A stretch of DNA of 64,000 nt from the NCBI RefSeq assembly GCF_022008365.1, contig NZ_JAIRBA010000021.1, positions 1-64,000 on the forward strand. The letters run 5' to 3'. Position numbers and translations under genes: made by a program. Below the pieces are notes generated by a model. That model saw only the letters and a list, made by a program, of their open reading frames with translations, did no database searches and was not told the DNA's origin. Positions 1 through 64,000 of the stretch are shown here, piece after piece. Numbering within the stretch: the first letter of the stretch is position 1; each line of letters opens with the position of its first letter. The DNA comes from Aequorivita vitellina. GTDB lineage: Bacteria; Bacteroidota; Bacteroidia; Flavobacteriales; Flavobacteriaceae.

Positions 1-1157
1 TTAGTTGACTATTCACAGGTAGAATGAGGTCGCTGCCTTCATTTAAGTAGTTGTGAATTGCTTTCAGAATTGTATTTTAGTTGACTATTCACAGGCCATT
101 GCTTTGTTAAATCTTTCTTGGCTTAGTTGTGAATTGCTTTCAGAATTGTATTTTAGTTGACTATTCACAGGTTTAGAAGTTGCATTAAATCACCCAATAC
201 TGTTGTGAATTGCTTTCAGAATTGTATTTTAGTTGACTATTCACAGGACACTTAATACCAAAAAGACAACATAAGTAGTTGTGAATTGCTTTCAGAATTG
301 TATTTTAGTTGACTATTCACAGGTGCCATCTTTATTTAATGCTTCAATTTTGTGTTGTGAATTGCTTTCAGAATTGTATTTTAGTTGACTATTCACAGGT
401 ATATTGAAGCGTTTAAAATAAGCAAAACCAGTTGTGAATTGCTTTCAGAATTGTATTTTAGTTGACTATTCACAGGAAGCTCTTTTGTTCTACTGTACCA
501 ATAATCGTTGTGAATTGCTTTCAGAATTGTAATTTAGTTGACTATTCACAGGTTTTCTAACTGTTTTCTAAAGCTGGTCTCCGTTGTGAATTGCTTTCAG
601 AATTGTAATTTAGTTGACTATTCACAGGAACTTCCCGAATTCCTTTTGCCAATCGTCGTTGTGAATTGCTTTCAGAATTGTAATTTAGTTGACTATTCAC
701 AGGCTGTAGCAACAACAACCGTACCATTTCCAAGTTGTGAATTGCTTTCAGAATTGTAATTTAGTTGACTATTCACAGGAGCCATTTTTAAGAGTTCTAC
801 TCTATCCTGTTGTGAATTGCTTTCAGAATTGTAATTTAGTTGACTATTCACAGGACTGTAGCAACAACAACCGTACCATTTCCAGTTGTGAATTGCTTTC
901 AGAATTGTAATTTAGTTGACTATTCACAGGCAAATGAAATTTTCTACACATACGCATCCGTTGTGAATTGCTTTCAGAATTGTAATTTAGTTGACTATTC
1001 ACAGGAATCTACAAATTCCCTAGTGGTTATCTTATGTTGTGAATTGCTTTCAGAATTGTAATTTAGTTGACTATTCACAGGAATAGAGGGTATATTAATC
1101 GAATTAAATAAGTTGTGAATTGCTTTCAGAATTGTAATTTAGTTGACTATTCACAGG
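1..1157 (+). CRISPR. Subtype II-C CRISPR array (5' part outside window)
   Basis: One partial repeat at the window edge and 15 full 46-bp repeats start at 50, 126, 202, 278, 354, 431, 507, 583, 658, 734, 809, 885, 960, 1036 and 1112. Repeats begin GTTGTGAATTGC and end TATTCACAGG; spacers are 29-31 bp. Repeat position 26 is T in the first six full repeats and A in the last nine. Orientation is inferred as + because the 5' half of the repeat pairs with the anti-repeat of the tracrRNA at 7216-7239 and because a strong + strand terminator follows the last repeat. The array therefore runs towards the cas genes, opposite to their direction, as in known II-C loci such as Neisseria. Two spacers (704-733 and 855-884) are the same sequence shifted by one base. 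Confidence 0.98.
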
Positions 1158-1191
1158 ATACCCGCCGTAAGTGGCTGGTATCCTGTTTTTT
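1156..1191 (+). terminator. Intrinsic terminator closing the II-C array
   Basis: The last two bases of the final repeat start a hairpin: GGATACC (1156-1162) pairs with GGTATCC (1177-1183), and inside it GCC (1164-1166) pairs with GGC (1173-1175) around a GTAAGT loop. A run of six T follows at 1186-1191. It stops + strand crRNA transcription before it runs antisense into cas2. Confidence 0.85.
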
Positions 1192-1214
1192 ATAGGTCTT
1201 GTTAGAATTGGGAA

Positions 1215-1239
1215 TGTCAGGTTGAGCGCAGTCGAAACC
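1215..1239. repeat. Short interspersed repeat-like sequence
   Basis: The stretch around GGTTGAGCGCAGTCGAAACC lies between the array terminator and the 3' end of cas2. From memory, this string recurs in intergenic regions of many Flavobacteriia genomes; only one copy was noticed here. GGTT and AACC at its ends can pair. No function is proposed. Confidence 0.35.
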
Positions 1240-1278
1240 CTTTTGGAACGCCCGTTTTCTATTCCTGTTTCTGGGTTT

Positions 1279-1629
<351 letters not shown>

Positions 1630-2544
1630 TTATACCGCACTAACTATAAATTGCGGATATAGAATCTTTCGGCTATCTCCTTTAAAACAGTCGTGTAAAC
1701 TGTTAGTGGTTCTACTCACGGCATTCATCAACGGGCTCCATTTGTCGTCAATAAACACATCGAGTGCGGGAATTGTTAAAAGCTGTGATTTTATTGCAGT
1801 AGTAAGCTCCTCGATGTTTGCACCCGTTTCTAAAATTTCATAAACAACAGCATCCACATAAATGCGGTATGGCTCCATAATATCATCGGCCAAACAAAAG
1901 GCGTTGTATTTATTGCGATGGAAAATGCCCACCGATGGGAGCATACCACTACTTATTAATGCTCTTGCCACTACGGCCCTTAAAATGGCGTAACCGTAGT
2001 TCAATAAATTGTTAGGCGCGATGCCTTTCTGGTTTCGACTGAATCCGGATACCAAATCGCTATAAATATTCTGAAAATAATATGCCGCGGCATAAGCTTC
2101 GTGATTATCGCCATCGCCACTTTTTACTTGGGTTGCCCATCGTTTTAATTTTAATTCGTTTTTATCCCTGCCTTTCAAATGCGCAGCTTGGTTCTCAATT
2201 TTGGCCTGTACGGTCTGTTGCCACAGATTTTTCTTTAACGGCTGGCTTGCGTCCAGCTGATAGCGAATACGCTCCGTTTGCTCAGTATGGCCTACAAGAG
2301 GTTGCAAGAGCGAGCAGGGGAGGTGTTGTTTGTCGCAAGTTATTACAGCAGTTTTGTTTTGCACCAGTTTCATCAACAATCCATTAGTAATGGTAATCTG
2401 CGGATCTTCCAAAACAATATAGCCTAAATCCTCTATGGGGACGGTGGCTTCCTTCTTTTCATCATTAGGGAAATTTACCACTAACTGTTCATTTTTTGTG
2501 CTGAGGTAGGCGGGATTGCCGAAAAAGAGGGTGCGTTTTATCAT
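1630..2544 (-). CDS. cas1: CRISPR-associated endonuclease Cas1 (subtype II-C)
   Basis: The 304-residue integrase subunit of the spacer acquisition complex. The N-terminal beta domain (about 1-90) is followed by the helical catalytic domain. The metal ligands are visible: Glu149 in DNHEAYAAAYYF, His209 in GIFHRNKYN and the Asp220-Asp221/Glu224 cluster in LADDIMEPYR. Its ATG overlaps the cas9 stop as ATGA, so translation is coupled to cas9. Length and motifs fit the II-C branch and differ clearly from the second Cas1 at 18545-19537. It should integrate about 30-bp spacers into the array at 1-1157. Confidence 0.97.
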   Translation of the reverse strand: MIKRTLFFGNPAYLSTKNEQLVVNFPNDEKKEATVPIEDLGYIVLEDPQITITNGLLMKLVQNKTAVITCDKQHLPCSLLQPLVGHTEQTERIRYQLDASQPLKKNLWQQTVQAKIENQAAHLKGRDKNELKLKRWATQVKSGDGDNHEAYAAAYYFQNIYSDLVSGFSRNQKGIAPNNLLNYGYAILRAVVARALISSGMLPSVGIFHRNKYNAFCLADDIMEPYRIYVDAVVYEILETGANIEELTTAIKSQLLTIPALDVFIDDKWSPLMNAVSRTTNSLHDCFKGDSRKILYPQFIVSAV

Positions 2545-5500
2545 TTAATTATTTGTTCAATTTTCCCTAAGCGATTTACAGTAAGTTTCCAGCATCTTTC
2601 CTTAACCATATTGCCCTCTATGTCTCTTTCTATTTTATTAAGAGCTGAAAACTCTCTTTTGTTCCAAATTGTTTTGGATATTTCATGTTTTATAAAGAAA
2701 CACTGATTACCCGAGGAACTTACCATTTTATAAATTTTATTTAGTTGGCTACTTGAAAGGTTTTTCCCATAAGAGCCAGATTCATGTATCTCCTCGTCAG
2801 TTGGTACATAAACCAAATCATCTGGGGAAAGAGAGAATAAAAATTGTCCCAATTCTGGTTTAATCGGTATTTCTGTTCGTACTTCTTTTGGTAAGTGCAA
2901 CCTTTGTTTTTGGTGTTCCACCACCTCATTTAAAGGTATGGTCTCATAATTTCTTTTTTGTTTTTCCTCATCCCAATAAACGGCAAAAAACAGATTGGTG
3001 CCTTTTGCGGCTTCCACATATTTGTCTTTCTTATTGCCCGTTTCTCCCAGTTTGAATTTATTGCCGACCTCCGATAGCCTGACTTTATAAATTGGTTGAT
3101 GGGGCTTTCCGTTGTTCAAGGTCTGGATGTTCTTGTTCATCGCAAAAACTCCTTCAGGTGAAAAGGCAAGATCAAAGCTTTCATTCCCCTTCTCATCTTT
3201 ATAATTTGCAAGATGTCTCTCCAAAATTCTCTGGATGCTGAGATCTGTAATGCTTACCAATTGCTTTCGGCTGGAAATGGATGTTACATATCTCCGAACC
3301 GCATCTGCTTCAATATATTCATACATCAATACTTTCGAAACTACTTCCTCATTAATTTTAATTGGAAAAGCCTTGAAGTGTTTTTTAAGATCCTTGATGT
3401 TGTCATTGTAAAAGAGTGCCTTGGGGCGAACAATAGATTTTACTTTTTTGTCAGCGATCATCTCCCAGTCCATCAGGGCTCGGTTTAAGGCAACCTCACC
3501 TTTAATTCTTTTTAACTTGGACTTGCTATAAACAGTTTCTTTGTGCATGGGTTTACGCACGGTACGCATATCTCCTTTTGTTTGCGGCACCATTTTCTTT
3601 TTGAATATTCCCTCGCCATCTTCCACCCATTTTTGATACTTATTATTGGTCTTGGTGAGGACTCTTTTATTTTGTTTAAAACTGACCACTATATTTTCTA
3701 ATTTTTCTTGAGCTTCCGAGGCAAATCCTTTCCAAGGTTTTTTATATGACTTTGCAACTTTATATTTTGTGCCATCTTTTCGAACCATTTCTTTGGTATG
3801 TCGCAGTTTTTCAACTAAACTATAGTTCTTTCTTTTCGTATTTAATGATGTTATATAATTTGTATGATCCTTGGTTATACATGCAACTACAAGAGCATCC
3901 AATGCATGGTGTCTGTGGTCAATCCGTTTAGAGCTGAATCCTGACTTTAAGTCCTCTGGCACGGTAAGTCTATAAATGTTTCCGTCCTGAAAACCGAAAT
4001 CATTTGTGTTCGTAATTTTGTTCAAACGCTTAAAGCGAGGAGCTATTAAATCATTCCATTTGTCATTGAGTCCCCAGTCCTGTCTCAACTTTGCCGTTAT
4101 GGCACCAACAACTGGCACAAGTTTCTTGGCGGTAGATTCCTGTTCATTCTCTTCGCGCACAATATTGCTCAACAGGCTTTTGATTAATTTACTGATGTAT
4201 CTACTATCATTTAATTGTCTTTCTGTAAAAGAATCTGGAATTTCTTCGCTTAAAAGTTTTTTGAGCTTTGAACGGCTTTTTGAAAAATATTGCTCACAAT
4301 GAGCTTGATACTCTTCAAGAGTTAATAAAGAAGTGCTTCCGTTAAAAGATAGTTCTGGCACAAGGCTTCCACCCTGATTTTTGATAAATTCAAATGCGGT
4401 TTGGTTGCCTTTGTAGGGGTGGGGGTTTATGGCACTCTCACAAATTATTTTGTTGCTTAATGAATTATCAAAATAGCGAGATTGGGGAATAATGTGTTCA
4501 ATTTCGTATTCTGTGGTAAATAGTTTTGATAGGGGTATAATTTTTCCGGTATAGGGAGAAACGTATCCCTGCTCCAGCCATAATCTGTATTTTTGGATTT
4601 CATTTTTGGAAGGGCTGTTTTTTCTTCTTATACTGTCAATATCTTCCAATGAGATATTCTGATATTTTTCAGGAGAATTATCATAAACACCTTCTTCATA
4701 AATCTTTAATATCTCCTGCTGCGAAGGAGAATATGATTTTGCGTCTTTATTGCCCGCATCATATATTTCTCGTAGGAGATGGCGCATTCGCTCGTTAGTG
4801 GTCTCTCTTTCGATATTGAGTGAAGATAACTTCTTACGTGATGCTTTATCCATTTTCATCTCCCGGCCCAGTTCAACATGGATTTCATCAAAAAAATCGA
4901 AATCACCATTCCCATATTCTTCCCAGATTGTTTTTACCATCCGCAAGGTCTCTAAAACCACCTGCTCTACAATTGGGTTTCGCAAACTGTGTTGTTTGAA
5001 ATCCTTTAAAAAGTTTTCAATATCTTTGGGAGAACGCCAAGGGGTTAACTCTTTTATTTCCGAAAAACGGTTGTAAACTGCATAACTCGCTTGATACGTG
5101 TTGAGACCGCTATATGGATTTATTGTATTTGAAAAGCTTCTTAGTAACCGCAATGGAACATCATCATCACTAACGTTTTCAAGGGGAATATTGTTACTTT
5201 TTGCATCATCAATTCTTGTAATAATCTGTTGTATTCGATCTTTGGTTTTTTCGTCAATCTTATTTTCAACCCAATATTTTCCCATCCGCATTAATGGCAA
5301 TAGTTTTTTGAGTGCTTTTTGTGAATAGGCACCGTAATCATTTGCAAAAGGAGGGAAACTTTTGAAAGCTTCGACAAAAACATCCTCATTGAGATTGTTT
5401 TTTTGTGCAAATGTTTTTAAAGCTTTTTTATATTCTTGTGGCTCCTTAACCGAATAAATAATATGCCAAAGATTAAGCTCCATCCGTTTAGAAAGAATTT

Positions 5501-7109
5501 CTTCCCTATCCACATTCTCCAAGTATGAGAGCCGGGAAACAATTTGGGATCTAGTTTCAAACGTGGGATAGGTCTTGTCCTCAGGGTAGTTCCATCGAAA
5601 TTTTTTTAGGTTTAACCCAAAATATTTCAGTAAGACTTTTTGGTCAACTTCCTTTCTATGTGCCAAATAATCAAATAGTTTTACATAATCTTCCTGGTTC
5701 TTTACAATAGTATCCGTAATGGGATGGTTAAGGGTTGGTTTCCCTTTAATATTCACTTCTCTTTCATAGATACTCAGGTTTTGTATAAATTGCCACAATC
5801 GAAATTCTTGGAATAATGGATGTGATTTGGGTATGCATTTAAGTTCCTGTTCCTCTATTTTTCCTTCCTTGTTTCTATAGAATCGTGATTCAAATGGGCA
5901 ATTGGCAATAGAGGATTTTTTGCTTTTGAGAGGCCGCTGATAAAAAATAAGATCATCTAAAAATAAATAAATAAAATCTTCATTGGCAATTTTAGATCGG
6001 TGCGCTTCATTTCGCGGATAGAGTTCCGTTATGCACGCTTGATAAATATCAGTATTTTGTAACTCCCGATGATGCTTTTTTTGTTCCTCAAGGATCTGCC
6101 TAAGTTCATTCTTGTAAAATTCTCTTTCGATAGTACGAATTAGCTTACCTCGAATTTTCTGATTCGGAACTTTCAATAAAGTATCATAAATATAACAACC
6201 TACGGTTTTATGGGCCTGTTCCAAATCTTGCTCTGTTTTCTTCTTTATGGCAATCCAATCGGCTTCGGAATTTACAGCCTTAAATGATTTTTTTATTTCA
6301 CCCTGCTTATCGCGTTTTGGGTTTCCTTCATTATCTAATGTGGTTGTAACGATGAATTCTTTTATAGTTCCTATCCAGTCCGATAAGGATTCCTTACTTT
6401 GTCTCCTGTAGATCAGACCATTTTCCAAATGTACATTATACCAGATTCCTCTTGCATTTTTATCGGCTGTTGCTTCAACGTTTATCACTTTTAAGGCGTA
6501 ATATTCCTCAAACTTCTTTGTGGATGTTTCATCTATTTCATCTCCCCTTAATTGGTAATACCCTCTTTTCTGATTGAAATTAAGAAGTATCCAAGCCAGT
6601 TCTTCTTTAGTTATTGGTTGGGTAAGTGCTTTTTTTCTTAAATAATATATTGTCCAGTCATAAGGAATTTTTTCGATACCTTGCTCTTGAAAGTCACTCA
6701 CCATTTCATCGAAACTTTTTTTGAAAATAAACTCGAACCTTCCATTTTCGATTTCCTTATAATTTAATTTTGGTTCTTTATCTTCTTTAAATTGTCCAAA
6801 TCTTGTACTGAAATCAATGCCCTTTTTGTAGTGCTCAGGAAGAAACCCTAAAATATTTAGCACTCTGTGCAAACGATCCCTTCTTAAATTCCTGCGTTCA
6901 TATAGCCTACGAACACCCCTGTAATGAGTGCGTTCTGCAGTTTGGGAGACTGTTTTTCCACTATCAAATTTTCCCATTAATTCTTGACTCATAGGGATTA
7001 TCCTGCTCCCGAGGTCAATTATGTTTCCTTCTTTTTTGTCAAAATCCTGTTCTATAAGTGCCCATCCAATAGAGTTCGTCCCCAAATCCAATCCTAAAAT
7101 TTGTTTCAT
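2541..7109 (-). CDS. cas9: CRISPR-associated endonuclease Cas9 (subtype II-C)
   Basis: A 1522-residue RNA-guided DNA endonuclease. RuvC-I is at the N-terminus (LGLDLGTNSIGWA, Asp8), followed by an arginine-rich bridge helix (about 60-82, with RGVRRLYERRNLRRDR). RuvC-II is EIHVELGRE with Glu746, the HNH nuclease is EYEIEHIIPQS with His872 and a later LSNK Asn, and RuvC-III is HHALDALVVA with His1068 and Asp1071. All catalytic residues are present, so it should cut both strands. The protein is long for II-C (commonly about 1000-1100) but matches the large Cas9 branch of Bacteroidota. It is the first gene of cas9-cas1-cas2, and a divergent tracrRNA lies upstream. The C-terminal 350 residues should form the wedge and PAM-interacting part; the PAM cannot be predicted here. 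Confidence 0.98.
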   Translation of the reverse strand: MKQILGLDLGTNSIGWALIEQDFDKKEGNIIDLGSRIIPMSQELMGKFDSGKTVSQTAERTHYRGVRRLYERRNLRRDRLHRVLNILGFLPEHYKKGIDFSTRFGQFKEDKEPKLNYKEIENGRFEFIFKKSFDEMVSDFQEQGIEKIPYDWTIYYLRKKALTQPITKEELAWILLNFNQKRGYYQLRGDEIDETSTKKFEEYYALKVINVEATADKNARGIWYNVHLENGLIYRRQSKESLSDWIGTIKEFIVTTTLDNEGNPKRDKQGEIKKSFKAVNSEADWIAIKKKTEQDLEQAHKTVGCYIYDTLLKVPNQKIRGKLIRTIEREFYKNELRQILEEQKKHHRELQNTDIYQACITELYPRNEAHRSKIANEDFIYLFLDDLIFYQRPLKSKKSSIANCPFESRFYRNKEGKIEEQELKCIPKSHPLFQEFRLWQFIQNLSIYEREVNIKGKPTLNHPITDTIVKNQEDYVKLFDYLAHRKEVDQKVLLKYFGLNLKKFRWNYPEDKTYPTFETRSQIVSRLSYLENVDREEILSKRMELNLWHIIYSVKEPQEYKKALKTFAQKNNLNEDVFVEAFKSFPPFANDYGAYSQKALKKLLPLMRMGKYWVENKIDEKTKDRIQQIITRIDDAKSNNIPLENVSDDDVPLRLLRSFSNTINPYSGLNTYQASYAVYNRFSEIKELTPWRSPKDIENFLKDFKQHSLRNPIVEQVVLETLRMVKTIWEEYGNGDFDFFDEIHVELGREMKMDKASRKKLSSLNIERETTNERMRHLLREIYDAGNKDAKSYSPSQQEILKIYEEGVYDNSPEKYQNISLEDIDSIRRKNSPSKNEIQKYRLWLEQGYVSPYTGKIIPLSKLFTTEYEIEHIIPQSRYFDNSLSNKIICESAINPHPYKGNQTAFEFIKNQGGSLVPELSFNGSTSLLTLEEYQAHCEQYFSKSRSKLKKLLSEEIPDSFTERQLNDSRYISKLIKSLLSNIVREENEQESTAKKLVPVVGAITAKLRQDWGLNDKWNDLIAPRFKRLNKITNTNDFGFQDGNIYRLTVPEDLKSGFSSKRIDHRHHALDALVVACITKDHTNYITSLNTKRKNYSLVEKLRHTKEMVRKDGTKYKVAKSYKKPWKGFASEAQEKLENIVVSFKQNKRVLTKTNNKYQKWVEDGEGIFKKKMVPQTKGDMRTVRKPMHKETVYSKSKLKRIKGEVALNRALMDWEMIADKKVKSIVRPKALFYNDNIKDLKKHFKAFPIKINEEVVSKVLMYEYIEADAVRRYVTSISSRKQLVSITDLSIQRILERHLANYKDEKGNESFDLAFSPEGVFAMNKNIQTLNNGKPHQPIYKVRLSEVGNKFKLGETGNKKDKYVEAAKGTNLFFAVYWDEEKQKRNYETIPLNEVVEHQKQRLHLPKEVRTEIPIKPELGQFLFSLSPDDLVYVPTDEEIHESGSYGKNLSSSQLNKIYKMVSSSGNQCFFIKHEISKTIWNKREFSALNKIERDIEGNMVKERCWKLTVNRLGKIEQIIK

Positions 7110-7162
7110 AATTTTATTACTTTAATAGATAAACCTTAAAAATATTAAAAACAATTCTTTAT

Positions 7163-7184
7163 TCTTTACGGTTTTCCGTAAAGA
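7163..7184. promoter_or_regulatory. Perfect 9-bp palindrome between cas9 and tracrRNA
   Basis: TCTTTACGG and CCGTAAAGA flank a TTTT loop. The element sits in the 105-bp space between the divergently read cas9 start and the tracrRNA. It could be an operator for both promoters or a hairpin in the cas9 leader; no terminator role is needed here. The function is inferred from position only. Confidence 0.5.
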
Positions 7185-7203
7185 CCTTTAAATATTTTTT
7201 TAA

Positions 7204-7211
7204 TATCTTTG
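7204..7211 (+). promoter_or_regulatory. tracrRNA -7 box
   Basis: TATCTTTG fits the Bacteroidota -7 consensus TAnnTTTG exactly. If its last G is at about -4, transcription would start at 7215-7216, which is the first base of the anti-repeat. No good TTTG -33 box is seen 19 bp upstream. Confidence 0.6.
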
Positions 7212-7214
7212 ATT

Positions 7215-7302
7215 CACAATTCTAAAAGCAATTCACAATAAGGATTATTCCGTTGTGAAAACATTTAAGGCGGTACATTAATTTGTGTCGCCTTCCTTTT
7301 TT
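7215..7302 (+). ncRNA. tracrRNA of the II-C system
   Basis: Bases 7216-7239 are the anti-repeat. They pair with bases 1-24 of the + strand CRISPR repeat over 23 of 24 positions, including one G-U pair, with a single C/A mismatch at repeat position 16. The tail (7240-7266) has a small GGA/TCC hairpin, and a terminator stem ends the RNA at 7302. The RNA of about 88 nt guides processing of crRNA and loading of Cas9. It is divergent from cas9. The predicted start coincides with the anti-repeat, which supports the call. Confidence 0.9.
7267..7302 (+). terminator. Terminator hairpin of the tracrRNA
   Basis: AAGGCGGTACA (7267-7277) pairs with TGTGTCGCCTT (7284-7294) over 11 bp, including two G-U pairs, around a six-base loop. 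CC and six T follow. The hairpin also forms the last structural element of the tracrRNA. Confidence 0.9.
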
Positions 7303-7503
7303 AAATATTTCTCGAACTCCATAATCTAAAACGCCTTCGCAATCAAACCGATAGGATAGTAGTGCGTTTTTGAAGTTTAGCCACAATGATCGTAGTTTAT
7401 TGCAAAATGCTTTTGACCAAAACAAAAGACCTTTACAACGAAGCAATTCCCGCATCCTATTTCCCACAGCAAAGCGAGTCCTATTTTCAGCAGAGAAGCG
7501 AAT

Positions 7504-8157
7504 CTAACCGCCTTTCCCAATCCTACTATAATCTAAATCCAGAATAATTCTCCCCTTCTTTTCATCCTCTTCCCGCATCTTTTTACGATCTACTTTCACA
7601 TCCTTTCCTGCAAAATTTAAGGGGATACGGATTTTTTCAATTTCGAAGGAAATAGTAAGATTACTAGGCAAAACGGCTTTATTATCCGGATATACTAATT
7701 TTAAAGCATAGGTACCGTCTTTTTTGGTATTGATCTCTGCCCAAACAATCCGCAGGTTTTTTGTGTCTATGTGAAGTGTTGCCAAACTAAAATCCGCCTT
7801 CTCGCTAGTAGGAAGTATGGAAACGGCGCGTAAATTAGCTTTATTAGAAATCTCACCCCTATCTACAGTAATAAAAGGATGTTCAAACAATTCCCGAAAC
7901 GAAAGATCTAAACCGCGTTTGGGAATAAGTGTAAAGTCTTCGGAAGTAATAACAATGGGCTCTCCTTTTGTAAAAACCGCCGCAGCTTCCTTATCGGGCA
8001 TTTGAATAAAAGATATGTCGGCATGCAATTTTATAGTCGCCGAAAAGCCTTCAATACTGTCTAGCCTTGATTTAACTTTTAACACATCTTCTTCGGCAGT
8101 TTGAGCTGTGGCTGTAAAGACTGTAAAAATTGCGACTATTATAAATAGTTGTTTCAT
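7504..8157 (-). CDS. Periplasmic LolA-like lipoprotein carrier-type protein
   Basis: 217 residues with a signal peptide (KQLFIIVAIFTVFTATAQ, cleavage near 19) and then a largely beta-strand body. The order (short helix with the DVLKVKSRLDSIEGFSA start, then paired strands and a late NLTISFEIEKIRIPLNF strand) resembles the half-barrel fold of LolA and LolB. It is the last gene of a four-gene - strand operon with an ABC-2 permease and ATPase; its ATG overlaps the permease stop as ATGA. A role in moving or sensing a lipophilic substrate at the envelope is inferred from this context only. No catalytic motif is seen. It could instead be a substrate-binding accessory protein unrelated to Lol. Confidence 0.5.
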   Translation of the reverse strand: MKQLFIIVAIFTVFTATAQTAEEDVLKVKSRLDSIEGFSATIKLHADISFIQMPDKEAAAVFTKGEPIVITSEDFTLIPKRGLDLSFRELFEHPFITVDRGEISNKANLRAVSILPTSEKADFSLATLHIDTKNLRIVWAEINTKKDGTYALKLVYPDNKAVLPSNLTISFEIEKIRIPLNFAGKDVKVDRKKMREEDEKKGRIILDLDYSRIGKGG

Positions 8158-8984
8158 GCGGTATCGTTTTTTTGAAATACAAAAAGCCCTATTCCTATGG
8201 TAAGTAAGGTATAGAAAAGCAATAATGCCGAATTAATAAGAATTAGCGGCCAATCGATTTTAAAAGTGAAAAAATGTTGCCAGGTATTATTCAATTTAAA
8301 ATACACAATTTGGTTTAAGAAATCGTTCGGCAGGTCAATCTTCAACAAGAGTGTAGAGATAATTAAAAATAAAGCTGCAACGATTAATGTTTTAAAACTC
8401 TCTTTAAAAAGCACCGCCAAGGTTAAGCTCACCACCGAAAAGAAAACCAACGATAGCGCTCCCACCAAAAACGCATAACCCAACCGTAGAAAAGCATCCT
8501 CGTGCTGAAAGAATGAAAGACCATCGCTGTAAACTACCAAATCTCCCGTGCCGAAGATAGCATACGAAAATACAAATGAAGTGATGGCCAGAAAAAGCAC
8601 TAAAACTACCGTAAAAAGGATGGCAGTAATATACTTTGCCAATAGATATTTCCACTTTACGATTGGCTGCATAAGCACAGTTTGCAGGGTTTTATCTTCG
8701 TATTCGGTGGTGAACATACCCGAAACTATAATCATACATAACAATGGCACGTGAAACCAAAAAGAGTTGAGAATAAAATAAATAACCAAGTTGCCGTTGA
8801 GTAAATTTCCTTCAAAATAAAAAGTGTCCTTTAAATTCGCCAAGACAATATCTAAAATTTCTGCACCTTGATAATAACCACTTACCATTACTACCGTTTC
8901 AATAAAAAGCAGCGCTAAAATTGCGTAGTAAGTGCGACTTTGTTTGCACAACTTGTAGATTTCTAAATACACCAGTTGCATCAT
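8154..8984 (-). CDS. ABC-2 type transporter permease
   Basis: 276 residues with about six predicted membrane spans (near 20-38, 65-88, 110-138, 165-190, 197-212 and 250-270). The segment FTTEYEDKTLQTVL before the second span pair is the usual conserved stretch of ABC-2 permeases in the NosY/BcrB style. It pairs with the ATPase encoded just upstream; the start overlaps the ATPase stop. The complex probably exports a lipid, peptide or antibiotic-like compound, but the substrate cannot be told from the sequence. Confidence 0.88.
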   Translation of the reverse strand: MMQLVYLEIYKLCKQSRTYYAILALLFIETVVMVSGYYQGAEILDIVLANLKDTFYFEGNLLNGNLVIYFILNSFWFHVPLLCMIIVSGMFTTEYEDKTLQTVLMQPIVKWKYLLAKYITAILFTVVLVLFLAITSFVFSYAIFGTGDLVVYSDGLSFFQHEDAFLRLGYAFLVGALSLVFFSVVSLTLAVLFKESFKTLIVAALFLIISTLLLKIDLPNDFLNQIVYFKLNNTWQHFFTFKIDWPLILINSALLLFYTLLTIGIGLFVFQKNDTA

Positions 8985-9835
8985 ACTGAAGTTGCCTTAA
9001 AAAGTTGCTCCACATCCAAGGCTGGCGTACAGGAGGTAATGGCAATCCCTTGTTCCGACAGCTTAAAAATTATATCTGAAATTTCTGTAGCCGAGGCAGG
9101 AATAGTGATACAATTGGAATGAGCAGCCACGCCGTATTTCTTCAAAAATGAAACAGTTTCAAGTTCATTTCCACAAAGTGTATAGCTTTTTACACATTTG
9201 TTCAATATGTCCTGCGTGGAGCCGTGTTGCAATATTTCGCCATTGTGAATTACAAATAATTTTGTGCAAAGTGTACTCAACACTTCAACGATGTGCGAAG
9301 AAATTAAAATTGCCATCCCGTGGTCCTTTGCCAAACTGACGATTAGTTTTCTTAAGGCTTGAATCCCTACCGGGTCTAATCCGGAAAAGGGTTCGTCCAA
9401 CAGCAAACACGAAGGTTTATTCAATAACGCAACTGCAATTCCCAAACGCTGTTTCATCCCCATAGAATAGTTGCGGATTGGGTCTTTCCGGTCAAGCGAT
9501 AAACCTACTTGTAATAAAGCTGCTTCAATTGTACTACTGTCTGAAGCTGCATTTTGCATCTTCGCAAAAACCTTTAAATTTTCTCGAGCGTTCAAATACG
9601 AGTATAAAGCAGGTTTTTCAATTATGCCTCCTATTTTTTTCGCACCATCGCCGTGAATGGTTACGGAACCGCTATCTGCAGAAACCAGCCCCAATAAAAT
9701 TTTAAACAAAGTAGATTTTCCCGCGCCATTGGCACCTACCAAGCCACATATTTCGCCACTATTACAGGCAATACTAACATTTTGTAGCGCTTGCAGCTTG
9801 CCGTAATTTTTGGAAATATTATGTCCTGAAATCAT
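8981..9835 (-). CDS. ABC transporter ATP-binding protein
   Basis: 284 residues of a CcmA/BcrA-type ATPase. Walker A is VGANGAGKST (about 33-42), the signature is YSMGMKQRLGIA, in which SMGMK replaces the usual LSGGM, Walker B is CLLLDEPFSGLDP, and the H-loop is ISSHI. After the nucleotide-binding domain (about 1-215) a C-terminal extension of about 65 residues ends in DVEQLFKATS, as in bacitracin- and lantibiotic-type exporters. It drives the permease at 8154-8984. The start overlaps the stop of the upstream membrane protein gene by four bases, so the whole operon is translationally coupled. Confidence 0.93.
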   Translation of the reverse strand: MISGHNISKNYGKLQALQNVSIACNSGEICGLVGANGAGKSTLFKILLGLVSADSGSVTIHGDGAKKIGGIIEKPALYSYLNARENLKVFAKMQNAASDSSTIEAALLQVGLSLDRKDPIRNYSMGMKQRLGIAVALLNKPSCLLLDEPFSGLDPVGIQALRKLIVSLAKDHGMAILISSHIVEVLSTLCTKLFVIHNGEILQHGSTQDILNKCVKSYTLCGNELETVSFLKKYGVAAHSNCITIPASATEISDIIFKLSEQGIAITSCTPALDVEQLFKATSV

Positions 9836-10374
9836 ATAGATTGTGTTTCGGCAAGGAGTTGATAGTTGTACCTCGGTTTATAGTAGTTTTCTAAAAAAGT
9901 ACGTGACCAAAATTTTTTCTTAAAGAGGAAAAAAGGCTCCTCTATCATAAAATACGGGATGTAGTGAAACCATTTTACGCCACAATCCTTGTATAAGTCT
10001 TGCACCTGTTGCTTAATTCCCAACTCTTCTGCAGCGGTTTCTGCAGCCATACGCTGACATTTGGAACCAATATAAAGCATTGCAATTCGAGGGTTAAACC
10101 CGTGCTCAAAAAACTGATCCTTGGCGCGTTTATAATTTTGGTACCGCGACCAACCGTCCATAATCACCAAATAAATATGCACAAATGAAAAGAGAAAAAA
10201 ACTCGTCCAAAATATTATTCCTATAACCGATAAAGAAGAAATAGCCTTGCTCAATTGCACCCCGTATATCCAAGATTCCAAAATAAATAAAAGCAGAGCG
10301 CCATACAAAAGCCTCCCAACCCGAAAATAGGAAACTAGGGGATGGGGCTGTTTTGGTATTTGACTTATCTTCAT
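9832..10374 (-). CDS. Hypothetical membrane protein, first gene of the ABC operon
   Basis: 180 residues with two membrane spans (about 23-40 and 50-72) followed by a cytoplasmic-looking part with several aromatic residues (KWFHYIPYFMIEEPFFLFKKKFW, about 132-155). No family is recognised. It is the first gene of the run that continues with the ABC ATPase, permease and LolA-like protein, overlapping the ATPase start by ATGA. A role tied to this transporter is inferred from coupling alone. Confidence 0.75.
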   Translation of the reverse strand: MKISQIPKQPHPLVSYFRVGRLLYGALLLFILESWIYGVQLSKAISSLSVIGIIFWTSFFLFSFVHIYLVIMDGWSRYQNYKRAKDQFFEHGFNPRIAMLYIGSKCQRMAAETAAEELGIKQQVQDLYKDCGVKWFHYIPYFMIEEPFFLFKKKFWSRTFLENYYKPRYNYQLLAETQSI

Positions 10375-10764
10375 TAATGCTAAGATAGGCTATCTGCTTT
10401 CAAAGTGCAAGAGTTCAGTTTTGTAAAAAAGACGTATGGCACACAAGCAATGACCGATGAATAATAAATCTTAAACATTTTCAGTACCACGAGCAATAAA
10501 CTGCATATGCTTTTCTTTACAATTGAAGAAACGCTGAGGTTCTTTATAACCATTAAATTTTCAGTTTCCAGTATATAATTTTCATCCAAAAGCTGCAACA
10601 TTATACTGCTCGCAGTAGCGTATAAAAATAATTTCTTACACTCCTTTTTAGGCTTTAATGTATAACCGCTACCTGCACCCATAATTATATGATACAAGTA
10701 TTTGCGAATAATGAAACCGGAAATCCGTGGGTGCGCAAATAGATAGATGATTCTGCCCAAAAAC
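10375..10764. other. Intergenic stretch without a supported gene
   Basis: Between the ABC operon and the XRE gene terminator there is about 390 bp. An open frame exists on the - strand (10380-10766), but its only long start is a TTG inside the T-run of the XRE terminator and the product has no recognisable features. A shorter ATG-started version of about 100 residues remains possible. Confidence 0.5.
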
Positions 10765-10790
10765 AAAAAACCTCAGCACTTACGCCAAGG
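10765..10790 (-). terminator. Intrinsic terminator after the XRE gene
   Basis: Read on the - strand, CCTTGGCG pairs with TGCTGAGG over 8 bp, with G-U pairs, around a TAAG loop. Six T follow. It lies 25 bp past the XRE stop codon. Confidence 0.75.
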
Positions 10791-10814
10791 CTCATTAAAC
10801 AAAACAAACAGGAA

Positions 10815-11231
10815 CTATTTTCCCAAAAGCTTTTCTAAATAAATATTCTTTTCCTGCTCTGCCTTTAACAAACGCTCGTAAAGTTTTTTGTTCTCTTCAA
10901 CAACTTCCATTAGCTTTTCCAACGGATTAAAAGTGCAATTATTAGCATTAAATGTTCCTTGGCTATTGCTAAAACTATTATCGTTAAAGTTATTAAAGTA
11001 GTTGATCACATTTTCTTCTGAAAAATTCTCAATACCTTCTTTGGTAACTCCCAATGCCTTTGCCACTTTCCCCAGTTTTTCGGCTTCCAAAGTCTCACTG
11101 TTTTCAATATGCGAAATACTTTGTTGGCTTATACCCATTACCTCGGCAAGGGTCTCTTGCTTCATCCCGCGCAGTTCGCGTATGCGACTTATTTTTCGGC
11201 CTATATGGTTGGTTTTTGTTGTTGTGCTCAT
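10815..11231 (-). CDS. XRE-family helix-turn-helix regulator
   Basis: 138 residues. The N-terminal Cro/C1-type HTH (about 9-65) reads IGRKISRIRELRGMKQETLAE with the recognition helix QQSISHIENSE, then an Asn- and Ser-rich linker (about 78-100), and a C-terminal coiled coil (about 105-137) with regular Leu and Glu that probably mediates dimer formation. It is a single-gene unit with its own promoter box and terminator, so it is not part of the ABC operon. Its targets are unknown; neighbours are the transporter operon on one side and the 11.6-13.2 kb cluster on the other. Confidence 0.92.
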   Translation of the reverse strand: MSTTTKTNHIGRKISRIRELRGMKQETLAEVMGISQQSISHIENSETLEAEKLGKVAKALGVTKEGIENFSEENVINYFNNFNDNSFSNSQGTFNANNCTFNPLEKLMEVVEENKKLYERLLKAEQEKNIYLEKLLGK

Positions 11232-11236
11232 AGTTC

Positions 11237-11244
11237 CAAAAATA
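11237..11244 (-). promoter_or_regulatory. -7 box of the XRE gene
   Basis: On the - strand TATTTTTG (consensus TAnnTTTG) ends five bases before the ATG at 11231. Transcription would start at or next to the start codon, so the mRNA is predicted to be leaderless. No clear -33 box is seen. Confidence 0.55.
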
Positions 11245-11592
11245 AGAAACTTTTTTTAATTTTTTAAGCCTTTGCTGTCACTTTGGTAAAATACTGAAAA
11301 GCAATTATCAATTAATAATTAGCTGTGAAGAATATAGAAAAATGATTAAAGAGTAGCGTAGTGGAACGTACACGTGTCACATTTCTTGAGTCTTGAGTCG
11401 GTGATTTCAGAGCTAGTGATCCTTGAGTTATGAGTATAAGGTCATGGGTCATGGGCCCAGAGATCATCAACTGTTGGTAAAATATCCACCCCCATTGGTT
11501 TTTTACCCTAGCTTTTGGTTTTATATCTCCCTAAATTACAGCAACTTGATGGTCAGAACTAAAAAATAAGTTTTACCTAAAACCCAGAAAGT
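11245..11592. other. Intergenic region upstream of the 11.6-13.2 kb cluster
   Basis: About 350 bp without a gene. It carries short imperfect direct repeats (TTGAGTC twice near 11387-11400, GGTCATG twice near 11441-11453) and should hold the promoter of the + strand cluster, but no convincing -33/-7 pair is visible. Confidence 0.5.
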
Positions 11593-12396
11593 ATGGAAAC
11601 AAAAACCCATCCCATAACGGCAAGAAAATTAGCACTAAAAGAAATTGGTAGCATCCTTCAAAAACATTGCGCTTTAGTAAGCTTGTACTGTTTTGGTATA
11701 CATTGCAACAGTAACACCAAGCACGATATTATGGATGGTAAGTGTGCCTCCGAAAACCGGCACGATCATTTTTATCTTTTTGCCTGTGTGGAAAAGCTAG
11801 CCCACAATGCCACGGCAAACTTGATGGATATTGTGGCAACGGAAACCAAAGGAAGATACACCTGCACCTTGCTGATACATACCTACAAACAAATTGCAAA
11901 AGCGCAGCCTGAGCAGAAACATTTTTATAAAGATATTCTGGAAAAGGCCTGGTTGATAGCAGGGGAGGAGTTGGATGCGGAAAAACTAATCCTAACCGAC
12001 ATTCCAGAAAAAAACGAGGAGGGCATCAAAAAATATGTTAGCGACCGAAATAAGTTGGCTAGTAGCCTTTTAATTGAAATGGAAGAACATGTGGAAACCT
12101 TGCTATTGGCGGTAACTATGCATGATGTGTTAGAATTGCTGTTACTTTCTGGCATATACTCCCGTCTGCAGTATTATCCCAACCATTTTCACCTCAAGTA
12201 TCTTTTCGGCCTCTTTCAGTTTTGCCACCCCATTCCAGATTACATCTTCCCAGCCTCATTATTTGAGCAGGATCAATATCAGGAAATTCTAAATGCCAAT
12301 CACAATGACCTCCGCTTTCGTTCTAAAAATCTTTTTGAGCGGGAAGATGTTTTAACAGTTAGAACTTTTGTGAGGCACTTGTATAATTCTATGTAG
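11593..12396 (+). CDS. Divergent MNT-HEPN-like protein (putative)
   Basis: 267 residues, not confidently assigned. The first 130 residues look like a worn nucleotidyltransferase fold (FG at 34-35, then HDHFYLFACVE at 57-67 and HFYKDILEKAWLIAGEE at 110-126), but the usual GS and paired Asp catalytic residues are missing. The last 110 residues (about 155-267) are helical and resemble HEPN domains in pattern: EEHVETLLLAV, then R191-x6-H198, then HLKYLFGL, then IFP. HEPN proteins are often RNases in toxin or defence modules. It is the first gene of a + strand cluster with two small paralogues, between two CRISPR-Cas loci. The domain call rests on pattern recognition only, without an alignment. 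An alternative is a Bacteroidota family of unrelated function. Confidence 0.45.
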   Translation: METKTHPITARKLALKEIGSILQKHCALVSLYCFGIHCNSNTKHDIMDGKCASENRHDHFYLFACVEKLAHNATANLMDIVATETKGRYTCTLLIHTYKQIAKAQPEQKHFYKDILEKAWLIAGEELDAEKLILTDIPEKNEEGIKKYVSDRNKLASSLLIEMEEHVETLLLAVTMHDVLELLLLSGIYSRLQYYPNHFHLKYLFGLFQFCHPIPDYIFPASLFEQDQYQEILNANHNDLRFRSKNLFEREDVLTVRTFVRHLYNSM

Positions 12397-12458
12397 ACAA
12401 TTGCTATTAAGACGGGACGATTGAAACATGAAATGATGAATTTTAAAATATCAAGATT

Positions 12459-12788
12459 ATGAAAAAGAAAAAATTACTCAAAAAGTTGAATGCCTTGCAT
12501 CAATCCAACCTTCACTTTCTCCAGCCAAAAGAAAGCAGAATGGGTAAATATTACGAAATCGCTATTCCCATGGATAGCCATTTGGAATTAATGTTTCTTA
12601 TTTGTAACCTATTAAAGGTCTGTATACTCGCAATGGGAGAACCCGAATTAATAAATGACCGTCAAATTCCACAACCGGAACACAATGTTAAGGAGGTTCT
12701 AAGACATATTTTGCACTTAATCCCTTTGGAAGAACTTCAGTTTGTGGATGAGGTTAGTGAACTTTTAAAAAGTATAAAGCAGGAGTAG
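12459..12788 (+). CDS. Small protein of unknown function, paralogue A
   Basis: 109 residues starting MKKKK, with no signal peptide or membrane span. The middle and C-terminal halves are helical (LLKVCILAMG near 51-60, EVLRHILHLIPLEELQFVDE near 78-97). The same order of motifs recurs in the next gene, so the two are tandem paralogues. It begins 62 bp after the HEPN-like gene and ends 49 bp before its paralogue; one transcript is likely. No known family is recognised. Confidence 0.75.
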   Translation: MKKKKLLKKLNALHQSNLHFLQPKESRMGKYYEIAIPMDSHLELMFLICNLLKVCILAMGEPELINDRQIPQPEHNVKEVLRHILHLIPLEELQFVDEVSELLKSIKQE

Positions 12789-12837
12789 GGTAGTGAAAAG
12801 GTAGGTTGTACTTTGTTACGAATTAAAACTAAATATT

Positions 12838-13191
12838 ATGAAAAAGAAGAAGCGAAAAATTGTAGCATTCGAGAAGATTAAAAATGAATTGTCTACACGA
12901 AATGAACTCTTAAGGCCTGCTGGATTCTCTTGCAATGCCAAGCCGATGATGAAAGGGGAGTTTTCGATAGGTGATAATGATGAGCTTCTGTTCAACATAT
13001 CCTGCCTGCTCAAGACCTGTGTATTGGCACTGGATGGAGATGCTACTTTTACATTATCCGCTATTTCCAATTCGGATCCTAAGTCTGATATTATAGTTGC
13101 ATTGGAATTTATTATCAATCTACTGCCCCGGGAACAGATGGTATCTTTGGATGAGATTACAAAAATTCTTGCAGAGGTAGAAAGCAATTAG
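12838..13191 (+). CDS. Small protein of unknown function, paralogue B
   Basis: 117 residues, also starting MKKKK. LLKTCVLALDG matches LLKVCILAMGE of the upstream gene, and ALEFIINLLPREQMVSLDEI matches its LRHILHLIPLEELQFVDEV segment; the N-terminal 45 residues differ. It is acidic towards the C-terminus and lacks a signal or membrane span. The gene ends 31 bp before the degenerate repeat that marks the trailer end of the I-B array. Function unknown. Confidence 0.75.
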   Translation: MKKKKRKIVAFEKIKNELSTRNELLRPAGFSCNAKPMMKGEFSIGDNDELLFNISCLLKTCVLALDGDATFTLSAISNSDPKSDIIVALEFIINLLPREQMVSLDEITKILAEVESN

Positions 13192-13222
13192 GTATAGATT
13201 TCAAGATATATGAAAACTCGTT

Positions 13223-13259
13223 TTGGGTTTTCTAGTTTCTAAATGGAATGCGTCAGCAG
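13223..13259 (-). repeat. Degenerate terminal repeat of the I-B array
   Basis: Bases 13232-13250 match 17 of 19 positions of the central part of the I-B repeat (CTAGTTTCTA then ATGGA), while both ends are worn. It lies 68 bp from the first good repeat, close to the array period. A decayed copy is expected at the oldest, trailer end. Confidence 0.75.
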
Positions 13260-13290
13260 CAACATAAGTTGACCCCAGTTGGTAGTTAGT

Positions 13291-16200
13291 GTTTCAATCC
13301 TAGTTTCTAGATGGAGTGGTTGGGTATAAAAGTACTTAACCAAGAAATTATTGTACACGCTTTGTTTCAATCCTAGTTTCTAGATGGAGTGGTTGGGTAT
13401 GCCGCGGTAGGCATCGTTTTCAGTTTCGCCTAATTCGTTTCAATCCTAGTTTCTAGATGGAGTGGTGGGGTATTTAGAAAGCATTTTGAGAATTTTAATG
13501 TAACCTTTGAGTTTCAATCCTAGTTTCTAGATGGAGTGGTGGGGTATAACCATGAAAAATAAAAAACATATCGAAAATGTCTTGTTTCAATCCTAGTTTC
13601 TAGATGGAGTGGTGGGGTATGTTAATTTATCCAGACTGCCCAACTGGTGTCTTGGGTTTCAATCCTAGTTTCTAGATGGAGTGGTGGGGTATCTTATGTA
13701 TCCATTTGCAGGGGGAAGGTCGCCCTGTTTCAATCCTAGTTTCTAGATGGAGTGGTGGGGTATTATGGCGTTGGTGCTATCATCTCCAATTAGTTTGTTG
13801 TTTCAATCCTAGTTTCTAGATGGAGTGGTGGGGTATCATTGCACAACCCTACATCAAAACTTTCAAGTGTTGGTTTCAATCCTAGTTTCTAGATGGAGTG
13901 GTGGGGTATGAAATTGTAAACCGATATAAGCAAAGAAATCAATAGGTTTCAATCCTAGTTTCTAGATGGAGTGGTGGGGTATTGCAGTTACCAACATTGA
14001 AAACAAATAATCTTCATGTTTCAATCCTAGTTTCTAGATGGAGTGGTGGGGTATATTATGTAACTATAATCTAATTCAATGACAGAATAATGTTTCAATC
14101 CTAGTTTCTAGATGGAGTGGTGGGGTATGAAAACGGTGTAGCCATCTTCTTCTACCCAATCTGGTTTCAATCCTAGTTTCTAGATGGAGTGGTGGGGTAT
14201 CAAGCAGCCAAGCGCTATAATTAGTGCTATAATTAGGTTTCAATCCTAGTTTCTAGATGGAGTGGTGGGGTATATACCCGAAAATACAGGGGGTTCAACT
14301 GGTGTTGCAGTTTCAATCCTAGTTTCTAGATGGAGTGGTGGGGTATGATTGATTAGTTGCGGGTTTTATTGAATGCGACTTGTTTCAATCCTAGTTTCTA
14401 GATGGAGTGGTGGGGTATCTCGTTGATTTTCTTAAAATATTCAAGCGTTGAAGGGTTTCAATCCTAGTTTCTAGATGGAGTGGTGGGGTATACCGATGAT
14501 ATTGGAGCAACAGATATAGAAGTTGTGTTTCAATCCTAGTTTCTAGATGGAGTGGTGGGGTATTATTAGAGAGTTATACGGTGATTTTGTCGATGATTAG
14601 TTTCAATCCTAGTTTCTAGATGGAGTGGTGGGGTATACCATAACTATCTGCTCTGTACGGACTTAACGCTTGTTTCAATCCTAGTTTCTAGATGGAGTGG
14701 TGGGGTATTGTAAGTTTCCGTGTTTAAGTCTGAAATATCTTTTTGTTTCAATCCTAGTTTCTAGATGGAGTGGTGGGGTATAGCAACCTAGAACGGTTGC
14801 TTTTTTTATGTGCTTTTGTTTCAATCCTAGTTTCTAGATGGAGTGGTGGGGTATATAAGTGGCTTGGAGTTTTGTTTCGCCTTCGGGAAAGTTTCAATCC
14901 TAGTTTCTAGATGGAGTGGTGGGGTATAAGTCGTTCCTGCGCGGCTTTTACTTTTGCGGTACGGTTTCAATCCTAGTTTCTAGATGGAGTGGTGGGGTAT
15001 AAACAAAATCGAAGTCTATATATTCACCACCCTTCAGTTTCAATCCTAGTTTCTAGATGGAGTGGTGGGGTATACTTTTCAGGTCGCCACCCAAACGGGT
15101 TGCTAAATCGTTTCAATCCTAGTTTCTAGATGGAGTGGTGGGGTATCAACAAACCATATACGAGTCACGTTACACATAATTGTTTCAATCCTAGTTTCTA
15201 GATGGAGTGGTGGGGTATCTTAACAACCTTTTCCTCATTCTGTTTAGCGGTAAGTTTCAATCCTAGTTTCTAGATGGAGTGGTGGGGTATAATTTCAAAT
15301 TTAACAGGAAGTTTAAACGGAACAGTGTTTCAATCCTAGTTTCTAGATGGAGTGGTGGGGTATTGTGATTGTAACATCTGCGCTTGCAAGGTTAGTGATG
15401 TTTCAATCCTAGTTTCTAGATGGAGTGGTGGGGTATTTGTGCTGCTCCAAGTGCCGCAATCATTGCAATAAGTTTCAATCCTAGTTTCTAGATGGAGTGG
15501 TGGGGTATCATATCCCACGCATTGCTACTGCCATCGCCTTGGTGTTTCAATCCTAGTTTCTAGATGGAGTGGTGGGGTATATTTTTGAAACGTTGCTATC
15601 ACTATAATTTGCGGTGGTTTCAATCCTAGTTTCTAGATGGAGTGGTGGGGTATTCCACGGCGTTTAATTCACTTTCTAACCAATAAACGTTTCAATCCTA
15701 GTTTCTAGATGGAGTGGTGGGGTATAAGTTTAGGTAGGAATGCAAGAAGATTTTCCACCGTGTTTCAATCCTAGTTTCTAGATGGAGTGGTGGGGTATTC
15801 CCGTTGCAAAAGAAACTGTAAACCCATCGTACTTGTTTCAATCCTAGTTTCTAGATGGAGTGGTGGGGTATGCTGTCTGCATCCAATCTCTTTAACTCAG
15901 CAAGTAAGTTTCAATCCTAGTTTCTAGATGGAGTGGTGGGGTATCAACACCCGCAAGAACCCACAGCCCTTTTTTCGCCAGTTTCAATCCTAGTTTCTAG
16001 ATGGAGTGGTGGGGTATTGTAATTGCCACAATAGTAGCGGGTTACCTATTCGTGTTTCAATCCTAGTTTCTAGATGGAGTGGTGGGGTATAGGATAACCG
16101 GTGCCTACATTTTCCTGAGCGCCTACGGTTTCAATCCTAGTTTCTAGATGGAGTGGTGGGGTATAGTGGTTCCAAACTTCTTTTATTCAGAGAATTTTAC

Positions 16201-17474
16201 GTTTCAATCCTAGTTTCTAGATGGAGTGGTGGGGTATCCAATAGCATCTAATATATCTGCAGGTACCTTATGTTTCAATCCTAGTTTCTAGATGGAGTGG
16301 TGGGGTATTTTGGTGATATTTGGGAGTGGACTAACGGTGTTAACAGTTTCAATCCTAGTTTCTAGATGGAGTGGTGGGGTATTTTTCCTGTTAATGAACA
16401 AGAAATTCAAGAATTAGGTTTCAATCCTAGTTTCTAGATGGAGTGGTGGGGTATACATCTGGAAGATGGGTTTGGGTTTACAAACGAAAAGTTTCAATCC
16501 TAGTTTCTAGATGGAGTGGTGGGGTATCACCTAATGGTATAACTCCATTTGTTGAAAATGGGAGTTTCAATCCTAGTTTCTAGATGGAGTGGTGGGGTAT
16601 ATTGATATAATTTTTTCATAATCCCCATCAAAGTGTTTCAATCCTAGTTTCTAGATGGAGTGGTGGGGTATACAAATAACAGCAAACCGCACCTTAACAA
16701 TTTCTGAGTTTCAATCCTAGTTTCTAGATGGAGTGGTGGGGTATTGTCGCATTGGACACTATGACAAATGCAAGTTGGCGGTTTCAATCCTAGTTTCTAG
16801 ATGGAGTGGTGGGGTATAGTAGTTACAGTTTTTTTGTAACCTTAGTTACAATTGTTTCAATCCTAGTTTCTAGATGGAGTGGTGGGGTATACCATCCCGC
16901 TTTTGGGAGCACCACCATAAGTAGCATGTTTCAATCCTAGTTTCTAGATGGAGTGGTGGGGTATGGAATTAGCACTTGAACTTCATCCACTAATCCGTCT
17001 TGTTTCAATCCTAGTTTCTAGATGGAGTGGTGGGGTATAGTTACTGCATATCTAGTGCGGGATATGGAAAACGCGTTTCAATCCTAGTTTCTAGATGGAG
17101 TGGTGGGGTATAAAGATACAAAAAAAAGTCGGAATTTCCGACCTTGTTTCAATCCTAGTTTCTAGATGGAGTGGTGGGGTATTTAGGGTGAAAGATTTTT
17201 GCCCGAAAGAGCAAAGGCGTTTCAATCCTAGTTTCTAGATGGAGTGGTGGGGTATAAACGAAAAGTGTCACAATAATGACACACCATTAATAGTTTCAAT
17301 CCTAGTTTCTAGATGGAGTGGTGGGGTATGTGGTGTAGGATTTTACCTGTTTTGAAGGGGTGCAAGTTTCAATCCTAGTTTCTAGATGGAGTGGTGGGGT
17401 ATATTCGCCCAAACCTTCAGTTTGTATGGTGGCTTCAGTTTCAATCCTAGTTTCTAGATGGAGTGGTGGGGTAT
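13291..17474 (-). CRISPR. Subtype I-B CRISPR array, 58 repeats
   Basis: 58 repeats of 37 bp and 57 spacers of about 34-37 bp, mean period about 73 bp. The first repeat starts at 13291 and the last at 17438. On the + strand repeats begin GTTTCAATCCTAG and end GGTGGGGTAT. Read on the - strand they end in ATTGAAAC, the classic 8-nt crRNA 5' handle of I-B, so the array is read leftwards, away from the cas operon, with its leader at 17475-17668. Repeats 13291 and 13364 carry T instead of G at position 31 and sit next to a decayed repeat, which supports this being the old end. Several spacers contain hairpins; two look like intrinsic terminators (14782-14817 and 17112-17145). Confidence 0.99.
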
Positions 17475-17668
17475 CCGATTAAATGCCCCAAACCAACAGT
17501 AGCAGTACTTAAACACCTTTCACGATTTTTTAAATTCCTATTTTTCAAGATGTCAAAGAACGAAATATCGTTAAATATCAGTAGTTTTCCGTATTGCGTA
17601 GCAGCATCTATGCTTGCCATAAGCCCGTTTTTTTAAGGGTTAATAAATAAATCGTTTCCCGGAATCTG
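17475..17668 (-). promoter_or_regulatory. Leader of the I-B array
   Basis: 194 bp between the cas4 stop and the leader-proximal repeat. It is AT-rich, with a TTTGACATCTTG stretch on the - strand near 17547-17558 that may be a promoter -33 element and a small palindrome AACGA/TCGTT near 17559-17572. It should hold the array promoter and integration signals. A 57-codon frame on the - strand crosses it into the first repeat. Confidence 0.7.
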
Positions 17669-18244
17669 CTATTTGATGCAAATATTCCGATAAGTACAAT
17701 TTACACATCTTTTCTTAAACTTGGTGGCTTTGGGAAATTTATTTTGCTCTATAATCTCAAGCATTTCTTCCATACTTGTTCTAATTTCTTTCTTTGCTTT
17801 CGAAGGAATGGATACCGTGACCAATTTATTTTTACTACGTGTATATACTAAATATCCATTCGCCACTTTCACCTTGAAATTTTCTTCAATCAAAACGGCA
17901 TAACAATATAACTGCTGTTTATACGTATCATAAATTTTATCTTTCCATACTGCAAACTTATAATCTAAAGGTGCAAAATTTCCATCCTCAAGCTTTAATA
18001 CTTCATCTACTTTTCCACGCAATCCGTCCATTCCCAAATATTGGTCGATCCATTTATCCACCACCCCAATTTTCTTCCGTAGATAATCCTTGTTACGCTC
18101 CAATTTCTCATTATGAACCTCACGACCTCGGGTTACTTTATAAAATTTTTCTTCGTACTGCGGAATGCGGAGTACATATTCAAAGTATGTATAGCGTGGA
18201 CAATACAAGTATTCAATTATTTGGGATGGATAAAAGCTTTGCAT
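17669..18244 (-). CDS. cas4: CRISPR-associated exonuclease Cas4
   Basis: 191 residues of the RecB-like nuclease that trims prespacers and helps choose the PAM. The Fe-S cluster cysteines are Cys15 (EYLYCPR) and Cys180, Cys183 and Cys189 (CVNCTYRNIC). The nuclease motifs are His44, Asp80 (GKVDEV), Asp94 and Lys96 (PLDYK). Its ATG overlaps the cas2 stop by one base. It is the last gene of the operon, after cas2, whereas I-B loci more often have cas4 before cas1. All active-site residues look intact. Confidence 0.95.
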   Translation of the reverse strand: MQSFYPSQIIEYLYCPRYTYFEYVLRIPQYEEKFYKVTRGREVHNEKLERNKDYLRKKIGVVDKWIDQYLGMDGLRGKVDEVLKLEDGNFAPLDYKFAVWKDKIYDTYKQQLYCYAVLIEENFKVKVANGYLVYTRSKNKLVTVSIPSKAKKEIRTSMEEMLEIIEQNKFPKATKFKKRCVNCTYRNICIK

Positions 18245-18534
18245 TAAAAAAATAGGGATTTTACATCATCAGTTACCAGTTTTTCGTCAAACGCCTGCCC
18301 CATCATAGTACATCCTTTTAATTGCTCTTTGTTCATTCGGAATACGTATATTTTATCAGTATCCTCATTGATAACTTTTTCTATTTGAAGTTCTAAACTA
18401 TCTTTTTCATTTGTGTTTAAAGTTCCCAAAAAACAAGAGTACTGAACCCGATATAACCCCGCCTTTAAACAGGCTTTGGAAACGAAAGTTCGTGCTGCAT
18501 CGTTCTTTATGTCGTACAAAACCCAGATTATCAT
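18244..18534 (-). CDS. cas2: CRISPR-associated endonuclease Cas2 (subtype I-B)
   Basis: 96 residues beginning IIWVLYDIKNDAARTFVSKAC, with the conserved Asp8 after the first strand and an Arg-rich helix, then YSCFLGTL of the core. The length is typical. It starts 10 bp after cas1 and its stop overlaps the cas4 start by one base. With the adjacent Cas1 it forms the I-B adaptation complex; it is clearly different from the II-C Cas2 at 1279-1629. Confidence 0.95.
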   Translation of the reverse strand: MIIWVLYDIKNDAARTFVSKACLKAGLYRVQYSCFLGTLNTNEKDSLELQIEKVINEDTDKIYVFRMNKEQLKGCTMMGQAFDEKLVTDDVKSLFF

Positions 18535-18544
18535 TTTTCTTTTA

Positions 18545-19537
18545 TTACGAAATTAAACTGTTTGCAAATCGATGTGCCTCTAGTTGAACGGCATTCATTC
18601 TAGTTTGCAGTCTCCCTTTATACCTAATTTTTTCACTGTCTAAATACTCCAAATAAGGCGCTACAAAAAAAGCTTTTCCTTCTTCATTCAACGAAAACCC
18701 ACCAGTAAATTCACTAAAATGTGCTTTGTTAATCCTTTTCCCTGTAAACAATCGAAATACAAAACGATCTGCATAAATGCGGTATGACTCAATAAAATCA
18801 AACACTAAGCTTTTTGTATTATAATCGTCTCGATGCATAAACCCTATAAATGGATCTAAGCCTGCTAACATTAATGCACGTTCTATCCGACTATATAAAA
18901 TACCATATGCATAGTTGAGCATCGCATTAAACTCATCCTGTGCGGGGCGAAAACTCCTTCCTTTAAAAGCGAAAGTGTCTGGCATACATTTAGAAAGGGC
19001 TTCAAAATAATGTCTCCCGGCTGACCCTTCCCAACCTCTAAAAGATTCGTCCACTTCTTTAATGTCTTTTGCCTCAGTCTGTAGAATGTTTTTGCGAAAC
19101 TCAAGGATAGCATTTATTTTTTGACCCAAAAACTCATGCTGTTGTGCTCTATGCTTCTTTAAGTCTTGTAAAAAGTCTGCTTGGTTCTCCAGTTTTTCAC
19201 TTAACCAGCTTTTAATCCATGATACCCCAGTTGCATTTAACGAAGCTACTAACTGCTCCTTTCTTATTTTTGTAGTGCTACCCAGCTTGCTATGCCAAAA
19301 ACGCCCTAAAGGATGACCGTTGTTCTCGACAATTACAATGTCAATATTGTGTTTTAATGCCAACGCAACAGCATCAGTACTAAGAGACGCTCCCTTACTC
19401 ATCACAAATGAAGTGATTTTATGGGCGGCTATATGGTTTACTTTTATTGGCTTGTCCTTGTCCTCCCGGACTTTGACCTCGAACATCTCGTCCTTTACGT
19501 GTAGATAGGTTCCGTAAGTATTAATGAAGATTTGCAT
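18545..19537 (-). CDS. cas1: CRISPR-associated endonuclease Cas1 (subtype I-B)
   Basis: 330 residues. The beta-rich N-terminal domain (about 1-95) begins MQIFINTYGTYLHV, and the helical catalytic domain holds Glu170 (GWEGSAGRHYF), His235 (GFMHRDDYN) and Glu250 (FDFIESYR), the metal site of the integrase. It starts right after the cas6 stop without a gap. It belongs with Cas2 and Cas4 of the same operon, so this locus does not depend on the II-C adaptation genes. Confidence 0.97.
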   Translation of the reverse strand: MQIFINTYGTYLHVKDEMFEVKVREDKDKPIKVNHIAAHKITSFVMSKGASLSTDAVALALKHNIDIVIVENNGHPLGRFWHSKLGSTTKIRKEQLVASLNATGVSWIKSWLSEKLENQADFLQDLKKHRAQQHEFLGQKINAILEFRKNILQTEAKDIKEVDESFRGWEGSAGRHYFEALSKCMPDTFAFKGRSFRPAQDEFNAMLNYAYGILYSRIERALMLAGLDPFIGFMHRDDYNTKSLVFDFIESYRIYADRFVFRLFTGKRINKAHFSEFTGGFSLNEEGKAFFVAPYLEYLDSEKIRYKGRLQTRMNAVQLEAHRFANSLIS

Positions 19538-20221
19538 CTATCTTTTTATTATGGTTCCAAAACCTCTAGAAACTGCTTTCCCCAGGCCAATCTCGTCAGG
19601 AAGCAATGCATTGATAACAAAGCTACCCGAAAATGCGATCATCTTATTTTCCTTGAAATTAGTGCTATTCTCTTGTACGCTTACCTTCGCCATTAAACGT
19701 TCATGAGACTCTAATTCAATAGTTGTATTCCTGAAAAAGCTTAAAATATGTCCCACCAGTATGGCATTGAGCATATCCTGTTTTTCTACCTCACTATTGA
19801 GCTTTTGATATTTGGCGTAATTGGTCTGGTTAAGACCCATCCATAAGGTGACAAATTCGTATTCGTGTAAGTTCTGACTATAACCCACTTTCTCACTCTT
19901 TAATTCTATATTCTTCGTATTTACATCGAATTTCTCTCCATCGATATCCAGTTCCTTGATTTTTAAAAACAAACTAGGCAACAATTCAGCACCCTCATTA
20001 ATGCCAATGAGTGTAGGCACATTCTTAATTACCTTATATTGGACACTTGGGTATTTATACCGAAACCGACCATCTTCATAGTGATTGTGCAAAATAGGGG
20101 AGTGCTGCCTAAAGAGATTGCCAAAATAGCCGCGAAGTTTATGGGCGTCGCGAGTTTGTAATTTGATCTCTGGGAATTTTATGCGACAGATTTGTATTTC
20201 TTTTGTAGTGGTTAACGACAT
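19538..20221 (-). CDS. cas6: CRISPR RNA endonuclease Cas6
   Basis: About 227 residues from the ATG at 20221. A longer frame from a TTG at 20254 would overlap cas3 and add a poor N-terminus. The glycine-rich C-terminal loop GLGKAVSRGFGTIIKR is the hallmark of Cas6, which cuts the pre-crRNA inside each repeat to leave the ATTGAAAC handle. His residues near the N-terminus of the mature frame (RQHSPILHNHYEDG) are candidates for the general base. It lies between cas3 and cas1 rather than at the head of the operon, as it often does in I-B loci. Confidence 0.88.
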   Translation of the reverse strand: MSLTTTKEIQICRIKFPEIKLQTRDAHKLRGYFGNLFRQHSPILHNHYEDGRFRYKYPSVQYKVIKNVPTLIGINEGAELLPSLFLKIKELDIDGEKFDVNTKNIELKSEKVGYSQNLHEYEFVTLWMGLNQTNYAKYQKLNSEVEKQDMLNAILVGHILSFFRNTTIELESHERLMAKVSVQENSTNFKENKMIAFSGSFVINALLPDEIGLGKAVSRGFGTIIKR

Positions 20222-20240
20222 TGAATTCTTCTTTTTAATT

Positions 20241-22628
20241 TTAAAAAACAGCAACGGAATTGGACTCGGTTTTGCTTTTATAGCCTTGTTTTATATTGTA
20301 AAACTCTTCCCAATCGTCTCTTTTTATTATAACCATTTCTTTTTCTTCTTCTGTGGGTAGAAAAATATAATCTGGAATATTCACTACAAATTTCATCAGC
20401 TTTGGCATCAGCAATTGTATTTCTTGCTTTCTTCTAAAAAAATCGTTTTCAAACTTTTTCATATAATCGTTCCATAAATCTTCCGCCTCTTTATTAACAG
20501 GTATGAAATAACTATAGGTTATATATTTCTCAACAAACAATCGGTAATTTTTATCTGTCCCAATATTTTCAAATTTTAGAGTAAGAATATCCTTAATCAA
20601 ATTATTGCTGACGTCAGAACCTTCCTGAATCTTATTTTTTACAGCGGCGAAATATTTTTGATTTAATTCATAAAATTGATTTTCAGGAATTTGGGGAGAA
20701 AAGGAGTTTAAAACATTTTTGGTAATATCCAGTTGGGTGGGATCGTAAATTTTATCCTTGCCACTTCTGAACAGGATCACTTTAGATACGTCTTTTCCAG
20801 CATTTCGATTGCATCGCCCCGCTGCTTGATTTATGGAAGACAGGGGAGCAAAATCACGATAAACCGTGCCAAAATCGATATCTACTCCAGCCTCAACTAC
20901 CTGAGTGGAAACTAGGATTATTCGTTGATTCCTGTCCAATTTTTTTCTGATAGAAGAAAGAGTTTTTTCGCGGAAAAAGGGAATTATAGAAGCAGACAAA
21001 TAAAATAAACTGGTTTCTTCCACATAATCCGAAAGAAGTTGCCTTAGTTTTTGAGAGAAGCCAATGGTGTTACATATTATCAAAATAGATTTTTCATTTT
21101 CTTCATAATCTGTCAGAACAATTTCCATCAATTCTTCCTCATTCATCAATTCTTTCTTTTGTAGCAGAGAAGTGTCAAGAACAGTACGGTTCATTTGAGA
21201 GAAGAAGTAATCATCTTCATATTTAAAACACAATTCTTTGACTTTATTTTTCAGTAAAATGGGTTGAGTAGCAGTCACAAATATGAACTTAGTGTTGAAA
21301 TATTTTGCCATGGCTTCCATCACAAATTCGAATGCACGAAATAGTTTTGGATTAATAGATTGAACTTCATCCAAAATAATAATACTGTTTACCAGATTAT
21401 GAAACTTCCGAAGTTGGCGATTGTGATTGGCAAAAATGCTTTCCCATAATTGCACAAAAGTTGTAATGGTTATTTCACTTTGCCAGCCTTCTATAATATA
21501 TTCCCAGTTAGGATAAAACCCTTCTTCAATATCTTCCTTTTTTTTAATATCAGGAATCGAAAGGTGATGATGAACTCCGATATTTCCCTTGTCAATAACA
21601 GCACCCTCTAAAATATCATTAAAAACGCTTGCATTTTGATCAATGATGGATGTAAAAGGCAAGCAATAGACAATCCTAAAATCAGGGGCGTATTTTTCCT
21701 TAATTTGAAGTGCTGTTTTATAAGCGGTAAGCGTTTTTCCCAAACCCGTGGGAAGCGTAATGGAGTAAAAGTTTTGATCTCCAAGAGCAATGACCCGAGA
21801 AACGGCAGTTTGATAAGCCTCCTCTCTCAGAGTATTTATGGAATGTTGGGTTTGTATGAATTTGGATTTATACTCATCAATTATTTGACTTTTAATTGGA
21901 AAGCGTTTCCATTCTTTTTTTTGAAGCATCATATCGCCTTTGTCAGCACTTAAAAGGAATGAATACAAAAACAAGGTTTGAAAATAAAATGAACTGTTCT
22001 TATTTTGTGAAAGATCCGAAACAACTTTCATATCAAATTTGAATCCTTTAAAACTTGTTAATAATTCAGAAATATTTCCGAATTGAAATGGCAAATCTAG
22101 TTCGGACATCGTTCTTGCATATTTCACAAAATCTATAGTTGCTCCAGTTTCAACGAGTGTGTCTCTATCATTTCTTGGATTTACAGAAGCTTGTTCAAAA
22201 TTCTTAAGAGCACCGTGGTGGGCTTTCAGAATCTCTACAAACAGGAAGACTTCTTTGGAATATGTGATGGATTCATCCCATAAATACAAACTCATCCAAG
22301 CACCAAATAAAGCGTGATTTTTTAACGAGGGATTTTCTTTCCATTTTTTCAAATACACTTTGTTCTTCTCTATAAAACCTTCTAAAACCGCTTTAGAATA
22401 GTCCCTATGTTCTTTGTTATTTCCAAGAAGAGCATAAGCAAGATAAAGCTGAAAATAAACAGAAGCTTTAGCAAGATCGTGGTAGGCAATCAAAGCAAGA
22501 ACCTTATTCTTTAATTCTTCCGATGAAAAGAAGTTTTGTTTTTTCTCTGGAAGAATTTGCTCAGAAACCTTCTTCAACCCAGCTAAATGCTCTTTCAGCA
22601 ATCTGTCATCGTGAGAGATCCACTCCAT
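20241..22628 (-). CDS. cas3: CRISPR-associated helicase-nuclease Cas3
   Basis: 795 residues. An N-terminal HD nuclease (His6, His14, His50-Asp51 in AYHDLAK, His137-His138 in KAHHGAL) is fused to an SF2 helicase: Walker A LPTGLGKT at about 292-299, motif II DEVQ at about 420-423, motif III VTATQP at about 451-456, and a motif VI-like QAAGRCNRN in the second RecA domain. It is recruited by Cascade to unwind and degrade the target. The start overlaps the cas5 stop by one base. Both activities look intact. Confidence 0.96.
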   Translation of the reverse strand: MEWISHDDRLLKEHLAGLKKVSEQILPEKKQNFFSSEELKNKVLALIAYHDLAKASVYFQLYLAYALLGNNKEHRDYSKAVLEGFIEKNKVYLKKWKENPSLKNHALFGAWMSLYLWDESITYSKEVFLFVEILKAHHGALKNFEQASVNPRNDRDTLVETGATIDFVKYARTMSELDLPFQFGNISELLTSFKGFKFDMKVVSDLSQNKNSSFYFQTLFLYSFLLSADKGDMMLQKKEWKRFPIKSQIIDEYKSKFIQTQHSINTLREEAYQTAVSRVIALGDQNFYSITLPTGLGKTLTAYKTALQIKEKYAPDFRIVYCLPFTSIIDQNASVFNDILEGAVIDKGNIGVHHHLSIPDIKKKEDIEEGFYPNWEYIIEGWQSEITITTFVQLWESIFANHNRQLRKFHNLVNSIIILDEVQSINPKLFRAFEFVMEAMAKYFNTKFIFVTATQPILLKNKVKELCFKYEDDYFFSQMNRTVLDTSLLQKKELMNEEELMEIVLTDYEENEKSILIICNTIGFSQKLRQLLSDYVEETSLFYLSASIIPFFREKTLSSIRKKLDRNQRIILVSTQVVEAGVDIDFGTVYRDFAPLSSINQAAGRCNRNAGKDVSKVILFRSGKDKIYDPTQLDITKNVLNSFSPQIPENQFYELNQKYFAAVKNKIQEGSDVSNNLIKDILTLKFENIGTDKNYRLFVEKYITYSYFIPVNKEAEDLWNDYMKKFENDFFRRKQEIQLLMPKLMKFVVNIPDYIFLPTEEEKEMVIIKRDDWEEFYNIKQGYKSKTESNSVAVF

Positions 22629-23350
22629 TACATCATAATAATATTAACCGGCTGTCCTTTTAGAATTAGGCGATAGTATTTCTCAACTTCAGCCTGAATA
22701 GGATTACCATTTAGGTCAAATAAAATATTATCTCTCTTTGTAACCTCTCTGGTTGTATTCATTTCTAAAGGATACATTGCCTGTTCCTGAATGCGAACTT
22801 GATTTTCATTCCACGATGAAGTATCTAAACTTTTCACCTCGCTTTTCAAAAGAATGGAATCAATCACTGCAATCCCGTTATCTTCTTTTATCTCGTATTC
22901 TCCAAGAAACTGAAAATTCGCTAAACAATGTGCCAACCCTAAAACCGGAGTATAAACAGATTTCTTTTCCTCTAGGTTTTCTTTTAGCGAGTTATAAATT
23001 TCATCATTGGTGTGAGAGAAGAAAATCCGGTAACAAGGTTTGACAATATATTCCATTGTCGTCGGCTTTCGGTTATCTTTAATAGGTCCTGTTTTCGGTG
23101 AAAGATTGATATTAATCCTCAGAATCCGAATTGGATTGATAACCTGAATAGCCAATCGACAGTTAGCTTCATCAAAATAATCTAGATACTTGTTTTCTCT
23201 ATTATCCAATCCGATTATGGCTCCAACCAATCCGAATATGGAAGTTTTAAACGGCAAAGAATAAGTGAGAGCAGAAGTGGTTACATAGATCTTTTTGAAA
23301 TGAGCATAATCTCCCCAAATGTCGAAAACTAATGTCTTTTTAATTTCCAT
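22628..23350 (-). CDS. cas5: Cascade subunit Cas5 (subtype I-B, Cas5h-like)
   Basis: 240 residues. It opens with the RAMP strand LVFDIWGDYAHFKKIYVTTSALTY and the short SLPFKTSIFGLVGAIIG helix that is typical of Cas5. Cas5 binds the crRNA 5' handle and joins Cas7 and Cas8. It starts one base after the cas7 stop. There is no sign of an extra nuclease activity, as expected where Cas6 does the processing. Confidence 0.92.
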   Translation of the reverse strand: MEIKKTLVFDIWGDYAHFKKIYVTTSALTYSLPFKTSIFGLVGAIIGLDNRENKYLDYFDEANCRLAIQVINPIRILRININLSPKTGPIKDNRKPTTMEYIVKPCYRIFFSHTNDEIYNSLKENLEEKKSVYTPVLGLAHCLANFQFLGEYEIKEDNGIAVIDSILLKSEVKSLDTSSWNENQVRIQEQAMYPLEMNTTREVTKRDNILFDLNGNPIQAEVEKYYRLILKGQPVNIIMM

Positions 23351-23351
23351 T

Positions 23352-24239
23352 TTAAAATTCCAGTTCCTGAGCTTTAAATATTGGCTCGCTTAGTTGAAGT
23401 CTGTCATCTATTTTTACTTCCACAGATAGAATTTTATCCTGATGCTTCTGAAGAACCTGATTTAGTTTTTCCGTTTGCAAAACAAATTCTGTAACGTCCT
23501 GTATTTGATCTACTTCTTTATCATTTTCTACTAGTAATTCTATGTTTTCAAGAAGGTCACCAATATAAAAACCAGGCTGGTAATTTACCTTTACCAATAG
23601 GCGCGGCATATGACCTTTCTTTGATCTTGAAATCAAATCTTTGGTGCCATTCCAAGTTCCTTCAATGAATAAATTCATATCTTCATCTGTCAGTTTCGTA
23701 TGTTTTGCAGCGTTTTCATTAATGATTCCGTGAAACCCTATCAATCCATAGGTGATATTATACTCTTCCCTGAAGGTTTTTTGTTCTGCGCCTTCTTTTG
23801 TTGCGAAAGCTCCAGTTCCTTTAATAAAGTTTTCTTTTACAGGATGCAGGCTTTTCCCCATTCCAAATTGAACAGGACCAGTCAGGTTGAATTTTTTCCC
23901 TGTCGCGGCAGAAACCCCACCAAATAATCTTACATCAAGATATTTTTCGATAAACTCATCTTTGTCATTATAAGCTTTTGCCCTGGTAGCACCTGTTACT
24001 GGCTTGCCTCCTTCATCTCTGATAAAAATATCTTTATTGGCATCTGTTTGACCATCATATCCTTTCTCTAAAAAATAATCTCGGATGGTTCGTTTTAAAC
24101 GCACATCTGTTACCAAACAATGATTGGAATCTTCATCGATTCTGGGGCGGTTCATATCCATCGGATCGCCGTTGGGATTGGCATATTTTACATCGTAGAG
24201 AAATAAAATCTCGCTTCGGTTTTGAATAATGTTACTCAT
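23352..24239 (-). CDS. cas7: Cascade backbone subunit Cas7 (Csh2 family)
   Basis: 295 residues. The N-terminus with ILFLYDVKYANPNGDP, NRPRIDE and VTDVRLKRTIRDY is characteristic of the Csh2 branch of Cas7, which defines the I-B (Hmari-type) signature with Csh1. Several copies line the crRNA in the Cascade complex. Its ATG overlaps the cas8b stop (ATGA), so stoichiometry is probably set by coupling. The length is typical. Confidence 0.95.
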   Translation of the reverse strand: MSNIIQNRSEILFLYDVKYANPNGDPMDMNRPRIDEDSNHCLVTDVRLKRTIRDYFLEKGYDGQTDANKDIFIRDEGGKPVTGATRAKAYNDKDEFIEKYLDVRLFGGVSAATGKKFNLTGPVQFGMGKSLHPVKENFIKGTGAFATKEGAEQKTFREEYNITYGLIGFHGIINENAAKHTKLTDEDMNLFIEGTWNGTKDLISRSKKGHMPRLLVKVNYQPGFYIGDLLENIELLVENDKEVDQIQDVTEFVLQTEKLNQVLQKHQDKILSVEVKIDDRLQLSEPIFKAQELEF

Positions 24240-25993
24240 TTTTCTTCTGTATTTAATGATTTATTGTCTTTATTAATTCTGTCGAAATCTTTTTGCAGGA
24301 CTAATCCCATTGTAAATGCAAATGAAATTTCATCTTTACTGACTTTTTCTTCATTTGCAAAATAACGCATCGCTGCCGCTTCCAGAGAAGAGAACTCTTT
24401 GTCATATTGCCGCAGTCGCGCAATAAGTTTTGGAAATTTCTTTGAAATAAGATCCTTATCGATATTCAATCCATTCAGTTCTTTCATAAAAGCATTCCCA
24501 GGTTGATTGTATAACAACCGGGTGGTCAGACAGCCAAAAATAAAAGCTCCCTTTAGATATTCCTTCTCAAAATAAGCGGGATGAGCTTCTATAAAAGAAA
24601 ACGCATCTTGCTTCTCTGTTGTTAAACTGTGTTTACTCATTTTATATTCAGATTTAAAAATTTCTAATGCATTTAAGAAAATGAGATTCCCCAATGAATA
24701 TTTCACCAAATAGTTGAAGGTGTTTTCTTCATTATGATAATTCTCTTTGAACGATTTTTTCCAAGATTCTAATATCAAACGTATCACCTTGGAGTCATCA
24801 TAAGGCTGTCCAGTGAAAATGCTTTGAATTAATCTAAAAAAAGCTGGTTGGATATTTTTTTGACCAGTAATAAAATATTCTCTGAGTCGAAATAATGTAA
24901 TTTTTTGTTGTCTAACTTCTCCTTTTTTTGTTATATAGGTGGTGTAAATATGATAGTGGTTTTCAGCTTCTTTTTTTGCGTCCAAAACTTTAGCAATCCG
25001 TGATGGAAGAACATCATTCAGTTCAAGATATATCTTAAATTGAGCTTGTTGCTGCTCAAAGAACAACATTGTATAGTAGATATCGTTCCTCCTTAAATCT
25101 CCATCTTCTATAATTTCATTTAAAATTAATTCGGTATCATTAAAAAAACCATTGGCTCCATCATTATTATCAATATTAAGTGCGGCTTTATCCAAGAACT
25201 TGGAAGCTATGTATTGGGCTAAAGAGAGTTCCGGCTGAAATACGAAATGCGGGACTAGGGCATATTTAAAACTTCCGAAAAAATGGGCGCTTAATCTATT
25301 CAATAAAATCCCCCTTGCTCCTTCAAGGTATGGGATGGCCTCTTCAGAAACAGGAAACATTGTATAGGCTTTATTTGCATCAAAACTGTTTCTTCTAAAG
25401 GAATCCGCATCAACCGTGAAGCCCAATGTATCCACAAAACCATACACTGTGGCAGACTTATTTGTCAGCGCGCATAGCTGATTTTTCTTTTTGGTTTTCC
25501 CGTAATTCTTCTGATAATATTTTTTGTAAGCTTCTTCTTCAAATACACTTATATATTCTTCAAACTCACCGAAATATTTTCCGTCAATAGAAAAGGTAAT
25601 GATGTAGTAGTAACCTTTATTAAAATCAAATTCTTCAAAAAGGTGAATCGCCTTTTCTAGATCCTCTTTGGAAGTAAAATCCAAATTGTAATTTTCTATA
25701 CTTTGCCGGATTTTTTTAGAAGTTTTATTAGGATCTTTTGTATTTATATAAAGTGTAGGAACAGTATTAGTCCCATTAGCACCGGGAGGTCTTCTATATA
25801 AATATTTTGGAATAAAAGTAGAATTGAAATCCTCTAACTCAAAGTGTGAAAAACTTCCTTCTTCCACAATTCCCTTAAGAACTTTGCCGTTGATCTCTCT
25901 TCCTTCAAAGGGATTTTCTGCAGGAGAGAAGTATGGCTGCAGGTTTTCATCACTATATAATAATTTAGCAAAATTGTAGAGTGTTGTAATCAT
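24236..25993 (-). CDS. cas8b: Cascade large subunit Cas8b (Csh1 family)
   Basis: 585 residues, first gene of the I-B operon. It recognises the PAM and seed in target DNA. The domain order fits Csh1: an N-terminal part, a knuckle region near 170-185 and a helical C-terminal half. Where Csh1 proteins often have two CxxC pairs, this one has only one Cys (QLCALTNKSATVYG), so zinc binding there is probably lost. The gene begins with ATG at 25993; the region upstream is a long stretch without genes and should hold the operon promoter. The family call rests on neighbours, length and motif order more than on strong sequence identity. Confidence 0.88.
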   Translation of the reverse strand: MITTLYNFAKLLYSDENLQPYFSPAENPFEGREINGKVLKGIVEEGSFSHFELEDFNSTFIPKYLYRRPPGANGTNTVPTLYINTKDPNKTSKKIRQSIENYNLDFTSKEDLEKAIHLFEEFDFNKGYYYIITFSIDGKYFGEFEEYISVFEEEAYKKYYQKNYGKTKKKNQLCALTNKSATVYGFVDTLGFTVDADSFRRNSFDANKAYTMFPVSEEAIPYLEGARGILLNRLSAHFFGSFKYALVPHFVFQPELSLAQYIASKFLDKAALNIDNNDGANGFFNDTELILNEIIEDGDLRRNDIYYTMLFFEQQQAQFKIYLELNDVLPSRIAKVLDAKKEAENHYHIYTTYITKKGEVRQQKITLFRLREYFITGQKNIQPAFFRLIQSIFTGQPYDDSKVIRLILESWKKSFKENYHNEENTFNYLVKYSLGNLIFLNALEIFKSEYKMSKHSLTTEKQDAFSFIEAHPAYFEKEYLKGAFIFGCLTTRLLYNQPGNAFMKELNGLNIDKDLISKKFPKLIARLRQYDKEFSSLEAAAMRYFANEEKVSKDEISFAFTMGLVLQKDFDRINKDNKSLNTEEK

Positions 25994-26401
25994 CTTTATA
26001 TTTTAAGAAAAAATATTTCAGTTTATTTATTTCAATATTCGCTGTAGACATTCCTATTCTGAGCCCACTCACTTTTGCCCTGGCTGTGCCATTCCCCAAT
26101 CGTTAATAATTTTTGTAACATAAATTAATTTTTTTCCATGTCAGAAAACATGAGTTATTCATATGACCAAAGCCACTATAAAAATGTGTTCGTTAAATTT
26201 ACGGCTATTTTTAGCTCAAAATTTCTGGGGAGAAAGGCTAAATTATAAATAAATGTCAAAATAAAAAAACCATTAAGTCTTTTATTTTAATAAACTCAAT
26301 AATTTTGATCCAGTTTTGTCAATTGTAAACCATATTATTTTTGGATGGACACTGGCTTATGAAAAAAATTTAACAAAAGATAATTAATACTTCTTGATGG
26401 T

Positions 26402-26442
26402 TTTATCGGGCTATAGGAATATTTATTACAATACCCGATAAA
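26402..26442. repeat. 9-bp inverted repeat with 23-bp centre
   Basis: TTTATCGGG (26402-26410) and CCCGATAAA (26434-26442) are perfect inverted copies. The + strand continues with GTTTTTATT, so it could act as a weak terminator, or it is an operator about 410 bp upstream of cas8b. Confidence 0.5.
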
Positions 26443-26751
26443 GTTTTTATTTGTACCCGCTAAGATTTTGAAATTATATATGTAAATATGTCAGTGCTTG
26501 TTTTTTTAATTAATGACAGGGATTTAGCATCTTTTTGATTCGTACACATCAGTTTAATACGTATTTTATATAATATATTTGTCTACAAAATCAGTTACTT
26601 AGGAAGAAGACACTACAAAACCTCTAGTGTTTGCTGTGCCATTAGATTCTTTAACTGTGAATCTATTCCAGCTTGGTACTCGCGGGCTTCTCTCCTTATG
26701 TCAAAGACGAATCGACTCCCCTCTCAGGTTGGGGGACCCTACCCCTTCTGT

Positions 26752-26799
26752 CAGCTGGGATTTAAAATTAGATAAACAATCAAAAGTATCTCCCAGCTG
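26752..26799. repeat. 9-bp inverted repeat CAGCTGGGA/TCCCAGCTG
   Basis: CAGCTGGGA at 26752-26760 and TCCCAGCTG at 26791-26799 flank 30 bp of AT-rich sequence. The surrounding GC-richer text resembles worn interspersed repeats of Flavobacteriia. No gene is associated. Confidence 0.45.
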
Positions 26800-27245
26800 C
26801 CATCTTCCCCTTAGAGAAACATTGGTCTTTTAAATAACCTTGGTAGATAGGGGAAGGAACACACAGATTAAACACGAAGTTGCTTACTCAAACCAAACTC
26901 ATCAAACGTCACCCTCAAAGGTGTCCGAGTGAATTTTAGAAAGTGCAGCGCGCTTACTAAAATTTGTATCGAGACCACCGGCTCCCAAAGCTCCAACAAT
27001 AATTTGTGAATTCTTGCCCCATTCGAAGCGCCACGAAGGAAACAGTAGTGACATTCACAACCACCCATCGAACGTAGCGAAAGAAAATAAAATTCGTGTA
27101 TTCGTGGTCCCCCAATCCCAATTCCCAAATCAACCAACCCCCAAAGCCCATTTTCAACTTCAACTTCGACTTCAACTTCGACTCCGAGGTAGTTAACCAA
27201 CATCGTATATGAAGCGTCCATTCATAGCGTAGTGTGAATAAATTG

Positions 27246-27322
27246 TATAGTATATATATAGTACTGGTATAGTAAGATTATAGTAACTTTATAGTATATT
27301 TACAGTATGTTTATAGTATATA
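27246..27322. repeat. Seven TATAGTA heptamers with exact 11-bp period
   Basis: TATAGTA starts at 27246, 27257, 27268, 27279, 27290, 27301 (as TACAGTA) and 27312. Each is followed by four variable bases. Only the heptamer is kept while the spacers differ, which looks like a row of protein binding sites on one face of the helix rather than simple slippage. No gene for a matching protein is identified. Confidence 0.8.
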
Positions 27323-27540
27323 AAATATACCATATACCCCTTGCAACGCTACTACGCTCATTAATCTACAATAGCAATAAATGCCTTGCTAATCTAATTA
27401 GCATTAAAACGAGCATCCATCTCCTTAAATTTAAAAAGCGATACCCAATATTTGTACACACAGAAATTACACCCGAACCCACAAAGTAGGGGAGGTGTTT
27501 AAGTAATTAACGCTGGGTTTAAATAAAATGGTGAAGCAAT

Positions 27541-27855
27541 CTAAACCAACAAAAGCAAAACCAAGCCAATAATAATTATGGTGTTGGTGAATAGGAGTGA
27601 TTTTAGATAATAGGCTAGCTTCCTATCGTGAATCCATTTTTTTACAAGGATATACCAACTCGCAGCTGCAAGAAAGATGGTCGCAATAGTAAATACAAGC
27701 TCGAAGGTATTTTCAAAAGAGGGTTCTGTGCTAATGTCGGTGCTGTCTTGTGTGAATATTTTATCCAGCACCAAGGAAACAGAAGTAAACAAAAGCATAA
27801 CTGTAATTACGTGAAATATAATTAAGGCTATTTTTTTTACTTCTGCAGTTCTCAT
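27541..27855 (-). CDS. Hypothetical small membrane protein
   Basis: 104 residues with three predicted membrane spans (about 9-30, 50-70 and 85-104); the protein ends in VLLLLV, so the last span reaches the C-terminus. No family is recognised. It stands alone on the - strand between the heptamer repeats and the AlkB-like gene. It is probably an inner membrane protein; the topology makes a real gene likely. Confidence 0.65.
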   Translation of the reverse strand: MRTAEVKKIALIIFHVITVMLLFTSVSLVLDKIFTQDSTDISTEPSFENTFELVFTIATIFLAAASWYILVKKWIHDRKLAYYLKSLLFTNTIIIIGLVLLLLV

Positions 27856-27946
27856 AAAATTTTGATGCTTTCCTTTAAGTAATTCAATGTGAAAGATGGG
27901 TGGCGTGAGTGGCTGTTACCACATTTTATACGCTCGTAAACCTAGT

Positions 27947-28555
27947 CTATGTCTCAATCGTCCTAAAAGTTAAATTAATCCGTGGCGCATGCACTTTCCT
28001 TGTTGGTGGCAGTCGGTGCAGCCAATGGCTTTGGGTTGTGCCTTTCATTATCAAAAGGCTGCCGTTTTGTAGATTTAGTGAAACCGTTTCCTTCGTCTCT
28101 TTATGCTTAAACGCAAATTTCCGCTCCGCCCCAAAACTTACCGAGGCGATGGCGCTATTTCTTTTAAGATCTTTTTCGGCATCGCTGTGCCACGCCATGC
28201 CTTCTTCGCCACTGTGGTAAAGATTCAACAAACAACTATTAAAAGTATCGCCGCACTTGGCTTCAACCTGCTTTTTAAGTTGCAGCAACTCGGGCGTCCA
28301 CAACTGTGCTTTTTTGGTGACTTTAGAATAGGTGTATTCAAACTCGCGTTCGCCGTACCACGCCACTTTTCGCTTTGTGATAATTTTTTTTCCGAAGATA
28401 ATGGTTTCGTCGTTTTTCCAAGCAATTGTATTCAGTAATATATCGAAATAGCGGTTCGCTTCTTCTTCAGTAAAAACTGTTCCAAAGTAATTCACAGTGC
28501 CGTCTTTGGGAAGTAGGTTGCGTTGCGTATCCCTTTCAAAATCGAACAATTCCAT
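27947..28555 (-). CDS. alkB: AlkB-like 2-oxoglutarate/Fe(II) dioxygenase
   Basis: About 202 residues from the ATG at 28555 (a TTG at 28564 would add three residues). The AlkB fold motifs are seen: MAWHSDAE gives the first His and the Asp of the iron site, HWLHRLPPT the second His, and RINLTFRT the Arg pair that holds 2-oxoglutarate; NYFGTVF and the SVSFGAERKFAF strand fit the AlkB core. The protein should remove alkyl lesions from DNA or RNA. It is a single gene divergent from lemA. The human ALKBH2/3-like layout (short N-terminus) suits DNA repair. Confidence 0.92.
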   Translation of the reverse strand: MELFDFERDTQRNLLPKDGTVNYFGTVFTEEEANRYFDILLNTIAWKNDETIIFGKKIITKRKVAWYGEREFEYTYSKVTKKAQLWTPELLQLKKQVEAKCGDTFNSCLLNLYHSGEEGMAWHSDAEKDLKRNSAIASVSFGAERKFAFKHKETKETVSLNLQNGSLLIMKGTTQSHWLHRLPPTRKVHAPRINLTFRTIET

Positions 28556-28652
28556 AGCTTTCAAAACTATTACTTTCTATTTATATCAGGGCAAAATGAC
28601 TTGTTAATTTTACACATATTCTTATAAAAGTTGAAGAGGAAACCTATTCAAA

Positions 28653-28670
28653 ATCGGTTTTTGAACCGAT
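28653..28670. promoter_or_regulatory. Palindrome between alkB-like gene and lemA
   Basis: ATCGGTT (28653-28659) and AACCGAT (28664-28670) flank TTTG. It sits between two divergent genes, 98 bp from the alkB start and 66 bp from the lemA start. It may be an operator or an mRNA hairpin. Confidence 0.4.
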
Positions 28671-28735
28671 GTTTTCTTCATTTCAAAAGAAATTATAGTA
28701 TCTTAGTTATCCATTTTAAACTAACAACCAATACT

Positions 28736-29296
28736 ATGAGTACCATTCTACTTTTATTAGGCGTAATTGTTGTCGTAGGGCTTTTGCTCGTGATCGTTTA
28801 CAACCGTTTTGTGAAAAACAAAAATATGGTGAAAGACGCCTGGAGCAATATTGATGTCGCTCTTAAACGCCGTTACGACCTAATCCCGAACCTTGTTGAA
28901 ACCGTAAAAGGGTACGCAGCACACGAAAAAACAACTCTGGAAAGCGTAATTCAAGCTAGAAACGCAGCCATGTCTGTCCCTTCTGATGAAATAAATGCGA
29001 AGATAAAGGCTGAAAACCAACTGCAACAAACCCTGCGAAGCATTTTTGCGTTAAGTGAAGCATACCCAGACCTAAAGGCGAATGCAGGCTTTATAGATTT
29101 ACAGCAAAAGCTAAGCGAAATTGAGGAAAACCTTGAGCGAAGCCGCAGATACTACAACGGCACAGTTCGCGAAAACAATACCTATGGCGAAAGCTTCCCA
29201 GGAGTGCTTTTTGCAGGAATGTTTAGCTACCAACATTTCGACTATTTTGAAGTTGACCCAGCTACCCGCGAAAACGTAAAAGTGAGTTTTAATTAA
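28736..29296 (+). CDS. lemA: LemA family protein
   Basis: 186 residues from the ATG at 28736; an upstream in-frame start at 28631 would add 35 non-conserved residues that block the N-terminal helix. One membrane anchor (about 3-23) is followed by the LemA helical domain with VKDAWSNIDVALKRRYDLIPNLVETVKGYA and the later YNGTVRENN segment. LemA proteins are envelope proteins of unclear function. The gene is followed at 105 bp by a DUF2207 membrane protein, a pairing that is very common and suggests joint work. Confidence 0.95.
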   Translation: MSTILLLLGVIVVVGLLLVIVYNRFVKNKNMVKDAWSNIDVALKRRYDLIPNLVETVKGYAAHEKTTLESVIQARNAAMSVPSDEINAKIKAENQLQQTLRSIFALSEAYPDLKANAGFIDLQQKLSEIEENLERSRRYYNGTVRENNTYGESFPGVLFAGMFSYQHFDYFEVDPATRENVKVSFN

Positions 29297-29401
29297 AGGT
29301 TTTGGTTACAAAGCTAATAACCCAATACCTCAAAAACCCAGTAACCCAGTAACGCAATAACCATCAACTGAAATACCAGATTATTTTTAATAACTAATAA
29401 A

Positions 29402-31126
29402 GTGACAATAAGTAAGAAGTACACCCCGTGGTTCAATAAAAAACTGTTTCTGCTATTAATAGGAATGTTGTTTTTCTTGAAAACATCGGCTCAGGAATTT
29501 ACCGTAAACCGATGCCAAGTAGATATCTACATCCACGAGGAAGGCTACTTTGATGTGGTTGAAAATTACGACATTACTTTTAATACATATAAACACGGTA
29601 TATTTAGAAACATTCGCGTTAATTACGACTTGCTTACCGAAGATAGCATCCAAGAAAAACGCAGGATTAGAATTACCAAAATTAAAGTACCTGGCCATAA
29701 ATTTGATGCCGATCCTGAATTTTTACAAAAACTTAGTGACAACCTACAAATAAAAATTGGCGATAAGGACGTAACGGTTATTGGCCCACAACACTACGAA
29801 ATAAAATATCGGGTTTACAACGCTTTTCTTTTTGAAAGGGAAAAAATTCGGTTTTACTGGAACGTCAAAGCTTCTGACTGGAGCACGGTTTTTGAAAAAA
29901 TAGATTTTAATATTCACCTGCCCGAAAATGTAGATGCTAACTTAGATGATTTTTTTGTTTACACCGGTTTTACGGGACAAGATGTTGAAAGTTCAGATTT
30001 CAATGTATCCTATAATGATGGGGTTTTTTCCGCGACAAGTGTTCCCGATTTTAAATCGTATAGCGGACAAAACGTAACTGTATTATTAAACCTACCCTTA
30101 AATTCAGTAAAGGAAATAAAACCGTGGTGGCCATTTTGGGCAGACTACGGCTGGACGCTTATTTTAGGATTATTGCTACTAGTATTTTACGCAATTTGGA
30201 ACAAATACGGTAAAGATGATAGGGTAGTGGCAACAACCAGCTATTTCCCGCCAAGCGGCATCGATCCGTCCATGGCTGGGTTTTTAATAGACGATAGCGA
30301 AGATACACAAGACCTTATTTCATTAATTCCGTATTGGGGTTCGCGAGGATTAATTGCTATGGAAGAAATTCCAAAAAAAGGCTGGTTTGAAAAAGACGAC
30401 ACCAAAATTACAAGGTTACGCCCCTTACCGGATGGCGCGCCAGATTATGAAAAGAAAATTTTTAGTGGCCTCTTCGGAAGCGCTTCCGAGCACGGAGAAA
30501 AAGAAGTTTTAATAAGTAGCCTTAAAAATACTTTTTACACAAAAATGGCTAGTGCCAAAAGAATGTTGAAGAAAAAAGCTCAAAAATATTACGATCCAAA
30601 AGCCAAAAAAATACAAACCAGAACCATTATTGGCATGGTAATATTGAGCGGTATTCTCTTCTTTGCTTTTATAGTTACGTGGGGTTTAATTGCGGCCTTG
30701 GCGGTAATTCCCGTTACAATATTTCTACTTTTTATGAGTGTGCATTTGGTGAAGAAAAACGCCAAAGGCAATGAAATACTTTCAGAATTAAAAGGGTTTA
30801 GAAATTTTATAAAAATAGCCGAAGAAAACAAATTAAAAATGCTGCTTCAAGATAGCCCGTCCTATTTTGAAACTACGATGGGGTATGCACTGGCCTTTGG
30901 TCTGTTTGATCAGTGGGCAAAAAAGTTTGAAGCACTCAATTTACAACCCCCAAGTTGGTACACCTCATCAACTGGCGCCTTCACGATGCATAACTTTTCT
31001 AATTCGTTTGCATCTTCTATTTCGTCGGCAAAATCAACTATGGTAAGTTCGCCTTCAAGCAGCGGTTCTGGAGGTGGAGGTTCTTCGGGAGGTGGCTTTG
31101 GCGGCGGGGGCGGCGGAAGCTGGTAA
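29402..31126 (+). CDS. DUF2207 domain membrane protein
   Basis: 574 residues from a GTG start. A signal segment (LFLLLIGMLFFLKTSAQ) precedes the extracytoplasmic DUF2207 domain (about 32-235, with VDIYIHEEGYFDVVENYDI). A first membrane span is near 250-268, two more near 400-450, and a Gly- and Ser-rich tail follows, ending GGGGSW. Such tails occur in the YciQ-like family. It pairs with lemA upstream. The role is unknown; a cell-envelope function is inferred. Length and layout match the family. Confidence 0.9.
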   Translation: MTISKKYTPWFNKKLFLLLIGMLFFLKTSAQEFTVNRCQVDIYIHEEGYFDVVENYDITFNTYKHGIFRNIRVNYDLLTEDSIQEKRRIRITKIKVPGHKFDADPEFLQKLSDNLQIKIGDKDVTVIGPQHYEIKYRVYNAFLFEREKIRFYWNVKASDWSTVFEKIDFNIHLPENVDANLDDFFVYTGFTGQDVESSDFNVSYNDGVFSATSVPDFKSYSGQNVTVLLNLPLNSVKEIKPWWPFWADYGWTLILGLLLLVFYAIWNKYGKDDRVVATTSYFPPSGIDPSMAGFLIDDSEDTQDLISLIPYWGSRGLIAMEEIPKKGWFEKDDTKITRLRPLPDGAPDYEKKIFSGLFGSASEHGEKEVLISSLKNTFYTKMASAKRMLKKKAQKYYDPKAKKIQTRTIIGMVILSGILFFAFIVTWGLIAALAVIPVTIFLLFMSVHLVKKNAKGNEILSELKGFRNFIKIAEENKLKMLLQDSPSYFETTMGYALAFGLFDQWAKKFEALNLQPPSWYTSSTGAFTMHNFSNSFASSISSAKSTMVSSPSSSGSGGGGSSGGGFGGGGGGSW

Positions 31127-31299
31127 TGAAATTATTAAAGGAAGTTTCGAAACAAATCCATTACCTCGAAATTCACGCCAATCTTAAATTTTAACAGCAA
31201 TATTTACAATGTACTGTAGTGAGTCTCGGTTTCTGATACTTGCACCGACCTTTAGTGGCCATAGTTTTAGCGGAGAAACAAGCGGTCCAGTTTCCAATT

Positions 31300-31959
31300 C
31301 TAATAATATAATTTAAATATCTGATACACTTTTTGCCCTTCCACTTCCGCGCTTACAACGTAATATTCCTTTGTCTTTTCAATTATTTCATATAAATACG
31401 CATCGCCCGGAATGCTTAAATTAGCACGGGTTTCGTTGTTGCTTTCTATAAATATAAGTTTAAACTTATTTTCGTCAATCCAGCTAAAAGTGAGTTTTGA
31501 ATACGTATTATCTTCAAAATAATCCTGCCAAAACCCGTCGCTGATTTTCACCTTTGTTCGCTTCCCGTCGGCTTCCAAATAGCTGAAGTCTTCAGTTTTC
31601 TTAAAGTTCTTTAGCTCTTTCTTTGAAATCGTGGAAATAGGTTTCACAGAAGTTATTCTCGCGTCGTCTTTATGTGGTTCAAGCCTTTGCAATAACTCCT
31701 GAAAATCCACACAATTTCGCTGTAGCCTGTAATAAATACGCTTTTGAAATTCTTCAGCATCGGCCTCGGGGACGGCGTTTAAAGCGTCATCCATTGGGTC
31801 GCGAAAAAGAATATCCATTTTTATTTCGTCATTTTCAATATAATCTAAAGTGCCTAAATAGTTGCAAATCTTATAAGAAGCAGCATCAACTTCTTCTACA
31901 GTTTGCGAAAATAAAACTGTGGTAAAGCAAGTGAGGAATAACAAAAACAGCTTTTTCAT
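31300..31959 (-). CDS. Hypothetical secreted protein
   Basis: About 219 residues from the ATG at 31959, where a clear signal peptide begins (KKLFLLFLTCFTTVLFSQ, cleavage near 19). The longer frame from 32010 has 17 extra residues before the signal and is unlikely. The mature part is acidic, with TSVKPISTISKKELKNF near 112-128 and a beta-rich end. No family recognised. Another small secreted protein follows on the same strand. Confidence 0.75.
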   Translation of the reverse strand: MKKLFLLFLTCFTTVLFSQTVEEVDAASYKICNYLGTLDYIENDEIKMDILFRDPMDDALNAVPEADAEEFQKRIYYRLQRNCVDFQELLQRLEPHKDDARITSVKPISTISKKELKNFKKTEDFSYLEADGKRTKVKISDGFWQDYFEDNTYSKLTFSWIDENKFKLIFIESNNETRANLSIPGDAYLYEIIEKTKEYYVVSAEVEGQKVYQIFKLYY

Positions 31960-32031
31960 TTCTATTTGTTCTATAGTATTTGCAAATAAGTTATCGCCAA
32001 ACCAATTCAATTTTAGGTTGCGACGAAGAAT

Positions 32032-32412
32032 TTACGGGTTTATTTTTAAAAAGGGTATTACTTCATCCATCGTATCGCTTTTGGCGTGAACTTTAAATTC
32101 ATGGGCATTCGTTTCTACAATTTCACAATAAATCTTCTTCCCAATAATATCACTCGTATCATACTTGTAGTTTAAAATTTCACTATACGTTAAAATATAT
32201 GTACAGTCCGATATCCATTCAATAGTTGATTTAATTACAACATTGTTGTCAAAATTTGTTTCAATTTGCATGGATTCGGTCCGAATTATTTTTTCGGGCA
32301 TATTCTCTTCAACATAACGAAATTCTCCAATCCTGAAATTTGAACAGTTTTTTTCTTGCGAATAACCAATTAAAGCGAAACCTAAGATTATAAATGTAAC
32401 TATATATTTCAT
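32032..32412 (-). CDS. Hypothetical small secreted protein
   Basis: 126 residues. A signal peptide (KYIVTFIILGFALIGYSQ, cleavage near 19) is followed by a compact beta-rich domain of about 105 residues with Cys at 23, 70 and 96. The DCTYILTYSEI strand resembles small lipocalin-like secreted proteins common in Bacteroidota that public annotations often mislabel. No catalytic motif. It lies 72 bp from the upstream end of the next secreted gene. Confidence 0.75.
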   Translation of the reverse strand: MKYIVTFIILGFALIGYSQEKNCSNFRIGEFRYVEENMPEKIIRTESMQIETNFDNNVVIKSTIEWISDCTYILTYSEILNYKYDTSDIIGKKIYCEIVETNAHEFKVHAKSDTMDEVIPFLKINP

Positions 32413-32500
32413 AACAGTATTGCCGGATTTTAAAAAAACATGATGTCCCTTCGAGACATTTGTTTAGCTGCAATATCGTACTATTTTCCGACAAAATGCG

Positions 32501-32810
32501 GTTAGGTATTAAATATGGGTAGAAAATGGCAACCCGTCACTTCCAAGTCCCGTAGGGACTACTGGGGCATAATGCCGTTAGGCATTAAATATAGGTAGAA
32601 AATGGAAACCCGTCACTTCCTCGTCCCGTAGGGACTACTGAGGCATAATGCTATTAGGCATTAAATATTGGTAGAAAATAGAGGACCGTCACTTCCAAGT
32701 CCCGTAGGGACTACTGGGGCATAATGCCGTTAGGCATTAAATATGGGTAGAAAATAGAGACCCGTCAATTCTAAGTCCCGTAGGGACTACATATAACATG
32801 GGGCATAACA
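32501..32810. repeat. Four tandem 76-bp units with two hairpins each
   Basis: Units start at 32501, 32577, 32653 and 32729; the fourth is altered near its end by an extra ATATAACA. Each full unit holds two short palindromes: AATGCC-GTTA-GGCATT across the unit junction and AGTCCC-GTA-GGGACT. Units differ by several substitutions but keep both stems, including a TGCTATTAGGCA variant at the third junction. This resembles REP/BIME-type palindromic repeats. It lies between the secreted protein gene and dapD, downstream of dapD. Confidence 0.9.
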
Positions 32811-32858
32811 GAATTTGTCATTCCTTTTTTTGAACAATAAAACTATTTTAATTAATCT

Positions 32859-33677
32859 CTAAACCGCAACACTATATTCCCGCAACGCATCATTCAACGA
32901 GGTTTTTAGATTCGTGCTTTCTTTCCGCTGTCCAATAATGAGGGCGCAGGGCACTTGATACGCTCCGGCTGGGAATTTCTTAGTATAACTACCCGGAATT
33001 ACAACCGACCGTGGTGGTACCGATCCTTTTATTTCTACAGGATTTTCACCAGTAACATCTATAATTTTTGTGGAAGCGGTCAATACCACATTGGCACCTA
33101 AAACGGCTTCTTTCCCAACCCGTACGCCTTCAACAACTATGCAGCGCGAACCAATAAAGGCACCGTCTTCAATAATTACTGGGGCGGCTTGTAGTGGCTC
33201 TAAAACGCCGCCAATGCCTACGCCACCGCTGAGGTGTACGTTTTTGCCAATCTGTGCACAGCTGCCCACTGTGGCCCAAGTATCTACCATAGTACCTTCA
33301 TCTACATAAGCGCCAATGTTTACATAGCTTGGCATAAGTATTACCCCGCTCGAAATATAGGCTCCGTGTCGCGCAACCGCATGCGGCACAACGCGAATAC
33401 CTTTTGCTTCGTACCCAGATTTTAAAGGAATTTTATCGTGATATTCAAAAATACCCACTTCCAAGGTTTTCATCTTTTGAATGGGGAAGTAGAGCACAAT
33501 TGCTTTTTTAACCCATTCGTTTACTTGCCAGCCGCCCGATTCAGTGGGTTCTGCGCAACGCAATTTGCCTTGGTCGCAATAATTCACCACCTCACGAATG
33601 GCGACGATGGTTTCCGTTTCGGTAAGTAGGGAACGGTCTTCCCAAGCTTTTTCTATGGTTTTTTGTAATTCTTGCAT
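32859..33677 (-). CDS. dapD: 2,3,4,5-tetrahydropyridine-2,6-dicarboxylate N-succinyltransferase
   Basis: 272 residues. DapD transfers a succinyl group from succinyl-CoA to tetrahydrodipicolinate in lysine and meso-diaminopimelate synthesis. An N-terminal helical part (about 1-85) is followed by a left-handed beta-helix of hexapeptide repeats (about 100-235: VIEDGAFIGSRCIVVEGVRVGKEAVLGANVVL) and the C-terminal PCALIIGQRKE. SGGVGIGGVLEP is the substrate loop of the family. Length is typical. It is a single-gene unit in this region. Confidence 0.97.
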   Translation of the reverse strand: MQELQKTIEKAWEDRSLLTETETIVAIREVVNYCDQGKLRCAEPTESGGWQVNEWVKKAIVLYFPIQKMKTLEVGIFEYHDKIPLKSGYEAKGIRVVPHAVARHGAYISSGVILMPSYVNIGAYVDEGTMVDTWATVGSCAQIGKNVHLSGGVGIGGVLEPLQAAPVIIEDGAFIGSRCIVVEGVRVGKEAVLGANVVLTASTKIIDVTGENPVEIKGSVPPRSVVIPGSYTKKFPAGAYQVPCALIIGQRKESTNLKTSLNDALREYSVAV

Positions 33678-33875
33678 TTTTTTATTTTTTCAAGTATTTT
33701 GTTTTGAACCAAGATTGAAGGACATTGCGAATCGCGAGTTTCTTATTGATAAACTCAATTTATACTTTTAAACTATCGTGTTTCCCTTATGTCGTGATTC
33801 GTGGTTCATATCCACAAATATAGGCTTCATAATTCAAAATTGTGGTTGATAATAGCATACTATTTCCGAATCCCT

Positions 33876-33883
33876 TATTTTTG
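33876..33883 (+). promoter_or_regulatory. -7 box of ruvX
   Basis: TATTTTTG matches TAnnTTTG and ends eight bases before the ruvX ATG. The predicted transcription start is about 33887, giving a leader of only about five bases. No clear -33 box is seen. Confidence 0.6.
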
Positions 33884-33891
33884 CAGTCGTT

Positions 33892-34302
33892 ATGGGAAGA
33901 ATTTTGGCATTAGATTACGGTAGTAAACGCACAGGCATCGCCATTACAGACGAGTTGCAGTTAATTGCTTCGGGCTTAACAACGGTTGCTACTTCTGAAT
34001 TAATTCCGTTTTTGAAGAAGTATTTCGCTTCCGAAAAAGTAGAATTGGTTTTAGTGGGCGAGCCAAAACAAAAAGACGGAACCCACTCTAATATTGAAGC
34101 GGAAATTCAGAAGTTTTTAAAGAAATTTGTAAATATTTTCCCCAATTTAGAAGTAAAGCGCGTCGATGAACGTTACACCAGTAAAATGGCTTTCCAAACA
34201 ATGATAGACAGCGGTCTAAAAAAGAAACAACGCCAAAACAAGGCCTTAGTAGATGAAATTAGCGCAACGATAATTTTACAAGAATACCTTTATAATGTAT
34301 AA
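33892..34302 (+). CDS. ruvX: Holliday junction resolvase-like YqgF/RuvX
   Basis: 136 residues with an RNase H-like fold. ILALDYGSKRTGIAIT has the first catalytic Asp (about 7), VLVGEPKQKDGTHS is the second motif, and DERYTSKMA and the DEISATIILQEYL helix carry the later acidic residues. The family is linked to Holliday junction resolution and, in E. coli, to pre-16S rRNA 5' end maturation. The length is usual. A broken four-helix-bundle gene lies between it and def. Confidence 0.95.
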   Translation: MGRILALDYGSKRTGIAITDELQLIASGLTTVATSELIPFLKKYFASEKVELVLVGEPKQKDGTHSNIEAEIQKFLKKFVNIFPNLEVKRVDERYTSKMAFQTMIDSGLKKKQRQNKALVDEISATIILQEYLYNV

Positions 34303-34753
34303 TGAATATTGAATAATGAAAATTGTTTAATGAATAAATTCATTTACAAAATTTTATAAAAATGGAAAAGGATATAAAACTACGCTCCAAAACTTTTGCG
34401 CATCGTTGTGTTAAATTGGCAATTTCACTTCCTATAACAAAAATGGGAAGTCATATGGAAGGTCAGCTTATCCGATGTCAAAGTCGGAGCTAATTATAGA
34501 GCAGTTTGTTTGGGGCAATCAAAGAAGAGTTTTATTGCTAAACTTAGTATTGTTGTTGAAGAAGCAGATGAGAGTAATTTTTGGATTGAATTTTTAATGG
34601 ATGAAGATCTTTTACCTAAAGATAATTGTGAGCCATTGCTCAAAGAATCTGCAGAATTGACTTCCATTTTTATAGCCTCAAAAATTACCGCTGAAAAAAA
34701 ATTAAACAGATAATAATTACTGAATATTCATTAGCCATTAAACATTATACATT
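34294..34753. repeat. Imperfect inverted repeats around the four-helix-bundle gene
   Basis: AATGTATAATGAATATT at 34294-34310 is mirrored by AATATTCATT (34723-34732) and CATTATACATT (34743-34753), with about ten extra bases in the right arm. The pair brackets the pseudogene and reaches into the last codons of ruvX on the left. It looks like the ends of an inserted unit. Confidence 0.5.
34362..34713 (+). pseudogene. Four-helix-bundle (23S rRNA IVS-type) protein, frameshifted
   Basis: From the ATG at 34362 the frame gives KLRSKTFAHRCVKLAISLP and GQLIRC, the start of the four-helix-bundle family that is encoded in 23S rRNA intervening sequences. It then stops at about 34492. One base off, from about 34490, the rest of the family continues: SVGANYRA-like GANYRAVCLGQSKKSF, then EEADESNFWIEFL and a closing helix to the stop at 34713. 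A single extra base near 34480-34488 explains the break. A downstream ATG in the second frame would give only a 67-residue fragment. It is bracketed by inverted repeats and sits between housekeeping genes, which suggests an inserted and decaying unit. Confidence 0.88.
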
Positions 34754-34758
34754 AAAAA

Positions 34759-35349
34759 ATGATTTTACCAATAATAGCCTACGGCGACCCAGTTTTAAGA
34801 AAGGAAACCAAAGAAATTTCCAAAGATTACCCAAATCTGGACGCAGTTATAAGTAATATGTTCGAGACTATGTATGAGGCTCACGGCATTGGTCTTGCAG
34901 CACCGCAAGTAAATATGCCTATCCGCCTGTTTATAGTAGATGCCACTCCTTTTGAAGATGATGAAGATCTCACGGAAGAAGAACGAAAATTTGTTTCTAC
35001 CTTTAAAAAAGTATTTATCAACGCACAAATTGTTGAAGAATCTGGCGATGAATGGGCGTTTAACGAAGGCTGTTTAAGTATTCCCGATGTTCGCGAAGAT
35101 GTTTTTCGCCAACCCAATATTACAATTGAATATTTGGACGAAAACTTTAAAAAGCACAAAGAAAATTTTAGCGGCATCGTGGCGCGTATAATTCAACACG
35201 AATACGATCATATTGAAGGGATTCTCTTTACAGATAAGCTTTCACCGTTGAAAAAAAGATTGATAAAAAGTAAGTTGACAAACATTTCTAAAGGTAAGGT
35301 GGGTATCGATTATAAGATGAAATTCCCCAATGCAAAAAAGAAACGTTAA
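34759..35349 (+). CDS. def: Peptide deformylase
   Basis: 196 residues. It removes the formyl group from the starter Met of new proteins. The three motifs are GIGLAAPQV (about 46-54), EGCLSIP with the metal Cys (about 104-110) and QHEYDHIEG with both metal His residues and the catalytic Glu (about 148-156). An insert of about 12 residues between motifs 1 and 2 (EDDEDLTEEERK) is usual in Bacteroidota. The C-terminus is Lys-rich. The gene is followed at 63 bp by the DUF5606 gene, the common order def-DUF5606-mazG. Confidence 0.98.
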   Translation: MILPIIAYGDPVLRKETKEISKDYPNLDAVISNMFETMYEAHGIGLAAPQVNMPIRLFIVDATPFEDDEDLTEEERKFVSTFKKVFINAQIVEESGDEWAFNEGCLSIPDVREDVFRQPNITIEYLDENFKKHKENFSGIVARIIQHEYDHIEGILFTDKLSPLKKRLIKSKLTNISKGKVGIDYKMKFPNAKKKR

Positions 35350-35412
35350 CAACCTTGTATATATTAACCAAACCAAAGATATTTGTATCCGAAAAAATTT
35401 TAAAGGTATTTT

Positions 35413-35958
35413 ATGAGCTTAGAAAAAGTGCTTTCCATTTCCGGCAAACCCGGACTTTACAAATTAAAATCACAAACCCGTGCGGGCTTTTTAGCCGAAT
35501 CGCTTTTAGACGGTAAAACTATAAATGTTAGCGGCCGCCACAATGTGAGCCTGCTTTCCGAAATAGCTATTTACACCCTAACGGAAGAAGTTCCTCTTCG
35601 CGAAGTTTTCAAGAAAATTTCTGAAAAAGAAGATGGAAAGGAAACCATAAGCCACAAAGCTTCTAAAGAAGAGTTGGAAGAATTCTTCTTCGGAATTATG
35701 CCAGATTATGATGAAGATCGCGTCTATGCAAGCGATATCAAAAAAGTGGTGCAGTGGTATAATATGCTTATCAAAAACGGAATCACCGATTTTTCTGAAA
35801 CAAAGGATGAAACAAACGAAGAAGAATTAGAGGCTAAAGCAGCTAAATCTACAAAAGTTACTTCCCCGAAAGCTGCCGCTCCTAAAACAGCGACGCCCAA
35901 AGCGTCGTCCACTAAAAAAGGCGGAACAACAAAAAGCGCAGCTTCTCGAAAAACCTAA
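35413..35958 (+). CDS. DUF5606 domain protein
   Basis: 181 residues. The DUF5606 domain (about 1-120) begins MSLEKVLSISGKPGLYKLKS and has the SLLSEIAIYTL helix and the later ASDIKKVVQWYNMLI stretch. The C-terminal 55 residues are low complexity, rich in Ala, Lys, Thr and Ser, probably disordered and nucleic-acid binding. The function of the family is unknown; it is conserved next to def and mazG in Flavobacteriia. A strong terminator follows. Confidence 0.9.
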   Translation: MSLEKVLSISGKPGLYKLKSQTRAGFLAESLLDGKTINVSGRHNVSLLSEIAIYTLTEEVPLREVFKKISEKEDGKETISHKASKEELEEFFFGIMPDYDEDRVYASDIKKVVQWYNMLIKNGITDFSETKDETNEEELEAKAAKSTKVTSPKAAAPKTATPKASSTKKGGTTKSAASRKT

Positions 35959-36000
35959 AATTTAATTACTGAACTAATAGGTAATTGAGTTATACAGTAA

Positions 36001-36036
36001 AAATCCCTAAGTCCTAAATGGATTTAGGGATTTTTT
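36001..36036 (+). terminator. Terminator after the DUF5606 gene
   Basis: AAATCCCTAAGTCC (36001-36014) pairs with GGATTTAGGGATTT (36020-36033), a 14-bp stem with one G-U pair and a five-base loop. A run of T to 36036 follows. Confidence 0.92.
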
Positions 36037-36132
36037 GTTACGTTTAAAACAGCAAACCCATTCCTCGAAAAATAGTGATAAATTATTTACATTGTAATAC
36101 ATAAATTCTAAATTAATTAATCCCAATTCAAA

Positions 36133-36927
36133 ATGAATTCCAGAAAAGACCAACTAAAAGCATTCGACAGATTATTGACTATTATGGATGAGCTGCGCGA
36201 ACAATGCCCGTGGGATAAAAAACAAACCATGGAATCGCTGCGCCATTTAACCATTGAAGAAACCTACGAGTTGGGCGATGCAATTTTAGAAAACGACTTG
36301 CAGGAAGTAAAAAACGAATTGGGCGATGTTTTGCTGCACATAGTGTTTTATGCGAAAATAGGCAGCGAAACTAACGATTTTGATATCGCAGATGTGTGTA
36401 ACAGTATTTGTGAAAAACTAATTTCGCGCCACCCACATATTTATAGCGATGTAAAAGTGGAAGACGAAGAAGAAGTAAAACGCAACTGGGAAAACTTAAA
36501 GCTAAAAGAAGGAAAATCCAGTGTTTTAGGAGGTGTGCCAAAATCGTTACCCGCCCTTGTAAAAGCGAGTAGAATTCAAGAAAAAGTAGCAGGCGTAGGT
36601 TTTGATTGGGAAAAACCGCAACAAGTTTTTGAAAAATTACAAGAAGAATTAGGGGAACTACAACACGAAATAAACAGCGATAACCAAGACAAAATAGAAG
36701 CCGAGTTTGGCGATGTGCTATTTTCAATGATAAACTACGCCCGATTTCTAAAAGTGAATCCAGAAAACGCCCTGGAACGCACCAATAAAAAATTTATAAA
36801 ACGTTTTCAATATTTAGAAGGCAAAGCCAAGACAATAAATAAATCGTTAAAAGATATGACCCTAGCCGAAATGGATGTGTATTGGAACGAAGCTAAAAAA
36901 TCAGACACCCCGTCATCCCCCGCGTAG
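36133..36927 (+). CDS. mazG: Nucleoside triphosphate pyrophosphohydrolase MazG
   Basis: 264 residues with two MazG domains in tandem. The first has CPWDKKQTMESLRHLTIEETYEL and ENELGDVLLH-type acidic motifs (about 25-75), and the second has EKLQEELGELQHEI and AEFGDVLFSMINYAR (about 160-205). The enzyme hydrolyses NTPs and dNTPs to the monophosphate and pyrophosphate and cleans the pool of odd nucleotides. The stop codon lies inside a palindromic repeat (36923-36952), and the gene is convergent with the DUF349 gene. Confidence 0.96.
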   Translation: MNSRKDQLKAFDRLLTIMDELREQCPWDKKQTMESLRHLTIEETYELGDAILENDLQEVKNELGDVLLHIVFYAKIGSETNDFDIADVCNSICEKLISRHPHIYSDVKVEDEEEVKRNWENLKLKEGKSSVLGGVPKSLPALVKASRIQEKVAGVGFDWEKPQQVFEKLQEELGELQHEINSDNQDKIEAEFGDVLFSMINYARFLKVNPENALERTNKKFIKRFQYLEGKAKTINKSLKDMTLAEMDVYWNEAKKSDTPSSPA

Positions 36928-36952
36928 AGACGCACTGCCGCGCATCTCTGCG
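36923..36952. repeat. Palindromic repeat at the mazG stop codon
   Basis: CGTAGAGACGC (36923-36933) pairs with GCATCTCTGCG-like bases (36942-36952) over 11 positions with one mismatch and one G-U pair. It lies between convergent genes and may serve as a bidirectional terminator hairpin, though no T-run follows. From memory, similar GTAGAGACGC-type palindromes are common interspersed repeats in Bacteroidota. Confidence 0.65.
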
Positions 36953-36985
36953 TAAAGGAGCTGCCGTGCGCTTCCTCAGGCCTAA

Positions 36986-39139
36986 TTAATCTTCCCGAAC
37001 CTCTTTAATTTTCGATAATTTAGCCTTCCAAACTTCCAATTGTTCTTTGTGGCGGGCAATGTTATTATGCACTTCCTTCACCAATGGATTGCTTTCATCA
37101 ACGTGGTGGAAAAAACCTAAATTATTTTCCAACTGACGGATTTCATCTTTGGTTTCGTCTATCTTTTTCGAAATAAAGAAATGTTCGTTTTGCAGTTTTC
37201 TATCGTCATCGCGATTTACTAAAGTATTCAGTTTATTGTCAAATTTAATAAGCTCTGTCTCCTTCTTGCCCAAATCTAATTTAGAGAACAAGCCGTCTAA
37301 AGTTTTATTAAACTTTTGTTCAATATTGCGTTTGTTGTACGGTACGCGACCTATCTCTTTCCAAGCAGTAATCTTTTCTTTTATAGCCTTTAAATCGCTT
37401 TTGTGATCTCCGCTCAACTCAAAGGAAGCAAGTTTTTCAAGCATTTTTTGCTTTGCTTCAAAATGTTCAACTTCTTCTTTGTTAGCCTCGTTTTTCTGGG
37501 CGTGTAGCCTATCAAAATAATGATTACAGGCTTTTTTAAACTGCTTCCAAATTTTGTCGCTATCTTTTCGCGGCACGTGCCCAATGGTTTTCCAATCGTT
37601 TTGGATTTTCTTCATCAATTGGGTTGTTGCGTCAAAGTCTTCGCTGTCTTTGTTTTCTTCAGCAATTTTTATAAGCTCGCGTTTCTTTTCAAGATTTGCG
37701 TACTGCTCCTTTTTCTGATTCTTATAAAAACTGTTTTTTTGATGGTTAAAACTACCGGTAGCCTCTTTAAAAGCTTTCCAAATTTCCTTGTTGTTCGCCC
37801 GTGGAACTCTTCCTGTATTAAAAAATGAATCGCGAAGTTCTTGCACTTTTTTAATGGCTTTTTGCCATCCTTGATGCGTTGGTTTTGCCTCTTCCGAAGC
37901 CTTTTTTATATCTTCAACAATTTGCTTTTTCTTCTCGAGATTGTCTTCGTATTTTTTCTCTAATTCGGCTAATTGTACTTGGCGCTTGTCGTGAATTTCT
38001 TTGGTAGCTTCACTAAACTTGTCCCAAACTTCATCGCGATATTCCTTGGCAACAGGACCTATGTCTTCCTTCCACATTTTGTGAAGCATCTGCAGTTCGC
38101 GGAATGCTTTGTTGATGTCTGCTTCCTGCGTAAGCTCTTCGGCACGGGTAATGAGTTTTAATTTGGCGTCTAGATTGTGTTTAAAATCTAAATCGCGAAA
38201 CTCACGGTTTAAATGTAAAAAGTCGTAAAAATTCTCAACGTGGTGATGGTAGGTATTCCATACGGTGTTGTACTTATCTCGCGGAATGGCGCCGGCAACG
38301 TGCCATTTTTCCTGAATTTCCTTAAAATGCTTGTAAGTGGTATTTATGTTTTCCTCAGCCCCCAAAAGCCCTTTTAACTCTTCTATTAACTCCCAACGCT
38401 TGTCTAAATTAGACTGAAGATCTTTTTTAAGATTCTTGTAGTGATTGTTGCGTTTTTCCTTATAGTCAAAATATAACGAATTGAATTCTTTCTTTAAAGG
38501 CGTGGTATAATGAAAGTCGATAATGTTTCCGCCGGCAGCTAAAAATTCTTCTTTTTTGCGCTCCAACTCCTCGTTGAATTTACTGTTAAATTCAGAACGA
38601 ATTTCTTCAACATCGTGCTTTAAATCTTGTATTTTTTTCGTCTTTAAAAGCGTTTCAAATTCGGTGACCAATTCTTTTTCCGAAAGCGTGCTGTAATCTT
38701 TTTGAGCCTTCTCTTCAGAATCTTCCTCTTCCTCTTCATCTTCAGATGAGGCAATCTCTTCCTCGTCTTCATCTTCGGTTTTATTGCCTGTAACACTTTC
38801 GGCTGTTTCTATCTCTTCTATGATAGGTGCATCGGTAGTGGCTTTCTGCTCCACAGCCGTTTTTTCGGCTACCATCGCTTCTTCCACCACGGTACCCTTT
38901 TCAGTGTTTTTCTCTTCCTGCAAGGTTTTATCTGCCGCTGAATCTTCCTTTTCTAAACCATTTTCTGTGCTTTCATCGGCCGGTTTATCTGCCTGTTCCG
39001 TTTCGTTAGCAACTGCTTTATTTACAGTTTCTTCTTTTGAAGTATCTGCAGAATGGGTCTCTGCATTTGTATTCTCAGCCGTTTTATTCGCTGAAATTTC
39101 TTTGTCATTTTCTTCCTGCGGCAATTTTTCGTCAGACAT
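36986..39139 (-). CDS. DUF349 domain protein
   Basis: About 717 residues from the ATG at 39139; the longer frame uses a TTG three codons upstream. The first 140 residues are Glu-, Ala- and Thr-rich and probably disordered. The rest is a long series of helical DUF349 units (WHVAGAIPRDKYNTVW, WKTIGHVPRKDSDKIWKQF and WKEIGRVPYNKR recur with a spacing of about 70-150 residues) with extended coiled coil. The family is conserved in Flavobacteriia and its function is not established. It is a monocistronic gene convergent with mazG. Confidence 0.93.
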   Translation of the reverse strand: MSDEKLPQEENDKEISANKTAENTNAETHSADTSKEETVNKAVANETEQADKPADESTENGLEKEDSAADKTLQEEKNTEKGTVVEEAMVAEKTAVEQKATTDAPIIEEIETAESVTGNKTEDEDEEEIASSEDEEEEEDSEEKAQKDYSTLSEKELVTEFETLLKTKKIQDLKHDVEEIRSEFNSKFNEELERKKEEFLAAGGNIIDFHYTTPLKKEFNSLYFDYKEKRNNHYKNLKKDLQSNLDKRWELIEELKGLLGAEENINTTYKHFKEIQEKWHVAGAIPRDKYNTVWNTYHHHVENFYDFLHLNREFRDLDFKHNLDAKLKLITRAEELTQEADINKAFRELQMLHKMWKEDIGPVAKEYRDEVWDKFSEATKEIHDKRQVQLAELEKKYEDNLEKKKQIVEDIKKASEEAKPTHQGWQKAIKKVQELRDSFFNTGRVPRANNKEIWKAFKEATGSFNHQKNSFYKNQKKEQYANLEKKRELIKIAEENKDSEDFDATTQLMKKIQNDWKTIGHVPRKDSDKIWKQFKKACNHYFDRLHAQKNEANKEEVEHFEAKQKMLEKLASFELSGDHKSDLKAIKEKITAWKEIGRVPYNKRNIEQKFNKTLDGLFSKLDLGKKETELIKFDNKLNTLVNRDDDRKLQNEHFFISKKIDETKDEIRQLENNLGFFHHVDESNPLVKEVHNNIARHKEQLEVWKAKLSKIKEVRED

Positions 39140-39241
39140 TTTTTTCAATGTTTAGGTTCATTTTTCTTGGAGGGTCAATATACTAACAACTGCGCAATTG
39201 GCAAAGTACACAGCGGTTTTTTGAATGTTTTTATGCGAAAT

Positions 39242-39973
39242 TTATGAATTCCAGATTTCCCAAGCTTTCTCGGCCTGCAGCACTAACATTTTCAGTCCGT
39301 TACTGGTTTGTGCGCCCTGAAGTCTTCCGCGTTTTAAAAACTCGGTTTCGGTGGGATTGTAGATTAAATCGAAAAGCAAATGGTTTTTTGTAAGAAATTG
39401 ATACGGAATCCCCGGACATTCGGCACGATTTGGAAACGTGCCCAAAGGCGTACAGTTTACTATTAATAGGTGGTTTTCAATTATCGTTTCATTTAATTCT
39501 GAATACTTCAATGTATTAGAACCACTTTTCCGACTTACAAATTTATAGTGGAAACCCAAATTACCCAAAGCATACGCAATAGCTTTAGAAGCGCCGCCTG
39601 TGCCCAAAATAAGTGCGGTTTTTTGTTGAAGCGGTAAAAATACTTCAAGTGCTTTTTGAAACCCGAAATGATCGGTATTATAGCCCGTAAGTTTTTTGTC
39701 TTCGGAAATTTTAATGGTGTTTACGGCTCCAATTTTTTCAGCTTCTTCATTTAAATTATCGAGAAACCGAATTATTTCTTGTTTATACGGAATGGTGACG
39801 TTCAATCCTTTTAACGCTTCGGTTTCAGCTATAATCTTCGGAAAGAATTCAATAGTTTCAATATCGAAGTTCTCGTAGGTATGCGGAAGCTTTTCTTTTT
39901 CAAATTTTTCAGAAAAGTGCTTTCGTGAAAATGAATAGTCTATGTTTTTTCCTATTAATCCAAACTTAGCCAT
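39242..39973 (-). CDS. aroE: Shikimate dehydrogenase (NADP+)
   Basis: About 243 residues from the ATG at 39973, where MAKFGLIGKNIDYSFS begins the conserved fold; a frame starting at 39997 would add eight residues inside the upstream gene. It reduces 3-dehydroshikimate to shikimate. Substrate motifs SFSRKHF, NVTIPYK (catalytic Lys), GAVNTIK and NTDHFGF (Asp) are seen, then the nucleotide site LILGTGGASKA and NCTPLG. It overlaps the DUF368 stop by eight bases, so the two are coupled. Confidence 0.95.
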   Translation of the reverse strand: MAKFGLIGKNIDYSFSRKHFSEKFEKEKLPHTYENFDIETIEFFPKIIAETEALKGLNVTIPYKQEIIRFLDNLNEEAEKIGAVNTIKISEDKKLTGYNTDHFGFQKALEVFLPLQQKTALILGTGGASKAIAYALGNLGFHYKFVSRKSGSNTLKYSELNETIIENHLLIVNCTPLGTFPNRAECPGIPYQFLTKNHLLFDLIYNPTETEFLKRGRLQGAQTSNGLKMLVLQAEKAWEIWNS

Positions 39974-40988
39974 GCTGTTTCTTATTGTGATTGTCATACC
40001 AGTCTAAGCTAAGCACAATCAATATTCCGATGATAATAAAGACAATAGCGAGTATGGTTTCCAAGTTAATTTCTGAAGGTAAATACCTTGTATATCCAGT
40101 AATTATTTTTCTGCCGCTGGCATCAATTTGCATTACGTCAAAACGATCTACTGCAAATCTTTCTTCTTTCCAAGGCCAAACTACGCCCAAAGAACCAGCA
40201 ATAAACCCAATGATAACGGCATAAGTAGCTTTTTTAAATCGCTTTAGCACATAGGCCAAAAGATGCGAAAGCGAAACTAAACCCACTATTGAACCCAATG
40301 AAAATACGGCTAAAACCTCTAAAAGTTCAACGCGCTGGGTGTTGTAAATCCAACTGAAATCCCACTGAAAAACATCTATAAAAGTATCGAACAACGCATT
40401 AACTGCGTCCACCAAAAGCAGTACATAATTTCCTAAAAGCATGAGAATAAAGGAGCCCGAAAGCCCTGGCAACGTCATTCCCGAAACGCTTATTATTCCA
40501 CAGAAAAACACAAAAATTAAGTTGTTATTTTCCTTTGCGGGTTCCAGAAAACTTATGGCGACGCCTGCAATTACACCGCATAGTAAATAGGCTATATACT
40601 TTCGGTTCCAGTTGCCAAAATCTTTTGCAATAAAATAAATGGAGCCTATAATCATTCCGAAAAAAGCACTCCAAACGTAGAGCTCGTAATGAACAATTAA
40701 ATAATCTAATATTTTGGAAATGCTGAAATAGCTTATCACCATTCCCATTATTAACAAACTTAAAAACTGCCCGTTCGTGTATTGATAAAAACTTTTAAAT
40801 CGCCCATTGATAAGAAGTTTAAAAGCTTTTCTATTTATTTTTTGAAGCGAATAGATAAACTCTTCATAAAAACCTGCTACAAATGCCACCACGCCTCCTG
40901 AAACGCCAGGTACTTTATTTGCCGCTCCCATGCCCAGTCCTTTTAGAACGAGCCAAGTTTTATCGGAGAAGGAGCGATTTTCGTACAA
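39966..40988 (-). CDS. DUF368 polyprenyl-phosphate transporter-type protein (second copy)
   Basis: 340 residues from a TTG start at 40988; no better start exists and the paralogue has the same spacing to GMGAANKVPGVSGG. About eight membrane spans, with two inverted GLSG/PGVSGG-type half repeats (about 22-30 and about 172-180). The DUF368 family was recently described as recycling undecaprenyl phosphate across the membrane. The region around 270-300, with an RKIITGYTRYLPSEI stretch, is hydrophilic. It lies next to aroE and below the related copy at 41037-42014. Confidence 0.9.
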   Translation of the reverse strand: MYENRSFSDKTWLVLKGLGMGAANKVPGVSGGVVAFVAGFYEEFIYSLQKINRKAFKLLINGRFKSFYQYTNGQFLSLLIMGMVISYFSISKILDYLIVHYELYVWSAFFGMIIGSIYFIAKDFGNWNRKYIAYLLCGVIAGVAISFLEPAKENNNLIFVFFCGIISVSGMTLPGLSGSFILMLLGNYVLLLVDAVNALFDTFIDVFQWDFSWIYNTQRVELLEVLAVFSLGSIVGLVSLSHLLAYVLKRFKKATYAVIIGFIAGSLGVVWPWKEERFAVDRFDVMQIDASGRKIITGYTRYLPSEINLETILAIVFIIIGILIVLSLDWYDNHNKKQHG

Positions 40989-41036
40989 GGTTTTATTTGT
41001 TATAAAGGTTTACTGAATTGAATTTTATCGGGTTTA

Positions 41037-42014
41037 TTAATTAGTGACTGCTCCTTTTTTCACTGCTATTCGCTCTAATAAAAAGATTGTTAAAAAACCT
41101 ACTACAGCGAATAGAAGCGCATATAAAATTTGAGGTTCTCCCTCAAAATTTTGTGGGAGTACACTGCGTTCAATAAACGGAACTTCGTGGCCAGAGTGAC
41201 TAAGCCTATATTGCAGTACCTCTTTCCACGGCCAAATTTTATTTAGGGCGCCAATCATAAATCCTGTGAGCACCGCAAGAATTAGGTTTTTATGATGTTT
41301 AAACATCCAATTTAATATTTTTGAAAAGGTTTTTAGTCCCAAAATAGCACCTACACCAAAAATTAAAAGTTTCCCTAAAGCACCGGTGAAAAGTGAGCTG
41401 TTTAAGGAGGTAACACCTTCTCCCATTTGGGTTACAATTCCAATTACAGTTGTATAGGCTCCTAAGAGTAAAAGTATAAATGCGCCGGAAATCCCGGGTA
41501 ATATCATTGCGATAATTGCGATAAAACCAGCGAAGAAAAGAAACCAAGTGCTGTCTGGAGAGCCAATTGGGTCTGCAATTGTAATTAAATATGACGCTAC
41601 AGACGCCAGTATTAAAGCCACAACTACAGCCAATCGCCAATTGGTTATCTGCTTTCCCACGTAAACAATACTTGCAATCACTAAGCCGAAGAAAAAAGAC
41701 CAAACCATGATTGGGTAAACGTCTAAAAGCCAAGTGATAAGTTTTGCAAGAGAAATAATACTGATAAAAACACCCGAAAATAGGGCGAGTAAAAATCCGA
41801 GGTTATAATGATTCCACGCGTGTAAAAAGCCTTTGTTTTTCCACACCTTGAAAAAGCCCAAATCTATATTGTGAATGGTCTCAATAAGCTCTTCGTAGAT
41901 ACCTGAAATAAAAGCGATTGTGCCGCCCGAAACTCCCGGGACCACATCGGCGGCGCCCATGGCAAGTCCTTTTGCGGTTATTATTAAATACTGAATAAAA
42001 TTTCTTTGAGGCAT
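41037..42014 (-). CDS. DUF368 polyprenyl-phosphate transporter-type protein (first copy)
   Basis: 325 residues and about eight membrane spans. Conserved GLAMGAADVVPGVSGG starts the first half and MILPGISGAFILLLLGAYT the second, as in PopT-like DUF368 transporters that return undecaprenyl phosphate to the inner face. Its tail (FLTIFLLERIAVKKG) is more basic than that of the paralogue. It lies 48 bp upstream of the second copy in the same transcription unit, so both are expressed together and may be subfunctionalised duplicates. Confidence 0.93.
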   Translation of the reverse strand: MPQRNFIQYLIITAKGLAMGAADVVPGVSGGTIAFISGIYEELIETIHNIDLGFFKVWKNKGFLHAWNHYNLGFLLALFSGVFISIISLAKLITWLLDVYPIMVWSFFFGLVIASIVYVGKQITNWRLAVVVALILASVASYLITIADPIGSPDSTWFLFFAGFIAIIAMILPGISGAFILLLLGAYTTVIGIVTQMGEGVTSLNSSLFTGALGKLLIFGVGAILGLKTFSKILNWMFKHHKNLILAVLTGFMIGALNKIWPWKEVLQYRLSHSGHEVPFIERSVLPQNFEGEPQILYALLFAVVGFLTIFLLERIAVKKGAVTN

Positions 42015-42050
42015 AGATTTACTTTACATATAACCCCAAAAATACAGAAA

Positions 42051-43451
42051 TTAAATCGAAGGATTTTTGTGTTGTTTAATTATTTCAACAACCGATTTCA
42101 AACTAAATATTTGCGGAAATAACTCCTCAATTATCATCAAAAATTCGGGCTCAGATTTTAAAGCATTCTTTAAATGAAAAGCTCCTTTGTCATTTTCATT
42201 TAGCGTGTAGTATAGTCCAGAAAGCCTATATTCTATTTCGGCATGTTCGGGATAGAATTCTAAAGCTTGGTTAAAATTGTTTACGGCGGCTTCGTACTCT
42301 CCAAGATTGGTTAAAATATCGCCACGGGTTAACCAAGATTCTATTTCGTAATTGCCTAATTCCAAGGCTTTTCTAAAGCCCACTTCGGCCTCTTCAAATA
42401 GATTTAACTTGTTGTTTATTTTTGCATAACGCTTCCAATAAAGTACGTTTTCAGCATCTATATTTATTGCTTTTTCAATGTAATAAAGTGCTTTTTGAAA
42501 CTGTTTGTTCTTTATGTAAAAATCGGTTATGGCAATCCATCCTTTGTCTAACAGCGAATCTTCGGCTACACATTTGGTGTAAAATTGAATTGCCATTTCG
42601 TCATTGCCTAACTTTTCGTAACATTTGCCCATTCGCAACAAAGCGTAGGAGGTAGGGTCGTCTAAACCTAGGGTAATGGAATAACTATCTATGGCTTCGG
42701 TATATCTTTTTAATTTTTCAAGTACCCTGCCTTTTTCCAGATATGCGCCTATAAAACGGTCGTCACTTATAATAGCAAAATCGTAAGCTGCAAGGGCTTT
42801 TTTGTAGTCTTTAAGCTCGTAATATTGTTTTCCTACTTGATGCCAAGCAACCTCGCAATACGGGTTTTTATTCAGAAAATCATTTAGATAATCAATCGCA
42901 GCTTCGTGCTCGTCTAAATATTCAAAACAGTAAATTACATTGTAAAGCGCCGAATAATCTTCTTGATCTATTTCTAAACATCGCATAAAATAAAGCTTGG
43001 CGTGGGTGTAATCTTCCAAAAAAAGATATTCCATTCCCAAAAGCGCCAGCACGTCGGCTTTGTCGTCTGTAATTTGTAAGGCTTGTTCCAAAAGTTGAAT
43101 GGCCTCTTTATGCTTGTCGCGGCGCGAAAATATATTTGCTTTTTGAATAAATATTTCCTCGTTGCTCTGCTCTAATAAATACAGTTGATCCAACAGTTCA
43201 TCGGCGATGTCTAATTGGTTTTCAAAAATGTACATTTCAATTCTAAAAAGCTTCAGATTTGTAGAGGTTGGATGCTGTTCCAGTCCTAATTTGGTTGCTT
43301 TTTTAGCTAGCGCAATCTTGCCGTTTTCGAGGTAGTGGTGCACTATTTCTTCAAATTCCTCTGAGTCGAAAAATAGAACGCTGTTGGTTTTCAGCATAGA
43401 TTCAAATCTTTCCAGCGAGAAGTTGTTATGCTCGTTTGAACTTAATTGCAT
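42051..43451 (-). CDS. Tetratricopeptide repeat protein
   Basis: About 466 residues from the ATG at 43451 (GTG two codons upstream). At least ten TPR units of about 34 residues can be seen, for example AIQLLEQALQITDDKADVLALLGMEYL and AVNNFNQALEFYPEHAEIEYRLSGLYY. No signal peptide, so it is probably cytoplasmic. TPRs form a superhelix that binds protein partners; the partner is unknown. It is 36 bp upstream of the first DUF368 gene and may share its transcript. Confidence 0.93.
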   Translation of the reverse strand: MQLSSNEHNNFSLERFESMLKTNSVLFFDSEEFEEIVHHYLENGKIALAKKATKLGLEQHPTSTNLKLFRIEMYIFENQLDIADELLDQLYLLEQSNEEIFIQKANIFSRRDKHKEAIQLLEQALQITDDKADVLALLGMEYLFLEDYTHAKLYFMRCLEIDQEDYSALYNVIYCFEYLDEHEAAIDYLNDFLNKNPYCEVAWHQVGKQYYELKDYKKALAAYDFAIISDDRFIGAYLEKGRVLEKLKRYTEAIDSYSITLGLDDPTSYALLRMGKCYEKLGNDEMAIQFYTKCVAEDSLLDKGWIAITDFYIKNKQFQKALYYIEKAINIDAENVLYWKRYAKINNKLNLFEEAEVGFRKALELGNYEIESWLTRGDILTNLGEYEAAVNNFNQALEFYPEHAEIEYRLSGLYYTLNENDKGAFHLKNALKSEPEFLMIIEELFPQIFSLKSVVEIIKQHKNPSI

Positions 43452-43593
43452 ACGCACGGTTTAACGGGTTTCTTCTATTTTAAAGATAATAATGTATAAA
43501 TAAGTTCAATAGTTATGCCGCGTTTCTTGTTAACGTAGTTATTAACAACAATAACGACTGTAAAGCATTGTAAATAAAAGGTTTGCTTGTTTT

Positions 43594-44778
43594 TTATCGG
43601 GCTTTTACCGTGTTTAATACATCTGTCAGTATTTTACACCCCTCCTCAATTTCGTCAATGCTAATGGTAAGCGGTGGCGTAATACGGATTGCGCGACCTT
43701 CAAAAAGTAACCAAAAAAGTATCAATCCACGGTCTTTACACGCCAGAATTACTTCGGAAGCAATTTCGGGAGTTTCCATCATTGCCGCCAACATTAAACC
43801 ACTGCCCCGTACTTCTTTAATTAAGGGGTGTTTCAGCAGTTTTCTAAAAAGCTTTTCCTTTTGAAGTGTTGCTGCAATAATATTGGTTTCCGTTAATTCC
43901 TGAAGGGTTGCCAAAGCGGCAGAAGCAATTACCGGGTTTCCGCCAAAAGTGGTAATATGACCCAATTTGGGGTTGTCTTGTAATAAAGCCATTACCTCGT
44001 GCGATGCTGTAAATGCACCAATTGGCAGGCCACCCCCCATGCCTTTACCCATTACTAAAATATCTGGCACTATGCCGAAATGTTCGAATGCAAAGAGTTT
44101 TCCGGTTCTACCGAACCCCGGTTGAATTTCGTCTAAAATTAATAGTGCTCCCGTTTCATCGCAACGTTGGCGAACCTTTTTTAAATAATCGTTTTCCGGC
44201 TGAATAAAACCTGCGCCACCTTGAATGGTTTCCAAAATAATTGCCGCAGTTTCTGAAGTGATTTTTTGAAGATCAGCTTCACTGTTAAAATTAATAGGGA
44301 AGCAGTCTGCCACCAGCGGTTTAAAAGCGTTTTTGCGTTCTTCAAAACCCATAACGCTCATAGCGCCCATGGTATTTCCGTGATATGCGTTTTTAGCATA
44401 TAGCATTTGCGTTCGGCCCGTGGCACGTCGTGCGAGTTTTAGCGCGCCTTCTATGGCTTCTGTACCGCTGTTTACCAAATACGTGGTATTTAAATTTTCC
44501 GGAAGATTGGCTGCAAGTAGTTTTGCAAGTGCCACAGGTTGGTCTTGAATATACTCGCCATAAACCATGACGTGCAAATACTTTTCAACTTGATTTTTTA
44601 TTGCCGAAGTTACGCGAGGATGACAATGCCCTAAAGTACAAGCAGAAACTCCAGCTACAAAATCTAGGTGCTTCTTGCCCGTAGTATCAAAAATATAGCT
44701 TCCGCGAGCATGCGATATCTCCATCGCCAGCGGCTGCGGGGTTGTTTGAGCTTGGTATTTATAAAAATCTTCTTTCAT
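43594..44778 (-). CDS. Class III aminotransferase (acetylornithine/ornithine type)
   Basis: 394 residues of the fold-type I PLP enzymes. LVNSGTEAIEGALKLARRAT binds phosphate, LILDEIQPGFGRTGK holds the Asp that pairs with the pyridine, and Lys245 in LVMGKGMGGG forms the Schiff base. The subgroup (ornithine, acetylornithine or GABA aminotransferase) cannot be set from sequence alone. Downstream of the OstA-like gene by 74 bp; probably a separate unit or the tail of that operon. Confidence 0.88.
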   Translation of the reverse strand: MKEDFYKYQAQTTPQPLAMEISHARGSYIFDTTGKKHLDFVAGVSACTLGHCHPRVTSAIKNQVEKYLHVMVYGEYIQDQPVALAKLLAANLPENLNTTYLVNSGTEAIEGALKLARRATGRTQMLYAKNAYHGNTMGAMSVMGFEERKNAFKPLVADCFPINFNSEADLQKITSETAAIILETIQGGAGFIQPENDYLKKVRQRCDETGALLILDEIQPGFGRTGKLFAFEHFGIVPDILVMGKGMGGGLPIGAFTASHEVMALLQDNPKLGHITTFGGNPVIASAALATLQELTETNIIAATLQKEKLFRKLLKHPLIKEVRGSGLMLAAMMETPEIASEVILACKDRGLILFWLLFEGRAIRITPPLTISIDEIEEGCKILTDVLNTVKAR

Positions 44779-44789
44779 TTTTTTTTAGA

Positions 44790-44860
44790 ATCTTCACGTC
44801 TTAACACCTTAGTGTCTTGGCGAGCCATTTTCCACGCAGAGACACAAAGTTTTTACCCCC
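44790..44860 (-). repeat. Interspersed repeat-like sequence around TTTGTGTCTCTGCGTGG
   Basis: The - strand holds ACTTTGTGTCTCTGCGTGG followed by AAGACACTAAGGTGTTAAGACG. From memory, such text recurs between genes of many Bacteroidota. It fills the gap between the aminotransferase and OstA-like genes. The GAGA-type core also resembles the repeat at 36923-36952. Confidence 0.4.
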
Positions 44861-46586
44861 CTTCAGGGATTGGCGGATTTTCAGTTTCAGGCTTTGGGTC
44901 GTCCGGTCTATTTTGAAGATCCTTCGGACTCAGTTTCGATTCTTCGGGCAGTTCTATTTCGTCTTCGGGTATATCTTCAAAGAATTCCCCTTCGTATTTC
45001 GGTAGCGGAATTCCCGTTATTTTTGGAAGCACGGGTGCAGGTTTTCCTTTGAATAAATCTTCAACTGAAAACAATCGTTCTTCTCCGCGCCACTGAAATC
45101 CCGGTAGCAATCGTGCATTTTCGGGTAACATTGAGGGCGGATACACTTTTCCATCGGCCTTTTTAATAAACCGAATTCCCGTGATTTGTTGCTCCGCTAA
45201 ATACATCTGAATTGAGCTGGAAACCGTATTGTTTATCCCCACTAATTCGTCATTATCATTTCGAGAATAATAAATAACTTGTGTGTTTTTATTGATGTTT
45301 ACAGTGTCTAATTCATTATTTGTAAAAAGCCCGATAAGCCGTTCGCCTTTCACTTGATTAAAACCCATACTGTCTTTTTGTACCAAAAATGCATTGTTAA
45401 AAACTTTTAAAGTATCGAGTTTGTCGGTAATTGTATCTGAAAGAAGATGGATTGTATCTCCCGTCATTTGGTTTTCACCGCTCCAAAGCACTGGATTTCG
45501 AAGTAGTTTGGTGATACCGCGTTTTTCATTTACATAAATAGAGTCGCATTTTCCGCTAGTAGGATCGTCTCCAGCTTTTCCCGGTTTAAACAGCCTAGCG
45601 CGATAAAATCCTCTAAGAATTCGGTTGTCAGGTTTTCCCGTTATTCGCAACGTGTCGGCGTGTACGTAAATAGAATCGCCATCGCGCACGGTAATTGCCA
45701 CGGCGCGTTTGGTGATAAATACCGAATCTTTTTCGCGGAAAACTTCGGCATAATGCCCGCGAACTACACTTTTATTAATTGTGTCTAAAACGCGAATATT
45801 GTTGGTGGCCGAAGCAAAACTTTTATTTCGGTCAAAGTAAATACTGTCGCCGTAAAGCGTGCGGTTTTCGTAATCTACTTTTGAGTTTTTTACAAAATAC
45901 CCCGTATCGCCACGGGTGTCGTAATACCCGCGCTCGCAGTAAACAGTACTGGTTTCGCTAACAATTGTGGAGGGCCCGTAAAGATAAGCAGCTCCCGTTT
46001 CTGAAAAGAAATCGAGTTGGTTGCTGTTTACGGTGTATTTGGGGTTAACTATTTTTACATTTTGAAGGAATTGATATTTTTTACTTTCGGCAAAATATCT
46101 TCCCGAACGGCTGGTTAATACGCTGGCCGTATCTTTAACCGTGCCGCCAGTTCGGTAATAGGCTTGCTGTTTTATACGGTCAAAATAGAGGGTGTCGGTT
46201 TTCAGGGTGGTTTTTGGTTCGGTTAAAACCACATCGCCACTGGCAAAGGCAAACTGAGTATTTCCGTTGTATTCAGCGTATTTACTGTTCATAGAAACAG
46301 TATCGCCCTGAGTAATTCGAACGTCGCCATAAGCTTTTACAAAGTTGCTCTTCATATAAACGAAGGCTTGGTCGCACCACATTTCTACCCCTTCGTGGAC
46401 AATATAAACCTGCCCGGTATTGTCTTTGGTGTAGATGGCGGCATCGGGAAATTCAGGACGTATTTCCAAATACCCAGATTGAATATCGACTTTTTGTTTT
46501 TCTTGCGCGGAAAGATTTATTCCGAAGAAAAACAAAACAACAATACATATGAATGATGATATTTTCACAAAAGATTTATTTGTCAT
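44853..46586 (-). CDS. OstA/LptA-like envelope protein
   Basis: About 577 residues from the ATG at 46586. The longer frame starts with TTG at 46607. A signal peptide (FICIVVLFFFGINLSAQ) is followed by a long series of beta-strands in the OstA/LptA style: DVRITQGDTVSMNSKYAEYNG and ASGDVVLTEPKTTLKTDTLYFDR repeat as a beta-jellyroll or taco-like stack. The C-terminus is Pro- and Glu-rich. The domain suggests lipopolysaccharide transport across the periplasm. It lies 29 bp after purA in a fur-purA-ostA run. Confidence 0.87.
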   Translation of the reverse strand: MTNKSFVKISSFICIVVLFFFGINLSAQEKQKVDIQSGYLEIRPEFPDAAIYTKDNTGQVYIVHEGVEMWCDQAFVYMKSNFVKAYGDVRITQGDTVSMNSKYAEYNGNTQFAFASGDVVLTEPKTTLKTDTLYFDRIKQQAYYRTGGTVKDTASVLTSRSGRYFAESKKYQFLQNVKIVNPKYTVNSNQLDFFSETGAAYLYGPSTIVSETSTVYCERGYYDTRGDTGYFVKNSKVDYENRTLYGDSIYFDRNKSFASATNNIRVLDTINKSVVRGHYAEVFREKDSVFITKRAVAITVRDGDSIYVHADTLRITGKPDNRILRGFYRARLFKPGKAGDDPTSGKCDSIYVNEKRGITKLLRNPVLWSGENQMTGDTIHLLSDTITDKLDTLKVFNNAFLVQKDSMGFNQVKGERLIGLFTNNELDTVNINKNTQVIYYSRNDNDELVGINNTVSSSIQMYLAEQQITGIRFIKKADGKVYPPSMLPENARLLPGFQWRGEERLFSVEDLFKGKPAPVLPKITGIPLPKYEGEFFEDIPEDEIELPEESKLSPKDLQNRPDDPKPETENPPIPEGG

Positions 46587-46615
46587 TAGCAACGAAAATA
46601 TCAACAAAAAATTGA

Positions 46616-47887
46616 TTACCGAACAATCGTTTGTTTTCTATCGGGTCCCACGGAAACAATCTTAATAGGTACTTCCAGTTCTTTTTCCAAGAAATCGATA
46701 TAATTATTCAATTCTTTTGGCATTTTTGAAGCGTCGGTCATTTGGGTTAAATCTGCGTGCCAGCCATCCATTTCGGTGTAAACTGGCGTTATGTTTTCTG
46801 CTTCAATATTATACGGAAAATGATGAATTGTTTCTCCTTTATAATTATAGGCAGTACAAACTTTCAGGGTTTCAAAACCACTCAAAACATCGCCTTTCAT
46901 CATAATTAATTGCGTAACGCCATTAACTTGAACTGCGTAACGCAAAGCCACTAAATCTAGCCAACCGCAACGTCTTGGACGGCCCGTGGTTGCGCCAAAC
47001 TCGTTGCCGATGCGCCCCATAGATTCGCCAACTTCATCAAAAAGTTCAGTAGGGAAGGGGCCGCTACCAACGCGGGTGGTGTATGCTTTAAAAATTCCGA
47101 AGACTTCATTTATTTTTCCCGGTGCCACCCCTAAACCTGTACAAGCTCCAGCAGCTGTGGTGTTTGATGAAGTTACAAAAGGATAGGTTCCAAAATCGAT
47201 ATCGAGCAATGAACCTTGGGCTCCTTCCGCAAGAATGGTTTTACCATCTTTTTGAGCTTGATGTATATATTCTTCGCTATCAATAAAAGTTAGCGTTTTT
47301 AGCACTTCAACAGCTTCAAAGAAGTCTGCTTCAAGATCTGCCAAATCATATTGAACATCTACATTGTAAAAATCAATCATCGCTTCGTGCTTATCTGCTA
47401 AAGCGCGATATTTTGCTTGCCAGTTGTCCATTTCCAGATCCCCAACGCGAATACCGTTTCTACCTGTTTTGTCCATATAAGTGGGGCCAATGCCTTTAAG
47501 GGTAGAACCTATTTTCGCTTTTCCTTTTGATGCTTCGGAAGCAGCATCCAGCAAACGGTGTGTTGGTAAAATAAGATGTGCCTTACGTGAAATAAGTAAG
47601 CTTTTTGTAAGGTCTAAATTAAATTTTGCAAGGTTGTCCAGTTCTCTTTTAAAAATAACAGGATCAATTACTACTCCATTGCCGACCAAATTGATAGTGC
47701 CTTCGTGAAAAATTCCACTGGGAATGGTGTGTAGCACGTGCTTGTGGCCATCAAATTCTAAAGTATGTCCTGCATTTGGACCGCCTTGAAAACGCGCAAT
47801 TATATCGTAGTTTTTTGTTAGGACATCGACAATTTTTCCTTTGCCTTCGTCGCCCCATTGTAGTCCAAGTAGTAAGTCTACTGCCAT
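46616..47887 (-). CDS. purA: Adenylosuccinate synthetase
   Basis: 423 residues. It joins IMP and aspartate with GTP to make adenylosuccinate, the first committed step to AMP. GLQWGDEGKGKIVD is the phosphate loop with the catalytic Asp, FQGGPNAGHT follows with the catalytic His, GIGPTYMDKTGRNGIRV binds IMP, GAQGSLLDIDFGTYPFVTSSN and TTGRPRRCGWLD follow. The length is typical. It starts six bases after the stop of the Fur-family gene, and the OstA-like gene follows. Confidence 0.98.
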   Translation of the reverse strand: MAVDLLLGLQWGDEGKGKIVDVLTKNYDIIARFQGGPNAGHTLEFDGHKHVLHTIPSGIFHEGTINLVGNGVVIDPVIFKRELDNLAKFNLDLTKSLLISRKAHLILPTHRLLDAASEASKGKAKIGSTLKGIGPTYMDKTGRNGIRVGDLEMDNWQAKYRALADKHEAMIDFYNVDVQYDLADLEADFFEAVEVLKTLTFIDSEEYIHQAQKDGKTILAEGAQGSLLDIDFGTYPFVTSSNTTAAGACTGLGVAPGKINEVFGIFKAYTTRVGSGPFPTELFDEVGESMGRIGNEFGATTGRPRRCGWLDLVALRYAVQVNGVTQLIMMKGDVLSGFETLKVCTAYNYKGETIHHFPYNIEAENITPVYTEMDGWHADLTQMTDASKMPKELNNYIDFLEKELEVPIKIVSVGPDRKQTIVR

Positions 47888-47893
47888 AATTTT

Positions 47894-48367
47894 TTATTGA
47901 TTGTTCCCGTCATCGGTTGAAGCGGGTGTTTTTTTAGTTCCGTAGAAATATAGTGAATGGTTTGTTATTTCAATGTCAAAAACCTCTTCAATGGTTTTTT
48001 TAATACTGTGTATGCGCGGGTCGCAAAACTCAATTACTTCGCCATCTGCAAGAATAACGTGGTCGTGATTGCGATCAAAATACGATTTTTCGTAATGTGC
48101 TTGGTTTTGCCCAAATTGATGCTTGCGCACTAACCCACATTCCAAAAGTAATTCTATAGTATTGTAAAGGGTAGCACGACTAACACGGTAGTTTTTATTC
48201 TTCATATTTATATACAACGACTCAATATCAAAATGGTCGTCGTGATCGTAAATTTCTTGAAGAATGGCATAGCGCTCTGGCGTTTTCCGGTGACCTTTAT
48301 CTTCGAGAAAACCGGTGAAAACGTTCTTTACAATTGCTTGATTTGTTATATCTGTTTTTGAACTCAT
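47894..48367 (-). CDS. Fur-family metal-responsive repressor
   Basis: About 157 residues from the ATG at 48367; a longer frame to 48391 starts with TTG and runs across the promoter box. A winged-helix DNA-binding domain ([23 protein letters not shown] to [18 protein letters not shown], about 30-85) and a metal-binding domain with [10 protein letters not shown] and FCDPRI follow. The two CxxC pairs that hold structural zinc in most Fur proteins are absent (LADG in place of LxCxxCG). It may sense iron, zinc or peroxide; the ligand cannot be told. It heads the fur-purA-ostA run. Confidence 0.9.
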
Positions 48368-48378
48368 AATTAAGGTTG

Positions 48379-48386
48379 CAAAGTTA
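48379..48386 (-). promoter_or_regulatory. -7 box of the Fur-family gene
   Basis: TAACTTTG on the - strand (TAnnTTTG) lies 11 bp upstream of the ATG at 48367. It overlaps the longer TTG frame, which favours the 48367 start. Predicted transcription start about 48375. Confidence 0.55.
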
Positions 48387-48503
48387 CTCAAATTTTGATT
48401 GTACGAGGAGGGAAAGTAAAGAAAAAGAAACTTTCAAAGTTGTCGCTAACATAAACATTTTAATCGGCATGTTTACTCCATAACCGTTTAAATGATTTTT
48501 TTA

Positions 48504-50708
48504 TTATTCGCGTGTTACTTTATCAATTCCGTTTAATTTTTTAATATTTTCTACCAAGTTGTTTAAAATCGTTTTATTTTTTACAACAACAACTATCTTT
48601 CCTGTGAAAACCCCGTCATTACTATCAAAATGGACGCTTTTCATATCGATATGCAGGTTGTTTGAAACTACTTTTGTCACCCCGTTTACAAGCCCCATGG
48701 TGTCAATTCCTGTTATATTTAACACTGCTTTAAAATCGCGTTGCGTGCTGTCAATCCACTTGGCTGGCATAATGCGATAGCTGTAATTGCTTTGTAATTG
48801 TAATGCGTTAGGGCAATTGGTTTTATGGACCTTTATACCTTCGTTAACCGTTACAAAACCAAAAACATTATCACCCGGAATGGGATTGCAGCAATTTGCC
48901 ATTTTGTAATCTAGCTTATCCTCGTTTTTGCCGAAAACAAGTTGGTCAAACTTTTCAGTTAATTCCTCTTTGTTTACATCTTCGGGCTTGTCTGGTTTTC
49001 TTATTCTATTTTTGAAGAAGCTAATAAAAGCGTTACTTCGCGATGCTGCAAAATCTTTTAATTTTGGATTGTCTATAATGCCTGCACCTACACGATAGTA
49101 CAGATCGAGACTTGTTTTTACTTTAAAGAAAACTACTAACTGGTTGAGCAAGCTCTCGTCTAAATTGAGCTTCAGCGATTTTAATTTTCGCGCTAAGATT
49201 ATTTTTCCTTCCTCGGCAAGTTGTTTCTTTTCATCTTTTAAAGAAGATTTAATTTTGGAACGGGCACGACCGGTTGTGGCGTAATTTAACCAGTTGGCCG
49301 TAGGTTTGGCGCTTTCCGAGGTTATTACTTCTACTTGATCGCCACTTTTAAGTTCATGGCTTAGCGGTACTAATTTGCCATTTACTTTGGTGCCGCGGGT
49401 ATGCATTCCTATTTCGGTGTGTATGTGGAAGGCGAAATCTAAACCAGTGGCTCCTTTTGGCAACGAATACAAATCGCCCTTTGGAGAGAATACAAATATT
49501 TCTTTTGCATATAGATTCAATTTAAATTCTTCCACAAAATCTACAGCGCTAATCTCTGAATTCTCTAATGTTTCTTGCAATTTGTTCAGCCAGTTTTCAA
49601 GTCCCCCGTCGTCTTTTTCTTTGTTTTTGTATTTGTAGTGGGCGGCAAAACCTTTTTCGGCAATTTCGTTCATTCGCTCACTTCTTATTTGTACTTCTAC
49701 CCATCGTCCTTTTGGACCCATTACGGTAATGTGCAAAGCTTCGTAGCCAGTAGATTTAGGTGAAGAAATCCAGTCGCGCAATCGGATGGGATTGGGACGA
49801 AAATGATCGGTAACGATAGAATATATTTTCCAAGCGAAGAATTTTTCGTTTTCAGGCGCGCTTTTGTAAATAATTCGAACAGCAAACTTGTCGTAAACCT
49901 CGTCAAAACTCACGTTCTGCGCTAGCATTTTTCTGCGAATTGAAAAGATTGATTTTGGACGACCTTTTATTTCGTATTCTAAATTTTCGGTATCTAGCGT
50001 GTTTTTAATTACATTGTTAAAAGCTTCAATATAAGCGTCCTGTTCTTCCTTACTTTCCTTAATTCTGCTTAAAATGTCTGCATAAACTTCAGGTTCAGTA
50101 AATTTTAATCCCAAATCCTCCAACTCCGATTTTATGTTGTAAAGCCCTATTCGGTGGGCGAGGGGTGCATAAATGTAAAGCGTTTCTGAAGCTATTTTTT
50201 GCTGCTTGTCTGGCGGCATGCTTTCCATAGTTTGCATATTGTGCAACCTATCTGCAATTTTTATGATAATTACCCGAATATCCTCATTCAGTGTAAGTAA
50301 CATTTTCCGGAAATTTTCGGCTTGCATAGAAACATCTTCAGACATGTTTATATGAGCGATTTTTGTTAGACCGTCCACAATACGTGCAACCACAACGCCG
50401 AACATTCGTTCAATATCCTCTAACTTGTATTGGGTGTCTTCTACCACGTCGTGCAAAAGTGCGGCAGCAATAGATGTAGCGTCTAATCCAATCTCTGAAG
50501 CAACAATTTTAGCAACCGCAATGGGATGAAAAATATAAGCTTCGCCGCTTTTACGCCGCTGGTCTTTATGGGCATCTACGGCAAGGTCAAAGGCACTGCG
50601 AATAAGCTTTTTATCTTCTCTTGTAAGAGTTCTGTAGCTTATCTTTAGCAACTGTTTATACTGCTTTGCGAGCTCTTTTTTCTCTTCTTCTATTGCGGCT
50701 TCTGTCAT
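48504..50708 (-). CDS. rsh: Bifunctional (p)ppGpp synthetase/hydrolase (RelA/SpoT homologue)
   Basis: 734 residues. An N-terminal HD hydrolase domain (HPIAVAKIVASEIGLD, LLHDVVEDT, about 60-100, with RLHNMQTMESMP), a synthetase domain (about 240-360: GRPKSIFSIRRKM, DWISSPKSTGYEALH and VEVQIRSERMNEIAEKG), a TGS domain (about 405-465, with VFSPKGDLYSLPKGATGLDFAF) and a C-terminal ACT domain (about 660-734). Both active sites look intact. It sets (p)ppGpp levels in the stringent response. Monocistronic; a weak TACATTTA box precedes it. Confidence 0.97.
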   Translation of the reverse strand: MTEAAIEEEKKELAKQYKQLLKISYRTLTREDKKLIRSAFDLAVDAHKDQRRKSGEAYIFHPIAVAKIVASEIGLDATSIAAALLHDVVEDTQYKLEDIERMFGVVVARIVDGLTKIAHINMSEDVSMQAENFRKMLLTLNEDIRVIIIKIADRLHNMQTMESMPPDKQQKIASETLYIYAPLAHRIGLYNIKSELEDLGLKFTEPEVYADILSRIKESKEEQDAYIEAFNNVIKNTLDTENLEYEIKGRPKSIFSIRRKMLAQNVSFDEVYDKFAVRIIYKSAPENEKFFAWKIYSIVTDHFRPNPIRLRDWISSPKSTGYEALHITVMGPKGRWVEVQIRSERMNEIAEKGFAAHYKYKNKEKDDGGLENWLNKLQETLENSEISAVDFVEEFKLNLYAKEIFVFSPKGDLYSLPKGATGLDFAFHIHTEIGMHTRGTKVNGKLVPLSHELKSGDQVEVITSESAKPTANWLNYATTGRARSKIKSSLKDEKKQLAEEGKIILARKLKSLKLNLDESLLNQLVVFFKVKTSLDLYYRVGAGIIDNPKLKDFAASRSNAFISFFKNRIRKPDKPEDVNKEELTEKFDQLVFGKNEDKLDYKMANCCNPIPGDNVFGFVTVNEGIKVHKTNCPNALQLQSNYSYRIMPAKWIDSTQRDFKAVLNITGIDTMGLVNGVTKVVSNNLHIDMKSVHFDSNDGVFTGKIVVVVKNKTILNNLVENIKKLNGIDKVTRE

Positions 50709-50862
50709 AACCTAAATGTACTGATAACTAATTTAATTGACAAGAAAATTATCGCGACAGAATATAATTCGAAGATTTGTAAAACAAACACCGAAATTGC
50801 AGCTGGTTGAAATTATAGAAAGCCGTTTAGTATAATTTAACTGAGAATTAAAAATATGGCTT

Positions 50863-51189
50863 TTATCGTGCCAAAAGTTTATTCGAAACTTTATAGGAAG
50901 CAGAATATAAAAGTCCAGGTTGCGAAGTTTTAATCGTTAAAAACGCTCTTTTGTACCACCTTGGGTCTGTGGCTTTCTTTTTAAAATCGTCGTGGGCAAC
51001 AGTTTCGTGAACTTCATTTTTTTGCCATGACTCAATGTTATAAATACCAATCCCGAAGTGTTGTGCACGTTCAAGAACAATTTCAAAATCCGCCTCAGAA
51101 AATAGATACACGTTCTCACTGTCGTCCCCATCATTCAAATTTTTCAAATCGGTAAAAATGTGTTTTTTTAAGAATTCAGCTTGTTCCAT
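50863..51189 (-). CDS. Conserved hypothetical protein
   Basis: About 108 residues from the ATG at 51189; a frame from GTG at 51219 would add ten basic residues. A TAGTTTTG -7 box at 51234-51241 gives a start near 51230, which fits either start codon. No signal or membrane span. It is a small globular protein with a VYLFSEADFEIVLERAQHFG helix and a ending in SYKVSNKLLAR. No function recognised. Confidence 0.65.
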   Translation of the reverse strand: MEQAEFLKKHIFTDLKNLNDGDDSENVYLFSEADFEIVLERAQHFGIGIYNIESWQKNEVHETVAHDDFKKKATDPRWYKRAFLTIKTSQPGLLYSASYKVSNKLLAR

Positions 51190-51233
51190 GTACTTGTTTC
51201 TATTGCGTTGTTTTGACACCTAATTGGTAATTG

Positions 51234-51241
51234 CAAAACTA
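51234..51241 (-). promoter_or_regulatory. -7 box upstream of the 50863-51189 gene
   Basis: TAGTTTTG on the - strand matches TAnnTTTG. Followed by a predicted start about 51230. Confidence 0.45.
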
Positions 51242-51364
51242 ATTGAAAATCTGTGAAGATTATAGAGAAGTTAGCTCGAATAATAATTTTCAAACTCAAG
51301 TAGTTTAACTTCCATCATTGTATTTATCGACAATATTTAATTATATCAATCTACAACAATTGCA

Positions 51365-52528
51365 TCAGTTCAAAACAATCTTTTTGGTAACCAAATTTTT
51401 ACCAGACTTAAAAACGCCGAGATAAATTCCAGTTTCCAAAGAGCTTAAGTCTATTGCATTAGTTGCGTTGTTAAGTGAAGATGTGTAAACCGTTTTTCCT
51501 AATATATTGAATACAGTAAGTTCAATATTCTCTTCGGAAAGTGTGTTTAATTTGACGGTAAATTTGCCATTGGAAGGATTGGGGTAAACAGTGATATTTT
51601 CAGCAAAACTGTTTTCAGAAACGCCTAACGGCTCGCGACCAACGGCAAAATGTAGGGCAGAACCCAAAGTGCCTTTCGTTACTTCAAAAACATAATTGGG
51701 ATCCATGTTTTCAATAATGTCGTTGGGTCCGTGTGTGTAAGGCGATTCGTTATTTTCGTAAAGTCCCGTAATTACTTCACCGTTGTTTTCAAATGGAACA
51801 TAGTCTGAACCGTAGGCGTATGAAATCTCGGTCTGCAAGCTTGAATACAGTCCAAAAGCGTTGGCCATTTCCTGCGTGGCTTGTGCAGATGCCGCATTGT
51901 TATAGTTTGGCGGACTTTCATCGCGTTCGCAAACAATGGTGTTGTTGTTCATACCTGCAACGCCGCCCACTTGGTCTATGTTTAAAACCAATTTAATGTC
52001 TAAGTTTTCGGGGATTACGGTATTATTCACATAAAATTCACTGCCAATTAGCCCTTCTTCTTCGCCGCTAAAGTGAATAAATTTAATGGAATATTCGGTG
52101 TCTACATCCTTCAGCAATCTTGCTAATTCCAGTATCAGTACGGTGCCGCTGCCGTTGTCGTTAGCGCCTGGACCGTTAACGGTGTCGTAGTGTCCATCAA
52201 TTATTAAAAACGTATTTGGGTAAACGCTGCCCGTTTTTGTAACAATAATATTTGAAGTAGTTTGCCCGTAAACCGTAAAATCTTGCGTTTCAACAGCGGT
52301 ATACCCCAAGGTTTGGTATCTGTTAATTATCCAGTCTTTTGCGTTTTCAATGGCGCCGGTTCCAGGCTCTTTAACACCAAAATCTACCAATGTAGTTAAA
52401 TCGTCAAGTATGTTTGAAGCCGAAACGTTTTCGACAATTCCGTTGTAATAAGGATTGAAAACTTGGGCGCTACTAACCGAAATAGAGAAAAGAAAGAAGC
52501 AAAAAGTTAAGCGGAGTAGGGATTTCAT
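51365..52528 (-). CDS. Secreted M28 family peptidase with T9SS sorting domain
   Basis: 387 residues. A signal peptide (about 1-22, ending SSAQ), then the zinc aminopeptidase domain: DGHYDTVNGPGANDNGSGT holds the first His and the bridging Asp, HFSGEEEGLIGS the Glu pair, and NIDQVGG follows. The C-terminal 75 residues are a type A sorting domain (VYPNPSNGKFTVKLN to GIYLGVFKSGKNLVTKKIVL) that sends the protein through the type IX secretion system to the surface or outside. Probably an extracellular aminopeptidase. It is a single-gene unit. Confidence 0.95.
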   Translation of the reverse strand: MKSLLRLTFCFFLFSISVSSAQVFNPYYNGIVENVSASNILDDLTTLVDFGVKEPGTGAIENAKDWIINRYQTLGYTAVETQDFTVYGQTTSNIIVTKTGSVYPNTFLIIDGHYDTVNGPGANDNGSGTVLILELARLLKDVDTEYSIKFIHFSGEEEGLIGSEFYVNNTVIPENLDIKLVLNIDQVGGVAGMNNNTIVCERDESPPNYNNAASAQATQEMANAFGLYSSLQTEISYAYGSDYVPFENNGEVITGLYENNESPYTHGPNDIIENMDPNYVFEVTKGTLGSALHFAVGREPLGVSENSFAENITVYPNPSNGKFTVKLNTLSEENIELTVFNILGKTVYTSSLNNATNAIDLSSLETGIYLGVFKSGKNLVTKKIVLN

Positions 52529-52743
52529 TTAAAATATTTTTTGCGAAAGTATTTATTTTTCAATTAAAACGGATTTACATTTTAGGTTTTTGTGAAATAT
52601 AATTCCAAATAACACAAACCCTTAGACAATTAACTAAAAGTTTTTGGCTCTGTGTATACTGAAAAATTCAGGTTTCTTTTAATCGGGAGAGGTAATTATA
52701 GCTGCGGTATCTTGTTATTTTAAGATGAAAATACTGCGATTTA

Positions 52744-53115
52744 CTATTTAATTCTGGTGAAATAAAAGTCAGAAATATCGCTTAAAAGAAGATGTCCGTC
52801 TTCATTAATGGAATATTGTGTAGTTTCAATTTCGCCATTAAAATTGAGTGTTAATATATTTTGGTCTGTCGCCCACTCAAAGGTAACGGCGCTGGAAATA
52901 CCTTGGGTATCATTTCCCTCACGTTGAATTTTAATACCGCTATTATCGGCGTGAAAAGTTAGTCTGTAATCAAACTCATCGTTAAAATCGCTTCGGCGCC
53001 ACTCGCCAGTTAAATCTACTGTTTGCTTCTCGTCTTTTGGCTCGTCATTACACGCTATTACGGCAATTACAACAAAAAATAAGATGCTTGTTTTTAGTAA
53101 TTTAAGGTTTTTCAT
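52744..53115 (-). CDS. Small lipoprotein with lipocalin-like fold
   Basis: 123 residues. A signal peptide with a lipobox VIAC at about 18-21, so Cys21 would be lipidated; the next residues NDEPKDEK fit export to the outer membrane. The mature part has the GEWR start and repeated short beta-strands (VTFEWATDQNILTLNFNGEI and YSINEDGHLLLSD) that suit a lipocalin-like or small beta-barrel fold. No known function. Confidence 0.8.
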   Translation of the reverse strand: MKNLKLLKTSILFFVVIAVIACNDEPKDEKQTVDLTGEWRRSDFNDEFDYRLTFHADNSGIKIQREGNDTQGISSAVTFEWATDQNILTLNFNGEIETTQYSINEDGHLLLSDISDFYFTRIK

Positions 53116-53265
53116 AGCGTGTTCTATTTAGAATATTTACGGTTTATAAAGATTCGAATAAATACTATTTTAAATATTTTTATAATTGTGTTTAACTTTT
53201 TTCAAATGTAATCAAAAGCAGCAATTTTAGAATACGATTTTAACAGTTTCCAAATTATTTTTTTT

Positions 53266-55395
53266 TCACGAAATATAATTCCAAATATTCCGATACTTCA
53301 CAAGCTGCGCATACGTATTTTTAATAGGAATATTTTCTTCCGCAGTAAGGTTGGGGTCTGCTTTTAGGGTTTGCATTGCGTAGCTACGGGCAATTTTCAA
53401 TATTTCACTGTCTTTTACAATATCTGCGATGCGAAGGTTTAGCACGCCACTTTGTTGGGTGCCCATCAAATCGCCGGGGCCGCGAAGTTTTAAATCTACT
53501 TCGGCAATTTCAAAACCGTCGCTCGTGCGGACCATGGTCTCTAAACGTGTTTTTGCATCTGCCGAAAGTTTGTGGCCAGTCATTAAAATGCAATAACTCT
53601 GCTCTGCACCGCGACCAACTCTTCCGCGCAATTGATGTAATTGCGAAAGTCCAAAACGTTCCGCACTTTCAATAATCATTACACTGGCATTTGGTACGTT
53701 TACGCCAACTTCAATTACAGTTGTGGCTACCATAATTTGTGTTTCACCTTTTATAAACCGGTTCATTTCGTATTCTTTGTCGGCAGGTTTCATTTGTCCG
53801 TGAACGATGGAAACCTGAAATTCTGGCAACGGAAATTCGCGTACGATGCTCTCGTATCCGTCCATCAAATCCTTGTAATCCATGGTCTCACTTTCTTGTA
53901 TTAAAGGGTACACAATATACACCTGTCTGCCCGTTAAAATTTCGTCTTTTATAAAGCGAAAAACCTTCAGTCTATTTGCATCAAAACGGTGCACAGTTTT
54001 TATGTCTTTTCTGCCCGGCGGAAGCTCGTCAATTACACTAATATCCAAGTCGCCATAAACACTCATGGCGAGGGTGCGTGGGATGGGGGTGGCTGTCATA
54101 ACTAGGATGTGTGGGGGAATAGCCCCACCAACCTCCCCAGAGGGGCTTCCTTTATGCCATAATTTGCTGCGTTGCTCTACGCCAAAACGGTGTTGTTCAT
54201 CCACAATTGCAAGCCCTAAATTTTTGAATTTTACCTTTTCTTCCAGTAGGGCATGAGTACCAATTAGGATGTCTAATTCGCCATTTTCTAGCTTTTCGTG
54301 AATTTCGCGTCTCTTTGAAGTTTTAGTTGAACCAGTTAATAACTCGATGCTGGTGTTCAGGTTTTTACATAATTCTAATAATCCATTATAGTGTTGGACT
54401 GACAAAATTTCAGTCGGTGCCATTAAACACGCTTGAAAACCGTTATCAAGTGCTATTAACATTGACATTAACGCTACTATTGTTTTCCCCGAACCCACAT
54501 CGCCCTGCAAAAGCCGATTCATCTGTGCGTTGCTTCCCAAGTCGTTGCGAATTTCTTTGATTACCCGCTTCTGTGCGTTGGTTAATTCAAAGGGTAAATG
54601 TTCATTAAAAAAGGTGTTGAAGTTGTGCCCTATTTTATCAAAAGTGAAACCTTTAATCTTCGATTTATGGATGAGGTTTTTTCTTATTAATTGCAGTTGA
54701 ATATAAAACAATTCTTCAAACTTTAATCGGTATTGTGCTCGTGCTAAATGCACCTGACTTTTTGGAAAATGTATGTTGAAAAGTGCCTCCTTTTTTGAGG
54801 CCAATTTTAACTGTTCTAAAAGTGGTTTTGAAAGGGTCTCGGCGAAGTTGTTTTTGCTCTCTAAAAACAGCTGCTGCATCAGCCCATTTATCACCCTATT
54901 TGTGATGCCGCTATTGGCTAATTTTTCGGTGGAAGGATACACGGGTTGCATCGCCGAACGAATACTTTTTTCGTGTGCCTCGAGCAATTCCATTTCGGGA
55001 TGTGGCATAGAAAAACTGCCGTTGAAATAATTTGTTTTTCCAAAAATTACATAGGGAACATTCAGTTTTAAATTTTCGCGAATCCATTTTTGACCGCGAA
55101 ACCAAACTAATTCGATGCTTCCTGTTTCATCAATAAAAGTTGCAACTAATCGTTTACCACGTTTTTGTTCTACAGTTTTAATGTGGGTAATTTTTCCCAC
55201 AATTTGTACTTCGGCATTAGTTTGCTGTAATTGGCCAATTTTGTAGTATTGTGTTCTGTCTAAATATCTATTCGGAAAAAGATTCAACAAATCTTGAAAA
55301 GTGTGAATGCCCAATTCCTTTTTCAGTAGACTCGCTCTATTTGGGCCAACGCCTTTTAAGTAATCTATTGGAGTTTGCAAAAAATTGGCATTCAT
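53266..55395 (-). CDS. recG: ATP-dependent DNA helicase RecG
   Basis: About 709 residues from the ATG at 55395 (MNANFLQTPIDYLKGVGPNRASLLKKEL); the longer TTG-type frame to 55437 is less likely. An N-terminal wedge/OB domain (about 55-140) is followed by the helicase: Walker A GDVGSGKT (about 298-305), DEQH (about 399-402), TATPIPRT, and the second RecA domain with QLRGRVGRG. It remodels stalled forks and Holliday junctions. Ten residues GSPSGEVGGA (about 416-425) sit between DEQH and TATPIPRT where most relatives are shorter; the DNA behind them (54121-54150) is a GC-rich palindromic sequence. Confidence 0.96.
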   Translation of the reverse strand: MNANFLQTPIDYLKGVGPNRASLLKKELGIHTFQDLLNLFPNRYLDRTQYYKIGQLQQTNAEVQIVGKITHIKTVEQKRGKRLVATFIDETGSIELVWFRGQKWIRENLKLNVPYVIFGKTNYFNGSFSMPHPEMELLEAHEKSIRSAMQPVYPSTEKLANSGITNRVINGLMQQLFLESKNNFAETLSKPLLEQLKLASKKEALFNIHFPKSQVHLARAQYRLKFEELFYIQLQLIRKNLIHKSKIKGFTFDKIGHNFNTFFNEHLPFELTNAQKRVIKEIRNDLGSNAQMNRLLQGDVGSGKTIVALMSMLIALDNGFQACLMAPTEILSVQHYNGLLELCKNLNTSIELLTGSTKTSKRREIHEKLENGELDILIGTHALLEEKVKFKNLGLAIVDEQHRFGVEQRSKLWHKGSPSGEVGGAIPPHILVMTATPIPRTLAMSVYGDLDISVIDELPPGRKDIKTVHRFDANRLKVFRFIKDEILTGRQVYIVYPLIQESETMDYKDLMDGYESIVREFPLPEFQVSIVHGQMKPADKEYEMNRFIKGETQIMVATTVIEVGVNVPNASVMIIESAERFGLSQLHQLRGRVGRGAEQSYCILMTGHKLSADAKTRLETMVRTSDGFEIAEVDLKLRGPGDLMGTQQSGVLNLRIADIVKDSEILKIARSYAMQTLKADPNLTAEENIPIKNTYAQLVKYRNIWNYIS
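54121..54150 (-). repeat. 30-bp palindromic insertion inside recG
   Basis: The block runs from AGCCCC (54121-54126) to GGGGCT (54142-54147) plus three bases and is exactly ten codons. It resembles GC-rich interspersed repeats of Flavobacteriia that contain CCTCTGGGGAGG. It keeps the reading frame. Confidence 0.6.
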
Positions 55396-55590
55396 AAAAC
55401 TAACTTGTTTTTTATTCGGAATAAAAATTTCATCCAAGATTACAACTAATGTAGTATAAAAGATATATTTGTTAAAATATTGGCTAATTTAATCATTCCA
55501 ATCCATGAAATGTCCATCACAAAACATAAACTAATTTTTGGAAGTATTTTTAGACATTTCAACTTCCTTAAAACCTAACACTATTTAGAG

Positions 55591-57168
55591 ATGAAAAAAT
55601 GCTACTTTTTATTTGTTTTAACGTTTATACTCCAAGTTCCGGCATTTGCGGCTGCACTGGCTACACCGGAGCTGTCAACGAGGCTAACGGAAGATTACCC
55701 CCTTGAAATGCCCATTTTAAAACCGTACCCTATTTATATGAATGCTTCGGTAGATTCGCCCGATAGTATTTCGGAAGTAATTGTAAACATTAACGGCACA
55801 GATTACCCCGCAGTAGCTGAAACAGGTTTTTATTACTATTTGTGGACTCCAGCTAATTACGGAGCGCATACAATTGTAATTACCGCGAAAACAACCGACG
55901 GCGATGAAACTACACTTACCCGAAATATTACCGTAAATGATACCGCAACGACACAAGTAGTGCGAAGCTTGGAAGATGTGGTAATTGAATTTACCGGTCA
56001 AAACGACCGTTGGTATTACGGCACGCACACCTTTCCACAATTTGTGGGCGCTTATAACGATTTGAACGCTTTTTTGGAAGTGGAATGCCCAAATATTTCC
56101 GGAGGTTGCGACGACTGGGACCGTTGGGCTTTTATAGATGTAAAAGCACCAGATGGCAACTGGATTCAGTTAATTAGATACATTACCCCTTTTGGTGTAG
56201 GATGCAATCACCAATTAAATGTTACTGATTATTCGTCGCTGCTACAAGGTGAAGTAGAAATACGCGTTTTTATTGACACTTGGGGCACCGGAGGCTGGCA
56301 ACTTACTTTAGACACAGAATATACCGCTGGCGCGCCACAATACGCTTACAGTAACGTTGTGGAAGTTTGGGACGACGGTTACGCCTTTGGCGATCCTGCA
56401 AACTTGCAACCCGTTGAAACTTTTAGTGTAGATATTCCTGCGCAGGTTGAGGCTTCGCATTTACGTGTTTCAAACACGGGTCACGGTTGGGGCGCTAATA
56501 ACACTGCAAACGCAGCAGAATTTTTTAATGCCTATCACTATTTTGATATTGACGGTGTTGAAACTTTTGAGCAGCATCTTTTCAATTCCTGTAATCCCAA
56601 TCCAGACAATTGTACAGAGCAGCAGGGGACGTGGCAGTATAACCGTTCAGGTTGGTGCCCAGGAGCCATTTCGCCACCGCATATTTACGATTTTTCACAA
56701 TACGTAGGAACTACTTTTAATCTAGACTACCGATTTCATCCTTCGTATCAAGATTTTTGTCACCCAAACAATCCCGATTGTGTTTCGGGGCAAACTTGCC
56801 CAGATTGTAACGATGGTTACAACCCAATCTATTACGTAGATACGCACATTATTAACCATAGTAACAACCCAATGGTTTACGGTAATATTTTGGGTGTGAA
56901 TAGTATAGATAACACACAGGTTTACGATATTTCGGTGTTTCCGAATCCTTCAAACGGCATCTTTCACATTAAAACGAAATACCCTGAAACTGAATCACGC
57001 TTGACTATTAATACGGTTGACGGCAAATCTGTAAAGGCGTATTACTTTAATTCGGTTGCCGAATTGAACAATTATTCTTTCGACGTTTCCAGCCTTTCAA
57101 ACGGTGTTTATTTCATCAATCTTGAAAATTCTTACGGAACAGGTGTGAAAAGAATTATAATAGAATAG
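55591..57168 (+). CDS. Secreted PNGase F-like protein with T9SS sorting domain
   Basis: 525 residues. A signal peptide (about 1-22), an N-terminal immunoglobulin-like part (about 40-120), then a region (about 125-440) with the features of peptide-N4-(N-acetyl-beta-glucosaminyl)asparagine amidase F, including CDDWDRWAFIDVKAPDGNW and EVRVFIDTWGTGGWQ-like strands. Several Cys pairs suggest an exported, disulfide-bonded protein. The last 80 residues are a type A sorting domain (VFPNPSNGIFHIK to NGVYFINLENSYG). If real, it would release N-glycans from glycoproteins outside the cell. The family call is moderate; the T9SS call is strong. A terminator follows. Confidence 0.75.
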   Translation: MKKCYFLFVLTFILQVPAFAAALATPELSTRLTEDYPLEMPILKPYPIYMNASVDSPDSISEVIVNINGTDYPAVAETGFYYYLWTPANYGAHTIVITAKTTDGDETTLTRNITVNDTATTQVVRSLEDVVIEFTGQNDRWYYGTHTFPQFVGAYNDLNAFLEVECPNISGGCDDWDRWAFIDVKAPDGNWIQLIRYITPFGVGCNHQLNVTDYSSLLQGEVEIRVFIDTWGTGGWQLTLDTEYTAGAPQYAYSNVVEVWDDGYAFGDPANLQPVETFSVDIPAQVEASHLRVSNTGHGWGANNTANAAEFFNAYHYFDIDGVETFEQHLFNSCNPNPDNCTEQQGTWQYNRSGWCPGAISPPHIYDFSQYVGTTFNLDYRFHPSYQDFCHPNNPDCVSGQTCPDCNDGYNPIYYVDTHIINHSNNPMVYGNILGVNSIDNTQVYDISVFPNPSNGIFHIKTKYPETESRLTINTVDGKSVKAYYFNSVAELNNYSFDVSSLSNGVYFINLENSYGTGVKRIIIE

Positions 57169-57190
57169 AAAAATATTTCATAGACTTTTA

Positions 57191-57228
57191 AAAAGGTTAT
57201 TTTTGATATTCAAGAATAACCTTTTTTT
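57191..57228 (+). terminator. Terminator between the PNGase F-like and M1 genes
   Basis: AAAGGTTATT pairs with AATAACCTTT around about 12 bases, followed by seven T at 57222-57228. The in-frame ATG at 57229 sits right after the T-run and is unlikely to be the M1 start; 57259 is preferred. Confidence 0.85.
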
Positions 57229-57258
57229 ATGCTTTATTTTTTGAAATTGAAGTCTACT

Positions 57259-59337
57259 ATGTGGCAACGAAGATTTTCGACAATCCTATTTCTGCTATTT
57301 TTTGTATTTGTGGCAACCATTAAGTTGCAGGCACAGCAGACTGATGTTGTAAATTTTTTGAAGATTGAGGCTTCACTTGGTACGGTGGCTATTGAAAAGA
57401 AAATTGAAGGAAGATTTCTAACTACTTTTAAGATTTTAAAAGAAACGGATTCCATTTTTATGGATGCAATAAATATTCAAATTAATGATATTGAAACTGA
57501 AAATTTCAAAATAACTTCCGATGAAAAAAAGGTTTGGTTTGTTGGTGACTTTATCGCAGGGGAAACTTACAAAGCAGATTTTTATTATGAAATGAAGCCG
57601 AAACAAACCCTCTATTTTTTCGGTGATGAAATTTGGACTCAGGGACAAGGTAAATATACGTCGCATTGGTTGCCCAGCATGGACGATGTAAACGATAAAA
57701 TTGAATTCGATTTACAGTTTTTAGCGCCAGTAGATAAAGTTGTAATTGCAAATGGCAAATTAATTGATTTCACTAATTTACACGAAGTAAATACGTGGCG
57801 TTTCAATATGAAAAACCCAATGTCCAGCTATCTCGTCGCCTTCGCCATAGGCGATTTCAAAAAAAAGGATCTCGTTTCAAATTCAGGAATTCCAATTGAA
57901 TTGTATTATAAACCGAAAGATTCCCTAAAAGTTGAACCCACATATCGTTACAGCAAACAGATTTTCGACTTTTTAGAAACTGAAATAGGCGTGCCGTATC
58001 CGTGGCAAAATTACAAGCAAGTTCCCGTACGCGATTTTTTGTATGCCGGAATGGAAAATACCACTGCCACTTTTTTTTCCGAAGCTTTTATGGTGGATTC
58101 CACTGGTTTTAACGATAGAAATTACATAAATGTAAACGCCCACGAATTGGCGCATCAATGGTTTGGAAATTTGGTTACCGCATCGGCAAACGAGCATCAT
58201 TGGTTACAGGAAGGTTTTGCGACTTATTACGCGCTGCTGGCGGAAAGAGACGTTTTTGGCGATGATTATTATTACTGGCAATTGTACCAAACCGCCGAGC
58301 AATTAAAGGCAATGAGCGATGAAGGCAAAGGGGAATCGCTTTTAAATCCGAAAGCGAGTTCGCTAACATTTTATCAAAAAGGAGCGTGGGCGTTGCATAT
58401 TTTAAAGGAGTTGCTTGGCGAAGATACGTTTAATTTGGCCGTAGCGAATTATCTTTTAAAGTATCAATTTTATAATGTTACTACGGAAGACTTTTTGGAC
58501 GAAGTACGAGCTGTTACTTTTGTAGATATTACGCAATGGGAAGAAGATTGGTTGTATCAATCGGCTTTTAAGGCGGAAGATGCTTATCAATCATTATTGA
58601 AATCGTCTTTTATAAATCAGTATTTTGAAATTTCTGCGCTTCGGGCGACTCCTTTTTCTGCTAAAAAAAATCAGTTAAAAAACGCACTGACTTTTCCGAA
58701 CGATTTTATTGGGCAAGAAGCGGTTTATCAATTGATAGATGAACCACTTTCTGAAACGCTTCCGCTTTATAAAAATGCTTTTGAAAGTAATAATCTATAT
58801 GTGCGGCAAGCTATTTCACTTTCGCTGCAAACCATTCCGAAAGTGCTTCAAACCGACTATGAAAGTCTGTTAAAAGACGAATCGTACGTAACAATGGAAT
58901 CTGCTTTGTATCAATTATGGACACATTTTCCTGAAAAAAGAACAGATTATCTTAACCAAACAAAAGGTATTGAAGGTTTTCAGAATAAAAATATTAGGCA
59001 GTTGTGGCTGGCTTTGGCATTGATAACTGACGGGTATGAGAATTTAAAAAAAGAAAATTATTTAAATGAATTGAAAAGGTACACTTCCACAACTTACAGT
59101 TTCGAAATCCGTGAAAAGGCATTCAATTATGTAAACGAATTGCAACTTTGGGATTTAGAAACGCTGAAAAATTTGGCCGAAGCCTGTGTTCACCCTACGT
59201 GGCGTTTTGCAAAATCTTCAAAAGCGCTTTTAAACAACTTGCTTCAGGATAAAAAATACCACGAACAGCTGAAGGTTTTGGGCAGACAAGTATCTAGTAA
59301 AGCGGCTAATTATTTAAATTCAATACTAAAAGAATGA
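57259..59337 (+). CDS. M1 family aminopeptidase
   Basis: About 692 residues from the ATG at 57259 (MWQRRFSTILFLLFF); an upstream ATG at 57229 adjoins the terminator. A signal peptide (about 1-26) is followed by the M1 fold: the substrate motif GMEN at about 264-267, then HELAHQW (zinc His295 and His299, catalytic Glu296) with Glu318 as third ligand, and a helical C-terminal half. It trims N-terminal amino acids in the periplasm or at the surface. Four bases overlap with the patatin gene. Confidence 0.93.
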   Translation: MWQRRFSTILFLLFFVFVATIKLQAQQTDVVNFLKIEASLGTVAIEKKIEGRFLTTFKILKETDSIFMDAINIQINDIETENFKITSDEKKVWFVGDFIAGETYKADFYYEMKPKQTLYFFGDEIWTQGQGKYTSHWLPSMDDVNDKIEFDLQFLAPVDKVVIANGKLIDFTNLHEVNTWRFNMKNPMSSYLVAFAIGDFKKKDLVSNSGIPIELYYKPKDSLKVEPTYRYSKQIFDFLETEIGVPYPWQNYKQVPVRDFLYAGMENTTATFFSEAFMVDSTGFNDRNYINVNAHELAHQWFGNLVTASANEHHWLQEGFATYYALLAERDVFGDDYYYWQLYQTAEQLKAMSDEGKGESLLNPKASSLTFYQKGAWALHILKELLGEDTFNLAVANYLLKYQFYNVTTEDFLDEVRAVTFVDITQWEEDWLYQSAFKAEDAYQSLLKSSFINQYFEISALRATPFSAKKNQLKNALTFPNDFIGQEAVYQLIDEPLSETLPLYKNAFESNNLYVRQAISLSLQTIPKVLQTDYESLLKDESYVTMESALYQLWTHFPEKRTDYLNQTKGIEGFQNKNIRQLWLALALITDGYENLKKENYLNELKRYTSTTYSFEIREKAFNYVNELQLWDLETLKNLAEACVHPTWRFAKSSKALLNNLLQDKKYHEQLKVLGRQVSSKAANYLNSILKE

Positions 59338-60248
59338 GAGCATTGGTAATTTCGGGCGGTGGAAGTAAAGGCGCATTTGCAGGCGGCGTGGCACAGTATT
59401 TAATTCAAAAACTGAACTATAAATACGATCTTTTTGTGGGCACATCTACCGGCAGTTTACTCATTTCGCACTTGGCTTTAGATAAAGTTGAAAAGATTAA
59501 AAACGTTTATACTTCAGTAAATCAAAAGAGTATATTTAACAGTTGTCCGTTTGTAATAAAGAAAGATAAATTTGGTGGAAAACAGATTGCAATTAGCCAT
59601 TCCACGGTACTTCGGAATTTTATAAAAGGTAAAAAAACCTTTGGTGAAAGTTTAAACCTGCGAAAACTAATAGGTAAAACCGTAACCGAAGAAGAGTTTA
59701 ATATTTTGAAAGCTTCAGAAAAAGAAGTGGTTGTAACGGTTTCCAACCTCTCCTTAAATCAAGTGGAATACAAATCTGTAAACGATTTTGAATACGAAGA
59801 TTTTTTAGATTGGATTTGGATTTCTTCAAACTACACGCCATTTATGAGCCTTGTAAAAAAAGATGGTTGCGAATATGCCGATGGCGGTTTTGGAAGTATG
59901 GTGCCTATTGAAGAGGCTATAAATAGAGGTGCCACAAGTATAGACGTAATTATTTTGGAAACCGAAATCACTTATTACAACCGACTTCCTTCAAAAAATG
60001 TGTTTTCGTTGCTTACCAATATGCACAATTATATGGCAGACAGAATTGAAAAACAAAATATTCGAATTGGTAAATTTGTAGCAACTAATAAAGACGTTAT
60101 TATTAACCTGTATTATACGCCAACGGTTTTGACGACCAACTCCTTAATTTTTGATAAAAAAATGATGACTAAATGGTGGGAGCTTGGGTATCAATACGCC
60201 GATCATAAAAACAACGAGCTCAACGAAATTCGTACACACGACGATTAA
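59334..60248 (+). CDS. Patatin-like phospholipase
   Basis: 304 residues. GGGSKGAFAG (about 8-17) forms the oxyanion hole, GTSTG (36-40) holds the nucleophile Ser38, and CEYADGGF the catalytic Asp near 180. These are the marks of the patatin family of lipid acyl hydrolases. No signal peptide, so it is probably cytoplasmic or peripheral. Its start overlaps the M1 peptidase stop as ATGA, so both come from one transcript. Confidence 0.92.
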   Translation: MRALVISGGGSKGAFAGGVAQYLIQKLNYKYDLFVGTSTGSLLISHLALDKVEKIKNVYTSVNQKSIFNSCPFVIKKDKFGGKQIAISHSTVLRNFIKGKKTFGESLNLRKLIGKTVTEEEFNILKASEKEVVVTVSNLSLNQVEYKSVNDFEYEDFLDWIWISSNYTPFMSLVKKDGCEYADGGFGSMVPIEEAINRGATSIDVIILETEITYYNRLPSKNVFSLLTNMHNYMADRIEKQNIRIGKFVATNKDVIINLYYTPTVLTTNSLIFDKKMMTKWWELGYQYADHKNNELNEIRTHDD

Positions 60249-60267
60249 CTCTAGTTTTAATGCAAGC

Positions 60268-60792
60268 TTAAAAAAGCTCGCTAACCTCTTTTTTAACGTA
60301 GGCCATTGCTTTTTGTGAGGGCGAAATTTCTTCCATAAAATGTTGCAATAACCATTCGCGCATTTTAACTACATCGCCGTTTTTTTCGTTCATTGCCGCT
60401 TGCCGAATAATATGGATTGTCGCATTTTTTGCAGCATTTACCAAATTCCAGCACTCGGGAGTAATATATATTTGCTGGGTTAAATTATGGTCGTATTCCT
60501 GTTCAATATTTTTCACCAGTAATTTTTCGTAATCGTCTTTTGAATCTGAAAAAGGCTTCACACGAATAAGCAGCTTTTTGGGATCAACGCGTTCTAAAAA
60601 TAAAGTGATGCGTTCATAAGCCTGTAAACGAAGCGGTAAAACTTGTTTTTGTGCTTCTTTTTGAATTAGATACCTTCTTCGGCCTTCTTCGTTGGCGGTA
60701 TGGCCTTTAAAGAAAAAGTAGGCGATTATCCCTACAACTATTGCGGGCAAAAGGTAGGCTACGTAACTTATAACTTGGGTTGCTTCTTCCAT
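60268..60792 (-). CDS. Hypothetical membrane-anchored protein
   Basis: 174 residues with one N-terminal membrane span (about 10-27), then a soluble helical domain (about 40-174) with QKQVLPLRLQAYERITLFLERVDPKKL and a conserved-looking TPECWNLVNAAKNATI. The layout fits a Flavobacteriia-specific conserved family without a known function. It is convergent with the patatin gene and 66 bp downstream of the FMN protein. Confidence 0.75.
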   Translation of the reverse strand: MEEATQVISYVAYLLPAIVVGIIAYFFFKGHTANEEGRRRYLIQKEAQKQVLPLRLQAYERITLFLERVDPKKLLIRVKPFSDSKDDYEKLLVKNIEQEYDHNLTQQIYITPECWNLVNAAKNATIHIIRQAAMNEKNGDVVKMREWLLQHFMEEISPSQKAMAYVKKEVSELF

Positions 60793-60858
60793 AGATTTTT
60801 TTAATAGTGAACAAACTTAAGGTGTTTACAGCGTTTTAACAATACAGTTTTGTAAAAA

Positions 60859-62475
60859 TCAATATCGCACTTTATTCTCTTTCTTCATGGCTTTAACTTC
60901 TTTCTTGGCTTCTTTTTCGTGGAAATTTCCACCCAGATATTCACATTGCGAAAGTGCTTTCATACTTTCAAAAGGTACCGCGCATTTGTGATACATAAAC
61001 GATTGCGATAAGGTTTTAATTAAATTTTTGTCGCCCACTGTAAGATCTACATCATCCATTGTAAACTGGCACGGATGCTCGTAACCACAGGCGTGGGTCA
61101 TTTCCAATAATTCTTTTCTGAAGTTTTTAAAATAGAAATGTGCCCGCACAGACTTGTCCTCAATGTTTATACCGCGTTGCAACCATTTGTTTTGTGTTGC
61201 CACCCCACTGGGGCATTTATTTGTATGGCAAAGTTGCGCTTGAATACAGCCAATGCTCATCATAGCCTCACGTGCCACGTTTATTAAATCGGCACCCATG
61301 GAAAAGGCCATCGCGGCTTTGGCAGGGAAACCTAACTTTCCACTTCCTATAAAAACTATTTGATGGCAGATGTCGTGTTTTTTAAAGATTTTATACACTT
61401 CAGCAAAACCGTAAAGCCATGGTAACGATACGTGATCTGCAAAGCTTGGAGGCGAAGCACCGGTACCGCCTTCACCGCCGTCAATGGTAATAAAATCGGG
61501 ACCTTTGCCAGTATCCTTCATTATTTTCGCCAACTCCTCCCATTCGTTTAAACGACCAACAGCCGATTTAATTCCCACGGGTAATCCCGTTGCTTCGGCA
61601 ATGCTTTCCACAAATTCTACTAAACCTTTTATTCCTTTAAAAGCCGAATGATCTGGCGGGGAAAGTACATCTTTGCCTAAGGGCACGTGTCTAATTTCGG
61701 CAATTTCCGCCGTTATTTTTGAACCCGGTAATACGCCTCCCTTTCCGGGTTTTGCGCCTTGCGAAAGTTTTACTTCAATAGCGCGCACTTGTGGATTTTC
61801 ATTTACAAGTTTCACCATTTTTTCCATGGAGAAATTTCCGTCTTCATCTCGCACCCCGAAGTACCCAGTGCCAAAATGAAATACAACATCCGCTCCCGTT
61901 TTATGATAGGGGGAAAGCCCACCTTCACCTGTATTGTGGTAAGCATACGCCATAGCACACCCTTTGTTTAAGGACTCTACAGCGCGCGCCGAAAGCGAAC
62001 CAAAACTCATTGCTGAAACATTGATAATTGAAGTAGGACGATACGGACGGCGGCGTTTATGAAACCCACCCATAAGCTTGGCGCACGGTAAAAAATACGG
62101 ATTTTTATAGTTGGGATTGTGTTTTTCAACTTTATATGGAAGCAATGAATTATTTATGAAAATATAGTTTGGCTCATAGATATCGCGGTCTGTTCCAAAA
62201 CCTTCGTAGTTGTTTTCGTTTTTCGCCGAAGCGTATATCCACCCACGTTCAATGCGGTTAAAAGGAAGTTCTTCACGGTTATTAGCAACTATGTATTGCC
62301 TCAGTTCTGGCCCGATGCTTTCCAGCATATACCTAATATGCCCAATAAGCGGAAAGTTATGGCTAATGGTGTGGCGCTTATTGAAAAATATGTCGCGAAT
62401 TACTACGAGCACTAAGAAAATTAAAACCCAACCCCACCAAGGAATTTGGGATAGAAAAGACAAGACAGAATTCAT
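60859..62475 (-). CDS. FMN-binding glutamate synthase family protein
   Basis: 538 residues. An N-terminal membrane span (about 13-30) is followed by the FMN/Fe-S central domain of the glutamate synthase large subunit: SFGSLSARAVESLNKG, KPGKGGVLPG, ITIDGGEGGTGASPPSFADH and CIQAQLCHTNKCPSGVATQ with the Cys that bind the 3Fe-4S cluster. It lacks the amidotransferase and C-terminal domains of GltB, so the reaction it catalyses is open. The length is usual for this short, membrane-linked family. Confidence 0.88.
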   Translation of the reverse strand: MNSVLSFLSQIPWWGWVLIFLVLVVIRDIFFNKRHTISHNFPLIGHIRYMLESIGPELRQYIVANNREELPFNRIERGWIYASAKNENNYEGFGTDRDIYEPNYIFINNSLLPYKVEKHNPNYKNPYFLPCAKLMGGFHKRRRPYRPTSIINVSAMSFGSLSARAVESLNKGCAMAYAYHNTGEGGLSPYHKTGADVVFHFGTGYFGVRDEDGNFSMEKMVKLVNENPQVRAIEVKLSQGAKPGKGGVLPGSKITAEIAEIRHVPLGKDVLSPPDHSAFKGIKGLVEFVESIAEATGLPVGIKSAVGRLNEWEELAKIMKDTGKGPDFITIDGGEGGTGASPPSFADHVSLPWLYGFAEVYKIFKKHDICHQIVFIGSGKLGFPAKAAMAFSMGADLINVAREAMMSIGCIQAQLCHTNKCPSGVATQNKWLQRGINIEDKSVRAHFYFKNFRKELLEMTHACGYEHPCQFTMDDVDLTVGDKNLIKTLSQSFMYHKCAVPFESMKALSQCEYLGGNFHEKEAKKEVKAMKKENKVRY

Positions 62476-62638
62476 ATATAGTTTTTTTATAAAGATATTT
62501 AAAAATATATGGTTTTTGAAAATTGTTAGTGGATAAAAGTTACTTCACAAACAAAATATTTGTTTATAATTTTTTCCAAAATCACTTCCTATAAATGCTT
62601 CATAATGGTTATTTTCACAGCTTGAAGATAATGAAGTT

Positions 62639-64000
62639 TTGGAAAAATATTTAGAACAACTTAATGAAGCTCAACTAGCACCAGTACTGCAAAAAGATGG
62701 CGCTATGATTGTAATTGCTGGGGCGGGATCTGGCAAAACTAGGGTGCTTACTTTTCGCATTGCTTACTTAATGTCTAAGGGAGTGGATCCATTTAATATA
62801 TTGGCGCTCACCTTTACCAATAAAGCAGCGCGCGAGATGAAAAAGCGTATCTCGCAAATTGTTGGCTCCAGCGAGGCGAAGAATCTTTGGATGGGAACCT
62901 TTCACAGTATTTTTGCGAAAATACTTCGGTTTGAAGCCGATAAACTGGGCTACCCTTCAAACTTTACAATTTACGATACACAGGATTCGCAAAGCGTTAT
63001 TCGTGCGGTTATTAAAGAAATGCACCTCGATAAGGACGTGTACAAATACAAGCAGGTTTACTCGCGCATTTCTTCGTATAAAAACAGTTTAATTACCGTA
63101 AAGGCATACTTCAGCAATCCTGAATTAATGGAGGCCGATGCAATGGCGAAAATGCCGCGTTTGGGCGATATCTACAAATCGTATGTTGACAAATGTTTTA
63201 AAGCTGGAGCAATGGACTTTGACGATTTGTTGCTAAAAACCAACGAGCTGCTTACCCGTTTTCCGGAAGTTTTAGCGAAGTACCAAAACCGTTTCCGATA
63301 TATTTTGGTGGATGAGTACCAAGATACCAACCACAGCCAGTATTTAATTGTCCGCGCGCTTTCAGATAAATTTCAGAATATCTGCGTGGTGGGCGATGAT
63401 GCCCAAAGTATTTACGCTTTCCGCGGGGCGAACATCAACAATATTTTAAATTTTCAAAAAGATTACGACGAGGTAAAAGTGTTTCGATTAGAACAGAATT
63501 ACCGCTCCACAAAAAATATTGTAAACGCAGCAAATACCTTAATAGAAAAAAATAAAACGCGACTCGAAAAAGTAGTTTGGACCGCAAATGATGAAGGCAA
63601 TAAAATTCTGGTAAACCGAACGATGACCGATGGCGACGAAGGCCGATTTGTTGCAAGTTCAATTTTTGAAAATAAAATGAACCATCAATTACACGATGGC
63701 GACTTTGCCGTTTTGTACCGAACAAATGCGCAAAGCCGCGCTATTGAAGATGCACTTCGAAAAAAAGACATTCCGTATAGAATTTATGGAGGCTTGAGTT
63801 TTTACCAACGAAAGGAGATTAAAGATGTATTGGCCTATATGAGGTTGTTACTAAACCCGAAAGACGAAGAGGCGCTAAAACGCGTAATTAACTATCCTGC
63901 CCGGGGCATTGGCGGCACTACAATGGAGCGATTGATTGTGGCTGCAAACCATTACAACCGTTCAATTTTTGAGGTGATGAAAAACATTGAAAAAATTGAT
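62639..64000 (+). CDS. uvrD: UvrD/PcrA-type DNA helicase, N-terminal part
   Basis: At least 454 residues, cut by the window end. No ATG lies upstream of the domain after the last stop at 62601-62603; a TTG at 62639 gives MEKYLEQLNEAQLAPVLQKDG, which matches where relatives start. Walker A is AGAGSGKT, then LTFTNKAAREMKKR, motif II DEYQDT, GDDAQSIYAFRGA and RLEQNYRSTKNI. It is an SF1A 3'-5' helicase for mismatch or nucleotide excision repair and fork maintenance. C-terminal domain 2B is partly in view. Confidence 0.92.
   Translation, partial: MEKYLEQLNEAQLAPVLQKDGAMIVIAGAGSGKTRVLTFRIAYLMSKGVDPFNILALTFTNKAAREMKKRISQIVGSSEAKNLWMGTFHSIFAKILRFEADKLGYPSNFTIYDTQDSQSVIRAVIKEMHLDKDVYKYKQVYSRISSYKNSLITVKAYFSNPELMEADAMAKMPRLGDIYKSYVDKCFKAGAMDFDDLLLKTNELLTRFPEVLAKYQNRFRYILVDEYQDTNHSQYLIVRALSDKFQNICVVGDDAQSIYAFRGANINNILNFQKDYDEVKVFRLEQNYRSTKNIVNAANTLIEKNKTRLEKVVWTANDEGNKILVNRTMTDGDEGRFVASSIFENKMNHQLHDGDFAVLYRTNAQSRAIEDALRKKDIPYRIYGGLSFYQRKEIKDVLAYMRLLLNPKDEEALKRVINYPARGIGGTTMERLIVAANHYNRSIFEVMKNIEKID

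Follow-up and report, generated by a model that had tools for sequence, protein, structure and literature searches.

Direct repeats at an 11-bp step in Aequorivita vitellina and their apparent link with one branch of a candidate new gene family of Bacteroidota

Introduction

Plasmid iterons and the 11-bp repeats of parC are phased direct repeats. Short direct repeats also form the operators of excisionase (RDF) type proteins. As described for phage 186, Apl recognises 6-bp direct-repeat sites at 10-11-bp spacing, seven of them at pR-pL; it needs three adjacent sites, single sites being weak, and it represses promoters (PMC7498355). In the account given in PMC11963761, BldC leaves one DNA turn between the protomers bound over a promoter, and RdfS forms a head-to-tail filament. 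Direct repeats of the heptamer TAACTGA are reported from Beggiatoaceae, Cyanobacteria and a few Bacteroidetes, including Aequorivita sublithincola, and in one species they lie mostly just before start codons (PMC4679880).

Here we describe an array of phased heptamers from Aequorivita vitellina. The window, i.e. the whole stretch of DNA that was analysed, comprises 64,000 nucleotides (contig NZ_JAIRBA010000021.1, positions 1 to 64,000). A first-pass annotation had read the array as a row of protein-binding sites and had offered a plasmid-type origin, a recombination site and a defence regulator as possible contexts. The origin found no support: Pfam revealed no replication gene among eight neighbouring genes and, in contrast to iterons and parC, no Rep, ParM or ParR family among them.

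The window array, with at least three adjacent direct repeats about one turn apart, resembles the operator rows of 186 Apl, P2 Cox and lambda Xis as presented in PMC7498355, which likewise are short-core direct repeats one turn apart, several of them adjacent, at a promoter. It differs from them in the exactness of its 11-bp step and in a core that follows the branch of an unrelated gene family; also, no RDF gene was found tied to the array in a search with one HTH family, nor was an integrase found there. The winged-helix filaments of BldC and RdfS, as far as PMC11963761 describes them, have a weak or absent consensus, whereas the array has a clear 7-bp core. The TAACTGA repeats have another sequence and, in their description (PMC4679880), apparently no spacers, whereas here a 7+4 unit accompanies one gene family.

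Results

The array in the window

Pattern matches and Tandem Repeats Finder place the array at 27246-27318 on the plus strand. Its seven 7-bp cores, six TATAGTA and one TACAGTA, start at 27246, 27257, 27268, 27279, 27290, 27301 (the TACAGTA) and 27312, which confirms the exact 11-bp step noted earlier; the end previously given, 27322, takes in the array itself but also four bases past the last core. The six spacers are all different (in order TATA, CTGG, AGAT, ACTT, TATT, TGTT), and Tandem Repeats Finder scored the 11-bp array low (54, 70% matches). A two-core pattern with at most two mismatches matched seven times in the window, six of them in the array, against 0.48 expected from shuffling (largest 3). 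As had been observed, no recognised gene covers the array; with a minimum of 60 aa, the one ORF to reach into its end is a mechanical one of 60 aa (27307-27489). Read on the minus strand, which is that of the putatively lost gene discussed below, the array consists of TACTATA cores preceding the gene. With its 7-bp core and exact 11-bp step it is of the same type as the arrays of the TACTATA sub-branch of that gene family.

The MAK gene family

We call the gene family tied to these arrays MAK. It is apparently undescribed, as far as library scans and literature searches show. Members were scanned without a match against Pfam (five), NCBIfam (two) and PADLOC (two), while four proteins compared with PHROGs had insignificant matches only, none better than E 0.046. 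The literature searches returned nothing on 11-bp repeats together with Flavobacterium or on intergenic 11-bp tandem repeats in Bacteroidetes, no paper on TATAGTA that was relevant by title among the matches listed, and no match for the family name DUF6266.

MAK proteins are mostly about 250 aa long (about 200-250 aa) and start, for example, with MA(K/R)Q.GI.KL.GT. In seven proteins tested, the N-terminal half had a pI of 9.6-10.5 and the C-terminal half one of 4.1-6.9. An AlphaFold2 model built from 7 sequences (pLDDT 78.6, pTM 0.71) has a low-confidence N-terminus and a predicted C-terminal beta sandwich without a clear relative; Foldseek against PDB and viral models gave no match at E up to 0.001, and no DNA-binding fold was recognised in the predicted structure. 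VIA with this model reached a best Z of 6.2 for the C-terminal beta sandwich, which may reflect merely a common arrangement. A nine-sequence profile detected MAK in 25 of 28 Aequorivita genomes, with up to 12 hits per genome (fragments counted), and in 28 of 296 genomes drawn from the phylum.

A phage origin and a defence system were tried as identities and rejected. One MAK protein had no match in 50,697 phage records at E 1e-5, and a scan of viral contigs with one MAK protein found no relative; 35 viral stretches match the DNA pattern, with 3 to 5 units each, many of which resemble simple repeats by eye. Two MAK and four operon proteins had no PADLOC match. Among 72,556 plasmid records there was a single one, with a MAK gene.

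Several genomic settings of MAK were noted besides. A recurrent Bacteroidota cassette (L178:272-2300, L180, L240, L243 and others) combines MAK with a DUF5675 gene and two genes for small membrane-protein-like products, often together with a divergent small HTH gene, and is reminiscent of a lysis cassette; PF18925 (DUF5675) was tested in L178 only. On a 25-kb Marivirga plasmid (NZ_CP129969.1:19139-19885, L209) a MAK gene adjoins an annotated DUF5675 gene; it bears no annotated feature itself and was split across frames in the ORF search. In G001 (L220:13-1168) MAK adjoins a gene pair that by eye resembles an AbiEii-type toxin-antitoxin system.

The orthologous locus with an intact gene

Two blocks around the window array have counterparts in G016, the genome of a sister species. 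Window positions 27483-27867, with the 104-aa gene, are 76% identical to G016:2095021-2095393, and positions 27068-27145 are 76% identical to G016:2093907-2093985. The second block, on the minus strand, matches the last ~19 bp of a MAK gene and ~60 bp past its stop. Between the blocks G016 has an array and, 55 bp away, the intact MAK gene, whose start thus lies within 250 bp of the array in the orientation found throughout; the window has here only 100 bp (27146-27245) in place of ~780 bp in G016, which hold nearly the whole MAK gene and the gene-to-array stretch (blastn against L275). A tblastn search produced nothing near the window array that clearly matched MAK, nor a MAK start within 250 bp. 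The GVEVEVEVEVENG stretch of a 117-aa mechanical ORF may be a slipped 3' remnant of MAK, as judged by eye.

The neighbours on the other side of the array agree as well. The 104-aa probable membrane-protein gene (27541-27855, minus strand) has its orthologue (64% over 92 aa) on the same side of the array in G016, and next to it lies an AlkB-like 2OG-Fe(II) oxygenase gene (27947-28564, minus strand), whose G016 orthologue is 1.7 kb beyond that of the 104-aa gene. Since sequence matches on both sides of the array and G016 carries a MAK gene between, sequence comparison identifies the window array as orthologous to the MAK-linked array of G016, the gene having been lost from the window. Deletion is preferred to a gain in G016, which would be a less simple reading.

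Genes of cas3, cas5, cas7 and TM1802 type (20241-25993, minus strand) lie on the gene side of the array, at a distance of 1.25 kb, and were judged unrelated. A CRISPR-linked element was rejected because the orthologous G016 array sits beside MAK and ABC-transporter-like genes (by eye), and these neighbours likewise leave the suggested defence link, in the form of CRISPR-Cas genes, unsupported.

Arrays upstream of one MAK branch

If arrays accompany MAK genes, then we can ask how regularly they do so. Self-similarity at lag 11 was evaluated in 300-bp flanks against the 99% shuffle level, for the surroundings of most MAK hits. It was present upstream of 50 of 125 MAK genes versus downstream of 5 of 121, and none of the other lags from 6 to 20 exceeded 15 MAK genes upstream. 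In a control of 190 ORFs (150 aa or more, taken from loci retrieved on account of other genes) seven passed lag 11 upstream. Two of these proved to be MAK genes and three adjoin known arrays (C44, CBS-permease); the remaining two are unrelated, and one of this pair sits at the threshold.

A tree of 110 MAK proteins was split at the midpoint, and one side, 34 proteins with support 100/98, forms the array-bearing branch; the limits of the tree groups were drawn with the arrays already known, and a tool warning makes the placement of L346 and L333 unsure. Lag-11 similarity was found upstream of all 34 genes of this branch and downstream of 1 of 31 (N excluded in branch counts), although these genes are kin and the counts are not independent events. 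The other MAK groups gave 5/7, 0/10, 0/12, 2/16 and, for the rest, 9/31; the group with 0/12 at lag 11 has 5/12 at lag 10.

The individual loci agree with these counts. At named flavobacterial loci where the whole MAK start is present, the array stands 41-91 bp before it. Of 36 TATAGTA arrays listed in the genus, 14 have a MAK match or fragment starting no more than 250 bp away; the orientation was identical in all 14. Moreover, all 15 Aequorivita genomes with TATAGTA arrays have a MAK gene or fragment from the array-bearing branch; a hand-made table for MAK genes of the TACTATA type gave a Fisher p of 4e-7, not corrected for relatedness. These sequence comparisons show that the genes of one MAK branch are preceded by arrays at an 11-bp step, whose cores vary from sub-branch to sub-branch.

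Other periodicities were recorded on the way. Within 300 bp on the downstream side, genes of the array-bearing branch often have repeats of 7-bp period (lags 7, 14 and 21 in 13, 10 and 9 of 31), and lag 7 is also common upstream of control ORFs (23/190). In L404 the 300 bp before position 2519, which precede a control ORF, hold an unrelated 11-bp-periodic stretch (TATGGCTTTGG-like).

Variable core, constant step

All core patterns used here were written after the arrays had been seen. In a sub-branch of 19 genes, every one has at least two in-phase cores of TACTATA or CGCTATA type (on the other strand TATAGTA or TATAGCG). Such in-phase TACTATA-type cores are absent from a sub-branch of seven (0/7), all of whose members have three or four in-phase RTYnnYAT cores, a pattern found at most twice in the 19. 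The strict form GTCnnCAT occurs in the sub-branch of seven with at least two in-phase cores in three genes and with one in the other four. An operon-type MAK group has four or five in-phase ATRCnnnAT cores in five of its seven genes. Four genomes (G000, G003, G005 and G022) hold both TACTATA-type and GTC-type arrays, each before its own MAK sub-branch.

The spacers, which had been called free, are freer than the cores but not wholly so: their four positions carry 0.70, 1.35, 0.32 and 1.15 bits in 86 units picked by a core pattern that leaves spacer positions unfixed.

Distribution of the arrays

The genome-wide search that the first-pass annotation had proposed was carried out, and the window array proved to be one of five in its own genome (G000, 197 contigs). 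They lie on C44, C110, C111 (the window), C143 and C153, with about 6 to 7 units each and differing spacers. A three-core pattern with up to three mismatches had 26 matches in G000 versus one for the backward pattern.

With at most two mismatches, arrays were found in 15 of 59 sampled genomes, G000 included, and all 15 are among the 28 Aequorivita genomes; the backward-pattern control matched three of the 59, all outside Aequorivita. Beyond the genus, TATAGTA arrays with no more than one mismatch are rare: 2 of 295 other sampled genomes of the phylum have them. A broad scan of genome contigs gave at least 114 stretches with arrays; 102 of the 114 listed belong, to judge by their titles, to Bacteroidota, and 10 have a MAK-family match, all 10 titled as Flavobacteriia. 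TATAGTA arrays of Paludibacteraceae and others had no MAK-family match in the fetched stretches.

Several Aequorivita genomes have further GTC-type arrays that are not beside MAK genes, and the backward pattern gave none there; G004 has a GTC-type array although there is no MAK hit in its genome. Arrays of the GTCGGCATA type, again at an 11-bp step, are present in several copies per genome (G005, G018, G022, G026), many of them away from the MAK genes listed. Four of the 36 genus arrays, all from G013, contain another repeat, TATACTAGGCT, and three of those loci have flanks in common.

Paraflavisolibacter caeni is a separate case. At least 15 of its stretches have TATAGTA arrays (L065, L074, L095, L098, L105, L110, L121, L126, L129, L131, L142, L143, L148, L158, L168), with spacers mostly in the same order, and many of these arrays are followed by 11-bp-periodic sequence with another core, e.g. 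TACTCCGTATC; they form a dispersed repeat. The 15 stretches listed contain no MAK match.

Remnants and conservation at arrays without a MAK gene

Some arrays without an intact gene keep traces of it. By sequence comparison the C143 array of G000 carries a piece of a MAK gene, codons ~201-245 (tblastn E 7e-7). At the C110 array an apparent frame-shifted MAK start, MARQK/GFIKIEG, was seen by eye and missed by tblastn, and MAK genes are present at this locus in four other species. At the C153 array no remnant was visible or detected by tblastn. In G016 another array, at 54.6 kb, is accompanied by a broken MAK gene. Altogether tblastn searched 22 sites for remnants (18 loci with MAK-less arrays from other genomes of the genus, L348-L365, together with C110, C143, C153 and the window) and gave clear matches only at C143 and at G013:C60.

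Orthologous arrays were compared between genomes, as had been proposed. For MAK-less arrays there were three such sets (of 4, 3 and 2 genomes), in which core identity was 91, 92 and 100%, spacer identity 77, 79 and 63% and flank identity 80, 66 and 67%, a contrast biased upward by the fact that the arrays were found by their cores. A fourth set, the C110 MAK locus, where three of five arrays could be placed, had 74% (31/42) in cores, 58% in spacers and 70% (511/726) in flanks. Cores thus surpass spacers in the MAK-less sets but have no clear advantage at the C110 MAK locus. Between orthologues the copy number changes by whole units (6 versus 7). A site between a CBS-like gene and a permease gene (names by eye), searched by its flank, has an array within 900 bp in 4 of 26 genomes and not in the other 22. 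In two G013 copies the gene start is the same and the sequence from there to the array almost so, whereas within the array and beyond it their identity falls.

Discussion

In our view the window array is probably a row of operator sites at a promoter of the MAK family, and the gene served by that promoter has since been deleted here. Each core would bind one protomer of a small protein; we infer such binding from the sequence pattern. All cores would face one side of the DNA in one orientation. Neighbouring protomers may associate head to tail and so cooperate in binding, and the row, close ahead of the presumed promoter, would set MAK expression. Paralogues within a genome differ in their cores, whereas relatives from different genomes have the same ones; the binding protein is therefore probably a product of the MAK gene itself or of a gene that goes with it. 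MAK itself is the first candidate, because its N-terminal half is strongly basic and the cores are linked to its branch. The row in the window would now be an orphan, which may be decaying or may serve the protein from the C44 copy as an additional site. The original reading as a row of phased protein-binding sites fits the cross-genome comparisons, except that the fourth set of orthologues does not have the core advantage of the other three. Other points speak against our view: several other MAK branches often have no 11-bp arrays, most arrays of the broad contig scan have no MAK gene next to them, G004 has an array but no MAK hit, and the predicted MAK structure has no recognised DNA-binding fold.

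More tentatively, MAK may be a new kind of DNA-binding protein, with one protomer per helical turn and a core specificity diversified by branch, and MAK with its array an autoregulated, copyable unit, the MAK-less arrays being footprints still recognised in trans. The association described here connects an intergenic repeat that had lacked an explanation with a gene family of Bacteroidota that is multi-copy and apparently undescribed. The natural core variants at a constant 11-bp step make DNA recognition by a phased filament testable, both as to the protein that binds and as to the residues that vary along with the core.

The row might instead be bound by a small protein of the winged-helix excisionase (RDF) type, not by MAK, as a filament site at a promoter or recombination site, which we regard as rather doubtful. 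The similar direct-repeat row of 186 Apl, which represses promoters (PMC7498355), argues for it, as do the many operon-type MAK loci with a divergent HTH gene of ~61-77 aa; in L178 and near relatives the array lies between the two genes, and PHROGs matches the L178 HTH protein weakly with Cox-like excisionases (E 5e-4). However, the L178-type protein has no Pfam match, and by eye no small HTH appears among the divergent ORFs beside the array-bearing branch (longest ORF only). The HTH family, searched with the L178 protein as query, is absent from 7 of the 15 Aequorivita genomes with TATAGTA arrays, and it is therefore an unlikely binder of these arrays.

It is unlikely, too, that the array is one half of a mobile or homing unit, with MAK as the other. 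MAK genes would then settle next to arrays or be copied along with them, and MAK-less arrays would resemble solo LTRs. Multiplicity within one genome (up to the 12 hits, fragments included, mentioned above) would suit such a unit, and so would the G013 copies, whose identity drops within and beyond the array, and the scattered presence at the CBS-permease site (4/26 genomes only). The closest tree relative of the G016 MAK protein is the G000 MAK on C44, at another place, which points the same way. However, ordinary recombination, i.e. duplication and loss, would look alike, and an unsystematic look noticed no transposase, recombinase or target duplication; the recombination site suggested at first likewise stays unsupported, with no recombinase gene noticed tied to arrays in that look.

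Action in RNA, with proteins binding the array within the MAK mRNA leader, is very improbable. The array does lie mostly some tens of bases before the start codon in the array-bearing branch, in one orientation in 14/14, but a TATnTTAG-like element seen by eye between array and start codon would place the transcription start after the array, and the step equals one DNA turn. That the array is a functionless tandem repeat of the ordinary, slippage-grown kind, as the whole-unit differences between orthologues might suggest, is the least probable reading and is already largely refuted by the fixed position and orientation before MAK genes of one branch and by the branch-wide lag-11 results, and further, the spacers vary from unit to unit while the cores stay, the units are not alike over their whole length, and the same core recurs at unrelated places.

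The window holds other repeats besides the operator row proposed here. A long CRISPR array with a 37-bp repeat (13577-17258) lies near the cas3, cas5, cas7 and TM1802 genes. A 76-bp unit is repeated 3.9 times, with 89% matches, at 32495-32790, and a 76/151-bp unit is present in about 7-15 copies at 48-1157.
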